Notes under the pieces: model-generated
Seen by the model: the letters and a program-made list of their open reading frames with translations, nothing else
What the model was told of the DNA's origin: nothing
Databases searched by the model: none
Shown here: positions 1 to 52,627 of the stretch, piece after piece
Layout: every line of letters begins with the position of its first letter
Numbering within the stretch: position 1 is the stretch's first letter
Source of the DNA: a bacterium
Lineage (GTDB): Bacteria > Latescibacterota > Latescibacteria > Latescibacterales > Latescibacteraceae
Length of the DNA stretch: 52,627 nucleotides
Direction: 5' to 3'
Assembly: GCA_021372535.1 (NCBI GenBank)
Contig: JAJFUH010000179.1
Location: 1 to 52,627, forward strand
Made by a program: the position numbers and the translations under genes

Positions 1-154
1 AAATGATCTGGTCGTTCTTGAATATCACCGCCCCGAACCACCGTCTGAGGCATGTCGAGCGACGGGCAACTTCCCGTGCGATATTGAGATAGTAATGATC
101 TTTATCCGGTCGCGGGCGCATATTTAACTCATGGTTTACGATTTTTTCAGTCAT
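1..154 (-). CDS. dCMP deaminase family protein, N-terminal part only
   Basis: The reading frame starts at an ATG at 154 on the minus strand and runs off the window edge after about 51 codons. The visible N-terminus carries RPDKDHYYLNIAREVARRS followed by TCLRRWFGAVIFKND, which matches the start of the dCMP/ComEB deaminase family, where a YxNIAxxVAxRSTCxRxxxGAVI block precedes the zinc-binding HAE and PCxxC motifs. Those catalytic motifs lie outside the window, so activity cannot be judged. The family converts dCMP to dUMP for dTTP synthesis. It lies 119 bp downstream of miaA on the same strand and could be the last gene of that operon. No clear ribosome-binding site precedes the ATG, and an in-frame ATG 11 codons further in is an alternative start. 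Confidence 0.8.
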   Translation of the reverse strand, partial: MTEKIVNHELNMRPRPDKDHYYLNIAREVARRSTCLRRWFGAVIFKNDQII

Positions 155-202
155 TTTAACACAATGAAAAATATAATAATACATTGAACAGGTGTCAATG
201 GG

Positions 203-248
203 TAAAAAGGAACAGAGGGACAAAGAGACAGAGAGGCAAAGGGAAAGG
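203..248. repeat. Purine-rich degenerate 7-base repeat block
   Basis: Between miaA and the dCMP deaminase gene lies a purine-only tract built from variants of GGGACAA, AGAGACA and GAGAGGC in tandem. It resembles the AAGGCAN heptamer blocks found near 40.8, 43.7 and 45.3 kb. The open frames across it are simple artefacts of low complexity, and I see no gene. Confidence 0.5.
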
Positions 249-273
249 ATTACCACTGTTATTCTTGCGTCGT

Positions 274-1206
274 CTACTGTATCGATTCAATCCACCGGCC
301 TGCCTGTTCGAGCGCCAGGCTCAGTTTTTCGTCATCGAGAACGCCTGTCCACCATATTTCCGGCTGTGAGCGGAACCAGGTGAGCTGACGTTTGGCATAG
401 CGCCGTGTGTCGCGTTTCACCGCTTCCAGACAGGACTCAAAGGATTCGACGCCGTCCAGAAAGGGAAACCACTCCTTGTACCCGACAGTATCGAACGCGG
501 TCAGGCTCCGTGAATAACCCATGTCGAGGACACGTCTGAGCTCATCCACAAGGCCAGCCGAAACCATGGCATCGACACGGATATCGATACGGCGATAAAG
601 CTCTTTACGCTCGATGTCCGCACCGATGGTGTAACAGGTGTAATCACCCCCGGTTATCCGGGAATTTTTCCTGATCTCCGTAAATGTACGCCCGGTGGTG
701 TAATAAACCTCGAGAGCGCGCAGAACACGCACCCTGTCATGCTCGTGAAGCTCGGAGGCCCGTTCCGGGTCTATACCGGCGAGAGTCTGATAGAGGGCAT
801 GCAATCCTTTTCCGGTGCATTCGTTTTCGAGGTTTTTACGGATTTCCGTGTCTGCGGCTATATCTACAGTCAATCCATCCCGGAAGGCACGGATATAAAA
901 TCCCGTTCCTCCCGAAATTATCGGCAGCCTGCCGCGGGAGATGATACCGGTAACCGCTTCCGACGCCAGACGTACCCATTCACCCGCGCTGAACGGTTCA
1001 TCGGGATTCACCACGTCGATGAGATGGTGAGGCGCCGCCGCACGGTCTTCGGGTGTGGGCTTTGCTGTCCCGATATCGAGGTAACGGTATACTTTACGGG
1101 AATCGGCGCTGACAATCTCGCCGTTGAACAGCTCCGCCGCCCGGAGAGCGAGTTTTTTCTTCCCGGAAGCGGTCGGGCCGACGATAACGAGAATTCCGGC
1201 GGTCAC
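274..1206 (-). CDS. miaA: tRNA dimethylallyltransferase MiaA
   Basis: MiaA transfers a dimethylallyl group to N6 of A37 in tRNAs reading UNN codons; MiaB, also encoded here, then methylthiolates the product. The 310-residue length is normal. The N-terminal P-loop region GPTASGKKKLA, the SADSRKVYR and DIGTAKPT motifs and the central GGTGFYIRA motif are all present. One oddity: the Walker A motif reads GKK where the family has GKT or GKS. The GTG start at 1206 overlaps the mutL TGA stop (GTGA), so the two genes are translationally coupled. The mutL-miaA order is common in bacteria. The product is cytoplasmic. The family call is firm; activity is slightly uncertain because of the P-loop substitution. 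Confidence 0.95.
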   Translation of the reverse strand: MTAGILVIVGPTASGKKKLALRAAELFNGEIVSADSRKVYRYLDIGTAKPTPEDRAAAPHHLIDVVNPDEPFSAGEWVRLASEAVTGIISRGRLPIISGGTGFYIRAFRDGLTVDIAADTEIRKNLENECTGKGLHALYQTLAGIDPERASELHEHDRVRVLRALEVYYTTGRTFTEIRKNSRITGGDYTCYTIGADIERKELYRRIDIRVDAMVSAGLVDELRRVLDMGYSRSLTAFDTVGYKEWFPFLDGVESFESCLEAVKRDTRRYAKRQLTWFRSQPEIWWTGVLDDEKLSLALEQAGRWIESIQ

Positions 1207-2963
1207 CGTCCGAATCTCCGGTCGAGCTCTTCGAGTGTGAGCTTCACGATGGTCGGCCTGCCATGAGGACAGGCGAAGGGGGATCTGGTCGCAAAGAGGC
1301 GGTCAACGAGATACTGCATTTCAGTCTGGTTGAGCGGTTTACCGGCTTTTATGGCGGAACGGCACGCTACGGCTGCGGCAAGTTTTTCGGTGTATCCCGA
1401 TGTGATTTTTCCGTGAGTGCGCATCTCGTCGATGAATTCGAACAACAGGCCGCCCTCCTCAAACCGCGCTATTCCCGCGGGAATTGCATCGACAATAACC
1501 GAACGCTCGCCGAATTCGCGGACGCTGAACCCGATCCGGTTGAGAATCGGTATCATGGGAACGAGAATATCGAAATCGGCCGCCGGAAAATCGATGGTGA
1601 GAGGGAAAAGCAACTGCTGCGAGGAGGGCGGCTTCCCGGTAAGGTGGTCAAGAACCTCCTCGTAGAGTATCCGTTCATGGGCGACATGCTGATCGATAAT
1701 GATCGCCCCCTCCTTGATTGTGGTGATGATATACCTGTCCTTGAGCTGCCAGAACACGGGGCCCTCATAAGGGGCAATAGTATCCCGCACAAGAGGAAAC
1801 GGCGCGGTTTCATCACCAACCGCACGGTCGCTTTCGGAAAAAACGATTCCCGTCTGAGAAGTCCGGCTTCCGGGACCGCCGGGCGCGGATTGAAACCTCG
1901 GAGCTTCCCTCTGCCACCGATCCTGCGGAGGACTGTATATCGTAACCGGCGAAACGCTCATCTCGGGCGCGGCTGCCATGGTATGGAGCGTTCTGGCTAT
2001 CGTATCGCGAATGGTATCAAGAATGGTGAACTCGCGGAATATCCGTATCTCGCGCTTTGCAGGATGAATGTTCACATCCACCCGTGTGGGATCGACTTTA
2101 AGGTACAGAATGAACGCCGGAAACATGCCGCGCGCGATTGTCGGACCATAACCGTCCAGCACAGCCCGAGAAATGGTCTTGGAATGGACGGGGCGGTCAT
2201 TGACTATAACAGCCTGATTGAATCCGGCTGTCCGCGCTGTCTCCGGTTTTCCGGCGAAACCCTCTATATCCACACCGTTCTCGTGCGATTCGAACGGGAT
2301 CATGAGAACGGCCATCGCATCACCGTAAATCTGCCTGAGCATCTCGCCGTGATCGGCGGCACCCCGGTAGGCGAATACCTCTTTCCCTCCCGCAATCAGT
2401 TTAAGGTTCAACCCCGGAGATGCGATTGCGGCATCATACACGATCCCCCTGATATACCGGAGCTCGGTCTGCTCGCTTTTCAGAAATTTGCGGCGTGCGG
2501 GAAGATTGTAGAAGAGATTTCCAACCTCGACATCCGTTCCCATGTCACGGCCTATGTCGGTGACATTCCTGAGAATGCCTCCTTCGACGACAACCCGGGT
2601 GCCGAACATGTCCTCTTTCCGCCGTGTGTTGATAACCGCTCTCGAAACCGATACGATGGAAGGAAGCGCTTCACCGCGGAAACCGAGGGTCATGATACGT
2701 TCGATATCCTGCACGGTTTCGATTTTTGAGGTGGCGTGACGTTCGAGGGCAAGAAGAGCATCGTCACGGCCCATGCCTTCGCCGTCGTCCGAAACCCTGA
2801 TAAGCCGTCTGCCGCCGTCCTCGATTTCTATAGTAATGGACGTGGCATGGGCGTCCACGGCGTTTTCGATGAGCTCTTTTACCACCGATGCGGGACGTTC
2901 GACGACCTCGCCGGCGGCAATTTTGTTGGCAACGATATCGGGGAGTACCTTAATTTTCGCCAC
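1203..2963 (-). CDS. mutL: DNA mismatch repair protein MutL
   Basis: MutL couples mismatch recognition by MutS to strand incision. The N-terminal GHKL ATPase is complete: KELIENAVDA around residues 29-38 with the catalytic Glu and Mg-binding Asn, DDGEGM near 59-64, HATSK near 76-80 and GFRGEALPSI near 93-102. The C-terminal domain carries DQHVAHERILYEE, the metal-binding endonuclease motif, plus ACRSAIKAG and CPHGRPT. This is therefore a nicking-type MutL, as expected outside MutH-containing gammaproteobacteria. The start is a GTG with an AGGATG ribosome-binding site 7 bases upstream. The mutS gene lies 195 bp upstream, separated by a repeat-bearing spacer, and miaA overlaps the 3' end. Confidence 0.97.
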   Translation of the reverse strand: MAKIKVLPDIVANKIAAGEVVERPASVVKELIENAVDAHATSITIEIEDGGRRLIRVSDDGEGMGRDDALLALERHATSKIETVQDIERIMTLGFRGEALPSIVSVSRAVINTRRKEDMFGTRVVVEGGILRNVTDIGRDMGTDVEVGNLFYNLPARRKFLKSEQTELRYIRGIVYDAAIASPGLNLKLIAGGKEVFAYRGAADHGEMLRQIYGDAMAVLMIPFESHENGVDIEGFAGKPETARTAGFNQAVIVNDRPVHSKTISRAVLDGYGPTIARGMFPAFILYLKVDPTRVDVNIHPAKREIRIFREFTILDTIRDTIARTLHTMAAAPEMSVSPVTIYSPPQDRWQREAPRFQSAPGGPGSRTSQTGIVFSESDRAVGDETAPFPLVRDTIAPYEGPVFWQLKDRYIITTIKEGAIIIDQHVAHERILYEEVLDHLTGKPPSSQQLLFPLTIDFPAADFDILVPMIPILNRIGFSVREFGERSVIVDAIPAGIARFEEGGLLFEFIDEMRTHGKITSGYTEKLAAAVACRSAIKAGKPLNQTEMQYLVDRLFATRSPFACPHGRPTIVKLTLEELDRRFGR

Positions 2964-2989
2964 GTTTTCATCCTGACTTATCTGTATAC

Positions 2990-3120
2990 ACTGAACCTGA
3001 TCGATATAGAAAAATCAATCGAACACGGATTTTCACGAATCAGGCGGATTTTCGCGGATATGACTTATCAGGACAGGTCACACCCTGTCCCTACATACTT
3101 ATTACGATTTTATCCGGACA
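2990..3120. repeat. Intergenic dispersed repeat between mutS and mutL
   Basis: The spacer contains CACGGATTTTCACGAAT- and GGATTTTCGCGGAT-like text, followed by a short inverted repeat GGACAGG/CCTGTCC (3080-3099) and CCCTACA. Similar text (a GGGCAA...TTGCCC hairpin followed by CCCTACA) occurs at 32,943-32,970, after the ICMT-like gene, so this is a dispersed intergenic repeat family. No gene is visible. Confidence 0.5.
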
Positions 3121-3158
3121 ATACTTTTTTTAAATATTATCAATGATCGCGTTTTCAT

Positions 3159-5783
3159 TCATTTGCGTTCTTTCAACGTCACTTTTCGTTTCAACTGTTC
3201 GAGGAGCAGGAGCGCCCGCATCGGGGTAAGGTTGTCGATATCGAGATCACGGAGTTCCTGAACCACCGGATGCTCGGGAAGCTCAAAGAGGCTCAGCTGA
3301 TATGCGCCTTTCTGTTCCGGGGGAGCGGCCGCTATTTTCGGCTCGTTGTTGACCGTGAACTCGTTCGCTTCAAGGTTGGCGAGAATCTCCTTTGCGCGGG
3401 CAATCACCTGTGAAGGGAGTCCCGCCAGCCGTGCGACCTGTATGCCGAGGCTCTGATCCGATCCGCCCTCGACTATTTTCCGCAGGAAAATCACCTCGTC
3501 GTTCCATTCCGTAACGGAAATATTGTAATTTTTAACCCGTTCGAGGATAAGCGCAATCTCGGTAAGCTCGTGGAAATGGGTCGCAAAAAGCGTCCGGGCG
3601 GCAGACCGCTTCACCTGGTGGAGATATTCCACGATTGCCCAGGCGATACTGAGACCATCGAACGTTGAAGTCCCCCTCCCCACCTCGTCGAACAGGATGA
3701 GGCTTCGCGGCGTGCAGTTGTTGAGGATGTTCGCCGTTTCGTTCATTTCCACCAGAAAAGTCGACTCCCCGCCGGCGAGGTTGTCCGACGCTCCGACACG
3801 GGTGAAAATCCGGTCTACAACGCCTATATGCGCCGATTCCGCCGGAACGAACGATCCCGCCTGCGCCATAAGAACGATAAGTCCGACCTGCCGCAGATAG
3901 GTCGATTTTCCTGCCATATTGGGTCCCGTGATGATAAGAATCTGGTCTTTCCCGGTGTCGATGAGGGTGTCGTTCGACACGAATTTCCCGGCGGGGAGAA
4001 TCGTCTCGACCACGGGATGACGGCCCTCCGTGATCTCGATGACCGTGCTCGTGTCGACAACGGGGCGGACATACTTCCTCTCCGCGGCAACCTCCGCAAA
4101 TGCATGAAGGACATCGACAACAGCCACCGCCTGTGAAAATGCCTGAATCTCCTTTACACGGAGTGCAACGGTTTTCCGCAGCTCGACAAAAAGCTCGCGT
4201 TCGAGCTCGCTTATACGTTCACCGGCGCTGAGCACTTTCGATTCGTACTCCTTGAGCTCCGGGGTGATAAACCGTTCGGCGTTAACCAGTGTCTGCTTGC
4301 GGTGGTAATCCTCGGGTACGCGGTCGAGGTTCCCTTTGGAGACCTCGATGAAATAGCCAAACACATTGTTATATCTGATTTTCATATTCGATATACCGGT
4401 CCGGCGGCGCTCCTTTTCCTGAAGCTCGGCGATCCATTTCCGGCCCGAATGCGTGATATTGCGGAGGTCATCGAGCTCGGCGTTGTAACCGTCGCGGAAA
4501 ATTCCCCCGTCGGTCAGGAGCATGGGCGGCTCATCGACAAGGGAATTCGTTATCAGTGCGGCGACTTCACGAAGGTCGGTGAGATCATAGGTTTTCGACT
4601 TCAGGATACCCGCGCCAAACCGGTCGAGCGCTTCACGGAAACGTTCCGAACATTCGAGCGACTCGGCAAGGGAAAGCAGGTCGCGGGGGTTGGCACGTTC
4701 CAGACAGACACGGCCGATGAGCCTTTCCACGTCATGAACAGTCGAAAGAATACCACCAATCTCAGACCGCGCGGAAGAATCGTCTGCCAGCTCCGCGACA
4801 CCATCGAGGCGCCGGTTTATTTCATCGGGATCGAGGAGAGGGCTCGTTATCCATGTCTTGAGCAGACGGCTGCCCATCGGAGTCAACGTTTCATCGATAA
4901 CGCCGAAGAGGGTGCCCTTCGCGGTGACATCGTCGCTGATGGCGGAAGTCAGTTCGAGGTTTCTCCTCGTCCGCGCATCGAGGAACATGGTCTCATCGGG
5001 ACGAAAGCGTTTGATGGTGGTCATATGGCCGAGCGAAGCCTTCTGGGTATCGACGAGGTATGAAAGCATCCCTCCCGCCGCGGCTATCGCAAGGCCGCTG
5101 TCCTCTATTCCGAAACCCTTGAGCCCGGCAACTCTCAGATGATTGCGGATGTTGTCCTCGGCATAATTCCGCTCGAATGTCCAGCCATCACGGTAGGTGA
5201 TCATGACGCCGTCAAGACGGGATTTGATCGCGGTTTCCGTTTCGGGCGACTCGTTTTCCGAAAGCAGAATTTCAGCGGGCCCGATACGTTCGAGCTCATC
5301 GAGCCATGCACCGTTTCCGGGGATTTCGCCAGCCCTGAATTCCCCTGTGGAGAGGTCCGCTATCGCTATCCCGGTGTTCCCTGTCTCTAATACGAGGGAC
5401 ACTATATAGTTGTTTCCGCGCGATTCGAGAATTTCCTCGTTCATCGCCGTTCCCGGGGAAACGACCTGAACGACCTCACGTTTCACCGGGCCTTTCGATT
5501 TTCCCGGGAGCGATGTCTGTTCGCAGATGGCAACCTTGTATCCGGCGCGCAGAAGCTTCGACATGTAGCCGTTCACCGCATGATAGGGAATACCCGCCAT
5601 GGGCACGGGGTCTTTTTTGTTCTTTTCGCGCGAGGTAAGCGTGATGCCGAGCTCACGGGCAGCGAGCCGGGCGTCATCGAAGAACATCTCGTAGAAATCA
5701 CCCATCCTGAAAAAGAGAATGGCATCATCATGCGCTTTTTTTATTTCGAGGTACTGCTGCATGACGGGGGTTATATCTGACAT
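3159..5783 (-). CDS. mutS: DNA mismatch repair protein MutS
   Basis: MutS recognises mismatches and small loops and recruits MutL in an ATP-dependent way. The N-terminal mismatch-binding domain has the GDFYEMF motif (Phe-x-Glu wedge) at about residues 28-34. The C-terminal ABC-type ATPase has Walker A GPNMAGKSTYLRQ, a signature region ending STFLVEM, Walker B LILFDEVGRGTST and the ATHFHELT His switch. The length of 874 residues is typical of MutS1. The ATG at 5783 is preceded by AGGTG. It begins 7 bases after the stop of the upstream SPOR protein gene, so co-transcription is likely. No lesion is seen. Confidence 0.98.
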   Translation of the reverse strand: MSDITPVMQQYLEIKKAHDDAILFFRMGDFYEMFFDDARLAARELGITLTSREKNKKDPVPMAGIPYHAVNGYMSKLLRAGYKVAICEQTSLPGKSKGPVKREVVQVVSPGTAMNEEILESRGNNYIVSLVLETGNTGIAIADLSTGEFRAGEIPGNGAWLDELERIGPAEILLSENESPETETAIKSRLDGVMITYRDGWTFERNYAEDNIRNHLRVAGLKGFGIEDSGLAIAAAGGMLSYLVDTQKASLGHMTTIKRFRPDETMFLDARTRRNLELTSAISDDVTAKGTLFGVIDETLTPMGSRLLKTWITSPLLDPDEINRRLDGVAELADDSSARSEIGGILSTVHDVERLIGRVCLERANPRDLLSLAESLECSERFREALDRFGAGILKSKTYDLTDLREVAALITNSLVDEPPMLLTDGGIFRDGYNAELDDLRNITHSGRKWIAELQEKERRRTGISNMKIRYNNVFGYFIEVSKGNLDRVPEDYHRKQTLVNAERFITPELKEYESKVLSAGERISELERELFVELRKTVALRVKEIQAFSQAVAVVDVLHAFAEVAAERKYVRPVVDTSTVIEITEGRHPVVETILPAGKFVSNDTLIDTGKDQILIITGPNMAGKSTYLRQVGLIVLMAQAGSFVPAESAHIGVVDRIFTRVGASDNLAGGESTFLVEMNETANILNNCTPRSLILFDEVGRGTSTFDGLSIAWAIVEYLHQVKRSAARTLFATHFHELTEIALILERVKNYNISVTEWNDEVIFLRKIVEGGSDQSLGIQVARLAGLPSQVIARAKEILANLEANEFTVNNEPKIAAAPPEQKGAYQLSLFELPEHPVVQELRDLDIDNLTPMRALLLLEQLKRKVTLKERK

Positions 5784-5790
5784 GAGGCAC

Positions 5791-6909
5791 CTATTTCAGC
5801 TTGACCACATGGGCTTTGATACCGGTAAACTCCGTAACCTGATCGGCAGTTTTCTCCGCCTGGTCACGGGTGTTGAAGTACCCGACCTGCACAAGGTAAA
5901 AATGGGTATCCGCGACCGTTTTCATGGAAAGATGCGTATCGAAATTCGCATCTTTCAGACGTCCGAACAGTTTCATAGCGTTATTTTTATCCATGAAAGC
6001 CGAAGCCTGCACGGAGAATTCCGCATCCACAGGATCGACGGATATATCGACACTTACGCTGTCATCCGCCGTGATTTCCCCGTAATCCGCAGAAACGACG
6101 AGAGAATCAGGCTGGTCGTCATCGTCCATGAACAACATGGCCGGATCACCGGTAATACTGCTTCCGCGGGCGCGAATACTATGAGCCTGATAACTCTCGG
6201 GAAAATTTTTGAGAAGCCGCTCCGTGTAATGCCCGGCATTTTCCTCGTTGCCGAGATTATGCCAGGAAAGCGCAATCACCTCGAGAGTGCGCGGCGTTAC
6301 GGCGCTGTCGTTATCATGTTCGAGCACATCGAGGGCGGACTCGATGGCTGTCTTCCATTCTTTCAGGGCGACATGGCATTCCATGATACCGGCGGCAGCC
6401 AGAACCCCGAGCGATTGAACGGGATTCTGTTCGATGCAGAGCTCGAAATGAATCCTCGCTTCATCGGGTGCGCCGGAAACGAGACGGATCAATCCCAGCC
6501 GGTAAAGAGCCTCCGCATACTGCCTGCTCCGGGGGTATCCGGAAACAATCGACTCATACAACTCCCCCGCCGCCGCAATATCGCCGGAGGCAAAATTCAG
6601 CTCCGCCCTCTCGAACAGAGCCGCGGCAGCAAGACTCGAATCGGCGAGGAGCTCGACCTCCTTGAACAGGGCATTCGCTTTGTTCATATCTTTTTCGAGC
6701 CGTGCAAGGTACAGGATGGCCGACGGATTTTCGGGGTATTTCCGGCGGAAATTCTCGAGCTGTATCCGCGCATCATCGTACTTCCCCTCGCTGATGAGCG
6801 TCATGATGTCATGGGGAAGCGCGCCTGGATTTTCTTCCGCGGAAACAGTACCTGTCCTGCATGGAAAAAGTAATATAACAGCCGCGACATAAAGAGGAAA
6901 TACCTTCAT
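5791..6909 (-). CDS. Secreted TPR- and SPOR-domain protein
   Basis: From the ATG at 6909 the product is 372 residues with a cleavable signal peptide (MKVFPLYVAAVILLFP ... VSA). The middle, roughly residues 28-260, holds several TPR-like helical repeats (for example EGKYDDARIQLENFRRKYP and AEALYRLGLIRLVSGAPDEA). The C-terminal ~75 residues form a SPOR domain, with paired FSVQASAF and FYLVQVGYF strands; SPOR domains bind peptidoglycan stripped of stem peptides. A periplasmic, septum- or wall-associated role is inferred. The chosen ATG overlaps the miaB TGA as ATGA; a start two codons earlier is also possible. The gene sits between miaB and mutS, an unusual guest among tRNA-modification and repair genes. 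Confidence 0.85.
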   Translation of the reverse strand: MKVFPLYVAAVILLFPCRTGTVSAEENPGALPHDIMTLISEGKYDDARIQLENFRRKYPENPSAILYLARLEKDMNKANALFKEVELLADSSLAAAALFERAELNFASGDIAAAGELYESIVSGYPRSRQYAEALYRLGLIRLVSGAPDEARIHFELCIEQNPVQSLGVLAAAGIMECHVALKEWKTAIESALDVLEHDNDSAVTPRTLEVIALSWHNLGNEENAGHYTERLLKNFPESYQAHSIRARGSSITGDPAMLFMDDDDQPDSLVVSADYGEITADDSVSVDISVDPVDAEFSVQASAFMDKNNAMKLFGRLKDANFDTHLSMKTVADTHFYLVQVGYFNTRDQAEKTADQVTEFTGIKAHVVKLK

Positions 6910-8204
6910 ACACATGTACCCATAAGTGTGGCTCCCGTGGTTTCATCTATACGGACATTGACGAACGAGCCGATGTTCACCGTTTCGTCACGGGCGTAAA
7001 AAACAACGGGAATATTTGTTTCGGTGAAACCGTACCAGCCGTGATTGTCCTTGCTTGTCCCTTTTACCAGTACAACGAACACAGAGCCGATATGTTCCCT
7101 GTTTCTGCCGCGCATGATGGAATTCTGGAGGGCGATAGCCTCCTTGAGGCGCTCGATCCGGATTTCTTCGGGAACCTTGTCCGGAAGGAGGCTCGCTTTT
7201 GTCCCTTCACGCTCGGAGTAACGGTACATGAAGGCGAAATCGAACCTGACCGTTTCCATAAGGCCGATGGTCGCACGGAAATCATCCTCGGTCTCCCCGG
7301 GGAACCCGAAAATCAGATCGGTCGAAATGTTGATCCCGCCGACCATTTCGCGTGCACGGTTTATCAGTCCCTTGTATTCGGAAATGGTATATTTTCTGTT
7401 CATCGCCGTAAGAATCCGGTCCGACCCCGACTGTACCGGAAGATGAAGGTGATTGCATATGTTACTGCGGCGCGCCATGACTCCGAGAATATCTTCCGTC
7501 AAATCCTTCGGATGGGATGTCAGGAACCGTATCCAGCCGATCCCTGTATCGGCCACACGATCGAGAAGCCCCGCAAAATCGACATCGCCGTCACGGTACG
7601 AATTGACATTCTGCCCGAGGAGCGTTATCTCGCGGAATCCGCTGTCACGGAGTCGCGCCGTCTCGCCGATAATTCTCTTCACGGGGATGCTCCGCTCGCG
7701 CCCTCTGGTATAGGGGACGACACAGTACGAACAGAAGTTGTCGCAGCCGCGCATAACCGCCACCCACGCCGACGTTCCGCTGCACCGGACGGGCTCGATC
7801 CCCTCATAGGTCTCTTCGCGGTCAAGTATCGTATCGAAAACCTGGCCTGACAGCGCCTGTTCGATCATGTCCGGAAGCTTCCTGTATGAATCCGGACCCG
7901 CAACGATTCTCACGACATCCGAAAGGAGCTTTTCTCCGAGTCGCTGCGCCATACAGCCGATAATACCGAATAAAAGCTCCGGTTTCCCCCTCCTCAGCGA
8001 TGACAGCTCCCCCACGCGGCCATGAATGCGCTGTTCCGCATTATCACGGACACCGCACGTATTGAGGAGAATGACATCGGCGCCTGCATAGCCGGACACA
8101 AGGGTGTAACCACTACCCGCAAGGACTGCCGCCACATACTCGCTGTCAAGCTTGTTCATCTGGCAGCCATATGTCTCTATGTATACAGTAACCGGTTTCA
8201 TCAT
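6906..8204 (-). CDS. miaB: tRNA-2-methylthio-N6-dimethylallyladenosine synthase MiaB
   Basis: MiaB is a radical SAM methylthiotransferase that converts i6A37 to ms2i6A37 in tRNA, using two 4Fe-4S clusters. The N-terminal MTTase domain shows ETYGCQMNKLDSE with the first cluster cysteine, followed by LLNTCGVRDNAEQ and GCMAQRLG carrying the other two. The radical SAM motif CDNFCSYCVVPYTRGRERS (CxxxCxxC) is intact. The C-terminal ~70 residues look like a TRAM RNA-binding domain. The length of 432 residues is typical. The start has two consecutive ATGs with GAGGA just upstream. It is apparently the first gene of the miaB-SPOR-mutS-mutL-miaA group. Confidence 0.97.
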   Translation of the reverse strand: MMKPVTVYIETYGCQMNKLDSEYVAAVLAGSGYTLVSGYAGADVILLNTCGVRDNAEQRIHGRVGELSSLRRGKPELLFGIIGCMAQRLGEKLLSDVVRIVAGPDSYRKLPDMIEQALSGQVFDTILDREETYEGIEPVRCSGTSAWVAVMRGCDNFCSYCVVPYTRGRERSIPVKRIIGETARLRDSGFREITLLGQNVNSYRDGDVDFAGLLDRVADTGIGWIRFLTSHPKDLTEDILGVMARRSNICNHLHLPVQSGSDRILTAMNRKYTISEYKGLINRAREMVGGINISTDLIFGFPGETEDDFRATIGLMETVRFDFAFMYRYSEREGTKASLLPDKVPEEIRIERLKEAIALQNSIMRGRNREHIGSVFVVLVKGTSKDNHGWYGFTETNIPVVFYARDETVNIGSFVNVRIDETTGATLMGTCV

Positions 8205-8213
8205 TCCTCATGT

Positions 8214-8242
8214 ATGATAGCGTGAATAATCCTTCTTGTCAA
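8214..8242 (-). promoter_or_regulatory. Candidate sigma-70 promoter for miaB
   Basis: On the minus strand TTGACA (8237-8242) is followed after 17 bases by TATCAT (8214-8219). Hexamers and spacing are near consensus. The -10 box ends only nine bases before the first miaB ATG, so a transcript from here would be almost leaderless. This is motif evidence only. Confidence 0.4.
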
Positions 8243-8321
8243 TGTGCGATAGTGATCGACAGAAAGAAGCGCGGTGTACTAAGAATTTTAAAGCGGATTT
8301 CTATGAAAATATACATAACTA

Positions 8322-8362
8322 CTATCACAACGAGACACAGAGAACACGAAGAAAAGATCAAA
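8322..8362. repeat. Degenerate copy of the ACACAAAGACACAAAG dispersed repeat
   Basis: The spacer between rpsA and miaB (8205-8597) contains ATCACAACGAGACACAGAG and AACACGAAG, a diverged copy of the element seen at 27.7, 30.9 and 52.4 kb. Apart from this, the miaB promoter and the rpsA terminator, I see nothing in the spacer. Confidence 0.4.
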
Positions 8363-8532
8363 TTTAAAAAACACATTTTTATATTTCGTTGTAATCATCC
8401 ATAGTTATGCGGGTCATTCACAAAATACAATAGACCGGACATTTACACGGATATCTTTTAAATGGCATTGAAACATACTCTATGATAACTTTTTTACCTC
8501 TTTACGAGAATACATGTATGTGAATAAAGGAA

Positions 8533-8559
8533 AAGGCGGCCCGGAAAGCGGACCGCCTT
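8533..8559 (-). terminator. Intrinsic terminator after rpsA
   Basis: On the minus strand AAGGCGGTCC pairs with GGGCCGCCTT (10-bp stem with one G-U pair) around a 7-base loop, followed by TTCCTTTATT. It lies about 40 bases past the rpsA stop and would end the HNH-scpA-scpB-rluB-cmk-plsC-rpsA operon. Confidence 0.8.
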
Positions 8560-8597
8560 GATGTATACCTCGAGCGGTTAAAGCCCTGTAGATAGTA

Positions 8598-10595
8598 TTA
8601 TTCCTTATCCGCTTCGTCAGCCGTCTGAGCTTCGGCGGCTTCCGGTTCCGGGGTTTTTTCAGTTTCCGCGGCGACGACTGAGTCTTTGGCCTCCGCAGGA
8701 ACGGCCTCGGCTTCCGGAACAGCTTCTGCTTTTACGGTGGGAGTTTCGGCAACTTCAGCCGTAACTGCATCGGACGGAACAGTGACCGGTTCGAGGATAT
8801 CCCCGAACGTATCACCGATAGTCACCGGTTTGGGCTTGTATTTTTCCTTGAATTCATCGAATTCTTTCTTATCGCGATCCCTGAAGTATTCACGGACGCT
8901 GAGAACGACCTTGCGCTGATCTTTGTCGAATTCAATGACTTTCAGGGGCAGTTCATCGTTCACATTGAACGCCTCGGCTGGTTTCTTGACATCCTGGCCG
9001 AGCTGAAACGCCGGAACGAAACCCTCGATATTGTTGTCAAGCGCAACGACCACACCGCGGTCGAGAATGCGGATAATCGTGCCCATGGTAATCATGCCGA
9101 CTGCGAATTTCTCCTCGAGCGTAGACCATGGATCATCGAATATCTGCTTATGTCCGAGGGAGATACGCCTGTTCGACTTGTCTATGTCGAGAATGACGAC
9201 CTCGACGACCTCACCTTTCTTCATGACTTCGGAAGGATGCTTGATCCGTTTGGTCCAGCTCATGTCGGAGATATGCACGAGGCCGTCGATACCTTCCTCG
9301 ATCTCCACAAATGCGCCGAAATTGGTCAGATTGCGAACCTTGCCCTTGACATGGTTTCCGATAGGATGACGTTCGTCGATCGTGCCCCACGGATCGGGTT
9401 CAAGCTGCTTGATACCGAGGGAGATTTTCTCTCCATTCTTGTCGACACTCAGAACCTTGCACTTTATCTTGTCGCCGACAGAAAGAAGCTTCGACGGGTG
9501 CTTGACATGCTGGGTCCAGCTCATTTCGCTGATATGAACGAGCCCCTCGATACCGTGTTCGAGCTCGACAAACGCGCCATAATCAGTGGTGGAAACCACC
9601 TTGCCATCGACAACCGATCCCTCGGGATATTTCTCTTCGACACCATCCCATGGATATGGCGTGAGCTGTTTCAGGCCGAGCGAAATCCTCGTTTTCCCTT
9701 CCTCGAAATTGAGCACCTTGACATTGATCCTGTCACCGATAGATACAAGCTCGGAAGGATGATTGATGCGCCCCCACGACATATCGGTGATATGGAGGAG
9801 ACCATCCACACCGCCAAGATCGATGAATGCGCCGAAATCGGTTATATTTTTCACCGCGCCTTCGCGGGTCTGGCCGATTTCGAGCTCGGCAAGGACCGAA
9901 TCGCGCATACGTGAGCGTTCTTCCTCGAGCACAACACGACGCGATACGACGATATTGCGGCGGGCTTTGTTCAGCTTGATAATCTTTAACCTGTAGGATT
10001 CCCCGATGTACTGGTCAAAATTCTTGACCTGACGGATATCTATCTGAGAACCGGGCAGGAAGGCTTCGACACCGAGAAGGTCGACAACGATACCTCCCTT
10101 GATACGCCGTACCAGACGGCCATCAATCTGCCGATTGCTGTCGTAAATCTCTTTGATCTGATCCCAGACCTTCATGAAGTCGGCCTTCTGCTTGGAAAGA
10201 ACAAGCTGACCGTCCTGGTTTTCAACGTCTTCGAGAAAGACTTCCACTTTGTCGCCGATAGTGATTTCCGAAGCGTCACCGAATTCCTGAAGGCTGATAC
10301 TTCCCTCGCTCTTGAAACCGATGTCGACGATCACCTGGTTTTCGGTGACCATGAGCACCGTTCCCGAAACGATACCGCCCTGCTCGATCGATTTCATGGT
10401 ATCGTCATACATATTGAGCATCTTGGTGAATTCGTCTTCCGTGTATTCACCTTCATCGTAAAACCGTGCTGCTTTTTTTGTCAGCGTATCACGAATGTTC
10501 CCTTTGGGTTTAGGGTCATCAACGCTTTGGGTGGTTGTTTCCGCTTCGACAGTGTTGACCGAAGGGGTTTCATTGTTTAAGGTTTCTTCTGACAC
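8598..10595 (-). CDS. rpsA: 30S ribosomal protein S1
   Basis: S1 binds mRNA leaders and brings them to the 30S subunit. The protein has six S1/OB-fold repeats between about residues 75 and 590, recognisable from recurring blocks such as FGAFIDLGGVDGLLHITDMS, YGAFVELEHGIEGLVHISEM and FGAFVEIEEGIDGLVHISDM. A Glu/Ala-rich acidic tail follows. I place the start at the GTG at 10,595: a perfect AAGGAGG lies nine bases upstream of it, whereas the ATG three codons earlier directly abuts that Shine-Dalgarno sequence. The product is then 665 residues. The plsC stop lies within the same ribosome-binding region, so the genes are coupled. The cmk-plsC-rpsA order is a familiar arrangement. Confidence 0.95.
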   Translation of the reverse strand: MSEETLNNETPSVNTVEAETTTQSVDDPKPKGNIRDTLTKKAARFYDEGEYTEDEFTKMLNMYDDTMKSIEQGGIVSGTVLMVTENQVIVDIGFKSEGSISLQEFGDASEITIGDKVEVFLEDVENQDGQLVLSKQKADFMKVWDQIKEIYDSNRQIDGRLVRRIKGGIVVDLLGVEAFLPGSQIDIRQVKNFDQYIGESYRLKIIKLNKARRNIVVSRRVVLEEERSRMRDSVLAELEIGQTREGAVKNITDFGAFIDLGGVDGLLHITDMSWGRINHPSELVSIGDRINVKVLNFEEGKTRISLGLKQLTPYPWDGVEEKYPEGSVVDGKVVSTTDYGAFVELEHGIEGLVHISEMSWTQHVKHPSKLLSVGDKIKCKVLSVDKNGEKISLGIKQLEPDPWGTIDERHPIGNHVKGKVRNLTNFGAFVEIEEGIDGLVHISDMSWTKRIKHPSEVMKKGEVVEVVILDIDKSNRRISLGHKQIFDDPWSTLEEKFAVGMITMGTIIRILDRGVVVALDNNIEGFVPAFQLGQDVKKPAEAFNVNDELPLKVIEFDKDQRKVVLSVREYFRDRDKKEFDEFKEKYKPKPVTIGDTFGDILEPVTVPSDAVTAEVAETPTVKAEAVPEAEAVPAEAKDSVVAAETEKTPEPEAAEAQTADEADKE

Positions 10596-10609
10596 GTAGC
10601 GCATCCTCC

Positions 10610-11269
10610 TTATTGTTCTTTGGATTTGGCCTCATTACGCACGGCCATATGCGTTTTATATAGATTTGTAATATCATACATTATTCGTTTTGACACAAGT
10701 AAATAATGATCTTTTTTCGTTTCAGCCACAATTTCCGATGGTTTGAACGGCGGGAGGAAGTGCACGGTGATCCGTGAAAAGAACGGTTTTGCCCTGTATG
10801 AACCCTCAACCCAGCATGGTACAATCAGTGTATCCGCTGTAACCGCAATCATTCCGGCCCCGCTTTTCGGTTCGAGAAAATCGCCTGTTCGCGTACGGGT
10901 TCCCTCGGGGAAAATGAGAACAGCCCATCCTGCTTTCAGACGGTCGATGATCTCTTTCAGTGCGCTCCGGCTGAATCCTCTGCGATCCACCGGAAGCGAG
11001 TTCACAGCCGCGATAAACTGGCCGAAACCGGGGATCGAAAAGAGCTCTTTTTTTGCAAAATACGTGATCTCGCGGGGAATACAGACACCAACGCACGGCG
11101 GATCGAGCATAGAGGCGTGGTTCGACGCCACCATGACACCACCGTCGGACGGGACGTTTTCTACCCCTTCTGCGCGAATACGATATAACATTCTCAGCAC
11201 CAGATAGATGCAATACCGCGAAAAACGATACAACAACCGCATCGGCTCATTATTTATTCTTGTCAACAT
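10610..11269 (-). CDS. plsC: 1-acyl-sn-glycerol-3-phosphate acyltransferase
   Basis: This enzyme acylates lysophosphatidic acid to phosphatidic acid at the inner membrane. The HX4D catalytic motif is HASMLD at residues 51-56, the substrate-binding FPEGTR motif is at 120-125, and a hydrophobic N-terminal stretch (YCIYLVLRMLY) can anchor the protein. The length of 219 residues is typical. The annotated ATG overlaps the end of cmk by 20 bases; an ATG nine codons later (11,242), just past the cmk stop, is an equally acceptable start. It is co-transcribed between cmk and rpsA. Confidence 0.93.
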   Translation of the reverse strand: MLTRINNEPMRLLYRFSRYCIYLVLRMLYRIRAEGVENVPSDGGVMVASNHASMLDPPCVGVCIPREITYFAKKELFSIPGFGQFIAAVNSLPVDRRGFSRSALKEIIDRLKAGWAVLIFPEGTRTRTGDFLEPKSGAGMIAVTADTLIVPCWVEGSYRAKPFFSRITVHFLPPFKPSEIVAETKKDHYLLVSKRIMYDITNLYKTHMAVRNEAKSKEQ

Positions 11270-11942
11270 CAGACCGTTCCCTCACAATTGATACGATCGC
11301 ATCGACCTGTTCATCAAAGGTCATATTCGTCGTATCGATCACTATGGCGTCATCGGCTTTCCGAAGCGGTGCTATCTCCCGCATCATGTTTGCACGGTCA
11401 CGCTCCCTGATTTCCGCGAGCAGCTCCTCAAATAAAATCGCGGGGTCTTTGGGTACAAGCTCGTCATACCGCCGTTTTGCCCTTACTTCCATCGACGCAT
11501 CGAGATATATCTTGATTTCCGCAAGGGGAAATACCACAGTGCCGATATCGCGCCCCTCCATCACGATGCCGCCGTCACAACCAAGCTCACGCTGTATTTC
11601 GGTCATCCGCGCGCGAACACACCTCATGGCGCTGACCGCCGACACGGCATTCGTCACATCACGGTCGCGTATCCTGTCGGTCACATCCGCGCCGTTGAGA
11701 AAAGTCCGCTGACCGTTCTCGCCGATTTTAAGCTCCACCTTTGAGCTGACGGCAACACGGCAGACACCGGTCTCATCGGCCGGATCGACTCCATTGTTGA
11801 GCACATCGAGCGTCACCGACCGGTACATGGCGCCGGTGTCGACATACAGGAATCCGAGCTTTCCGGCCACCTTCCGGGCAGTCGTGCTCTTTCCCGCTCC
11901 CACAGGACCATCGATGGCGATAATAGGCTTACGGCGTATCAT
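11250..11942 (-). CDS. cmk: Cytidylate kinase
   Basis: Cmk phosphorylates CMP and dCMP with ATP. The P-loop is GPVGAGKST at residues 12-20, followed by LYVDTGAMYR, the CMP-binding RDIGTVVFP motif and the RRYDEL / ERDRANM lid region. The length of 230 residues matches bacterial Cmk. The start overlaps the pseudouridine synthase gene by 14 bases and the 3' end overlaps plsC, so the three are almost certainly one transcript. Confidence 0.96.
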   Translation of the reverse strand: MIRRKPIIAIDGPVGAGKSTTARKVAGKLGFLYVDTGAMYRSVTLDVLNNGVDPADETGVCRVAVSSKVELKIGENGQRTFLNGADVTDRIRDRDVTNAVSAVSAMRCVRARMTEIQRELGCDGGIVMEGRDIGTVVFPLAEIKIYLDASMEVRAKRRYDELVPKDPAILFEELLAEIRERDRANMMREIAPLRKADDAIVIDTTNMTFDEQVDAIVSIVRERSDVDKNK

Positions 11943-12681
11943 TCCGTTTTCTGCTCCGTTTCATACACGATTCGTTGTGCAGGTGCTCGATCTCCTCCCC
12001 TGTCAGCGGCCTGAACGATCCAAGGGGAAGATGCTTCGCGGTGATACCGCCGAACGAAATCCGTTCGAGAACGCGCACCGGATGCCCCAGCCTTTCCATC
12101 ATCCTGCGTACCTGGCGTTTACGGCCCTCATGGAGAACTATCTCGACGAGGGAAACTCCGCTCCCGATCGAGAGAACTATCATACGCGCCGGCGACGCGG
12201 GACCGTCATCGAGAACGATACCCTCCCCTGTCCTGCGGATATCCCCGGCGGAAACTTCCCCCTCGACCTCTGCGCGGTATACCTTTTCCACCCCGTACGA
12301 AGGATGTGTCAGGCGGTATGCCAGGTCACCGTCATCGGTGAGCAGCAGAACACCCGATGTATCCTCATCGAGCCGGCCCACGGGAAAGATTCCATCCATC
12401 GACTCAGCGAACAGGTCGAAAACAGTCGCTCTTCCGTGCGTGTCGCCTCTCGACACGATGACCCCCGTCGGTTTGTTCAGAACATAATACCGTCGCCGCG
12501 CCTCCAGTATCAGCGGTTTTCCATCGAGCATCACCGCATCGCCGGTACTTACACTGAAAGCCGGGTCCGTCACGACCGCCCCATTAACCGTAACACGCCC
12601 GTCCCGGATGAGTATTTCGCCTTTACGCCTTGCCGCAGCGCCGCTTACTGACATGTAACGATTGAGCCGCACAGAACTCAT
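11929..12681 (-). CDS. rluB: RsuA/RluB-family rRNA pseudouridine synthase
   Basis: The 250-residue protein has an N-terminal S4-like RNA-binding domain (RLNRYMSVSGAAARRKGEIL, then VTVNG) and a catalytic domain with GRLDEDTSG, whose Asp (residue 105) is the nucleophile. YYVLNKPTG and the terminal EGRKRQVRRM motif also fit the RsuA/RluB/RluE/RluF group. In operons with scpA/scpB these are usually RluB-like and modify 23S rRNA near position 2605, but the exact target cannot be told from sequence. It lies 6 bases after scpB and overlaps cmk. Confidence 0.9.
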   Translation of the reverse strand: MSSVRLNRYMSVSGAAARRKGEILIRDGRVTVNGAVVTDPAFSVSTGDAVMLDGKPLILEARRRYYVLNKPTGVIVSRGDTHGRATVFDLFAESMDGIFPVGRLDEDTSGVLLLTDDGDLAYRLTHPSYGVEKVYRAEVEGEVSAGDIRRTGEGIVLDDGPASPARMIVLSIGSGVSLVEIVLHEGRKRQVRRMMERLGHPVRVLERISFGGITAKHLPLGSFRPLTGEEIEHLHNESCMKRSRKRNDTP

Positions 12682-12687
12682 TCAGCA

Positions 12688-13329
12688 TTATGGGGTTTGC
12701 TTTTCCGAACCGCCTGCACTGTCCGCTTCGGACGGAGCACCGGTTATCGTTTCATCGAGCCGAAGCTGATCGGGTGAAACCGGTTCGATTTCACTCCCGT
12801 CGAACATTGAAGCAAGCTCATCGGCGCCGGGAAGGTCTTTTATGTCGTTCAAACCGAAATACCGGAGAAATTCCCTTGTCGTTCCATAGAGAAGCGGTTT
12901 TCCCACCGAATCGCTCCTGCCGGCAATCTCTATGAGATCGCGGTTGATGAGCGTCCGGATGGGCGTATCGGAGTCGACTCCCCTGAGCGCATCGATTTCA
13001 GCACGGGAGATGGGCTGCTTGTAGGCGACGATTGCGAGGGTTTCAAGCGAAGCTCTCGACAGTTTGGGCCTTGTCCGGGAATGGAAAAGTTTCTCCACAA
13101 ACGGGCCGTACTGTGCAAGAGTTTCATACTGAAAACCGCCGGCAACCTCGACTATCCGGAATGGCCGGAGCTGTTCTTCATACTCGCGGTTGAGGCTGTC
13201 GATTATATCGAGAATTTCGTGATCCGAAAGCCCCCCGGCAATCAAGCTGAGCTTTTCGGGCTCGACCGGTGCATCCGAAGCAAACAGAACAGCCTCAATT
13301 ATCCTGGTCTGTGTTATCTGAGCGCTCAT
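12688..13329 (-). CDS. scpB: Segregation and condensation protein B
   Basis: ScpB is the winged-helix partner (kite subunit) of the Smc-ScpA complex in chromosome compaction. The protein shows the expected two winged-helix domains: RIIEAVLFASDAPVEPEKL near the N-terminus and LETLAIVAYKQPISRAEID, then RGVDSD, in the middle, the ScpB hallmark. The last ~45 residues are acidic and low in complexity, as is common. The gene start lies inside the 3' end of scpA (35-base overlap). No smc gene is in the window. Confidence 0.95.
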   Translation of the reverse strand: MSAQITQTRIIEAVLFASDAPVEPEKLSLIAGGLSDHEILDIIDSLNREYEEQLRPFRIVEVAGGFQYETLAQYGPFVEKLFHSRTRPKLSRASLETLAIVAYKQPISRAEIDALRGVDSDTPIRTLINRDLIEIAGRSDSVGKPLLYGTTREFLRYFGLNDIKDLPGADELASMFDGSEIEPVSPDQLRLDETITGAPSEADSAGGSEKQTP

Positions 13330-14131
13330 ACAGAACTATCCGTCCAAACTGTTTCGATTGTCGTATCCTGATCAGTCTCTTCTTTATCAGCTCAAGCATG
13401 GCGATAAAGATCAGGACAATAATGAGTCTCGGCTGCCCATTCACCAGATCGATGAAATCGACCTTGCCATGGGATTTTATTATCTCCATGATCTCCTGCT
13501 GTTTCATTTCCGACGTTATATTGAGAAGCTCCACTTCATGGGTCTCGGTTTTGGGAGCGGCCGCCAGAATATCGCGCAAAGCGGTCAAAAGGTCGAACAG
13601 CATGTATTCAGGGGCCTGTTCACCCTGCGGGATGGAATCGCCGATCCGCTGCTTTTCGCCTCCGCGAGGGAATATCCCCAGGCGGGAAGCTTCTTTCTCG
13701 GCGAGTTTCTCCGCAACACCGCCAAGCTTCTGATATTCGAGAAGGTAACGGATCAGCTCGTTTTTGACTTCATCGCCTTCGGTTGCCTCCTCATCATTTC
13801 CCTCCCGTGAGAAAAGGCTCCGGGCCTTGATTTTCATGAGCGTCGAGGCGATAACGATAAAATCCCCGGCCATCTCAAGGTCAATAAGCTTGATAATCTC
13901 CACGTAATCGAGATACTCTTTCGCTATCCGGGCAAGAGATATCTCATGAATATCGAGTTCATTCTTTCGTATGAGATAGAGAAGGAGATCTATCGGCCCC
14001 TCGAAAACGGATATGTTTATACGAAAATCACGGGCCGGTTCGGGCGATGCAGCGGTGGTTTTTCGAAAGTCGCTATCATGGATGTCAAGCTTATTGTCGT
14101 TATCCTGCATAATCGGCAAGTATTCTGTCAT
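13295..14131 (-). CDS. scpA: Segregation and condensation protein A
   Basis: ScpA is the kleisin bridging the Smc heads. The N-terminal region FEGPIDLLLYLIRKNELDIH (about residues 44-63) is the family signature, followed by EYLDYVEIIKLIDLEMAGDF and ASTLMKIKARSLF. The C-terminal winged helix (VDFIDLVNGQPRLIIVLIFI... LELIKK) is present. At 278 residues it is of usual length, with a ~40-residue poorly conserved N-terminal extension. The ATG overlaps the stop of the HNH gene as ATGA and the 3' end overlaps scpB. Confidence 0.95.
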   Translation of the reverse strand: MTEYLPIMQDNDNKLDIHDSDFRKTTAASPEPARDFRINISVFEGPIDLLLYLIRKNELDIHEISLARIAKEYLDYVEIIKLIDLEMAGDFIVIASTLMKIKARSLFSREGNDEEATEGDEVKNELIRYLLEYQKLGGVAEKLAEKEASRLGIFPRGGEKQRIGDSIPQGEQAPEYMLFDLLTALRDILAAAPKTETHEVELLNITSEMKQQEIMEIIKSHGKVDFIDLVNGQPRLIIVLIFIAMLELIKKRLIRIRQSKQFGRIVLYERSDNTDQDN

Positions 14132-14628
14132 ATTTTCAAATACGGCTGCCAGGTATTGACCAGCGTGCCTCTGCTGAACAGGAAAGTCCTGAAATTCGGT
14201 TTATGGGGGGGTTTTATAAGCTTCATCCCCGCCTGTTCGAGTGTCCGGTCGCCTTTTTTGTTATTGCATGAAGAACAGGCGCAGACGAGATTCTCCCAGG
14301 TATCATTTCCGCCCTGGCTCCGGGGAATAACATGATCGACAGTCATGTATCCCTCGGTCGTACCGCAATACTGACATGTTTTATGGTCGCGCTTGAGAAT
14401 ATTCTGTTTTGAAAGCTGTATATTCCACACATGTTTCGCCTGAATATACATAAGCAGCCGTATTATGGTGGGTATACTGAACGTCGTGCTCACAGAATGG
14501 ACATAATTGCCGTTCGATTCGATGACCTCGGCTTTTCCCGCCCAGACCATAATAATGGCTCTTCTGGCCGTACAGATGGTAAGCGGCTCATAATCGTTAT
14601 TCAAAAGAAGAACCTGACTGTCAAGCAT
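14128..14628 (-). CDS. HNH endonuclease family protein
   Basis: I start the gene at the ATG at 14,628 because GGGAGG lies 7 bases before it; the longer frame from 14,673 has no such site. The 166-residue product has a zinc-knuckle CQYCG (C85, C88), then TVDHVIPRSQGG with the catalytic DH pair, WENLVCACSSCN with further cysteines, and the KKGDRT end of the HNH fold. Such stand-alone HNH proteins are widespread next to housekeeping genes and their role is unknown; repair or phage defence are possibilities only. It is the first gene of the scpA-scpB-rluB-cmk-plsC-rpsA operon and overlaps scpA as ATGA. Confidence 0.85.
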   Translation of the reverse strand: MLDSQVLLLNNDYEPLTICTARRAIIMVWAGKAEVIESNGNYVHSVSTTFSIPTIIRLLMYIQAKHVWNIQLSKQNILKRDHKTCQYCGTTEGYMTVDHVIPRSQGGNDTWENLVCACSSCNNKKGDRTLEQAGMKLIKPPHKPNFRTFLFSRGTLVNTWQPYLKI

Positions 14629-14696
14629 ATCATTCCTCCCGGCACATGGAGCCTGCCGAGAATGGCATATCATCCGGTATTAAGTATTAAATAGTA

Positions 14697-14725
14697 TATT
14701 TACATATTTTTTACTGTTCAGTCAA
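14697..14725 (-). promoter_or_regulatory. Candidate promoter of the HNH-scpA operon
   Basis: On the minus strand TTGACT (14,720-14,725) is followed after 17 bases by TAAATA (14,697-14,702), with a second -10-like TATACT slightly further on. This would give a ~65-base leader to the HNH gene. This is motif evidence only. Confidence 0.4.
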
Positions 14726-14780
14726 GTAAGAAGTGAATCATGGCAATATCACATTTTTTGAAGAACACTTTTTTAATATG

Positions 14781-14957
14781 TTACTTCCTTTGCGTACCCA
14801 AAGGAAGTAACCAGGGAAAGGGCACCCCGTGAAAAGCCTTTTTCCCCATTCACTGCCCGTTTTTCGGGAATGTGAACTCACGAGCCTTCGGCTCGCCCGG
14901 ACAGCACCGATTCTTTTCCCGAAAACCGGTTGTGACCGTGGGGCTTTTCAATGGGGT
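14781..14957. repeat. Composite palindromic intergenic element
   Basis: A perfect 11-bp inverted repeat TTACTTCCTTT/AAAGGAAGTAA (14,781-14,791 and 14,800-14,810) is followed by three nested arms: GAAAAGCC/GGCTTTTC (14,831-14,838 and 14,942-14,949), TTTTCGGGA/TCCCGAAAA (14,861-14,869 and 14,917-14,925) and a central CGAGCC-TTC-GGCTCG hairpin (14,881-14,895). An AAGTGAATC..GGCAAT motif occurs on both sides, near 14,731 and 15,046. It has the form of a non-coding mobile palindrome between ftsY and the HNH gene. The rest of 14,629-15,089 holds no gene. Confidence 0.6.
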
Positions 14958-15089
14958 TAAAATTCACCGGAAATAATCATATATTCTATTTATAATCAAA
15001 GTATTACAATACAATTCATCGTGGATTTCGGGGGGTCACCCGAGAAGTGAATCGCGGCAATTCCCCATTTATCCGGATACTCGGATTAT

Positions 15090-16049
15090 TCACGGTGAAA
15101 CGCTCTTCATTCTGCCATTTTTTTCATCAATCATAAACAGGGCGTCGATGAACGCGCCGGGATCGAAATCGCGGAGGTCCCCGATACTTTCGCCGATACC
15201 GATAAGCTTTATCGGGACACCAAGCTTATCGATAATGGAAATGACGATGCCTCCCTTTGCGGTGCCGTCGAGCTTGGTCAGAACGATCCCCGTGATGCTC
15301 AGGTCACGCTGAAACACCTCAGCCTGGGTGAGCGCATTCTGGCCGTTTGTCGCATCGAGAACAAGCAGCGTTTCATGAGGCGCCGTCGCATCGGCTTTTC
15401 CCAGCACCCGCCGTATTTTTTTCAATTCCTCCATGAGATTCCGCGATGTATGCAGCCTTCCCGCGGTATCGATGATAACCACATCGGTCGAACGCGCTTT
15501 TGCCCTCATGATGGAATCGAAGGCCACGGAAGCCGGGTCTGCGCCCTCGTGAGCCTTGATGAATTCCGCTCCGGCACGTTCAGCCCAGATTTCAAGCTGC
15601 TCCACCGCCGCTGCCCTGAAGGTATCACAGGCGGCAAGCAGAACCGAGCGGCCTTCGTTCCGGAAACGCATGGCGAGTTTACCGATGGTCGTGGTTTTGC
15701 CAACACCGTTTACTCCCACGACGAGGATAACATGCGGGCGCGCATCACCGGATAACAGCTTTGTGCCCTGCCCGAAACGGGCAATAAGCGAAAGCATGGT
15801 CTCCTTCAACACCATAAAAGGATCGATTTTACCGGAGTTAATCTCTACCGCCCGGTTTCGGAGTTCTCCGACAAGAAGCTCGGTAGCGTGGACACCGATA
15901 TCGGCGGTGTAAAGAACATCCTCCACCTCGTTCAATACAGCATCGGTTATTTTATTACCGAATGAAAATATTCCGGCGAGTGAACCCATGAGCTGGGTTC
16001 TTGTCTTACTGAGCGATTCAGTTATTTTTTTAAAAAAATCAAATGCCAT
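15090..16049 (-). CDS. ftsY: Signal recognition particle receptor FtsY
   Basis: FtsY docks SRP-ribosome complexes at the inner membrane. The 319-residue protein has the SRP GTPase NG domain with little acidic A domain: a helical N domain (about 1-100), then G1 GVNGVGKTTTIGKLA at 112-126, DTFRAAAVEQL (G2), DTAGRLHTS (G3), TKLDGTAKGG (G4) and the C-terminal GIGESIGDLRDFDP closing motif. The short N-terminus (MAFDFFKKITESL) resembles the amphipathic membrane-binding helix of short FtsY proteins. AAGGAG lies 9 bases before the ATG. It appears monocistronic. Confidence 0.96.
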   Translation of the reverse strand: MAFDFFKKITESLSKTRTQLMGSLAGIFSFGNKITDAVLNEVEDVLYTADIGVHATELLVGELRNRAVEINSGKIDPFMVLKETMLSLIARFGQGTKLLSGDARPHVILVVGVNGVGKTTTIGKLAMRFRNEGRSVLLAACDTFRAAAVEQLEIWAERAGAEFIKAHEGADPASVAFDSIMRAKARSTDVVIIDTAGRLHTSRNLMEELKKIRRVLGKADATAPHETLLVLDATNGQNALTQAEVFQRDLSITGIVLTKLDGTAKGGIVISIIDKLGVPIKLIGIGESIGDLRDFDPGAFIDALFMIDEKNGRMKSVSP

Positions 16050-16393
16050 CGGAAGCTGCTCCTTATATCATACCGTGCATCAGCGAACGCAACGGGGTGT
16101 ATTTTAAATTCGTTTTATTGGTTGGAAGCTATTTACGAAGTACGATTTTTAAAGAATTAATATCGATCCCCGATTCGCTGTGTTGCACCGCAACGAGTCA
16201 AGTCGGTGGCGAAATCGATCATTTTCATGCGACCGAACTATTTGAGCGCACCTGAGTAAAGCCTTTCTTTCGGGAATCATGATATCTTTTGTGCGGAACA
16301 AACGGATCGGTGTTTTCCGGAACACGGGGCAGAATTACCGACCGCAGTCACAAAAAAAACACACATGAAACCACACCATCTGCGGAAGGGAAT
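16050..16393. other. Intergenic spacer, no gene seen
   Basis: This 344-base spacer between ftsY and the GGDEF gene should carry the ftsY promoter, but I see no convincing -35/-10 pair, RNA gene or repeat. Confidence 0.5.
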
Positions 16394-17842
16394 CTAATTC
16401 ATCTGACCTGCTACAAACACCCGGTTTTTCCCGGATCGTTTTGCTTCGTAGAGCGCGCGGTCGGCAGATTCAAAGAGATCTTCAGGTGAGTCGATATCTT
16501 CTTGAGGTACTGCGGACACCCCCATGGTCAGGGTGCTTTTCAGGTTCTGGCCCTGTATGGAAAATGTATTGGTATATACCTTTTTTCTGATACGCTCAGC
16601 CATATTACATGCGTTTTTCAGATTTGTCTGAGGCAGGAGTATGACAAATTCATCTCCGCCATACCGAGCAAGGACATCCGACTCACGGGAAGTTTCCCGG
16701 AGAATATCGCCGATTTTTCTAAGTATCTCATCACCAACCGGATGGCCATACGTATCATTGATATCCTTGAGATAATCGAAATCGGCGATTATGAGTGAGA
16801 TGAAGGATCCATAACGGCGGTATCGCTCGAATTCACTTATCAGACGTTCATGGAACGCGCGGTGATTCAACAGCCCCGTAAGCCCGTCCGTCAGAGCAAG
16901 CAGTTTGGTATCCCGATGGAGCGTCGCATTGTTGAGAACATTCGATGCCCGCACCGAAACGAGGCGAAGCAGGTCCAGAGCATCGTCCGGCAAAGGTTCA
17001 TCGATATTCGAGAGTCCCAGAACACCCTGAATGGTGTTCTCGACAAGAAGAGGGACAAACAGGCTCGTCAGCATGGGCGAAATACTTTCTTTACCATCCT
17101 CTTGTATCGATGATGACAAAGATGCCCGTATGTTGTATGATGTTTCCAGTTTTTTGTTGAGCAATCCCTCGAAAAACGCCGCTATATCCTTATCGATGAC
17201 CGATAGGACCGAACGTTTGATCGGATCGCGTGAGAAAATCACGATTTCGCGGTTGACTTCATCGAGAAACAGAAATGAATAATATTTGCTGACAATGATT
17301 TCCGATATACCGGTCAATATCGAATCGGCAAGGGTTTCGATATCAATACTCAGATTGAGGAATGTTGAAAATTTATCGAAATTAATGATGTTTTTAAAGT
17401 GATCGAAAAGTACCGGTTGTTGTTTTTTTGCCAGAAGATTCGCAATCTCGTTTGTTTTCTCATTAAACAGACATTTTGAAAGAGCTATCTCGGTCTGAAT
17501 CTTTATCTCGGAAAACGAGATCGGTTTCTGGATATACGACAACGCGCCAGAGTTCAGTGTACTTAACACCGTCTCGTCGCTGCCGTAACCGGTCACAACA
17601 ATTACTTCAGACAAAGGATGAATATCCTTTGACTTTTTGAGTATTTCGATTCCGCTCAGATTATCAAGTTTCAGATCAACAAATAATACGTCATACGTCA
17701 GTGATTCCAGCTCATCAAGAGCTTTTTTCCCATCGGTTTCATATGCGGAATCGTAACCCATAAAATCAAAGAAATCTTTAAAAAGGTTACAGATTTCGTA
17801 CTCATTATCGATTATAAGGATTTTGGGTTTTTTATTTTTCAT
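16394..17842 (-). CDS. Response regulator with GAF-like and GGDEF domains (diguanylate cyclase)
   Basis: The order is receiver domain (residues 1-125; acidic D12, phospho-acceptor D56 in DVLFVDLKLD, Lys in the IQKPIS motif), a GAF-like sensor region (about 150-315), then a GGDEF domain. The active site GGDEF is intact at residues 395-399, and an RxxD inhibitory site (RESD, 386-389) lies exactly five residues before it. The protein should therefore make c-di-GMP with product feedback. The LTDGLTGLLNHRAF motif opens the GGDEF domain normally. It is transcribed in the same direction as the PqqD/radical SAM operon but 390 bp away. What phosphorylates it is unknown. Confidence 0.93.
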   Translation of the reverse strand: MKNKKPKILIIDNEYEICNLFKDFFDFMGYDSAYETDGKKALDELESLTYDVLFVDLKLDNLSGIEILKKSKDIHPLSEVIVVTGYGSDETVLSTLNSGALSYIQKPISFSEIKIQTEIALSKCLFNEKTNEIANLLAKKQQPVLFDHFKNIINFDKFSTFLNLSIDIETLADSILTGISEIIVSKYYSFLFLDEVNREIVIFSRDPIKRSVLSVIDKDIAAFFEGLLNKKLETSYNIRASLSSSIQEDGKESISPMLTSLFVPLLVENTIQGVLGLSNIDEPLPDDALDLLRLVSVRASNVLNNATLHRDTKLLALTDGLTGLLNHRAFHERLISEFERYRRYGSFISLIIADFDYLKDINDTYGHPVGDEILRKIGDILRETSRESDVLARYGGDEFVILLPQTNLKNACNMAERIRKKVYTNTFSIQGQNLKSTLTMGVSAVPQEDIDSPEDLFESADRALYEAKRSGKNRVFVAGQMN

Positions 17843-18232
17843 ACATGATTCCTGAAATAACCTGACAGCAGATTTATTCTGTTCAAGGTAAATTCACTAT
17901 AGCTAAGTTACAAAAAAGTCGTTTGTGCAACAATCTAAAAATTTACTTTTATAATAAATTTTCAATGTGCTCCTGTTTATATTATTGTAAATATTATACA
18001 TACAATTATAAAAAAATTTCAATATCCTCATTTGTTCAAATGAACCCGACCGGTTGTCTCCCCGGATATATTTTAAAATATCTTTTTCTCCCGTACCGGG
18101 ATGAACCGCAGTACCAAATCAGCGCATTCCTGCATATTAAGATAAGTCCTGCGCTTTTCCCGCAACGTGCGCTTCATCACAACATGCCATATAAACAGTC
18201 AATTATTGTTCCCTGCCCGGTGAATCGACCGG
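17843..18232. other. AT-rich intergenic spacer
   Basis: This spacer of 390 bases is AT-rich between 17,920 and 18,100, with a palindrome ATATTTTAAAATAT near 18,067 and CCCGTACCGGG near 18,090. No coding frame with a ribosome-binding site is convincing. I specifically looked for a short precursor-peptide gene for the adjacent radical SAM system and did not find one. Confidence 0.5.
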
Positions 18233-19273
18233 TCATCGGGGGAAAGATTTCTGAACAACACGCTGCACAGACCCGGCCAGCACTCTCATCATTCCAAACG
18301 GCGGACTCGCAACCGCAAAAAAAATCACCGGCCTCAGCGATCTGAGGCGATCATACCGCAGAAGTCTCTTTGCCACATACCGTCCCATCATATCGGGTTT
18401 TACAGCGCCGCATGCCAGCACCTGTTCGAGATACGTGGTCCGGAGATGATAATCAAGCGCTTCCGCTATGATTCCCAGAGCCTTCGATATTCCCCATTCG
18501 CCGGTTACGAATTTCATAAGTCCGGGGTCGGAGAGATATAAACGGTTTTCGATAATCCATGCGATATCGCTGAGCCATTTCGGATTGTGGAAATATTCCT
18601 TGACCGCATGACAGGCCAGATACGAGATCATGTCCTCGCCGCACAGGAGCCGCTGCCCGTTCATGGTGATACTCCGCTCCCACAATGCATCGAGCAGGGG
18701 TGAAAACAACCTCCTGTGGAGCGGATTATTGCGATTCACCAGGTCCCAGTGAATTTCTATGAAACGGGGATTCGTTTCATCGGTGCAAAAATTCATGTGT
18801 GATCCGCTCCGGGCGCCCAGATACAGGTAACCATTGTTTTCAAGGTACTCGCCGACATACTCTGTATCCGCGCGCCTGATCAGTATGTCAACATCCACCA
18901 TGGGATTGCTTTTCCGCCGCGCGCCATGGGCAATACGCGGATCGCATCCTTTAAGCGGTATCTGGTCGAATCCGCCCTTCGTCAACAACGAAGAGACCTC
19001 ACACCAGAGCTCCCGCATGGATGCGGTTTCGCCCGCACAACGCGCCGATGAGCTGACAAGCCTTTCCAGAATCCGTCTATCGACCGTATCTTCTTTTCCG
19101 GCAAGGAGCTCAAGCAGGCCGGGACTTACATCGAGATTCACCGCCGCGCAGGAAAGATAATTCCAGTCCACCGCGCCCCGAAGAACCGCATCAGCCCGCG
19201 AACGCACCGAATCGCTTATATCCGCCAACGACGAAAAAAACAGGAGAAGCTGTTCAGGACTGCATATCATCAC
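18233..19273 (-). CDS. Nucleotidyltransferase-like protein (PF14907-type)
   Basis: The 346-residue protein matches the uncharacterised nucleotidyltransferase family seen beside PqqD-like and HPr-kinase-like genes. Visible motifs are IPLKGCDPRIAHG (Lys-Gly) at about 125-137, NPMVDVDILI with the paired acidic residues of a Pol-beta-type active site, FIEIHWDLVN, and a helical C-terminal half with a possible membrane-associated stretch near RPVIFFAVASPPFGMMRVL. The substrate is not known for the family. The start overlaps the HPr-kinase-like gene by 20 bases, with GGGGGAT about 7 bases upstream. It is the last gene of the operon. Confidence 0.8.
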   Translation of the reverse strand: MMICSPEQLLLFFSSLADISDSVRSRADAVLRGAVDWNYLSCAAVNLDVSPGLLELLAGKEDTVDRRILERLVSSSARCAGETASMRELWCEVSSLLTKGGFDQIPLKGCDPRIAHGARRKSNPMVDVDILIRRADTEYVGEYLENNGYLYLGARSGSHMNFCTDETNPRFIEIHWDLVNRNNPLHRRLFSPLLDALWERSITMNGQRLLCGEDMISYLACHAVKEYFHNPKWLSDIAWIIENRLYLSDPGLMKFVTGEWGISKALGIIAEALDYHLRTTYLEQVLACGAVKPDMMGRYVAKRLLRYDRLRSLRPVIFFAVASPPFGMMRVLAGSVQRVVQKSFPR

Positions 19274-20210
19274 TGAATCCCCCGAGCAAGCCCGAAACCC
19301 TGCGGATCATTTCCCCGGGGTCGCCCCAGCCGCTTATACGAAATGTCACTGCGGTGCCGCACAGGTCGCCGATCATGTCGAAAGCGCTGCGGATATCTGA
19401 AATCTGGAGGTTGGGGGAAACATGATGCATGAGACGCGCCGCCGCTTCCGCTTTTCCGACAGTGGTTATTGAGACGGATTTCACGTTTTGTTTACCATCG
19501 AGTAACAATATTACTTTCACCGGCGCCTCGTTAATCGCCGGCACAGGGGGCTTCAGTAAACGTTTCACACCCCGCGGAGACCGTGAAAACCGTATGAATT
19601 CCGGAAAGGCATACATCATGCATATATTACCCGATGCGCCGGTTTTCCTGACAAGAACACGGTCATCGGCGATAAAACCGGACCCTCCGTTCACCAGTTC
19701 CATAACAAGGCTGGACTTCCCCGACCCCGCCGAACCGGCGATAATGCATCCCCCCCATCGTAACACTATCCCCGCCGCATGGAGAGGAACATACCCGTTC
19801 AGACACAGAAGCTCATCGAGAATCGGCCTGAAAATAAACCGTGAAATATAATCTTTGTTGAAACGTCCCGCTGCGGGCATTACAATAATCGCCTGACGGT
19901 GTTTACGGTCGGTAATCGAGCGGGCTATCCCATACCATGAACCATACAGGAAAACCCCGTTTTCCCGCAAAAGAACGCCATTGCTGTCATACACCGTTGA
20001 CGCGTTTTCAGGAACCTCGAACGGGATTCCCGAAGCACGCGTTCCGCCGAGAAACACGATGCGGATTGCATCACGGTGCGGCTCAGCGCCGGTGTTGACC
20101 ATCGATCTGAGCCCGGTCGCATTAAAAACAGCCGTGCTGTCGCCATAGACAACAAGCTCCGGCCTGCCGCCTATTTCGTAAACGAGCTTTTTTAACAAAC
20201 GAATTGTCAT
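19254..20210 (-). CDS. HPr-kinase-like (HprK-related) ATP-binding protein
   Basis: I start this gene at the ATG at 20,210, which forms an ATGA overlap with the radical SAM stop; the longer frame only adds residues shadowing that gene. The 318-residue product has a divergent N-terminal half and a C-terminal HprK/P-like core with LHAAGIV (143-149), Walker A GSAGSGKSS (159-167) and ADDRV (181-185). HPr itself is not encoded nearby, and the HprK-related families in such clusters are of unknown substrate, so classical PTS regulation should not be assumed. The tight overlaps with neighbours on both sides indicate a shared function with PqqD, radical SAM and the nucleotidyltransferase. Confidence 0.82.
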   Translation of the reverse strand: MTIRLLKKLVYEIGGRPELVVYGDSTAVFNATGLRSMVNTGAEPHRDAIRIVFLGGTRASGIPFEVPENASTVYDSNGVLLRENGVFLYGSWYGIARSITDRKHRQAIIVMPAAGRFNKDYISRFIFRPILDELLCLNGYVPLHAAGIVLRWGGCIIAGSAGSGKSSLVMELVNGGSGFIADDRVLVRKTGASGNICMMYAFPEFIRFSRSPRGVKRLLKPPVPAINEAPVKVILLLDGKQNVKSVSITTVGKAEAAARLMHHVSPNLQISDIRSAFDMIGDLCGTAVTFRISGWGDPGEMIRRVSGLLGGFSDDMQS

Positions 20211-21190
20211 GTAAGATGCCTGAAATGCCTGCGCGCCAGCCTGCATGGATTTATCCGGCCCGAAGCCAGACCGATTCCCATCGCCAGACAACCCTGGCAT
20301 CGCATGAGATAGCGGCAATCCGTGCACACGCCGTAATCTCCGGAGTGCAGTGTACGGAGTTTTTTCATGAGCGGCGAGCTTCGCCAGATCGTTTCAACCG
20401 GCGTTTCACGGATATTTCCCGCTTTCTCAGGAAAGGCCCCGCACGGGTATACGGAACCGTCGGGACCGATGCTCATGATCGAGCGGCCGGCATTGCACAG
20501 CGTGGGTTTATATGAACCGCTGATACCCATTCTTCTGCGGTTACGGTGTATCTCGCTGTCGGATATCTGGAACGCGAGGGGACCTCTCCCCCGGCCGGAT
20601 TCGACAAAAAGGGAATCATCATGACGGAAAGGGATTCCCAATCTGCCGGCCAATTCATACATCGCATTGATTTTTTTGTAATTGTGCTTCATAAGTACAG
20701 TTTTTGCCGAAACGCGGATACCCCGTTCTTTCAAAACGGCAATCGAGTTCATGACAGCAGTGAATGCCCCCGGAACCCGAGCCAGCATATCATGTGTCTC
20801 CGCGTCCGGGCCGAGCAGAGTCGTTTCAACGGAATTAAGCGGAACCGAGGCAAGCACATCCGCCAGCGATGGTTTCAGCAGTGTCAGGTTCGAAAAGATT
20901 TTGATTGAAAAACCGGCGGTTTCAACGGCGTAAACGATAATTTCCCCGATGTCCTCACGGAGAAAAGGCTCGCCCCCGGTTATCGTCATCTCCATTGTTC
21001 CGAGACGGGCAAGGTCATCGAAAAGCCGTTTAATCTCCGCGGTATCAAGCTCGGGACCGGATGATTCAACATGGTAACAATGATAACAGCCGAGATTACA
21101 ACGGGCGGTCAGCTCAAGATTGATCCCGTACGGAACGGAACGCGCATTCATGAGAACATAGATATCGGGAGCTCGGTATGTATCAGGCAT
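20207..21190 (-). CDS. Radical SAM/SPASM domain protein
   Basis: The product has the radical SAM motif CNLGCYHC (C31, C35, C38 counting from the ATG at 21,190), the GGEPFLRED motif and a C-terminal SPASM-type cysteine set: CNAGRS, then GSVYPCGAFP, CTDCRYLMRCQGC and a final CRLA. These are the features of peptide-modifying enzymes such as PqqE and of heme- or cofactor-maturation enzymes. The adjoining PqqD-like gene supplies the usual peptide-binding partner. The substrate peptide is not identified. A TTG six codons upstream is a possible alternative start, but neither start has a strong ribosome-binding site. The 3' end overlaps the HprK-like gene as ATGA. Confidence 0.88.
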   Translation of the reverse strand: MPDTYRAPDIYVLMNARSVPYGINLELTARCNLGCYHCYHVESSGPELDTAEIKRLFDDLARLGTMEMTITGGEPFLREDIGEIIVYAVETAGFSIKIFSNLTLLKPSLADVLASVPLNSVETTLLGPDAETHDMLARVPGAFTAVMNSIAVLKERGIRVSAKTVLMKHNYKKINAMYELAGRLGIPFRHDDSLFVESGRGRGPLAFQISDSEIHRNRRRMGISGSYKPTLCNAGRSIMSIGPDGSVYPCGAFPEKAGNIRETPVETIWRSSPLMKKLRTLHSGDYGVCTDCRYLMRCQGCLAMGIGLASGRINPCRLARRHFRHLT

Positions 21191-21473
21191 TATCTTCGAC
21201 GAAATCAACGAGATGTTCTGAAACCCACGCTTCCGTTATTTTCGATACTTCTTCCAGACAAGCCTCATGAGAAACATCATAGTGGGCTGTAAGGAAACGG
21301 ACAATCTCATCAACGGTTTTCCCCTGACATGCGAGAGACCAGATACGCGAGGCGGTTTCGTTGAAATAGTATGTCTTGAGATTTTCCAGGTTCATCAGGA
21401 ATGCCTCATCATCGATGAACCTGGTCGTAATATGTTTTGAAATGTGTGGAATACCTTGAAACCGGTCGGGCAT
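21183..21473 (-). CDS. PqqD-like peptide-binding protein (RRE domain)
   Basis: This small 96-residue protein has the PqqD fold pattern: a beta-hairpin core (DDEAFLMNLENLKTYYFNETASRIW), a helix after it (GKTVDEIVRFLTAHYDV) and a C-terminal helix (CLEEVSKITEAW). PqqD-type proteins act as RiPP recognition elements, binding precursor leaders and presenting them to a radical SAM enzyme, which here follows directly with an 8-base overlap. GAGGAA lies 12-13 bases upstream of the ATG, overlapping the HD-GYP stop. Confidence 0.88.
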   Translation of the reverse strand: MPDRFQGIPHISKHITTRFIDDEAFLMNLENLKTYYFNETASRIWSLACQGKTVDEIVRFLTAHYDVSHEACLEEVSKITEAWVSEHLVDFVEDNA

Positions 21474-21488
21474 GGCAGGAAAAATTCC

Positions 21489-22814
21489 TCAGATTATGAC
21501 GCCCTCTTCGATATCGGGGTCTTCGATATAGAGAAGGGGTTCTTTTTCAAGATCGACAATTTTGCCGGTTTTAAGACGTTCGCCGTCACTGCTCACGAGG
21601 ATGTTCAATTTGGGTCTGGTCGGATGAACCGAGGAAATGTCTATGACCCTGCCAATTTCACCATTGTTGAGTTTCACAAGGCTTTCAATCGGGAAGACGC
21701 TGATCACATCGATCAGCGATTTGATAATTGACGGATGGAAATCGATACCGCGGCGTGAAAGTATCTGTTGCAGAGTCTCATATCCGGAAAAATCCTCGCG
21801 ATGAGCTTTCGGTGAGGTCATGGCGATATAGACATCACATAAACCGATGATTTTGGCGAATTCATGGATATTCCCGCCCCTGAGGCCTTCGGGATATCCG
21901 CTTCCGTTTTCACGCTCATGAATCTGGTATATGATCGGGGCAAGAAAGGGAAACCTGTCGGTGACTTTTTCAGCGATGTTGCTGGAATACAGTATATGGT
22001 TCTTGATTTCCTGGAATTCCTCGGGTTCGAGTTTCCCCTTTTTGGTAAGTATTGCCGGATCGACCTTCGTCATCCCGATATCCCCGAGAAGGGCGCATAA
22101 ACCGAGCGAGAATAACCGTTCCGGGGAGTATCCGCGGCTGATACCGATTTTTATTGACAGGATGGCCACATTCAGGCTGTGTGTGGTGAACGTTTCACGG
22201 CCTTTTTTCAGGCGGACAGCCTTCCGGAGAATCGCATTGGTATTCCTGCATACCTCGATAAGCCGCATAACGGGATCGATCAAACGTTCCACGCCTGGAA
22301 CAATATCCTCTTTACCTTCCTGGTAGATATCATCGAGTATGTCAAGAAGCTCAATATGGATTGCATCCGCAAGTTCAAACTGCATTTTTTCGTCAACTGA
22401 TGACACCGTTGTAATCCCCGTTTCTTGAGTGTAAACTCCGGGTTCACGCGATACTTTTTCCGGAGAATGTCTTGGATGGCTGTCCTGAACGGCATCAGGC
22501 GATACAACCGTATCGGTCGTTTCCGGAACAGATTCGGAATCCGGCTTTTCATGGAATTCCGATTTTCTTTCCGCATCACTATTCCGGAAATGGGATTTCC
22601 CGTTTTCCTGAGGATACTCGCGGTATATTTCCGATACATCGTCGATTTCAGGCGACTGTGAAGGTATTTCATAAATATTCGAGAGATCGGAAGCTTTTAA
22701 AAACCCCTCACCGCCGCTGTACTCATCTTTTTTCGGAGTGTCGGAAGTTCCCCTGGGAATATTCTCTTTTGCTTGTCCGTTTTTCGAACCGACCAGATCA
22801 GTAAGCCTTACCAT
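21489..22814 (-). CDS. Degenerate HD-GYP domain protein
   Basis: The first ~140 residues are polar, charged and probably disordered. An HD-GYP-like domain spans about residues 150-375: THSLNVAILS, ALLGDIGMTKVDP, then IHERENGSGYPEGLRG and DVYIAMTS. The GYP motif is intact. The HD motif of the phosphodiesterase site (LLHDIGK) reads LLGDIGM, and HHER reads IHER, so two metal-binding histidines and the Lys are missing. It is therefore probably a c-di-GMP sensor or scaffold rather than an active phosphodiesterase (inference). The C-terminal ~60 residues (NNGEIGRVIDIS ... RPKLNILVSSDG) are the usual beta-rich HD-GYP tail. One base separates it from the upstream ATPase gene. Confidence 0.88.
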   Translation of the reverse strand: MVRLTDLVGSKNGQAKENIPRGTSDTPKKDEYSGGEGFLKASDLSNIYEIPSQSPEIDDVSEIYREYPQENGKSHFRNSDAERKSEFHEKPDSESVPETTDTVVSPDAVQDSHPRHSPEKVSREPGVYTQETGITTVSSVDEKMQFELADAIHIELLDILDDIYQEGKEDIVPGVERLIDPVMRLIEVCRNTNAILRKAVRLKKGRETFTTHSLNVAILSIKIGISRGYSPERLFSLGLCALLGDIGMTKVDPAILTKKGKLEPEEFQEIKNHILYSSNIAEKVTDRFPFLAPIIYQIHERENGSGYPEGLRGGNIHEFAKIIGLCDVYIAMTSPKAHREDFSGYETLQQILSRRGIDFHPSIIKSLIDVISVFPIESLVKLNNGEIGRVIDISSVHPTRPKLNILVSSDGERLKTGKIVDLEKEPLLYIEDPDIEEGVII

Positions 22815-22815
22815 G

Positions 22816-23619
22816 TCAGATGTCTCTCTCCGCTACTGTCAGTTCCTGTACAACATCACGATCCACCGTATTGAGATTCCGCGCGACTCCCATGACAAGA
22901 CAGAGATCACAGATATTATTGATCTTTCGGGGGATTCCTTTTGAATACTCGTATATACTCCGTACAGCGGCATCGGTAAAAACCGGGTCGCTCCTTCCCG
23001 CCACACGGAGACGGTGGTTGATAAAATTACCGGTATCATCGAGCGAAAGATGGTCGATATGATACCGAATACCGATCCGCTGATCGAGCTGCGGCATCGT
23101 TTTCACCGTTCTTTTAAGCTCCGGCTGACCGATAAGAATTATAGTCAGAAGAAACCGGTTATCAAGCTGAAAATTGAGGAGAAGCCGGATTTCCTCAAGA
23201 ATCAGCTTGTTTATGATGAGCTGGGCTTCATCGATGATAAGAACGTTGTTTTTGCCTTCCCGGGCGCTGTTGAATAAAAAATCGTTAAATGCATGAAGAA
23301 GGTCCAGCTTCGAGATGGTATTCGACTCGATACCGAACTGATATAATATCTCCTTGACAAAATCATCCACTTCCAGCCGCGGATTCGTGATGAGTGCGAC
23401 TTCATACTCATCAGGATTGAGCCGTGAAATGAGCGTTCGGGCTATGAGTGTCTTGCCGCAGCCGATATCTCCGGTCAGAAGTGCCGCTCCCTTGTTTTCA
23501 TTGACAGCATAAAGGAGATTCAGAAGCGCTTCCTTATGCTTCACTGAATAATACATGAATTTGGGGTCCGGAGTATTTTCGAAAGGCTTTTCATTCAAGC
23601 CCCAATATGATAAAAACAA
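22816..23619 (-). CDS. ExeA/XrtA-associated-type AAA ATPase
   Basis: The 267-residue protein opens with the family signature YWGLNEKPFENTPDPKFMYYS and has Walker A TGDIGCGKT, Walker B VLIIDEAQ, sensor GQPELK and a C-terminal IPRKINNICD motif. This is the GspA/ExeA-like AAA family often encoded in exopolysaccharide/exosortase and secretion loci. The start is a TTG at 23,619 with AAGGA eight bases upstream; no ATG is available before the conserved N-terminus. It is the first gene of the operon, behind a good promoter. Confidence 0.9.
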   Translation of the reverse strand: MFLSYWGLNEKPFENTPDPKFMYYSVKHKEALLNLLYAVNENKGAALLTGDIGCGKTLIARTLISRLNPDEYEVALITNPRLEVDDFVKEILYQFGIESNTISKLDLLHAFNDFLFNSAREGKNNVLIIDEAQLIINKLILEEIRLLLNFQLDNRFLLTIILIGQPELKRTVKTMPQLDQRIGIRYHIDHLSLDDTGNFINHRLRVAGRSDPVFTDAAVRSIYEYSKGIPRKINNICDLCLVMGVARNLNTVDRDVVQELTVAERDI

Positions 23620-23682
23620 AACCAGTATCCTTTTTGGAAAAATATTTCATTATCATGATGTTCGAGAGCCATAATTATTATT

Positions 23683-23712
23683 AATATATCAAAATCATTG
23701 AGTTACTGTCAA
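23683..23712 (-). promoter_or_regulatory. Candidate sigma-70 promoter of the ATPase-to-nucleotidyltransferase operon
   Basis: On the minus strand a perfect TTGACA (23,707-23,712) is followed after 18 bases by TATATT (23,683-23,688), in an AT-rich region, about 65 bases before the TTG start of the AAA ATPase gene. It is the best promoter-like sequence in the window. Confidence 0.6.
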
Positions 23713-23792
23713 GTCTTTTAACAAATTATATTTATACAGGATTTTTCCCCTCCGATACACACATACGGTCACCGTAGATGAATGATGCGAGC

Positions 23793-24998
23793 TCACTGTT
23801 TCTTTTCAGTTCTATTCCCGGTCTCATCGTCAGCAAAAAAACACGATTCATTGAACATTTTTTTAATCAGTATCATAAAAGCCGTAAACGCGCCAAGAAC
23901 GACAAATGCCTGAATCAGCGCAAGATACGCTTCCAGCGTTCCCCCGGTTCTTACTATGATGGCGGAAAAACCGAGGATGATGTTAACGGCATACATGATA
24001 TAAACTGCGCTGCTCTTGTTGATTCTCAAATCGTGAAGCCGATGATGAAAATGGTCTTTTGCCGCATAATCGAGCCATTGCCTGACTGTTTTGACACTTC
24101 CTTCCCTGATCCGGAAATAGGTGGTCATGGAAATGTCAAAAATCGGCAGACTCAGAATAAGGACGGGAACGGCGAGCGCAACAAACCTGTTTTCGGCCCA
24201 GTCACCCATGATTGCAAACGAAGCCAGGGTAAAGCCGATGAAAACGCTTCCGGCGTCCCCCATAAATATCTTTGCCGATCTTCGCGGGCGTAAATTCCAT
24301 GGAAGAAAACCCATACAGCTTCCTGTAAGCGAGAATGCCAGAAACATGAGGAAATACTGTTTTGTCAAAAACGCAAGAAGTCCGAAGAAAAATGCGGCAA
24401 TAGCGCCGAAACCCGCGCAGAGGCCATCGATTCCATCGAGAAAATTGACGGCATTGGTAAGGCCGATAACCCACAACAGGGTCAAAATTTTATCGAGGAT
24501 ATGAAACCGTGTCAAATCGGGGGCAAAATCGATTTCAAGCCCATGGAAAAAAAGAATGATTACGGCGAATAACTGCACAATAAGCCGCACGATACTCGAC
24601 AGACCGACGATATCGTCAATCAGCCCCAGGAGAAAAATGAGAGTGGCGGCGTACACCACCCCTTTAAGCTCATAAGAATACCACATCATGGCAATAGCGC
24701 CGGTGGAAAAAGCGAGATAAATCGCGACTCCCCCGAGAAGCGGAGTATCGTCTTTATGGACTTTGCGCTCATTCGGCCGGTCTACTATGCCGAAACGCCA
24801 GGCGATTTCACAAACAACCGGTGTTAAAAGGTACGAAATGCAGAAAGAAAGAACTATCAGGAGCATTCCCCTGATGCGGAAAGTGATCAAAGACTTTTGA
24901 AGAACTATAATATAAATGGAAAACAAGCCCAGCAGAGCCGTAAAAAGATACCTGAACCGGAAAATATCCGCTTTACACCGAGTACTGATAAGATTCAT
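23793..24998 (-). CDS. WecA/MraY-family undecaprenyl-phosphate sugar-1-phosphate transferase
   Basis: This polytopic membrane protein (about 11 hydrophobic segments) starts lipid-linked glycan synthesis by moving a sugar-1-phosphate from a UDP-sugar to undecaprenyl phosphate. Motifs are DRPNERKVHKDDTPLLGG, GLIDDIVGL (catalytic Asp pair), NAVNFLDGIDGL, FMGDAGSVFIGF and KDHFHHRLHDL. The His-rich loop is of the WecA/TagO type, not the MraY peptidoglycan type, so O-antigen, capsule or teichoic-like glycans are expected. The first ~43 residues add an extra hydrophobic segment; a start at the ATG at 24,869 would give a more usual N-terminus. The gene lies 173 bp upstream of the AAA ATPase gene, on the same strand. 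Confidence 0.9.
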   Translation of the reverse strand: MNLISTRCKADIFRFRYLFTALLGLFSIYIIVLQKSLITFRIRGMLLIVLSFCISYLLTPVVCEIAWRFGIVDRPNERKVHKDDTPLLGGVAIYLAFSTGAIAMMWYSYELKGVVYAATLIFLLGLIDDIVGLSSIVRLIVQLFAVIILFFHGLEIDFAPDLTRFHILDKILTLLWVIGLTNAVNFLDGIDGLCAGFGAIAAFFFGLLAFLTKQYFLMFLAFSLTGSCMGFLPWNLRPRRSAKIFMGDAGSVFIGFTLASFAIMGDWAENRFVALAVPVLILSLPIFDISMTTYFRIREGSVKTVRQWLDYAAKDHFHHRLHDLRINKSSAVYIMYAVNIILGFSAIIVRTGGTLEAYLALIQAFVVLGAFTAFMILIKKMFNESCFFADDETGNRTEKKQ

Positions 24999-25373
24999 AA
25001 GGGTCGCTCATTTTTTAATTAGAATATATCCGTAATAAGGAACAGATATGGGATTTTCATTCCACCGTCCACCGACCCACGAACCCTTTCCCTCATTAAT
25101 GAGGCAAGGGAATATGCGGCATGAAACACTTTCCCTGTCTCCGTAAGAGAGGAAGGTGACCCGACCTGCCGCACTGCACATATCGCGCTGTCGCTCTGAC
25201 TCATCGGCGCGGAAGAGCCGAAAGGGATCAACTTAAAAATGGGTGTGAATCCTTATTTATGGATAAGTTTAAAGCTGAGAAAAAAGCATATGTTGATAAA
25301 TGCAAAAGAATCTGTAAAACTCCAGCCCATAAAGAGCTCGAAGAAAATGGGTTACATATCTGAAATGCATGTG
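24999..25373. repeat. Intergenic spacer with palindromic repeat
   Basis: The spacer holds a palindrome CCTCATTAATGAGG (25,091-25,104) inside CCCTTTCC ... AAGGGAA arms, of the same style as the hairpins at 31.1 and 52.2 kb. A 70-codon open frame on the minus strand crosses it, but it has no recognisable features and I do not call it a gene. Confidence 0.4.
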
Positions 25374-26228
25374 TCAATTCGACTCGGAAACGGGCGGATA
25401 GGTCTCATCCGATATAACTTTTATTGCCTCAGTGATGGCATATTCCTCATCAACCGTAGCGGTATCATACATACCCTTGAGATATGGGACCGCTTTTGCG
25501 TATCCGATTTTCTGAAGGCTGGCAATCGCTTCCAGCCTGACATGCTTGTTTGTATCTTTGAGCGCATCGATGAGAAGGTCACCGGCAACAGTCGTATCGG
25601 GGTAACCTCCACCGAGCGCCTGCACAGTGACATACCGGACGAGATCGTTTCTGTCGGTCAACGGTGTTGCAAGATCGGCAGCACGGACTCCCGATTCCTT
25701 GACATTCCGGAAATTATAATGAGATGCAACGGCGGCCGCGCGTACACTGTCCGCGGGATCCCTGAACATTGCATAGATGTACTGGGACGCGGGCGGATAA
25801 TGATAGAGGGCGCCGATAGCAGTTATTGCGCTGTGACGGACGGCGGAAGAAGAATCGGAGAGTTCCTTTACGAGAAACGGCAAAGCGGATTCATGCCCAA
25901 TACTGCCGAGCGACCAGCATACCCGTGCCCTGAACTCGGAATTGGGATTCCCGAGCATATTTCCGAGGGGCATGACAGCGGTGGTATCCGACATGCTTCC
26001 GAGAATCTGCGCTGCGATAAACGCCACCCGCATATCCTTGTCGTTCAACACTTGAATCAATTTCTGTACTGTCTCGCTGTTTCCCCTTCTCCCCATAAGA
26101 GTTACGCCGGCTTTTTGTCTGACACGGGAACTGCTGCTCCGAAGGTCCTGAATCAAATCATCCGTCGACTTCGAACATCCCCACACCAGCAGTACCAGCA
26201 CAACAGATATGCTCATTTTTCTGATCAT
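25374..26228 (-). CDS. HEAT-repeat lipoprotein
   Basis: The N-terminus MIRKMSISVVLVLLVWGCSK is a lipoprotein signal with Cys18 as the lipidated residue. The remainder (about residues 22-275) consists of seven or so HEAT-like helical pairs, for example SSSRVRQKAGVTLMGRRG, KDMRVAFIAAQILGSM, EFRARVCWSLGSIG and KHVRLEAIASLQKIG. Such repeats make protein-binding scaffolds; the conserved Glu/Arg pattern of phycocyanin lyases is not evident. It is probably anchored in the periplasm or outer membrane. The function is unknown, and the closest neighbours do not suggest one. Confidence 0.85.
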   Translation of the reverse strand: MIRKMSISVVLVLLVWGCSKSTDDLIQDLRSSSSRVRQKAGVTLMGRRGNSETVQKLIQVLNDKDMRVAFIAAQILGSMSDTTAVMPLGNMLGNPNSEFRARVCWSLGSIGHESALPFLVKELSDSSSAVRHSAITAIGALYHYPPASQYIYAMFRDPADSVRAAAVASHYNFRNVKESGVRAADLATPLTDRNDLVRYVTVQALGGGYPDTTVAGDLLIDALKDTNKHVRLEAIASLQKIGYAKAVPYLKGMYDTATVDEEYAITEAIKVISDETYPPVSESN

Positions 26229-26320
26229 GATGTATCACCCTGCACCTTTTAAAATATTTCATCCGTGTTTATTATTATCGATCACCTTACCGACACCGGC
26301 GATGCTTTATACACCCTCGC

Positions 26321-26929
26321 CTATGTACATTCATGTGCCGGGTCTTTCAGGCATATCGCCATTCTCCGGCCCATCTCCCGCGCATTCCGAACGGCATCGG
26401 GCTTATCGGTGATGATTTCGTTCCTGTCGACCCGGGAAACCAGAAAGCTTTTCATCATTTCGAGACCGAGCGCATCGAAAAAATACGTCATCGTATCCTC
26501 GATACCCCTGAAAAGCGGGACACCTCCCGGACCGGCGGATGCTCCTCCGCACGATACCAGCAATCCCAGGCGCCGCCGGCTGCCGAACAAATCCATGCCA
26601 AGATGATATTTCGCAGACCAGAATACCTGACACCGGTCAATAAAAGCCTTACCTCTGGCAGGCACATTCATAAAATAGAGCGGGGAAGCAAAAACGATCC
26701 CGTCGCACGATATTAGCGGTTCGATAAGATGCTGAAATTCATCCCCGATCGGACACCGAAACTCCCGGTCGCAGACACCGCATCCCTTACAGGGCACAAA
26801 CTTCATTTCATGTAAACGATATTTCCCTACAGACACTCCCTCGGCGACAAGTCCTGAAACGACCGAATCGAGTAATCTTTCCGAATTCCCGCCATAACGG
26901 GGACTCGTGGAAAAAGCAAGAATATGCAT
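26321..26929 (-). CDS. Flavodoxin-fold NADPH-dependent FMN reductase-like protein
   Basis: The 202-residue protein starts with ILAFSTSPRYGGNSERLLD, the phosphate-binding loop of flavodoxin-like FMN reductases, then PCKGCGVCDREFRCPIGDEF (a CxxC-x2-C-x4-C group resembling iron-sulfur flavoproteins), and ASPLYFMNVPARGKAFIDRC and SCGGASAG flavin-contact loops. The cysteines may bind a 4Fe-4S cluster, but this set (C47, C50, C53, C59) is also common in plain family members. It is a cytoplasmic redox enzyme of unknown substrate. A GAGGGG precedes the ATG closely. It is a single gene with no operon partner. Confidence 0.85.
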   Translation of the reverse strand: MHILAFSTSPRYGGNSERLLDSVVSGLVAEGVSVGKYRLHEMKFVPCKGCGVCDREFRCPIGDEFQHLIEPLISCDGIVFASPLYFMNVPARGKAFIDRCQVFWSAKYHLGMDLFGSRRRLGLLVSCGGASAGPGGVPLFRGIEDTMTYFFDALGLEMMKSFLVSRVDRNEIITDKPDAVRNAREMGRRMAICLKDPAHECT

Positions 26930-27293
26930 GACCCCTCGCGGATTTTCGGTGCAGATTCATTCATAGAGTGTCCACGTATGTAATATATAATTATTTTTTT
27001 AAAAAATGTTTTAAATTTATGAATTTTTTCACGGATCACCATTTATCACAATAAAATAGGTAAGCATTTACTTATAAATATATTTTTATGTTTTTTACTG
27101 AAAGTTTAAAATAAAATGAACGGATAAATCCTTATTATCGTCACAGTATAATAAAGAATATAATATTCTCTTTTTTCCGAACGCCGCTTTTACAAAACGG
27201 CGGCTGTTCCGGAACTGCGCCGTTCCGAATGAGAGTGTTATTTATCATCATATTCTTCAGGTACAAAAACAGTTCAGCCGGAAAGGAAAACCA
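26930..27293. other. AT-rich intergenic region with GTTCC/GGAAC symmetry
   Basis: This divergent spacer between the flavoprotein gene (minus) and the small lipoprotein gene (plus) is very AT-rich from 26,980 to 27,180. At 27,206-27,227 there is a palindrome GTTCCGGAAC followed six bases later by GTTCCG, so CGGAAC-TGCGCC-GTTCCG can form a hairpin. Just before it, GCCGC and GCGGC arms surround TTTTACAAAA. It could be an operator or mRNA leader structure 65 bases before the lipoprotein ATG; nothing more can be said. Confidence 0.35.
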
Positions 27294-27692
27294 ATGAACT
27301 ATAGAAAATCGTCCATAATCTCATTTATGTTGATATTGTGTATACTCGCAGTCGTACTGAACGCTTCGTGCATCAAAAGGCCATTCGGCAAACCACCCGG
27401 AGAATCGATCGGCTCCTGCAGGGGTGACATGAGGCTGGCTGACGGCGGCAGAACACGGTTTGTGTTCGACCTGTTCAAACAACCCAATGAAGAGTTCACG
27501 CTCTATGTCAGTTTTCCCGGAAAATGGGTACGATATGAGCCTGTCAAGGATATTTCCTTTGAAAACGGCGTATTGCGCATAGAAACAGCAAACAAAAAAG
27601 CTTACGAAGGTGAAATTATCGGCGGCAGTTTGAAAATAAAAGGGTCATGGGGTAAATACTCCGGCACTTTGTCTTTCGAGCTCGATGAATGA
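27294..27692 (+). CDS. Small predicted lipoprotein, unknown function
   Basis: The 132-residue product has a lipoprotein signal ending LNASC (Cys26). The mature ~106 residues are predicted beta-rich, with RTRFVFDLFKQP, EFTLYVSFPGKWVRYE and LKIKGSWGKYSGTLSFEL reading like antiparallel strands of a small beta-sandwich. GGAAAGGAAAA precedes the ATG, supporting the start. I do not recognise a family. The genes on either side do not point to a role. Confidence 0.7.
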   Translation: MNYRKSSIISFMLILCILAVVLNASCIKRPFGKPPGESIGSCRGDMRLADGGRTRFVFDLFKQPNEEFTLYVSFPGKWVRYEPVKDISFENGVLRIETANKKAYEGEIIGGSLKIKGSWGKYSGTLSFELDE

Positions 27693-27723
27693 TTGGAATC
27701 CTGATTAACAGAAAAATTCATTA

Positions 27724-27836
27724 ACGATTTCACCACGGAGACACGGAGTAAAGCACAATTTTATTCTGAACCCCCATTTTCATCTTTCGTTATTATAAAA
27801 ACATTTCATCACAAGACACAAAGAGATATAACGGAT
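27724..27836. repeat. Two copies of the ACAAAGACACAAAG dispersed repeat
   Basis: TTTCACCACGGAGACACGG (from 27,729) and ATTTCATCACAAGACACAAA (from 27,803) are two diverged, same-orientation copies of the repeat found intact at 30,961 and 52,461. They fill much of the 283-base spacer before the small membrane protein gene. Confidence 0.55.
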
Positions 27837-27975
27837 TATTTATTCAATCGTCATCGTTCATTTTTAAAATGACTACCCGGAATTTGAATTTAACACAGCG
27901 GTACGATGCAGGTTTTGTGAGCTCATAATTATAATATGGCAGTGTCAGTCACCATATAAAAAACAGAGGTAATCC

Positions 27976-28128
27976 ATGTTTGGTTTGGGTCTTTTTGAAA
28001 TGATGCTTCCGATGGTTTTTGCTGTCGCAGGATTACTTGCCCTGCTGTATCTGCTTTCTTGTGCAGCCCGGCTTGTCAAAGCCGTAGAAAGAATTGTACA
28101 GATTCTCGAGAGTAAACATCAAACCTGA
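27976..28128 (+). CDS. 50-residue single-pass membrane protein
   Basis: An ATG with AGAGG seven bases upstream opens a 50-codon frame: a short hydrophobic start (MFGLGLFEMML), one strong membrane segment (VFAVAGLLALLYLLSCAARL) and a short amphipathic, positively charged helix (VKAVERIVQILESKHQ). The good ribosome-binding site and membrane-plus-helix layout make it a plausible real microprotein. It lies tail to tail with the NtrC-type regulator gene, 57 bases away. No family is recognised. Confidence 0.6.
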   Translation: MFGLGLFEMMLPMVFAVAGLLALLYLLSCAARLVKAVERIVQILESKHQT

Positions 28129-28185
28129 TTTGCATTACAGTAACCGGTACTGTTGACGCCACGGTATATGTCAAATGCACTCCGT

Positions 28186-29556
28186 CTATTCGATACCGTA
28201 CTGTTTCATCTTGTTGAACAGCGTTTTTCTGCTGATTTTCAATGCCTCGGCCGATACTGTCCGGTTATTGTCATACTGTCTCAGGGTTTTAAGGATAAGT
28301 TCCTTTTCGAGCTTCATACAGAGTTGCCGTACATACTCTTCAAGGCCAGCATCACGATCGGCAGTGTCCTGAACGTTTTCGGGGAAACCGCTTACCCGGA
28401 GAGGCAGATGCCCGGTATCGATGATACCGTCCCTGGCAAGGATCATCGCGCTCTGGATCGCATTTTCAAGGTCTCTGACATTCCCCGGCCAGTCATAGGA
28501 ATTAAGGGCATCGACAGCGGCCATTGAAATCGTTTTAACGTAAAGCCCCATGAGCCTGTTGTGTTTCTCGATAAAATGCTCGACGAGGAGCGGAATATCG
28601 CTCTTTCGTGAGCGCAGGGGCGGAACGGTAACCGTAAAAACGTTCAGGCGGTAAAGAAGGTCGAGCCGGAAATTCCCATGATCGACTTCCTCGGCAAGTT
28701 TTTTATTCGTTGCGGCGATAATTCGAACGTCAACAGAAATCGATTCCCTTCCACCAAGACGGGTGATTGTGCGTTCTTCGAGCACCCGCAGCAGTTTGAC
28801 CTGGGCGTTCTGGGGTAGTTCTCAGATCTCGTCGAGAAGATGGGTGCCGCCGTGTGCCAGCTCAAACGTTCCGATTTTCCGTTCGCGCGCATCGGTGAAA
28901 GCCCCTTTTTCGTGCCCGAAAATTTCGCTTTCAATGAGATTTACCGGAATGGCGCCGCAATTTATGGAGATGAGAGGTTTGTCCTTCCGCCTGCTGTTGA
29001 AATGGAGGGCTTTGGCGACGAGTTCTTTCCCCGTTCCGCTCTCCCCCTGGATGAGCACGGTTGCGTTGGTATCGCATACACGGTACATCTGTTCGAACAA
29101 CTGCTGTATCTGCGGGCTGACCCCGATGATTGTTTCAAAACGGTATTTGTCCTGGAGCTGTTTCCGGAGCGCCGAGATTTCGAATGTCAGGCGGTTATGC
29201 TCAAGCGCACGGCGTATCACGATGAGCAGTTCTTCATTATCAAACGGTTTGGTGAGATAATCGTATGCACCCTTTTTCATCGCTTCCACAGCCTGCGGAA
29301 TGGAGCCGTACGCGGTAAGGAAAATTATGGTCCTGTCAGGCGTTCTCTCTTTTATGCGGCACATGGTTTCGATTCCATCGATTCCGGGCATATTCTGATC
29401 CATCAGGATGAGCTCGGGATCAAAAGCCTTCAGACAATCGAGTGCATCTTCCCCGCTCTCCGCGGTCTGAACCGTATATCCCTCGTCAGTCAGAATCTGC
29501 GTTAGAATGAAACGAATCTTTTTTTCATCATCAACCACGAGTATCTTCTGCGCCAT
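28186..29556 (-). pseudogene. NtrC-family sigma-54 response regulator interrupted by an in-frame TGA
   Basis: One frame encodes receiver (D53), sigma-54 AAA+ and Fis-type DNA-binding domains over 457 codons. Walker A is GESGTGKE at 171-178 and the sigma-54 contact loop is GAFTDA (218-223, GAFTGA variant). Codon 245 (28,822-28,824) is TGA, exactly where the family has Gly in the LLDEIGELP motif; the text resumes in the same frame with ELPQNAQVKLLRVLEER. A single GGA-to-TGA change explains this. The rest, including the C-terminal helix-turn-helix (TVSAEALKISRKTLFNKMKQ), is undamaged. Without read-through the product ends after half the ATPase domain. The 5' end overlaps the kinase gene by 26 bases. 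A sequencing error cannot be excluded. Confidence 0.85.
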
Positions 29557-30853
29557 CTTTTTTCCCTGCCGTATGGTGGTGATTATGTGCCGTTTTGAAA
29601 ATGGGGAGCATGATCGAGACGGTTGTGCCGTGATTTTTCGGATAATCGCTCATTGTCCTGCTTTCGATTTCAATTTCACCGCCATGCTGCTGAATGATAC
29701 CGTAGGAAATAGAAAGTCCAAGCCCGGTTCCGTCCTTCTTGGTGGTAAAAAAGGGATCGAAAATATGCTCGATATGTTCCGGCGGTATTCCGACCCCCGT
29801 ATCTCTGAACATGATATAAAACGATTCCCGGGGAGTACCCGAGAAACTGTTGGTCTTTTTCAGATCAACGGAAATTGAAAGAAATCCGCCCTCATCCATG
29901 GCCTGCAAAGCATTCATGATGATATTGAGAAATACCTGTTTGAGCTGCGAGGTATCGGCGTTTACCGTTTTCTCCGGTGCATTGAAGTTATAACCGACCG
30001 TGATATTCCTTTTCTTTGCGGTCGTGGCGACAAGGCTCAATGTCTGTTCGAGGAGATAATCGAGATTGACATTTTCCGTCTGCGGCGTGCTCGGTTTGGA
30101 AAAGGAAAGGAGTCCCTCGATTATTTCATTGATACGATCGACCTCCTCGATAAGGCTGTCCAGGAGAACGCGTTTGTTGTCGTCCCGGAAATCTTTCTGA
30201 AGGTACTGGATGGTGCTGCGGATGGATGTGAGTGGATTACGGATTTCGTGAGCGGCGCCCGCTGCAAGCTGACCGGCAGTGGCCAGCCTGTCGGCGCGGT
30301 ACATTTTCTTGAGACGGGTTTTCTGCTGGTGGTAAAGGAACGCATTTTCGAAGGCAAACGATGCCTGACCGAGAAGGGTGTCAAGCAATTCGATTTCCTC
30401 GGGAGAATAATCGCTGTCATCCGACTTCGACCCAATACACACAAGCCCTGTGATACGGTTCATGACCATAAGCGGGGAAATCAGAGTGACCTTCAATTCG
30501 GATAAAATCCCCTGTTCATGTTCATTGAAATATGAGAAAACCGCCGGTTTTTCCGATATGAGAAGGTGGGTTTCATTGATGGTGAACCACCGGACAAGCG
30601 GCTCATCGGAGGAGAAATAAAGGCTGCTCCTTTTTATGATATCGAGTCCGCGCGTTTCGGCAAGCTCGAAACGGTTCAGGTCGGGATTGAGAAGGAAAAT
30701 CTGAATCGAGTCGACACGAATACATTCGCGGATTTTCGAAATAACATTGTCCTTGAGCTGTTCGAGATCGATGATGAGTGTCAGGGACTTGCTGAACTCG
30801 GTAAACGCCTGACGGAAATCATCCTTTTTGCGACGAAGCGGTAACCCAAGCAT
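29531..30853 (-). CDS. Cytoplasmic GAF-domain sensor histidine kinase
   Basis: Residues 15-175 form a GAF-like sensor domain (for example LIIDLEQLKDNVISKI ... LLGQASFAFENAFLYH). A HisKA dimerisation domain carries the phosphorylated His202 in AAGAAHEIRNPLTSIR. The ATP-binding domain has the N box (QVFLNIIMNALQAM), DTGVGIP, FDPFFTTK and GTGLGLSI. There is no membrane segment, so the signal is intracellular. The class is ZraS/AtoS-like and pairs with NtrC-type regulators, as the overlapping downstream gene shows. AAGGAG lies 11 bases before the ATG. The kinase is intact although its regulator is interrupted. Confidence 0.92.
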   Translation of the reverse strand: MLGLPLRRKKDDFRQAFTEFSKSLTLIIDLEQLKDNVISKIRECIRVDSIQIFLLNPDLNRFELAETRGLDIIKRSSLYFSSDEPLVRWFTINETHLLISEKPAVFSYFNEHEQGILSELKVTLISPLMVMNRITGLVCIGSKSDDSDYSPEEIELLDTLLGQASFAFENAFLYHQQKTRLKKMYRADRLATAGQLAAGAAHEIRNPLTSIRSTIQYLQKDFRDDNKRVLLDSLIEEVDRINEIIEGLLSFSKPSTPQTENVNLDYLLEQTLSLVATTAKKRNITVGYNFNAPEKTVNADTSQLKQVFLNIIMNALQAMDEGGFLSISVDLKKTNSFSGTPRESFYIMFRDTGVGIPPEHIEHIFDPFFTTKKDGTGLGLSISYGIIQQHGGEIEIESRTMSDYPKNHGTTVSIMLPIFKTAHNHHHTAGKKDGAEDTRG

Positions 30854-30878
30854 AAAAAAGTGCTCCTTTCATCCTCCT

Positions 30879-30907
30879 ATTCTAATCAAACAGAACAATT
30901 TTTACAA
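30879..30907 (-). promoter_or_regulatory. Candidate promoter of the kinase-regulator pair
   Basis: On the minus strand TTGTAA (30,902-30,907) is followed after 17 bases by TAGAAT (30,879-30,884), some 25 bases before the kinase ATG. This would give a short leader containing the AAGGAG site. Confidence 0.4.
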
Positions 30908-30940
30908 GTATTATGAGAAATTTACAGGGATTACCTGTAT

Positions 30941-31004
30941 TTAAACGGATTATTCACGAAAATATTTCACCACAAAGACACAAAGGAACAAAAAGATATA
31001 ATAG
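30941..31004 (+). repeat. Dispersed repeat ACCACAAAGACACAAAGG
   Basis: The block reads TTAAACGGATTATTCACG, AAAATATTTCACCACAAAG, ACACAAAGGAACAAAAAG, ATATAATA. The same order of words recurs at 52,449-52,500 and, inverted, at about 51,985-52,030 and 32,990-33,020. It is non-coding. Confidence 0.65.
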
Positions 31005-31215
31005 AAATGAACTACCCCGCAGCAAGCTGCGAGGTATCAAATACTTAAACTCACCCCTCAGCCCCCCTCTATCAGGCAATAGAGGAGGAAGACTGTCATG
31101 ATCTTATTTTGGCCCCTTCTCTAAAGGTTAGAGAGGAGAATCAAAGGGGTGAGTTGGGAAAGGTGGGATAGAACAAATACCTTTTACCCCGGAGCAGAAC
31201 TCCGAGGAATTCTTT
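31005..31215. repeat. Nested inverted-repeat element
   Basis: Outer arms AACTCACCCCT and AGGGGTGAGTT (31,048-31,058 and 31,145-31,155) enclose two perfect 7-bp hairpins, CCTCTAT/ATAGAGG (31,066-31,085) and TCTCTAA/TTAGAGA (31,118-31,134). On each side is a GC-rich mini-hairpin motif: GCAGCAAGCTGC next to GAGGTAT (31,018-31,036), and CGGAGCAGAACTCCG next to AGGAATT (31,190-31,210). The layout is that of a non-autonomous palindromic element. The rest of 30,854-31,511 is AT-rich and contains no gene. Confidence 0.55.
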
Positions 31216-31511
31216 TGATTGAAATGTTTCTATAACTTATTAAACTGAATAATCGGAATTTTTTTATTTCATCGTGATTTCGTTTTTTTACACAGCACGA
31301 ATCAAATATTTGCGATCAGTATGTAAAAAATACTTGTAAAAAAACTTTCAGAAAGTAATATTTGCATATAAACAATAATGAGAATGATAACTACTCATTT
31401 AATTATTACAGGTATTCCCGAATAAGGTGTAACCGCACGGCAACTTTTTCTGTTTACCGTGGTATCCTTAAATATAATAATAACTTAACAGAAATATGAG
31501 GTGATATCGAT

Positions 31512-32237
31512 ATGCCGAAGGACGAGGTGTTCAAGAATAATCTGGACAAGATAGAAGATTTTACCTTCAATAACAACGTAGCGAGTGTATTCAACGATAT
31601 GGTGTCACGGTCTGTTCCGTTTTATCATGAGATACAGAGAATGATAACAGAGATTGCGGCTGATTTTGTCGAAAACGGCAAATGTGTGTATGATCTGGGA
31701 TGCTCCACAGGAACAACACTGCTCAGCCTCAACAAAATACTCAAACCATCGATAAAATTCGTAGGCATTGACAATTCACCTGACATGCTCGACAAATGCA
31801 GGGCGAATTTTATCGAGGCGAAAATGGAAAGAGAGTATATCCTCAAATTGGGCGATCTCAACCAGGATATAACGATAGAAAACGCCTCGGTGGTTATCAT
31901 GTGCCTCACCCTGCAGTTTGTCCGGCCGATGTACCGTGAGAAACTGATAAAATCCATCTGCGCACAACTCAAGGATTATGGCTGCCTCATCCTGGTGGAA
32001 AAGGTTCTTGGCGAGGACTCGATGTTCAACCGGCTGTTCATTAAATATTATTACGAGATGAAACGAAGGAACCATTACAGCGAGATGGAAATCTCCCAAA
32101 AACGTGAAGCGCTGGAAAATGTCCTCATTCCCTATAAATTGCTCGAAAACAGGGAGCTTCTCCTCAATAGCGGATTCAGATATGTCGATACGTTTTTCAA
32201 ATGGTATAACTTTTCAGGGATGGTAGCGGTAAAATGA
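31512..32237 (+). CDS. cmoA: Carboxy-S-adenosyl-L-methionine synthase CmoA
   Basis: CmoA makes carboxy-SAM from SAM and prephenate; CmoB uses it to build cmo5U34 in tRNA anticodons. The 241-residue protein aligns along its length with CmoA: FNNNVASVFNDMVSRSVPFY near the N-terminus, the SAM-binding YDLGCSTGTTLLS, GIDNSPDMLDKC, ENASVVIMCLTLQFV, and the hallmark YSEMEISQKREALENV followed by ENRELLLNSGF with the conserved Arg. GAGGTGA lies seven bases before the ATG. The usual partner cmoB is not adjacent. The next gene overlaps by ATGA and encodes a membrane methyltransferase. Confidence 0.9.
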   Translation: MPKDEVFKNNLDKIEDFTFNNNVASVFNDMVSRSVPFYHEIQRMITEIAADFVENGKCVYDLGCSTGTTLLSLNKILKPSIKFVGIDNSPDMLDKCRANFIEAKMEREYILKLGDLNQDITIENASVVIMCLTLQFVRPMYREKLIKSICAQLKDYGCLILVEKVLGEDSMFNRLFIKYYYEMKRRNHYSEMEISQKREALENVLIPYKLLENRELLLNSGFRYVDTFFKWYNFSGMVAVK

Positions 32238-32935
32238 TGGTAGCCATCGGAAACTTTTTCTTCCATTACAGGAACACGATCGCGCCGGTCTTCTTTATTG
32301 TTCTTTTCATCCCCGCGGCGGGGATGTTCGGCTCATATTCTACCGCAGCTTCCCTCGGTCTGGCCCTCGCCCTTACCGGGCAGGCAATCCGTGTGGCAAC
32401 CATCGGCCTGGTCTATATCATCCGCGGCGGAAGCAAAAAACGTATTTTTGCCAAAGGTCTGGTGACTACCGGTATATTCGGCCATTGCAGGAATCCGCTC
32501 TATATGGGCAATATCCTGATCATGACAGGGCTTTTTATCATGGCCGATACCGTGCTGGCTCTCATTGCGGTCCCGGTTGTCATATTCTTCTATCAGGCCA
32601 TCGTCATGGCGGAGGAAGAATACCTGCGGGTGCAGTATCCCGAAGAGTATACGGAATTCGAGCGAAAATCGAACCGCTGGATTCCCCGCCTGAAGGGGCT
32701 CGGGGAAACGTTCAGATCGATGACGTTCAACTGGAGACGGGTCATTCTCAAGGAATACAACACCACATTCATCTGGATGCTCGGCGCGGTGATTGTTTTC
32801 ATGCAGAACATCCATGGGATCGATAAAGCGCTTTTCAGCCGTCTTCTTCCAGCGGCGATTACCGCGGGCGTCTTCCTGCTCGTCATGTACCTGGGCGTCA
32901 TGTACCTCAAGAAAACGAAGCGGCTCCGGGATTAA
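32234..32935 (+). CDS. ICMT/PEMT-like membrane methyltransferase family protein
   Basis: The 233-residue protein has five or six membrane segments. The family motif is clear: GLVTTGIFGHCRNPLYMGN, then EEEYLRVQYPEEYTEFERK. These residues bind SAM in isoprenylcysteine carboxyl methyltransferases and phospholipid N-methyltransferases. Bacterial members mostly have unknown substrates. A C-terminal extension of about 75 residues with two further hydrophobic segments (FIWMLGAVIVFMQNI and ITAGVFLLVMYLGVMYL) exceeds the minimal family length. The ATGA overlap with cmoA suggests coupled translation and possibly a carboxy-SAM or SAM-linked role (inference). Confidence 0.8.
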   Translation: MMVAIGNFFFHYRNTIAPVFFIVLFIPAAGMFGSYSTAASLGLALALTGQAIRVATIGLVYIIRGGSKKRIFAKGLVTTGIFGHCRNPLYMGNILIMTGLFIMADTVLALIAVPVVIFFYQAIVMAEEEYLRVQYPEEYTEFERKSNRWIPRLKGLGETFRSMTFNWRRVILKEYNTTFIWMLGAVIVFMQNIHGIDKALFSRLLPAAITAGVFLLVMYLGVMYLKKTKRLRD

Positions 32936-32989
32936 GACTGAATGGGCAACCACAGGGGGATTGCCCCTACATTTCGAACAATTATGTCG

Positions 32990-33184
32990 CTTTGTATCTT
33001 TGTAAAAAAATCTTCATGAGTAATCCTCATGGCACACAATTGTCACAACGATAGACGAAAAATATACAGGCTGCATATGGATTCCCGATTGAAGTTCCGG
33101 GAATGACGGCACTACAGGGACTCCATGCATCAGACCGGGGCTTCAGCACCGGAAACCATAGATGTATTTTCAGATAAATCCGGA
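32990..33184 (+). repeat. ~195-bp dispersed repeat, copy A
   Basis: Copy A shares long stretches with copy B at 51,994-52,193 in the same order: CTTTGTATCTTTGT, a ...CTCATG... segment, TGTCACAACGA, GGATTCCCGATT, TCCGGGAATGACG, GGGGCTTCAG, ACCGG, and a TTTTCAGAT end before TCCGG. It contains a hairpin of the ATTCCCG...CGGGAAT type. It sits between the ICMT-like gene and its terminator. Confidence 0.75.
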
Positions 33185-33191
33185 TTAAAAT

Positions 33192-33223
33192 GCCGGCTGA
33201 AACAACTTCAGCCGGCTTTTTTT
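33192..33223 (+). terminator. Strong intrinsic terminator
   Basis: A perfect 10-bp stem GCCGGCTGAA/TTCAGCCGGC with a 5-base loop is followed by seven T residues. It ends plus-strand transcription from cmoA and the ICMT-like gene and insulates the downstream DUF5916 gene. The 415 bases after it, up to 33,638, contain no convincing gene. Confidence 0.9.
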
Positions 33224-33638
33224 ATCGGGATACCCGGTTGTGATTCCCCTCCCCTTACAAACGAAAAGAGATTGTTTCTTCCAACGTTTCTTCACGTTAT
33301 CCCGTCTAAATCTATAAACAGGTCAGATTTTGAGACAAAATTCCGTGTTTTTGTAACCTTTTCAGTAAAAGCCTGTTTTGTAAGTAGTAAGTATCGGACA
33401 AACTCAACGGATGAGAAAGGAATACAGGATGAAAACAATGCAATATCTTTTCATAGATGGCGGCCCTGTGATGTATTTGTGCATCTCCGGCGGGTAATTC
33501 CCCATCGGACGGTAGCATTGCACACAACGCAACCGGGCGGATATTCAGAATCTCTGCTCTTCAGTCCTCAAATATAATAAATACAGTGTAATATGTGTAT
33601 TAGCCGATTTGTCTGTACAATCAGGAAAGGATATCTTT

Positions 33639-35930
33639 ATGCCGAAACAAACACATAAGAGCACTATTAATGATCGCGGTTTTAATGTGAGCATATCAGC
33701 GTTTTTGCTGACCTTCCTCTGCTGTTCCCTTCTGTCGCTGCCTGTACGGGCTGCTGTCACGTACCGTGTTCCGAAAGTCGATTCGACAGTTCATGTCGAC
33801 GGTATACTCGACGATGCCGTCTGGACCAATGCTGTAAAGATCGATGCCAATATCGAAGTGAGGCCGGGCGAGAACATACCAGCTCCGGTGAAGATGGAGG
33901 TTCTGCTTGCATATAACGAGTCACATGTATTCGTCGCGTTCAAGGCCTACGATCCCGATCCATCTCAAATTCGCGCACACATAACCGACCGTGACAATAT
34001 CTGGGACGACGACTGGGTTTTAATACTCTTCGACACATTCAACGACCAGCGGAGATCCTATGATTTTTTCTGCAACCCATATGGCATACAGGCGGATGAA
34101 ATCGAGACGTCCGACGGCGGCGGCGGATCGTGGGACGCGATATGGGATTCCGCAGGCCGTATCACCGATGAAGGCTACATAGTGGAAATGGCCATCCCCT
34201 TCAGGGCCCTTAATTTCCAGCCGGGCGACGAAGACCAGATATGGAGTTTCGACGCAGTTCGCAGCTATCCCAGAACCGTACGCCATCATATCGGTGCGTT
34301 TCCCCGTGACAGGAACAACAACTGTTACCTGTGCCAGGCCGAGAAGCTTACAGGCTTCTCCGGTGTCAAGCCCGGCAGGAATATCGATATTGCAACGACA
34401 TTTTCGACCGGTGGAGCTACCGAACGCGATGAACTGGATGGCGGCGGATACGGCCCCATGAAGGAAACGGACCGTCGGATCGATCCCGGCATTACAGCCC
34501 GCTGGGGTGTGACACCCAACATCAACATCAGTTTTACCGCGAATCCGGACTTTTCTCAGGTGGAAGCGGACGCGGCTCAGATGGACATCAATACGCGCTT
34601 CCCTCTCTACTATTCCGAGAAGCGACCGTTTTTCATCGATAACGTCGATATTTTCAACACAGGCGACAGACTCGTCCACACGCGAACACTTGCCGATCCC
34701 GACTGGGGTCTTCGGCTTACCGGCAAAGAGGGGAAAAACACTTTCGGCCTCTTCACCGTGCGCGACAGCTATACACCCCTGGTATTTTCCGGGACAGACG
34801 GAGCGGACAATACCACCCTGTCGATGCAGAGTACGGGTACGGTACTGCGGTACAAACGCGATGTGGGAAAATCCTCTTATCTGGGTATTCTGGCAACCGA
34901 CCGTGAAAGCGAGGCATATCATAACCGTCTGGGGGGATTCGACGCCAGGTTTAAATTCACACCCAAAAATCAGTTCAACGCACAGTATTTCTGTACAAAC
35001 ACCCGGTATCCCGATGAAACATCCTCGGAATTCGATCAGAAATCAGGTGATTTCGGGGGGTTCCTGTATAATATCGAGCTCGTACGATATACCGATAAAT
35101 ACTCGGTCTATGGGTTGACGAAAGCGATCAGCCCCGGTTTTCGCAGCGATCTCGGATTCATAACACAGACAGGATACCGGTATAACGAAATCGGCTGCCA
35201 GTATATGTGGAGAAACGGCCCCGAACATTGGTATAACTGGCTGAGCATATATACCGGATATGACCTGATGCATGACTGGAACAACAATCCGCTTTTCAGA
35301 AGAGTCATGGGGAATTTCAACTACAACGGTCCTCTCCAGTCCTGGTTCGGCATGGAGGGACGACATGATGATGAACGATACAACAATACCGATTTCAGAA
35401 TGAACTCATTCGATGTATGGGGTGGACTGCGACCGGTCAGCTCGCTGCAACTGAGTTTCAACTGCAGGGCCGGAGATGGAATCGACTACGATAATACACG
35501 CGCGGGCACGGTACTCAACTCCAGCCAGTGGGCTACATTCTATATCGGCCGCCGACTCTCCTTCAATCTCGGAAATACGGTTCAAAAACTCGATGTCCCA
35601 CAGGGCCGTCTTTTCACTGCCAATGTCGGCAATTTCAAGACCATGTATAATTTCACAAGCCGTATGTTTCTCCGTGTCAATCTCCAGTACACCGATTACC
35701 GTCGGAATACCAGTCTTTATAACGACAGCGACGTGGAATCGAGAACCAGAAAACTCGCCAGCCAGATATTGATTGCATATAAAATCAATCCGCAGACCAT
35801 GTTCTTTCTCGGATACTCCGACAATTACAATACGAACAATTTCAGGGACTCGCGCGGCGAACCCGACAACAGCGTTATCCAGACGAACCGGGCGGTGTTC
35901 ACAAAAATCGGCTACTCCCTGCAGATGTGA
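33639..35930 (+). CDS. DUF5916 outer-membrane protein with CBM9-like domain
   Basis: I start at the ATG at 33,639, preceded by AGGAAAGGA; an upstream TTG frame is less likely. The 763-residue product has a signal peptide (FLLTFLCCSLLSLPVRA), a CBM9-like domain of about 190 residues (VDGILDDAVWTNAVKI, ESHVFVAFKAYDPDP, DDDWVLILFDTFND, GYIVEMAIPFRAL), and a long beta-rich region reading like an outer-membrane barrel, with the family block NPDFSQVEADAAQ and YYSEKRPFFI near residues 300-335. The final residues (AVFTKIGYSLQM) end in an aromatic-containing strand as barrels do. DUF5916 proteins are common in FCB bacteria; carbohydrate or metal-complex binding has been suggested but function is not established. 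Confidence 0.88.
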   Translation: MPKQTHKSTINDRGFNVSISAFLLTFLCCSLLSLPVRAAVTYRVPKVDSTVHVDGILDDAVWTNAVKIDANIEVRPGENIPAPVKMEVLLAYNESHVFVAFKAYDPDPSQIRAHITDRDNIWDDDWVLILFDTFNDQRRSYDFFCNPYGIQADEIETSDGGGGSWDAIWDSAGRITDEGYIVEMAIPFRALNFQPGDEDQIWSFDAVRSYPRTVRHHIGAFPRDRNNNCYLCQAEKLTGFSGVKPGRNIDIATTFSTGGATERDELDGGGYGPMKETDRRIDPGITARWGVTPNINISFTANPDFSQVEADAAQMDINTRFPLYYSEKRPFFIDNVDIFNTGDRLVHTRTLADPDWGLRLTGKEGKNTFGLFTVRDSYTPLVFSGTDGADNTTLSMQSTGTVLRYKRDVGKSSYLGILATDRESEAYHNRLGGFDARFKFTPKNQFNAQYFCTNTRYPDETSSEFDQKSGDFGGFLYNIELVRYTDKYSVYGLTKAISPGFRSDLGFITQTGYRYNEIGCQYMWRNGPEHWYNWLSIYTGYDLMHDWNNNPLFRRVMGNFNYNGPLQSWFGMEGRHDDERYNNTDFRMNSFDVWGGLRPVSSLQLSFNCRAGDGIDYDNTRAGTVLNSSQWATFYIGRRLSFNLGNTVQKLDVPQGRLFTANVGNFKTMYNFTSRMFLRVNLQYTDYRRNTSLYNDSDVESRTRKLASQILIAYKINPQTMFFLGYSDNYNTNNFRDSRGEPDNSVIQTNRAVFTKIGYSLQM

Positions 35931-35997
35931 TGATAGATGAGAATCCGGCGAAATCAGAAACGCGATGGACAAAACAAAATACAAAGGAAATAAGACA

Positions 35998-37323
35998 ATG
36001 ATACGGTTCATAAGATTCTCGTTTGTGATGGTGGTTCTGTCAGCATGTATGGTGGCGAATGGATTTACGGAAAGCAAGAGTTTCCAGTACCGGTTGAATG
36101 TGCGGATCGATCCTGCACAGCATCAGGTCAAAGCGGAGGTCTGGATCGACAATCCCCCGGAAACACGTTTCTATCTGCAGCCGGGCTTTACCATACGGCA
36201 GATACTGGCCGAGGGGGTGGAAATTCCTTTCCATAAGGATTCCTCCCCGGATTCGTCGCTGTTAAGGTTTGCAGGCGTTCATTACCGTATCGACACAAAG
36301 AACATCGGTCAGTTGTACATGAGGTATGACGGGGCGATACCGGAAATTATCAACGGAGTCAACATGATTACTCCGGAACTTGTCGAACTGGCATTGTATT
36401 CGGTATGGTATCCGCTTTTCGAGGGAATGCGGAACTTTACCTTCGAGATGAAAATCGATTTGCCCAAAGGATTCCTCACCATAACGAACGGTGTTTTGAA
36501 AAAAGAGCGCACGGCGGAAGACCGTACCATCACCACATGGGAATCCTTCAAACCGGGATTTGACATGGCACTGCTGGCTTCACCGATACTGAAAAAAATC
36601 GGGATCAGGGGACGGGATGCCCGGATAGAAATGTATTACCATGACCTGCCGGAACAATGGGTGAAGGCACATTTGGACAGCCTGGCCGCGGGAATGGATT
36701 ATTTAAACCGCATATACGGTTCTCCCCAGGTAAAGGGAGTATTACGATTCATATATTCTCCCCGAGGAGGATGGGGGTATGCACGGATTCCGATATTCGT
36801 GGTATCCGAGAACTATATCCGGGAAGAAATGAAGAAAGAGTTTGGGGAAGCAAGGGCTTTCCACGGCATGTGTCACGAAATGTCCCATTTCTGGTGGACA
36901 CTGGCGAATACCGGCTCCCCCGACGACTGGATCAATGAAGGACTGGCGGAATTTTCCGCATACCGTCTCTCCGAGAGACGATTCGGCAAGACGTTCGGAG
37001 ACGTTCTCATTCAGGAGTACAGCGAACATGCAGCAAACAGCCAAACTCCCGATTGCATCGCCGAGACCGAAAGCTCCTCTTCCGACCGGTATCGTAACCG
37101 GTATGAAAAAACCACGCTGATGTTCATCGAGGCGCGGGACCGTTTCGGAGAAGCGTCGCTGAACCGCCTGCTGAAGCATCTCCATACCCGGTTCGCCGGG
37201 ACGTACGATGCCACAACCGACCGTTTTCTGGAAGAAGCGGAAAAACAGATGGGAAGCGAAGCACAGGAGTTTTTCCGTGAATACCTTTATCGTACATGGG
37301 AAGTGAAACCTCTCTCCAAATGA
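35998..37323 (+). CDS. Secreted M1-family-like zinc metallopeptidase
   Basis: The ATG at 35,998 follows AAAGGA by about nine bases and opens directly on a signal peptide (IRFIRFSFVMVVLSACMVANG). The active site is HEMSHFWW (HExxH) with the third ligand in NEGLAEF 18 residues on, the gluzincin spacing of M1 aminopeptidases. The N-terminal half is a beta-rich domain resembling the M1 saddle domain. The GAMEN motif of M1 aminopeptidases is not recognisable; GWGYARIPIFVV occupies its place, so exopeptidase activity is uncertain. The product is 441 residues and is probably periplasmic or secreted. It follows the DUF5916 gene by 67 bases and may share its transcript. Confidence 0.83.
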   Translation: MIRFIRFSFVMVVLSACMVANGFTESKSFQYRLNVRIDPAQHQVKAEVWIDNPPETRFYLQPGFTIRQILAEGVEIPFHKDSSPDSSLLRFAGVHYRIDTKNIGQLYMRYDGAIPEIINGVNMITPELVELALYSVWYPLFEGMRNFTFEMKIDLPKGFLTITNGVLKKERTAEDRTITTWESFKPGFDMALLASPILKKIGIRGRDARIEMYYHDLPEQWVKAHLDSLAAGMDYLNRIYGSPQVKGVLRFIYSPRGGWGYARIPIFVVSENYIREEMKKEFGEARAFHGMCHEMSHFWWTLANTGSPDDWINEGLAEFSAYRLSERRFGKTFGDVLIQEYSEHAANSQTPDCIAETESSSSDRYRNRYEKTTLMFIEARDRFGEASLNRLLKHLHTRFAGTYDATTDRFLEEAEKQMGSEAQEFFREYLYRTWEVKPLSK

Positions 37324-37432
37324 CAGGGTTTTCTACTTCCAGTCAGCATCCTCTATACTTCATGGTGTATATGTTTCTTTTCAGTTCATTTCGATGAGAG
37401 CACGATCGGGAACCATGAGTATCACTCCTTAT

Positions 37433-37471
37433 GGGGGAGACATCCGTACAAGTCATTCCGATGTCTCCCCC
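37433..37471. terminator. Perfect 12-bp inverted repeat, probable terminator
   Basis: GGGGGAGACATC (37,433-37,444) and GATGTCTCCCCC (37,460-37,471) form a perfect 12-bp stem with a 15-base loop, about 110 bases after the peptidase gene. The T-tract after it is weak (ACCTTTC), so a pause site or regulator-binding palindrome is also possible. I see no gene elsewhere in 37,324-37,755. Confidence 0.55.
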
Positions 37472-37636
37472 ACCTTTCAGTTGAATCAACAGTACGAATA
37501 CCAATACCGTGGATTTCCGAATGAATCGTGTGTAACTGCGTTCACAGGGAATGTGTAACCCGTTACTCAAATGTACGGCTGTCGTTACCAGAAACGAAAC
37601 GCGGCTGCGACAATGCTATGCCATAATTACTTGTAA

Positions 37637-37642
37637 TATAAT
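37637..37642 (+). promoter_or_regulatory. Candidate -10 box upstream of the export locus
   Basis: A perfect TATAAT occurs 114 bases before the TolC-like start. No good -35 lies at normal distance (TGCTAT at 17 bases), so an activator may be needed if this is used. The evidence is weak. Confidence 0.3.
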
Positions 37643-37755
37643 ATGTTGTGTTCGCATGTCGACAGGCGGTTTTTATTTGGCATACATGTTGCATTTCTTA
37701 TAAAAAAAACGAAAATGAAGTCATAACAGATACATTTTTTTGTGGGAGATACGGT

Positions 37756-39303
37756 ATGAAATGGTTGAGCACATTAAAAATTTACGCACTGTTTTTTCCA
37801 TTTATATTCCTGTTGAATCAGCATCCTGCCGCTGCACAGCAGTCATGGGTATTGACGTATGAAGACGCGATTGCCATCGCGCTCGAAAAGAGTTTTACGG
37901 TCAAATCCTATGAAGCCCGTAAAGAGGCGATGCAGCATTCCTACCAGTATTACAAGGCCGTTTTCAAGCCTCTTGTCGATTTCAGCATATTCGCTCCCTC
38001 CCTGAGCGAGAGCGTATCACCCATCCAGCGCACCGACGGGTTGCCGGTTTACAATTCCAACGGTATTCTGCAGATGGGCGGAACACTCAAGTTCACCTAC
38101 ATGCTTCCTTCGGGCGGGAACTTCGCGCTTACATCCCAGATGTACCGCGAAAACCTGAAGACTGTTCTCGCCCTCAGAGACTACGAGAAAATGAAGACCG
38201 ACCAGGCGTACAGCAGCCTCAGCCTCAGCTTCGATCAGCCGATTTTCACCACCAATACGCTCCGTGAAAATCTCAAAGAGGCCGAATACTACTACGAGAA
38301 ATCCTCGAGCGAGTTCACCCGTCGCCAGCTCGACATCATCTATGATGTCACGAACAGTTTCTATTCACTCTACCGGGCGGTACGCGAGGTCGAGATAGCC
38401 AGCGAAAAACTGAGAAACTCCGAGGAGGCGTATCGAATCGCGAAGTTAAAGGGTGAAAAGGGGAAAATCCCGGAAGGCGATGTGCTCATTGCCGAAATCG
38501 AGATGAGCCAGAACAGGGCCAATCTTTCCGAAGCCGAAAGCGGACGCGAACGGAATGCGGACATGCTCAAGCAGCTCATAGGGCTCAATCAGGAGGACAC
38601 TGTCACCATTGTGACCGACCTCAAGTATAAAACATTCGAAGTCGAACTGAACAAGGCTATCGAGGAAGCCCAGAAAAACAGGCTCGAACTCTATGAATCG
38701 GAGCTCGATGTCAAACTGCAGAACATCGAGATCGACCGCGCCGAACGTGAGCAGGAATTCAAAGGCAGCATTTCGGCCTACTACGATGTGACCGGAGTCA
38801 GCACGACGGGAAGCGGCACGACACGGTCGCTGTTCGAATCGTCGTTCGATAATTTTGTCGACCGTCCCCCCAACCGCGGAATCACGCTGACATTTTCATA
38901 CCCGGTTTTCGACTGGGGACGCGGCGATGCGAAAGTCCGTAAAGCACAGGTAACCCTGAAGGAAAGGCAGCTCAGTCAGGAAAACACGCGTGAAACCATC
39001 GTCCGCGAGGTCAAGGATACGGTACGGAAAGTCAATGAAGCGAAGAGCCGCCTGAGCATCTACGAGAATTATCAGGATGTGGCCAAGCGGAGCTACGATA
39101 TCAGCCGCATGAGGTTCGAGAACGGCGACATTACGAGCCAGGAGCTCGCCCGTGAACAGGAACGGCTCGCCGAAGTACAGCTCAACTATCTCGATGCATT
39201 CATCACATACGAACTCGCGCTGGCGGACCTCAAGCGCCAGACCCTCTGGGATTTTGAAAACAATCGTACATATCTCATCAATAGACAGGAACAGGGGAAA
39301 TAA
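37756..39303 (+). CDS. TolC-like outer-membrane efflux protein
   Basis: I choose the ATG at 37,756 (GGGAGA upstream; signal peptide MKWLSTLKIYALFFPFIFLL ... AAAQ) over a longer frame without signal-peptide logic. The 515-residue protein has the duplicated OEP pattern: TYEDAIAIALEKSFTVKSYEARKEA at the N-terminus and a second repeat with long coiled-coil helices (KLRNSEEAYRIAKLKGEKG, AEIEMSQNRANLSEAESGRE). It ends with a C-terminal helix pair (MRFENGDITSQELAREQERL, LNYLDAFITYELALADLKRQ). It should form the outer-membrane exit duct of a tripartite exporter. The adaptor-like gene begins two bases after its stop, and the ABC genes follow. Confidence 0.92.
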   Translation: MKWLSTLKIYALFFPFIFLLNQHPAAAQQSWVLTYEDAIAIALEKSFTVKSYEARKEAMQHSYQYYKAVFKPLVDFSIFAPSLSESVSPIQRTDGLPVYNSNGILQMGGTLKFTYMLPSGGNFALTSQMYRENLKTVLALRDYEKMKTDQAYSSLSLSFDQPIFTTNTLRENLKEAEYYYEKSSSEFTRRQLDIIYDVTNSFYSLYRAVREVEIASEKLRNSEEAYRIAKLKGEKGKIPEGDVLIAEIEMSQNRANLSEAESGRERNADMLKQLIGLNQEDTVTIVTDLKYKTFEVELNKAIEEAQKNRLELYESELDVKLQNIEIDRAEREQEFKGSISAYYDVTGVSTTGSGTTRSLFESSFDNFVDRPPNRGITLTFSYPVFDWGRGDAKVRKAQVTLKERQLSQENTRETIVREVKDTVRKVNEAKSRLSIYENYQDVAKRSYDISRMRFENGDITSQELAREQERLAEVQLNYLDAFITYELALADLKRQTLWDFENNRTYLINRQEQGK

Positions 39304-39305
39304 GC

Positions 39306-40802
39306 ATGAAAACACGGATCAGAAACGGCGTTTGTATTCTGGTATGGGTATGCTGCATGGTATTTGGTTTTCCGCGCATGTCTGACGGTCAGACCGACCA
39401 GGCATCGCTCCTTCTCGATCTGAAAAAGGCGCGGGCGGCATACGAAATCGCCAAACAGAAATTCGAAAACGATAAAGTGCTTTACGAAAACAAGGCTATC
39501 TCCGAGGATGAGTTCACCAAGTCGAAAAACGAGGTTCTCAGCAGCGAAGTCGATTATCAGAAGCTCATTCTCAGGGTTATCGCGCAGCAGTCGTATGTCA
39601 TCGTGGAAAAAGCGGTCAAATATCAGACGCACACGGGTGAGCGGCGCATACGGCTTTCCCTCCAGAGCACCATGGAGGGCAACCAGGAATATCTTCAGCA
39701 GTTCCAGGAGCACTTCGATGTTTTCACTCCCGAAATGCGGTCGAACAAGATATACAACATCTTTGTATCCCTGCTGAATCTTCAGGACAACACCATTATC
39801 GGGGCGCCGTATGAAAAACGTGTCCCCGTTCTCGAACTGGGCAGTTCGACCACGGTCGATTTCGGCCTCCTCCGCGATGTCGAGAGCCTCAAGGTGAGCC
39901 TCAATTACGGCGGCAGGCACGACGACAAGAACATATACCTCGAAAAGGATGCGAGCGCCAACATCGTCGACATCAACTCAGTCCAGTTCTCACAGGAGGC
40001 GGATATCGGCTCGCAGGCGACGTTCGACCTCAACCTTGAGCGTTTCTCCGACACCGACGATGTGTATTCGCTCATGACGGTCAACCTGCCCCGCCAGGTC
40101 TCCAATGAATTCATCGATTCCGACACGAACGCCCGTCTCTCCCAGATCAAATTCACCCAGGGAGTCAACACGAAAAAGCTCGCGCTCAAGGTCTATCTCC
40201 CCGACCGTGACGACGAGGATGTGGTCATCGACAGGCCGCTCGTCTTCTACGCGCTCGTTTTGTCCCGTGACGAGTACGCCGCGCTGGAAGACAAACGAGG
40301 TACAATTTTCGACCAGAAGGACATCGATGAGATACAGGCGGGCAAGGTGCGCCTTGAACTGATCCCACGCGGTGTCGGCAGGATCGAAGTCCGCGTCCCC
40401 TCGCTTTATCACGAGATCACGGTTGGCGACAGCCTCGATATGGACATAACCGTACGGAACGACGGTACCCGCAGGCTCGACAATATCAAGATAACGACCG
40501 ACAATCCGCTCAACTGGCGCTCATTGATTACACCCGACCTTGTCCGGTCGCTCGATCCCGAAAAGGAAGAAATCGTCCACGTGACCTTTGTCCCGCCCTC
40601 CGATGTCGGTGTGGGGGCGCAGGAGCTGAAAATCAAGACGGAAGCGCTCGCCGACAACCGACGTGTCCAGACGGAGGACAAGACCGTCCGCATCATGGTG
40701 GAAGCGAAAACCCCGATCCTCATGACAGCGCTGCTCATCATGCTGCTCATCGGACTTGTACTCGGAATCGTGATATTCGGAATCAAGATCAGCAGAAGGT
40801 AG
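39306..40802 (+). CDS. Membrane-anchored NEW3-domain protein with adaptor-like alpha-hairpin
   Basis: The 498-residue protein has a signal peptide (CILVWVCCMVFGF). A helical hairpin follows at about 32-100: LLDLKKARAAYEIAKQKFEN, then VLYENKAISEDEFTKSKNEV, closely resembling the hairpin turn of HlyD/RND-type periplasmic adaptors. Next come a beta-rich middle, an immunoglobulin-like NEW3-type domain (about 375-465; YHEITVGDSLDMDITVRNDG, IKITTDNPLNWRS), and one C-terminal membrane segment (ILMTALLIMLLIGLVLGIVIFGI) with KISRR as cytoplasmic tail. This is the reverse of normal adaptors, which anchor at the N-terminus. Placement between TolC and ABC genes supports an adaptor role (inference). The start is two bases after the TolC stop. 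Confidence 0.72.
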   Translation: MKTRIRNGVCILVWVCCMVFGFPRMSDGQTDQASLLLDLKKARAAYEIAKQKFENDKVLYENKAISEDEFTKSKNEVLSSEVDYQKLILRVIAQQSYVIVEKAVKYQTHTGERRIRLSLQSTMEGNQEYLQQFQEHFDVFTPEMRSNKIYNIFVSLLNLQDNTIIGAPYEKRVPVLELGSSTTVDFGLLRDVESLKVSLNYGGRHDDKNIYLEKDASANIVDINSVQFSQEADIGSQATFDLNLERFSDTDDVYSLMTVNLPRQVSNEFIDSDTNARLSQIKFTQGVNTKKLALKVYLPDRDDEDVVIDRPLVFYALVLSRDEYAALEDKRGTIFDQKDIDEIQAGKVRLELIPRGVGRIEVRVPSLYHEITVGDSLDMDITVRNDGTRRLDNIKITTDNPLNWRSLITPDLVRSLDPEKEEIVHVTFVPPSDVGVGAQELKIKTEALADNRRVQTEDKTVRIMVEAKTPILMTALLIMLLIGLVLGIVIFGIKISRR

Positions 40803-40850
40803 AAAGACAGGCAAAAGGCACAAGGCAGAAGGCATAAGGGAAAAGAGACA
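40803..40850. repeat. AAGGCAN heptamer repeat block 1
   Basis: Directly after the TAG stop, AAAGACAGGC leads into tandem 7-base units AAAGGCA, CAAGGCA, GAAGGCA, TAAGGGA. The same lead-in and units follow permeases 2 and 3. It is non-coding low-complexity sequence. Confidence 0.7.
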
Positions 40851-40923
40851 AAGAAAAAAACGATTGCAGTAAGTACAATCCATGATGAACAGCAATTGTG
40901 ACTGTGAAAAGGAAAGCGCCATC

Positions 40924-40998
40924 ATGTTCATGACTCTCTGTTTTAAGGAAATCCGGGAGTCGGTATCTAATCCAACCGTGCAAGGCAGGATACCATGA
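40924..40998 (+). pseudogene. 24-codon ghost of an ABC permease N-terminus
   Basis: An ATG with AAAGGA about nine bases upstream encodes MFMTLCFKEIRESV and ends at a TGA that overlaps the permease 1 ATG (ATGA). The first 13 residues match the start of permease 3 (MFSTLFLKEIRES) at 10 positions, with synonymous differences. Like permease 3 it follows a heptamer block. It looks like the remnant of a duplicated permease gene whose body was lost; it might now serve as a leader peptide coupling translation to permease 1. Confidence 0.6.
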
Positions 40999-42260
40999 TA
41001 AGGCACATAGCTTTGAAGGAAATCCTTAACAACCTCTACAGTTTCAAATTCATAGTTGTGACGCTGCTCATGGTGGTTACGATGATCATGAGCCTGTTCA
41101 TCATGTATAACGACTACCAACTCCGCATGGAAAACTATGAAATACTGAGGCCGTCTTCGAAGGAGCCTGTCGCCATCGTCCCGCCGACGCCGCTTTCGAT
41201 TTTCGTGCGGGGGCTCGACGAGACTATCGGACGGTCGTACCTGGTGCGGTTCGCGGGTCAGATCGAGGTGGGAAGCGGACAGCAGGCGGTCAACATCGTG
41301 TTCAGGCTGTTCACCAGCCCCGACTGGATGTACATCGTGAAAGTCATCATGTCGCTCTGCGCCCTCCTGTTTTCGTTCAACATGGTGAACGGGGAGAAAG
41401 AGGCTAAAACCTTAGGGCTCGTACTGTCGAACAGCATCAGCCGGCCCACGCTCATCATCGGTAAGTGGATTGGCGGCTTCGCGAGTTTCATCGTTCCCTT
41501 CATACTGATTTTTCTCTCCGGCGCACTGGTAATCCTCATCTCTCCCCATGTGCATTTTGCTGGTGAACAGTGGGTGAAGCTGTTGCTGTTTTTTGTCAGC
41601 TCGGTGGTCTATCTGGCGTTCTTTTACTCGCTCGGGCTCTTTCTGTCAAGCGTCACGCACTCACAGGCATCAGCCATCGTTCTTGCGCTCTTTCTCTGGG
41701 CGCTCACTGTTTTTGTCGTCCCCAACCTCGGCAATACACTGGCGCGGCAGTTCGTAAAAATCCAGTCCGTCCAGCAGCTCGAGCTGATCCGAAACCGTAC
41801 CTGGATCAAGGCAGTTTTCGAAGCTATAACGGCACGAAGACGGGGAGACAAATCGGCCAGCTTCGATAATGCAATGAGATCCATCAACAACGAAAACGAC
41901 AAGCTGATCGCAGATTACCGGACCCGTTTCAACACGCTCGTTGCGCTCTCGAAAAACATTACGCGGATATCGCCGGCAGCGGCGTTCACCTATCTTTCCA
42001 CCGATGTTGCGGGTACGGGTATCATCGAGGAGCAGCGGGTTAAAGACGCTGTAATACAATACAAGGACATGGTGTGGAACAAGCCGACCGACTCGGATGG
42101 CAATGTTGTCGGAGATTTTCCTCCGTTCTCCTATCAACGCCGGTCACTGGAAGATATATTGGCAAAGGAGGGATTTGCCAATCTGCTTGTGCTCACCCTG
42201 TTCGCCCTGCTTTCATTCACCGCGGCGTATGTCGTGTTCCTGCGGTACGATGTCCGATAG
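40995..42260 (+). CDS. ABC-2 permease paralogue 1
   Basis: This inner-membrane subunit is of the NosY/DUF3526-like ABC-2 type. Its 421 residues form six segments: TM1 (18-38), a periplasmic loop with PPTPLSIFVRG, TM2 (112-132), a cytoplasmic coupling region GEKEAKTLGLVLSNSISR, TM3-5 (to about 245, ending VVPNLG), a large periplasmic loop containing ISPAAAFTYLSTDVAGTG, and TM6 followed at once by FLRYDVR-stop. N- and C-termini are cytoplasmic in this model. Its ATG overlaps the ghost peptide stop, with AGGA just upstream. It presumably pairs with another permease and the shared ATPase. Confidence 0.85.
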   Translation: MIRHIALKEILNNLYSFKFIVVTLLMVVTMIMSLFIMYNDYQLRMENYEILRPSSKEPVAIVPPTPLSIFVRGLDETIGRSYLVRFAGQIEVGSGQQAVNIVFRLFTSPDWMYIVKVIMSLCALLFSFNMVNGEKEAKTLGLVLSNSISRPTLIIGKWIGGFASFIVPFILIFLSGALVILISPHVHFAGEQWVKLLLFFVSSVVYLAFFYSLGLFLSSVTHSQASAIVLALFLWALTVFVVPNLGNTLARQFVKIQSVQQLELIRNRTWIKAVFEAITARRRGDKSASFDNAMRSINNENDKLIADYRTRFNTLVALSKNITRISPAAAFTYLSTDVAGTGIIEEQRVKDAVIQYKDMVWNKPTDSDGNVVGDFPPFSYQRRSLEDILAKEGFANLLVLTLFALLSFTAAYVVFLRYDVR

Positions 42261-42295
42261 CGTTTGAGTAACAGCCCAATAAGGAGAATGAGACC

Positions 42296-43726
42296 ATGAA
42301 GAGAATAATTGCCAGGGAGTTTCTGAACAACCTCCTCAACCTGAGATTCAGTATCGGGCTGCTGCTCTCCGTTCTGCTCACCATCGTGTGCGTGCTGATT
42401 CTGACGCACCAGTTCCAGATGGAGATGGACGATCACAGCACCAGGGTGGCTATCCAGGATGATTTTCTCAATAACTATGCCCACACAAACCGCCTGGGTG
42501 GGATGATCCAGCCGCAAAAACCGCCCGAGCAGTTCCGTCCGTTCATTATCGGAATCCAGCGCGATGCCGATCTCAACTCGTACGAGGACAATCCGCTCCC
42601 GGTGCTGTTTCCCCATATCGATTTCCTGTTCATCGTCACCATAATCATGAGCCTCATGGCAATCCTGTTTTCGTACGATGCGATCACCGGGGAGCGTGAA
42701 CAGGGAACGCTGCGGATGCTCACTGCCGGATCTATATCACGGGCATCTATCCTTATCGGCAAGTGGATCGGCGGTCTGGCGAGTCTCGGTATTCCGCTCA
42801 TGGTTTCTCTCCTGATCGGCGCAATCTACGTGACAGTCCATCCACTCGTGCACTGGGATGAATCGGCATGGCTGTCCTTCTGTCTTGTATTCCTGGCATC
42901 GGTCATGTACATTTCGTTGTTCTACCTCCTCGGGCTGCTTGTATCGGGCTTCTCACGGTTTTCTTCGACATCGATTCTCACTTCGCTCTTTCTCTGGGTT
43001 TTACTGATACTGGTCATACCGAATCTCGCTCCATATGTCGTAGCGCAGATATACCGTATACCATCGGTGAACAAGATCGAACGTGAGGCAAGGATAATCA
43101 CCGGCATAGACCGTGACAACCTCGGCAACGAGTTGTCGAAGAAGGTCGCTCAGCAATTCGAAGCGGAGTACGGTGCGCGGTTTACCGAGTACAAGGCGAT
43201 GCCGTCCGACGCAATCCGTCAGCGCGTGGCGGCCGATCCCGCTTTTAAAAACATGCACGAAGCATACCGTAAGGCAGACAGTGCCGCATGGGACGAGGCA
43301 AACCGGATTCAAGGCGAAAAGGCGAGTGTTCTCAGACAGGAGCTCGACAGAAAATCACAAAATCAGATGCTCCTGGCGGGACTGGTCGCCTGCCTGTCCC
43401 CGTACACTGATTTCCTCTATGTCGCCACCGATCTGACCGGCACCGGTTTCAGGAGTCTGACGTATTTCAGCGATGTACAGAGCCAGTATTACAAATCCTA
43501 CTATGATTATCAGGAGAAAAAAGTCGCGGAAGCAAAAAAGAACGATCCGACATTCGACAGCAATACCTTTCTCGATATCAGCGACCGTCCCCGGTTCAGA
43601 TTCACCGAAGAGCCGCTCATCGGCCGCCTGAAGTGGACGCTGCCGTTCTGGGGCGTGCTCGTGTTGTTCAACATCGTATTGTTTGTCGGAGCGTATGTGA
43701 AGTTCATCAGGTACGATGTGAGATGA
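42296..43726 (+). CDS. ABC-2 permease paralogue 2
   Basis: This is a 476-residue member of the same family: TM1 near 20-40, coupling motif TGEREQGTLRMLTAGSISR after TM2, TM3-5 ending VIPNLAPYV, a charged periplasmic loop (about 255-430) with LSPYTDFLYVATDLTGTGF, and TM6 ending GAYVKFIRYDVR-stop. The coupling motif reads AGSISR where most paralogues have LSNPVxR. The PPxPLSIF motif of the first loop is not recognisable (KPPEQFRPFIIG instead), so it diverges from paralogues 1, 3 and 4. AAGGAG lies ten bases before the ATG. A heptamer repeat block follows the stop. Confidence 0.85.
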   Translation: MKRIIAREFLNNLLNLRFSIGLLLSVLLTIVCVLILTHQFQMEMDDHSTRVAIQDDFLNNYAHTNRLGGMIQPQKPPEQFRPFIIGIQRDADLNSYEDNPLPVLFPHIDFLFIVTIIMSLMAILFSYDAITGEREQGTLRMLTAGSISRASILIGKWIGGLASLGIPLMVSLLIGAIYVTVHPLVHWDESAWLSFCLVFLASVMYISLFYLLGLLVSGFSRFSSTSILTSLFLWVLLILVIPNLAPYVVAQIYRIPSVNKIEREARIITGIDRDNLGNELSKKVAQQFEAEYGARFTEYKAMPSDAIRQRVAADPAFKNMHEAYRKADSAAWDEANRIQGEKASVLRQELDRKSQNQMLLAGLVACLSPYTDFLYVATDLTGTGFRSLTYFSDVQSQYYKSYYDYQEKKVAEAKKNDPTFDSNTFLDISDRPRFRFTEEPLIGRLKWTLPFWGVLVLFNIVLFVGAYVKFIRYDVR

Positions 43727-43780
43727 AGGCAGTAAAGACAGGCACAAGGCATAAGGCAAAAGGCACAAGTGAAAAGAACA
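43727..43780. repeat. AAGGCAN heptamer repeat block 2
   Basis: Immediately after the TGA, GAAGGCAGTAAAGACAGG leads into CACAAGG, CATAAGG, CAAAAGG, CACAAG. The lead-in differs by one base from that after permease 3. Confidence 0.75.
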
Positions 43781-43802
43781 GTAAATACACGCAGGTGACA
43801 CC

Positions 43803-45263
43803 ATGTTTTCCACACTCTTTTTGAAAGAAATCCGTGAATCCATTATGGCGCACTGGTTTTATATGGTGACCCTGATCTGTCTTATTCTGATTCCTTTCAG
43901 TCTGTATATCGGGACACTGAATTACCGGCAAAGCATGATCGATTACCGAGAATCGATTCGTCTGTACCACGATAAAACAGATGGCTGGGTAGATGTCGAC
44001 AGCAATGTAGAAGGGTTCAGACCCCCTTCGCCACTCAGCATTTTCGATGGAGGCATTCAGAATGATATCCCGTCGAAAGTTATTGCTTCCCCCGATGGTG
44101 TGGTACGAATGATCGATGAACCGGGAGTCCGAAATCCGAACGGCAGCCTTTTCGGATCGTTTGATTACCGTTTTATGGTGAGTGTGATACTATCACTTCT
44201 TTCACTCATCTTTACGTTCAATGCCATCACCGGCGAAAAAGAGTCCGGCACGTTCAGGCTGATCATGTCGAATCCCGTACCCCGCTGGGTAATGCTCTCA
44301 GGGAAGCTGATCGGACGCTATATCCTGTTTGTTATTCCGTTTACGATAGCGCTTATCGCCGGAGTGATCCTCATATTTGTAACGGACAGTTCTATCATAA
44401 TGCAATCCGAATTTCTGCCGAACATCGTTGCAATAATGCTTATATCGTATCTCTTCATCTTTGCGATTTTTTCTCTCGGAATCATGCTTTCCACGCTGAC
44501 ACACCATTCCATGATGACTGTTTTTGTGAGCTTGTTTGTCTGGATATTCATCGTTTTCGGGATACCGAAGCTCAGCCCCATGCTCGCACAAATCATGTAT
44601 CCGGTCAGATCGCCACAGATTGTCAACACTGAAAAACAGCTTGTCAGACGCACTATTGAAAAAGAGCTCAATGAACGCCGCAGTCAACTCTTTGAAACTA
44701 CGATGAGGTCATTCGGTATTGACGACTGGGAAAAGGTATACCGTGATCACAACGATAACGGGCCGCAGATCGATCACGAAGCATTTCGCGAATACGACGC
44801 GAAAGCATCCGCACTCGTCACCGAATATCGTGAACGAATTGTGGATGCATATGCATCGATCGACCGGAAATACACGAACGAATTAAACCGTCAATCGGCA
44901 TTCGCTCAGTGCCTGGCGCGATTGTCACCGGTCAGCTGTTACTCATTTCTCGTGTCCGACCTTTCCGGAACGGGTCTTGAAGCATTGATTTCTTTCAGAA
45001 CAGCAGCCCGCGCATTTCAAAATCGACTCGATAATGAATTATACAGGAAGAACGTTATAAATGTATACGGTCGTCATGACGGCCCTCATATTACCTCAAT
45101 CAAGGGTGGACGTATTCGCGTCCCGGAGCTGATCCAGTTCGGGTATGTAAAAGCCGGCGATGTTATTCAGACTGACCGAATCGATTTTCTGCTCCTGATA
45201 CTGTATGCGATTCTCTTCTTCACTGTGGCATTCGTGAAATTCATCCGATACGATGTAAGATGA
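43803..45263 (+). CDS. ABC-2 permease paralogue 3
   Basis: The 486-residue product starts MFSTLFLKEIRES, the sequence echoed by the ghost peptide at 40,924. It has TM1 (20-40), a periplasmic loop with PPSPLSIFDGG, coupling motif TGEKESGTFRLIMSNPVPR, TM3-5 ending GIPKLSPML, a second periplasmic loop with LSPVSCYSFLVSDLSGTG, and TM6 ending AFVKFIRYDVR-stop. The AGGTGA ribosome-binding site lies just after heptamer block 2. Its codon usage is more AT-rich at third positions than TolC, the NEW3 protein and the ATPase, by eye. Confidence 0.85.
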   Translation: MFSTLFLKEIRESIMAHWFYMVTLICLILIPFSLYIGTLNYRQSMIDYRESIRLYHDKTDGWVDVDSNVEGFRPPSPLSIFDGGIQNDIPSKVIASPDGVVRMIDEPGVRNPNGSLFGSFDYRFMVSVILSLLSLIFTFNAITGEKESGTFRLIMSNPVPRWVMLSGKLIGRYILFVIPFTIALIAGVILIFVTDSSIIMQSEFLPNIVAIMLISYLFIFAIFSLGIMLSTLTHHSMMTVFVSLFVWIFIVFGIPKLSPMLAQIMYPVRSPQIVNTEKQLVRRTIEKELNERRSQLFETTMRSFGIDDWEKVYRDHNDNGPQIDHEAFREYDAKASALVTEYRERIVDAYASIDRKYTNELNRQSAFAQCLARLSPVSCYSFLVSDLSGTGLEALISFRTAARAFQNRLDNELYRKNVINVYGRHDGPHITSIKGGRIRVPELIQFGYVKAGDVIQTDRIDFLLLILYAILFFTVAFVKFIRYDVR

Positions 45264-45328
45264 AGGCGGTAAAGACAGGCACAAGGCAGAAAAAAGCAGG
45301 CAAAAGGCAGAAGGCAGAAGTGAAAAAA
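45264..45328. repeat. AAGGCAN heptamer repeat block 3
   Basis: Immediately after the TGA, GAAGGCGGTAAAGACAGG leads into CACAAGG, CAGAAAA, then AGCAGGC, AAAAGGC, AGAAGGC, AGAAG units. It is the longest of the three blocks and stands in the spacer before the ATPase gene. Confidence 0.75.
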
Positions 45329-45389
45329 CAATAACAAATACAATATGATGAAAAACATTTAAAGAAACCTTAAAAACGGAGGTATTACC

Positions 45390-46106
45390 ATGTTACAGGC
45401 AATCGATCTGACGAAACGGTATGAGGACGGGCTTCTCGCGCTCGACCACATGAGCCTCGATGTCAAGGAAAGCGAAATCTTCTGTCTTTTGGGCGCGAAC
45501 GGCGCCGGAAAGACGACGACCATCAACCTGTTCCTCAACTTCATCGAGCCGACGAGCGGCACCGCGCTTATCAACGGCATCGATGTGACCAAAGACCCCC
45601 TCGAAGCAAAGAAGTATGTGTCCTATGTCTCCGAGAACGTCATGCTCTACGGCAACTTCACCGCCCGTCAGAACCTCGACTTTTTCGCCAAGCTTGGCGG
45701 GAAAAAGAACCTGACCAAGGAAGACTACCACATGTTCATGCGCAAGGTCGGGCTCAAGGAAGAAGCGTTCGAGATGCGGGTCAAGAACTTCTCGAAAGGT
45801 ATGCGCCAGAAGCTCGGCATCACCATCGCCATCATCAAGGATGCACCGAACATCCTCCTCGACGAGCCGACATCGGGCCTCGACCCCAAGGCGGCTGCGG
45901 AGTTCATCAAGATTCTCGCCGGTCTCCGCGACCAGGGGAAATCGATTCTCATGAGCACGCACGACATCTTCCGCGCCAAAGAGATCGCCGACCGTGTCGG
46001 GATCATGAAGGAGGGACGGCTTGTCATGGTGCGTACGCGCGAGGAGTTCCTCGAAGAAGACCTCGAGAAAATCTACCTCGAATACATGCAGGAAGCTGTG
46101 GCATAA
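45390..46106 (+). CDS. ABC transporter ATPase shared by the permease array
   Basis: The 238-residue ATPase has Walker A GANGAGKTTT (near 34-43), a Q-loop region (YVSYVSENVMLY, in which Glu stands near the usual Gln), the signature FSKGMRQKLG in place of LSGGQ as is usual for ABC-2 exporters, Walker B NILLDEPTSGLDP and switch STHDIFRAKEIADR. It energises transport by the membrane subunits. It is the only ATPase among seven permease genes, and lies between paralogues 3 and 4. GGAGG is eight bases before the ATG. Third codon positions are strongly C/G, unlike permease 3, which may reflect higher expression. Confidence 0.96.
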   Translation: MLQAIDLTKRYEDGLLALDHMSLDVKESEIFCLLGANGAGKTTTINLFLNFIEPTSGTALINGIDVTKDPLEAKKYVSYVSENVMLYGNFTARQNLDFFAKLGGKKNLTKEDYHMFMRKVGLKEEAFEMRVKNFSKGMRQKLGITIAIIKDAPNILLDEPTSGLDPKAAAEFIKILAGLRDQGKSILMSTHDIFRAKEIADRVGIMKEGRLVMVRTREEFLEEDLEKIYLEYMQEAVA

Positions 46107-46165
46107 GGAGTATTTCAGGATATTCGGAATGTTCACGCTTTTTTTAAAATTTTTGGAGCAATACC

Positions 46166-47761
46166 ATGATTCTGTCTGTAGCCCTCAAAGAATTTTACAC
46201 GAATCTCATTTCCGCACGGTTTACTATCGGTTTTCTCCTGTGCCTGTTTCTCATCCCGTTCACCATGGTAGTGAGCATAAACGACTATGAATCGCAGGTG
46301 CGGGCATATGAGCTCGAAAAAAAACAGGCCGATGAAAACAACAAGATTCGTGTCTATTCGGCGCTCCGCCCGGAGATAGTCAGACCGCCCGAACCGCTCA
46401 GTATTTTCAGCCGCGGTATCAGCTACAAGGTGGGTAATAAGGTCACTACGAGGCTTGGCGAAAAAACACTCCTGGCGGAAGGACGGAGCTCTGTCCGCGA
46501 AAATCCGCTCCTCAACTCGTTTTTTTCCCTCGATTTCAGCACGGTGATTACCATCATCATGTCGCTCCTCGCGCTCCTGTTCACCTATGACGCATGCAGC
46601 AGGGAACGCGAGGAAGGGACGTTGAAACTCGTGCTGTCGAACCCGGTGAACCGATGGAAAATCCTCCTGGGTAAAGTGATTGGTATCCTGATAACGATGA
46701 TGCCGGTAATCCTTTTCTGTTACGGTCTCAGCGCGGTCATCATCCTCTTCCATCCTCATCTGGAGTTTTCGGCGCACGAGTGGGGGCGAATCGTGTTCAT
46801 GTTCGGATTGAGCATCGTTTTCTTTACCTTTTTCGCGGCACTCGGGCTTCTCGTTTCCGCCCGCACGCATTCATCGGTCACCAGTATCATCATCTGCCTG
46901 TTCATATGGGTGGCAGCCGTGTTTGTCGTACCCAACGCGTCAGTGTATGTGGCAAAGAGCTTCATCGCCACGGAATCGCAGGAAAACCTCCGGTATGCTC
47001 TCAACGATCTGGACAGAAATTTTTCCACCAAGGTTCGCGAATACCGACAAACCCTCGATCAACCGGACTGGTGGATGAACTGGAACATGAACAGCTATGG
47101 TGATGGCTATATGGAAGTGTCCGGCAATACACGAAGTCTCATGGAACTGTACAGGAAACTGTGCCAGTATTCGGAACCACTCCGGATACAGTATGCGGAT
47201 GAAAAATGGGCAATTCAGAAAGCCTACCTCGACAAGCTTGACAGGCAGCGTCTTTTCGCCGAGTGGCTTTCCCTTCTTTCACCGTCCGAGATGTTCCGTC
47301 AGAGTGTGTCCGCGATGTGCAGGACGGATGTTCCGGCACACTACCATTTTCTCGACAAAGCACGGGAATACCGCGAGGAGCTGATACAGTTCTTTCGGGA
47401 CAAGGACATGTTCGCATCGTACGAATACTTCACCCGTCAGGACCCAAAAACGTTTATGACCGCGGACGAGATCGTGCGGATACGGACCGGCGGTGAGTTT
47501 AAAACACTCCGGGAATACGGAGAATGGGCGCAGCTGCATAACGGCGATTTCAAACCTCTGCGAAAAGTGGATATCCCCGGTACAGATTTATGGAAGTACG
47601 AGCCGCTCGACCTTTCCGGAGTACCACAGTTCAGATGGGAATCATCCACGTTCGCGTATGACGTGAATAATTCCCTCATCAGGCTTGCTTTGTTGCTTTT
47701 AGGGGATGTCATACTCTTCTATCTGGCGTTCATTTCGTTCATCCGTTACGATGTGAGGTAA
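46166..47761 (+). CDS. ABC-2 permease paralogue 4
   Basis: At 531 residues this is the longest paralogue. It shows TM1, first loop PPEPLSIFSRG, a TM2 ending FTYDACS, coupling motif REEGTLKLVLSNPVNR, TM3-5 ending VVPNASVYV, an enlarged second periplasmic loop (about 280-500) with LSPSEMFRQSVSAMCRTD, and TM6 ending AFISFIRYDVR-stop. The usual GE before the coupling motif is SRERE here. TTGGAG precedes the ATG. The last codons GATGTGAGGTAA supply GAGG as the ribosome-binding site for paralogue 5. Confidence 0.85.
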   Translation: MILSVALKEFYTNLISARFTIGFLLCLFLIPFTMVVSINDYESQVRAYELEKKQADENNKIRVYSALRPEIVRPPEPLSIFSRGISYKVGNKVTTRLGEKTLLAEGRSSVRENPLLNSFFSLDFSTVITIIMSLLALLFTYDACSREREEGTLKLVLSNPVNRWKILLGKVIGILITMMPVILFCYGLSAVIILFHPHLEFSAHEWGRIVFMFGLSIVFFTFFAALGLLVSARTHSSVTSIIICLFIWVAAVFVVPNASVYVAKSFIATESQENLRYALNDLDRNFSTKVREYRQTLDQPDWWMNWNMNSYGDGYMEVSGNTRSLMELYRKLCQYSEPLRIQYADEKWAIQKAYLDKLDRQRLFAEWLSLLSPSEMFRQSVSAMCRTDVPAHYHFLDKAREYREELIQFFRDKDMFASYEYFTRQDPKTFMTADEIVRIRTGGEFKTLREYGEWAQLHNGDFKPLRKVDIPGTDLWKYEPLDLSGVPQFRWESSTFAYDVNNSLIRLALLLLGDVILFYLAFISFIRYDVR

Positions 47762-47763
47762 CC

Positions 47764-49161
47764 ATGCTCCTCGATATTATATTCCGTGAATTACGGAGTA
47801 CCGTTCTCAGTTTACGGCTCCATATCGCGCTTGTTCTCACCCTCATGGTTTTCTGTATCGGCAGCGCCGCATTTGTCAAGGATTACCGGGCGGGCAAGGA
47901 AATCTCCCTGCGGTACCGGAGTGAAGTATCGAAGGAGCTCCGTGAAGCCGCGGAACAGAATATTTCCAGACTGGCCACCATGCGGCAGCATTATCTCTTC
48001 GAGCCCAGCACAGACACGTTCATCGATGACGCGAAGGAAAAATACCTCCCCAACAGTTTCGAATACAGCGCCTACAACGTGTACGGATTCGATGTGAGCT
48101 CTGGCGCCGCGAATCCGTATCTCCAGGAATTTCAGGAATTGAACTGGATGTTCATCGTATCGCTCATCATGGGTTTTGTCGTCTTTCTGTTTACATTCGA
48201 CGCCGTTTCGGGTGAAAAGGAAGCGAAGACCCTGGCGCTGGCATTCGCAAATTCATTGTCGAGAGGCACTCTCCTGCTCGGGAAGTACATCAGCGCCATA
48301 ATCGCCTCGATGCTCGTTCTCTTTCCGGGAATCTGCCTGAGCCTCGTGATCGTATTCATAACCGGAACGATCGCCGTGTCAGGCGCTCTCATAATTGAGA
48401 TACTGGTTTTCCTGGCGGCTGCCGGAATTTTTGTCGCCTGTATCGCAGCGTTCGGCATGCTCGTGTCGGTTGTCACGCGGTCGGCAAATGTAAGCCTTCT
48501 TCTAGCACTCACCTGCTGGCTCATCTTTGCCGCAATAGTACCCAATACAGCTCTTTTCTGGGCTCAGACGCTCTTCCCTATCGAGAAAGCCGAAATCATC
48601 GCGGAGAAAATTCAAAAAGCGCGCGAAGAAATCAACAGAAACGCCCCGCCGGGAAGCTGGGCATCATCAAGCAACATGCCGTTCCTTCCCGAGCACGAGC
48701 TGAGAGCGGCCAACCAGACAAATATCATGAACAGCAGAAAACAGATATGGGACTCCTACTGCAACGACAGGATACGGCAGCTTCAGCGAGTGCGGAAGGT
48801 TACTTTCCTGTCGCCGGTGTCGCTTTTCGAGTATATGAGCGAGGCCGTCGTCGGTGGAGGATTCGTGCGGTTCGAGAAAAACTGGAACGACCTCCATGTG
48901 TTCCAGGAACAGTTCCTCGGTTTCTTCAAGGAAAAAGACGCGCAGGACCCTGTCAGCCCGCACTGGTACAATCCGTACGAAGATTATTCGACATCAAAGA
49001 AGCCGGTGAATTTTTCCGAAGTTCCTCTCTATACGGAAAAACCGGCAACCATCGAAGAACGTCTTACACGGGCCGGATTGTATCTCGCTGTCCTAGTATT
49101 ATATGCGGCAGCCGCATTTTCCCTGTCATTCATGGTATTTGTACGGTACGATGTACGGTAA
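47764..49161 (+). CDS. ABC-2 permease paralogue 5
   Basis: The gene starts two bases after the stop of paralogue 4. The 465-residue product has the common layout: TM1 (18-36), coupling motif SGEKEAKTLALAFANSLSR, TM3-5 ending IVPNTALFW, a second loop with LSPVSLFEYMSEAVVGGGF, and TM6 ending SFMVFVRYDVR-stop. The first periplasmic loop lacks PPxPLSIF and instead ends in a segment with YNVYGFDVSSGAANPYL. Together with paralogue 2 it forms the group lacking that motif. Confidence 0.85.
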   Translation: MLLDIIFRELRSTVLSLRLHIALVLTLMVFCIGSAAFVKDYRAGKEISLRYRSEVSKELREAAEQNISRLATMRQHYLFEPSTDTFIDDAKEKYLPNSFEYSAYNVYGFDVSSGAANPYLQEFQELNWMFIVSLIMGFVVFLFTFDAVSGEKEAKTLALAFANSLSRGTLLLGKYISAIIASMLVLFPGICLSLVIVFITGTIAVSGALIIEILVFLAAAGIFVACIAAFGMLVSVVTRSANVSLLLALTCWLIFAAIVPNTALFWAQTLFPIEKAEIIAEKIQKAREEINRNAPPGSWASSSNMPFLPEHELRAANQTNIMNSRKQIWDSYCNDRIRQLQRVRKVTFLSPVSLFEYMSEAVVGGGFVRFEKNWNDLHVFQEQFLGFFKEKDAQDPVSPHWYNPYEDYSTSKKPVNFSEVPLYTEKPATIEERLTRAGLYLAVLVLYAAAAFSLSFMVFVRYDVR

Positions 49162-49213
49162 TGCAGGATTGTAACAGATATCACTCGATATCACACGGTA
49201 AAGGAACTATTTC

Positions 49214-50542
49214 ATGTTGGGAACAATTATCGCCCGTGAGATTCAGGAGCACCTGAAATCATCGAAGTTCCAGCTCGGTTTTCTGATCACGATAGCATTG
49301 ATCTCCATCAGCACATCAATCAATATAAGCGACTATATGCAGCGTAATCAGGACTATCTGACCGCACGGGCCGAACCGATAGACAGATTTTACGTGTCCG
49401 TATATAAGCCGCCGCAGGTGCTCAGTATACTGGCGCAGGGAAAGGACAGGAAACTCGGCAACAAAGAGGAAATGAGCATCACCAGAATTGCCGACCGGAC
49501 AACCGGATACATGGGATCGGAGAGTCAGCATAAACGGTACATGTCGGGTTTCACCGCAGTCGACTTTGCCTTCGTGGTACGGGTTGTGCTCAGCCTTATG
49601 GTCATTTTTCTTGCCTACACAAGCATTTCGGAAGAGAAATTCTCGCGGACGCTCAGTCTGGTACTGTCCAATCCTGTTCCCCGTGATACGCTATTACTCG
49701 GTAAATGCCTGGGCGGGATGTGTATAATCACCGTATCATTTATAGCTGCGATAATAGTGGCGGTGCTGATGATGATTTCTCAACCGTCGGTTGTCCTCGG
49801 TACATCCGATATAGTCCGTATTATCGGGATGGCAGGTGTGTCAGTCCTCTATCTCTCGGTTTTCTATACCATGGGACTGCTTGTATCGATACTCGTAAAC
49901 CGCCCGGCCATAGCTCTCATGGTACTGCTGCAGGTATGGGCGTTTCTGATAATCATTTATCCTGCCATAAGTGTGATTGCCGCGCAGGATATGTATAAGA
50001 TATTCCCCGACAAGCTGAACCAGCGGAAAGCATCGGCATTTCAGCAATATGAAGAAGAGTACAAACGGAAAACCGATCCGTTTCAGGAGGCGTTCGCCAA
50101 AGGCGGGAGACCGACGAGGGAACAGAGTGCACGGAATGTCGAAGGTAATGCGTTACGAACGGAAGCGTATTACCGTGTCGACCGTGAATTCGCCCGTGAG
50201 ATGGCCGGTCAGACACGTCTTGCCGAAAACCTTTCGGTGTTGTCACCGGCCGTACTGTACGACCAGGTCATGACCCGTTATGCACGAACCGGCATGACGG
50301 ATTATGAGCGTTTTTTCGAAAGCGTCTTCCGCTTCTGGCAGGAGCATGTCAGGCTTTCCGTACTGAGGTTCAGCGATTACGACACATTCAAGAAATCCAA
50401 AACACTCGATTTCGCTTACCAATCCGAAACGGCTGTACAGAGTTTCCATGGAACCGTACGGTCCCTGATTATCCTGTTTCTACTCAATATACTGTTCTTT
50501 ACCACAGCCTATGTGGTTTTTCTGAGAAAAGATGTGAGGTAA
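49214..50542 (+). CDS. ABC-2 permease paralogue 6
   Basis: This is a 442-residue paralogue with TM1, first loop PPQVLSILAQGKDRKLGN (a PPxPLSIF variant), coupling motif SEEKFSRTLSLVLSNPVPR, TM3-5 ending IYPAISVIA, a charged second loop with LSPAVLYDQVMTRYARTG, and TM6 ending AYVVFLRKDVR-stop. Here Lys replaces the Tyr of RYDVR. AAAGGA lies nine bases before the ATG. The final codons again provide GAGG for the next gene. Confidence 0.85.
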   Translation: MLGTIIAREIQEHLKSSKFQLGFLITIALISISTSINISDYMQRNQDYLTARAEPIDRFYVSVYKPPQVLSILAQGKDRKLGNKEEMSITRIADRTTGYMGSESQHKRYMSGFTAVDFAFVVRVVLSLMVIFLAYTSISEEKFSRTLSLVLSNPVPRDTLLLGKCLGGMCIITVSFIAAIIVAVLMMISQPSVVLGTSDIVRIIGMAGVSVLYLSVFYTMGLLVSILVNRPAIALMVLLQVWAFLIIIYPAISVIAAQDMYKIFPDKLNQRKASAFQQYEEEYKRKTDPFQEAFAKGGRPTREQSARNVEGNALRTEAYYRVDREFAREMAGQTRLAENLSVLSPAVLYDQVMTRYARTGMTDYERFFESVFRFWQEHVRLSVLRFSDYDTFKKSKTLDFAYQSETAVQSFHGTVRSLIILFLLNILFFTTAYVVFLRKDVR

Positions 50543-50546
50543 CCGC

Positions 50547-51935
50547 ATGAAAACAGTCATTATACGGGAATTCATGGAACATGTGAAAAGCATACAGTTT
50601 GTCGTTCTTCTGGTTTTCGCCGTCACGCTCTTCTCCATCAACGGAGTGTATTTTTCCCGGAAATACAATCAGCTTATGACGGTATTCCTGAGCAGCAGTC
50701 AGGAAAAAAGTACCGTATCCACGACACTTTCACGGCAGCCGTCACCACTCCTGTTCATGTCCGAGGGCGGAGACACATACCGTCCCGGACAATACCGGCT
50801 TGCGCCAAAATATTCATTATCCGCACAAACGTCCGATGAAAGTAACTACATGTTACCCGATATTCCGGAACCGGACTGGACATTCATCGTTTCCATCATT
50901 TTCAGCCTCTATGTCATTCTCCTGGGGTATAACGCAATCTCCGGTGAGCGTGAACAGGGAACGATGCGCCTCATTCTTTCCAATCCCATAGGCCGGATTA
51001 AGCTGGTTGTTTCCAAATATGCGACCATCCTTTTAACCGTGACCGCGATACTGTCGGCGGGTGTCCTTATAAGTCTCATTATCACAGGATTATCGAATCC
51101 CGTGGTGTTCACGACCGGTTATCTTGCGAGAATCGCACTGATGATCGTTCTTTCTCTGGCGTACCTTTCCATTTTCGCTTTTCTGAGCCTCATGTTATCG
51201 TCCCTGATCGGTAATTCCTCGCTCGTCCTTATGATATCGCTCGCTCTCTGGATTTTCCTGGGAATCATCATACCGAATACATCCGGAATCATCGCTGAAA
51301 AAATCTCCCGGGTCCCGAGTGAATTTCAGACATCCAATCAACTGGGGCCGGTCATACAAAAACAGCTTGATATCGATATCGATACAATACGTGAACGGGC
51401 ACATAAGGGTGAAATCAGAACGGAAGACGAGGCGAAAAAGGAATTTGACCGTATCTGTGAAAATTGCCAGGACAGCTATATCAAATACTATAATAATTAT
51501 GACAACTCCATGAAACAACGGGCGGCAACCGCGCAGAATTTATCGCGGATATCGCCGACAGCGCTCTTTCAGTATGCAGCGGAAAACCTTACGGGAACCG
51601 GCATCGACAGCGAAGAGCGATTCATGCGGGATATTCAGGTATATTCCGCGCTCTATGACAATTACATCCGGAAAAAGATAGGAAAACTGGTAAGCACGTC
51701 ACAGTGGTCATTTATGACAGATATCAATGTCGACGGGAAAAATATCCTGGTGCAGTCACCCCGGCCCGAGGAATACCAGGGCGACAATTCCGATTTCCCG
51801 ATGTTCCGGGAAAGCAGGCCTGACATTGTGCGAAGCCTGAGAGATGCGCTCATGGACATGGCGGGCATCCTTTTGTGGAATATCGTTCTGGCAATGGGAG
51901 CTTTTACCGCGTTCCTGCGGGCCGATGTCAGGTGA
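50547..51935 (+). CDS. ABC-2 permease paralogue 7
   Basis: This is a 462-residue paralogue starting four bases after paralogue 6. It has TM1, first loop QPSPLLFMSEGGD (degenerate PPxPLSIF), coupling motif SGEREQGTMRLILSNPIGR, TM3-5 ending IIPNTSGII, a second loop with ISPTALFQYAAENLTGTG, and TM6 ending AFTAFLRADVR-stop, with Ala in place of Tyr. A CENCQD pair of cysteines in the periplasmic loop is unusual for the array. It is the last gene of the locus; no clear terminator follows in the next 60 bases. Confidence 0.85.
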   Translation: MKTVIIREFMEHVKSIQFVVLLVFAVTLFSINGVYFSRKYNQLMTVFLSSSQEKSTVSTTLSRQPSPLLFMSEGGDTYRPGQYRLAPKYSLSAQTSDESNYMLPDIPEPDWTFIVSIIFSLYVILLGYNAISGEREQGTMRLILSNPIGRIKLVVSKYATILLTVTAILSAGVLISLIITGLSNPVVFTTGYLARIALMIVLSLAYLSIFAFLSLMLSSLIGNSSLVLMISLALWIFLGIIIPNTSGIIAEKISRVPSEFQTSNQLGPVIQKQLDIDIDTIRERAHKGEIRTEDEAKKEFDRICENCQDSYIKYYNNYDNSMKQRAATAQNLSRISPTALFQYAAENLTGTGIDSEERFMRDIQVYSALYDNYIRKKIGKLVSTSQWSFMTDINVDGKNILVQSPRPEEYQGDNSDFPMFRESRPDIVRSLRDALMDMAGILLWNIVLAMGAFTAFLRADVR

Positions 51936-51993
51936 ATAACGGAAGAAAGTCTGATACGGGCAATTACTCCGATCTTATTATATATCTTTGTGC

Positions 51994-52193
51994 CTTTGTG
52001 TCTTTGTGGTTAAACATATTTTCATAAATAACCTCCATGACTATAAATAGTCACAACGAAGGATGAAAAATGTATGCAGTTGTATCTGGATTCCCGATTA
52101 AAGATTCGGGAATGACGTCGTTACGGCGACTGCCGATGCCAGGCCGAGGCTTCAGAACCGGGAACTGCAGATACATTTTTCAGATATTTCCGG
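51994..52193 (+). repeat. ~200-bp dispersed repeat, copy B
   Basis: This is the second copy of the element at 32,990-33,184, same orientation. Shared words include CTTTGTGTCTTTGT, AGTCACAACGAAGG, GGATTCCCGATT, TTCGGGAATGACG, GAGGCTTCAGAACCGG and TTTTTCAGATATTTCCGG. Its left end is an inverted copy of the ACCACAAAGACACAAAGG element. Confidence 0.75.
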
Positions 52194-52627
52194 GTTACAT
52201 CGCAACATAAACTCCTTCGGTAAAAATGGCGAATCCCCTGTCCCTTACTCTCCTCTCCCCTTAAGAAGACAGGGGAAGCCATTGTTCACGGTCTGAATCT
52301 ACCCGTTTCCCCATGATTGCACAACACAGCGAATACGAAAAACGGATTTTTCGCTCGATATTTTCAACGGAAAATTATATTTTCCGCTGATTGCTTATTG
52401 TATTGCGGGAAAAAATAGTATAGTTTATATCAGGTTATAAACCCGAATTATTCGTAAAAATATTTCATCATAAGGACACAAAGGCACCAAGTGATATAAT
52501 ATATTATTAATATTGTCTTTAGTATAATTTAATCGTCGATATCAAAAAAGATATATAAATAAATATATCCGCGTTAATCCGCCCGATCCGCGTTCTATTA
52601 TTCAATAAATCGGGTTAAAAGAATTTC
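52194..52627. repeat. Repeat-rich non-coding end of window
   Basis: It contains CCCCTGTC/GACAGGGG arms (52,235-52,242 and 52,268-52,275), a hairpin CGGAAAA-TTATA-TTTTCCG (52,370-52,388), another ACAAAGG dispersed repeat (52,449-52,500) and CGCGTTAATCCGCC text near the end. No gene is visible in the last 690 bases. Confidence 0.55.

Follow-up and report, generated by a model that had tools for sequence, protein, structure and literature searches.

A widespread, apparently undescribed exporter-type gene family in which several ABC-2 permease pairs likely share one ATPase

The stretch of DNA analysed here (the window) is 52,627 nucleotides long and is the entire contig C179 of a 5.35-Mb MAG of Ca. 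Latescibacterota. It carries an array of ten genes belonging to a real, widespread, modular family of exporter type that is apparently undescribed: no description of it was found in the open-access literature searched. Its carriers are a little-studied group of bacteria from soil and water. On balance, we think it probable that the array encodes a modular exporter, in which several interchangeable permease modules are served by a common core. If this is true, exchanging permeases on a common motor and duct would represent a new and cheap way of multiplying export specificities, and a large group of unstudied NosY-type permeases from uncultured phyla would gain a testable function.

The ten ORFs of the array (bp 37756-51935) are all complete, collinear and located on the + strand, with intergenic gaps of 2-192 bp. 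The first (37756..39303) encodes a 515 aa TolC-like outer-membrane factor (Pfam OEP, PF02321: 156 bits against a cut-off of 22 bits, E-value: 9.4e-46) and the second (39306..40802) a 498 aa adaptor candidate that we call N (Pfam NPCBM_assoc: 32 bits). These are followed by the first and second permeases of one pair, P1 (40995..42260; 421 aa; PF12679 E-value: 1.8e-33) and P2 (42296..43726; 476 aa; 2e-28), and by P3 (43803..45263; 486 aa; 3.8e-28), a singleton type. The sole ABC ATPase gene of the array (45390..46106; 238 aa; PF00005 E-value: 8.1e-27) lies between P3 and P4. P4 (46166..47761; 531 aa; PF12679 E-value: 1.3e-31) and P5 (47764..49161; 465 aa; 1.4e-30) form a second pair, while P6 (49214..50542; 442 aa; 6.3e-27) and P7 (50547..51935; 462 aa; 9.5e-31) form a family-specific one. 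The original prediction of seven complete, co-directional permeases behind TolC and N, with a single ATPase between the third and the fourth, was confirmed for all ten ORFs. The window ends with its contig, so that the array might in principle extend beyond bp 52627, but the 692 bp downstream of P7 contain no gene. Genes for a DUF5916/CBM9 protein and an M1-like peptidase lie upstream of the array. Elsewhere in the same genome (G000; contigs C34/C199 and C106/C77, L052-L055), a further P4-P5-like pair without an adjoining ATPase and a second ATPase, 82% identical and accompanied by the start of a permease, were observed at contig ends.

All seven permeases match ABC2_membrane_2 (PF12679) with 95-116 bits (curated cut-off: 27.2 bits), and their pairwise identities are ~20-33% (E-values: 1e-20 to 1e-53). 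Conservation is highest in the cytoplasmic coupling loop (mean 48% identity), while TM2 and TM6 show 36-39% identity and the remaining regions 13-25%. The main periplasmic insert averages 13% identity and varies in length from 69 to 112 aa, consistent with the expectation that the periplasmic loops differ strongly. Of the two motifs that had been proposed as common to all seven proteins, [LI]SP is present in 7/7, but GE(K/R)ExGT occurs in its strict form in P2, P3 and P7 alone; P1 and P5 have K in place of G, P4 has REREEGT and P6 has EEKFSRT. Invariant residues in this region are E134, T139, R150 and K157 (P1 numbering), and the C-terminus is D-V-R in all seven. The predicted six-segment topology agrees with the AF2 model of P4 (pLDDT 90, pTM 0.88), which shows six TM helices and two periplasmic inserts arranged on a NosY-type core; TM1 extends into the periplasm, and TM5 and TM6 are separated by helical inserts. 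At E ≤ 0.001, this model matches no solved fold other than NosY (Foldseek, 7o0y, 1.7e-06, TMt 0.61), which is also the best sequence match (1.1e-18).

N, chosen for its specificity, was used as the search marker. Of 41 genomes searched around the window, 15 contained it, and the GTDB genome collection yielded 55 loci, in phyla labelled Latescibacterota, Bacteroidota, Ignavibacteriota, KSB1, Acidobacteriota, Gemmatimonadota and Planctomycetota. All N loci situated away from contig edges (38/38) have an ATPase, permease or TolC gene of the set within 4 kb. The usual core unit is N, ATPase and two permeases: writing T, N, A and P for the TolC, N, ATPase and permease genes, N-A-P-P is typical of Ignavibacteriota, KSB1 and Acidobacteriota, and T-N-A-P-P of Tannerellaceae (as T-N-A-P4-P5). 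Other layouts are A-P-P-N (family f2), A-P-P-P-P-N (some Ignavibacteriota) and P-T-N-A with a single permease (G016). The N proteins of Tannerellaceae and kin are 52-60% identical to that of the window, which suggests lateral transfer.

Arrays of at least three permeases with one ATPase were found in other genomes and phyla. Because these arrays recur, chance clustering and private amplification are excluded, and the array is not unique to this assembly, as the original prediction had allowed that it might be. On the closed Latescibacteria chromosome OY282352.1 (G041), 15 of 16 permeases lie within 54 kb (5,207-5,262 kb), with a single N-T-A set inside the island and a single further ATPase at its end. 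An assembly artefact or recent local amplification, to which the second copies that stop at contig edges in the window's own genome might point, is scarcely credible given that the paralogues are 20-33% identical and have orthologues in other phyla; it is refuted by this 15-permease island on a closed chromosome and by the permease tree.

Two permease trees were constructed, one of 129 rows, in which P6, P7 and some long rows (L113_1, L136, L087) are not placed with confidence, and a careful one of 50 rows. In the 50-row tree, P1 forms a clade with the third permease and P2 with the fourth permease of four-permease Ignavibacteriota arrays (support 100/100 each), and the only permease pair of L066 also groups with P1 and P2. 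P4 forms a clade with the first and P5 with the second permease of the Tannerellaceae pair (100/100 each), and the P4-type (96/93) and P5-type (100/99, with P7 inside) clades also take in permeases one and two of the Ignavibacteriota arrays. Relative to the window, the A-P-P-P-P-N arrays of Ignavibacteriota keep the order within each pair, with the two pairs swapped. P3, which has no heteropair partner in the window array, forms a clade with an odd permease located between N and the ATPase in Tannerella L060 (100/100) and also groups with a P3-P3' doublet in G002. P6 and P7 are family-specific, occurring in tandem in G002 (P7-P6-P7-P6-P7) and as separate pairs in the same-genus relative G001, where P1 to P5 have orthologues that are 50-70% identical and P3 has moved beside N. 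Orthology of the seven positions across species, which had been raised as a question, extends to other phyla for P1-P2 and P4-P5; P3 groups with a Tannerella permease, and P6-P7 is confined to the family.

First-partner and second-partner distances are correlated with r = 0.96 over 48 pairs (≤ 0.13 in 2000 permutations), a value to which shared genome history contributes; pairs from one genome still keep their own partners in the tree. On the evidence of the tree, P1-P2 and P4-P5 are cognate pairs of ancient origin, whose orthologues in other phyla are likewise paired. Such pairing favours several alternative heterodimers over one large hetero-oligomer, so that, of the two arrangements first put forward, one ATPase serving several alternative dimers gains support and the large complex is disfavoured. 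That the seven permeases and the ATPase form one hetero-oligomer might be read from seven co-directional genes grouped around one ATPase, yet permeases number from 1 to 19 per genome, are found as lone pairs with one ATPase (Tannerellaceae, KSB1, most Ignavibacteriota), as fours or at separate loci, and include the single permease that accompanies TolC, N and the ATPase in G016. We consider this arrangement very improbable. Decayed permease remnants were observed in f8 genomes (L143, G031:C57; L144, G038:C156), which suggests gain and loss of permease modules.

The nearest solved relatives of the array ATPase are ABCA-family NBDs (1e-56). With close homologues defined by E ≤ 1e-50, each genome has 1-3 close ATPase genes and 1-2 N genes (4 in G041), although the ATPase counts may be low for genomes other than G041, which are fragmented MAGs. 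G041 has 3 close ATPases for its 16 permeases, the window's own genome 2 for 10 permeases, G050 (labelled Gemmatimonadaceae) 2 for 17 permeases on eight contigs, and five f8 genomes one each for 1-4 permease pairs. Pairs in G023, G030, G031 and G050 and on C34/C199 of the window's own genome have no close ATPase on the stretch examined. In G031, the ATPase-less permeases are 57-86% identical to the ATPase-linked ones in the coupling loop, versus 17-38% in the periplasmic insert. Gene counts and coupling-loop conservation make it likely that one ATPase is shared by several permease pairs. Alternatively, the separate pairs could depend on more distant ABC ATPases of the same genome, and a first-look count gave 22-103 candidate ABC ATPase matches per genome. 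If each pair used a distant ATPase of its own encoded elsewhere, co-location in the array would reflect common regulation only. We regard this as improbable: the array contains no second ATPase, A-P-P cassettes of several phyla carry the array's ATPase type, and the coupling loops of separate and linked permeases are highly alike. An N-T-A trio with no permease in the 16-kb stretch read was observed at a further G041 locus (L150, G041:C1:1504700-1508400).

N had been described as a membrane-anchored, adaptor-like hairpin protein, and this reading is strengthened by its hairpin-tip motif and its AF2 model. The model (pLDDT 90.7; pTM 0.67, so that the domain arrangement is less sure) comprises an N-terminal alpha-hairpin (residues 28-95), beta domains read as Ig-like, including NEW3, and a C-terminal TM anchor (residues 471-497). 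At positions 55, 59 and 66 of the hairpin tip, R is found in 23/54 members, L in 50/54 and S or T in 43/54; the complete R-L-S/T combination is present in 17/54 and L-S/T in 39/54, while the N protein of the window has N55-L59-S66, with N where the motif has R. These positions, and the family consensus, follow the spacing of RxxxLxxxxxxS, a published TolC-docking motif (PMC3391258). A sequence profile of the hairpin gave weak matches to the adaptor hairpins of MacA, MexJ and CzcB-like proteins (E-values: about 0.01-0.2). There is no HlyD-type Pfam match in N (RND_mfp scores 12.9 bits against a cut-off of 94.9), and the best 50 fold matches shown are Ig-chain and other beta-sandwich proteins with low TM-scores, with no MFP among them. 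N also lacks the barrel and lipoyl domains of an MFP: its hairpin is N-terminal rather than inserted in a lipoyl domain, and is followed by the Ig-like domains and the C-terminal TM segment. N is predicted to be adaptor-like but is not an MFP; as a candidate adaptor type, it would have nothing but the TolC-docking hairpin tip in common with known adaptors. In family f8 and kin (L045-L050, L100-L107), N is duplicated in tandem (T-N-N), which suggests two adaptor paralogues per duct.

TolC directly adjoins N in 25 of 63 N loci, which belong to several phyla (Latescibacterota, Tannerellaceae and a few others), and is absent within 4 kb of N in most loci of Ignavibacteriota, KSB1 and Acidobacteriota. 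The TolC link assumed at the outset accordingly holds for the first of these groups but, within that distance, not for most loci of the second. The genes found with the system also vary. In G041 and G042, a family of secreted proteins (265-312 aa, apparently with signal peptides, unmatched in Pfam) is interleaved at one or two per permease module (L145-L147, G041:C1:5205790-5249505; L160-L162). Its 25 matches in these two genomes, some of them fragments, are nearly all beside permeases, with two G041 matches elsewhere; a search did not find this family in the window's family. A PDZ protein gene precedes N in Ignavibacteriota, and in KSB1 and one untitled bacterium a serine beta-lactamase/DD-peptidase-like gene lies inside the N-A-P-P operon (L067, L068, L071, L089). 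These varying periplasmic partners, none of which is common to all, would fit permease-specific cargo or clients.

The same variety of partners, the NosY match of the permeases and the lack of TolC near N in many loci also speak for an envelope machine like NosDFY or GldFG that would carry nothing across membranes. Its permeases would transmit ATP-driven motion to partners in the periplasm, which in turn would mature, fold or release other proteins, and TolC would be a fellow member of the regulon instead of a duct. Against this stand the direct adjacency of TolC and N in several phyla and the TolC-docking spacing at the N hairpin tip; we regard such a machine as unlikely, while giving it real weight.

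In the modular exporter that we prefer, four alternative permease dimers would draw their power from an ATPase homodimer. Three would be heterodimers (P1-P2, P4-P5 and P6-P7), and the fourth is probably a homodimer of P3. The conserved cytoplasmic coupling loop would dock every one of them on the same ATPase, and the divergent periplasmic inserts would confer on each dimer its own specificity. The C-terminal helix of N would fix it in the inner membrane, where it would stand over the permease with its hairpin tip touching the TolC channel, and each ATP cycle would drive cargo, probably from the periplasm or outer leaflet, through TolC. A bolder proposal, which we offer tentatively, is that FCB-group bacteria and their relatives possess a hitherto undescribed secretion platform. 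Up to about 15 dedicated permease dimers or halves would take turns in loading one ATPase-N-TolC core, every one of them having a secreted periplasmic client of its own, such that one machine exports many cargoes from the periplasm.

The array shares features with several known systems. It resembles NosFY(D) in its NosY-type permease core (PF12679) and separate ATPase, but its permeases have periplasmic inserts of about 65 and 230 residues, form heteropairs, apparently rely on one ATPase for many, and sit with TolC and N in place of NosD. No NosD domain was matched in the ten array proteins (Pfam), N consisting of a hairpin and Ig-like domains with NEW3. Resemblance to the permeases of GldAFG is distant (TIGR03518: 22-33 bits, below the GldF cut-off of 288.5 bits). 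In YbhFSR/YbhG-type systems, two ABC-2 permeases and an adaptor gene likewise accompany one ATPase, but the adaptor is a canonical MFP and there is one pair per ATPase. YbhFSR of E. coli has been described as a putative ABC efflux transporter (PMC7190983). MacAB-TolC is similarly ABC-powered, with a hairpin adaptor to TolC, periplasmic cargo and stalk-like periplasmic helices (PMC5985334). However, MacB is a single polypeptide that includes the NBD and has a different membrane fold, and MacA is a canonical MFP, whereas the array has a separate ATPase gene and six-helix NosY-type permeases. MacB moves periplasmic cargo by mechanotransmission (PMC5985334), which the stalk-like helices of the permeases and the TolC link may recall by analogy, although the fold differs. 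The use of many permeases with one motor is well known in importers and has rarely, if ever, been reported for exporters. In MsiK/SugC-type and group II ECF importers, one ATPase serves many permeases or substrate modules. FhuC of S. aureus is another shared-ATPase importer case (PMC10147376). With one ATPase likely serving many permeases, the array would resemble these importers, but it differs in its ABC-2 exporter-type permeases, adaptor-like protein and outer-membrane duct.

A two-component system is encoded on the - strand of the window, 7 kb upstream of the array. The NtrC-family response regulator (28186..29556) is 49-58% identical over its full length to regulators beside the same system in Bacteroidota, and the sensor histidine kinase (29531..30853) is 42-50% identical to kinases beside TolC-N in L059 and L061-L063, with further orthologues in L042, L069, L132 and L121. 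The regulator gene is split by an in-frame TGA (28824-28822, - strand; 'LDEI*ELPQ') that reflects a genuine nonsense mutation or else an error of assembly; orthologues elsewhere are intact. An NtrC-type regulator and kinase adjoin the system in Tannerellaceae, in Latescibacterota L042 and L132, in the Ignavibacteriota array L069 and in G002 (L121). Just upstream of the TolC gene is a sigma54-like -24/-12 site, TGGCATACATGTTGCA (37678..37693, + strand), which matches 10/11 consensus positions and is the only 10/11 site in the window. We infer that the operon may be switched on from this promoter by the associated NtrC-type system. In six related loci (L042, L059, L069, L070, L121 and L132), sigma54-like sites (9-11/11) likewise lie upstream of the first gene of the system.
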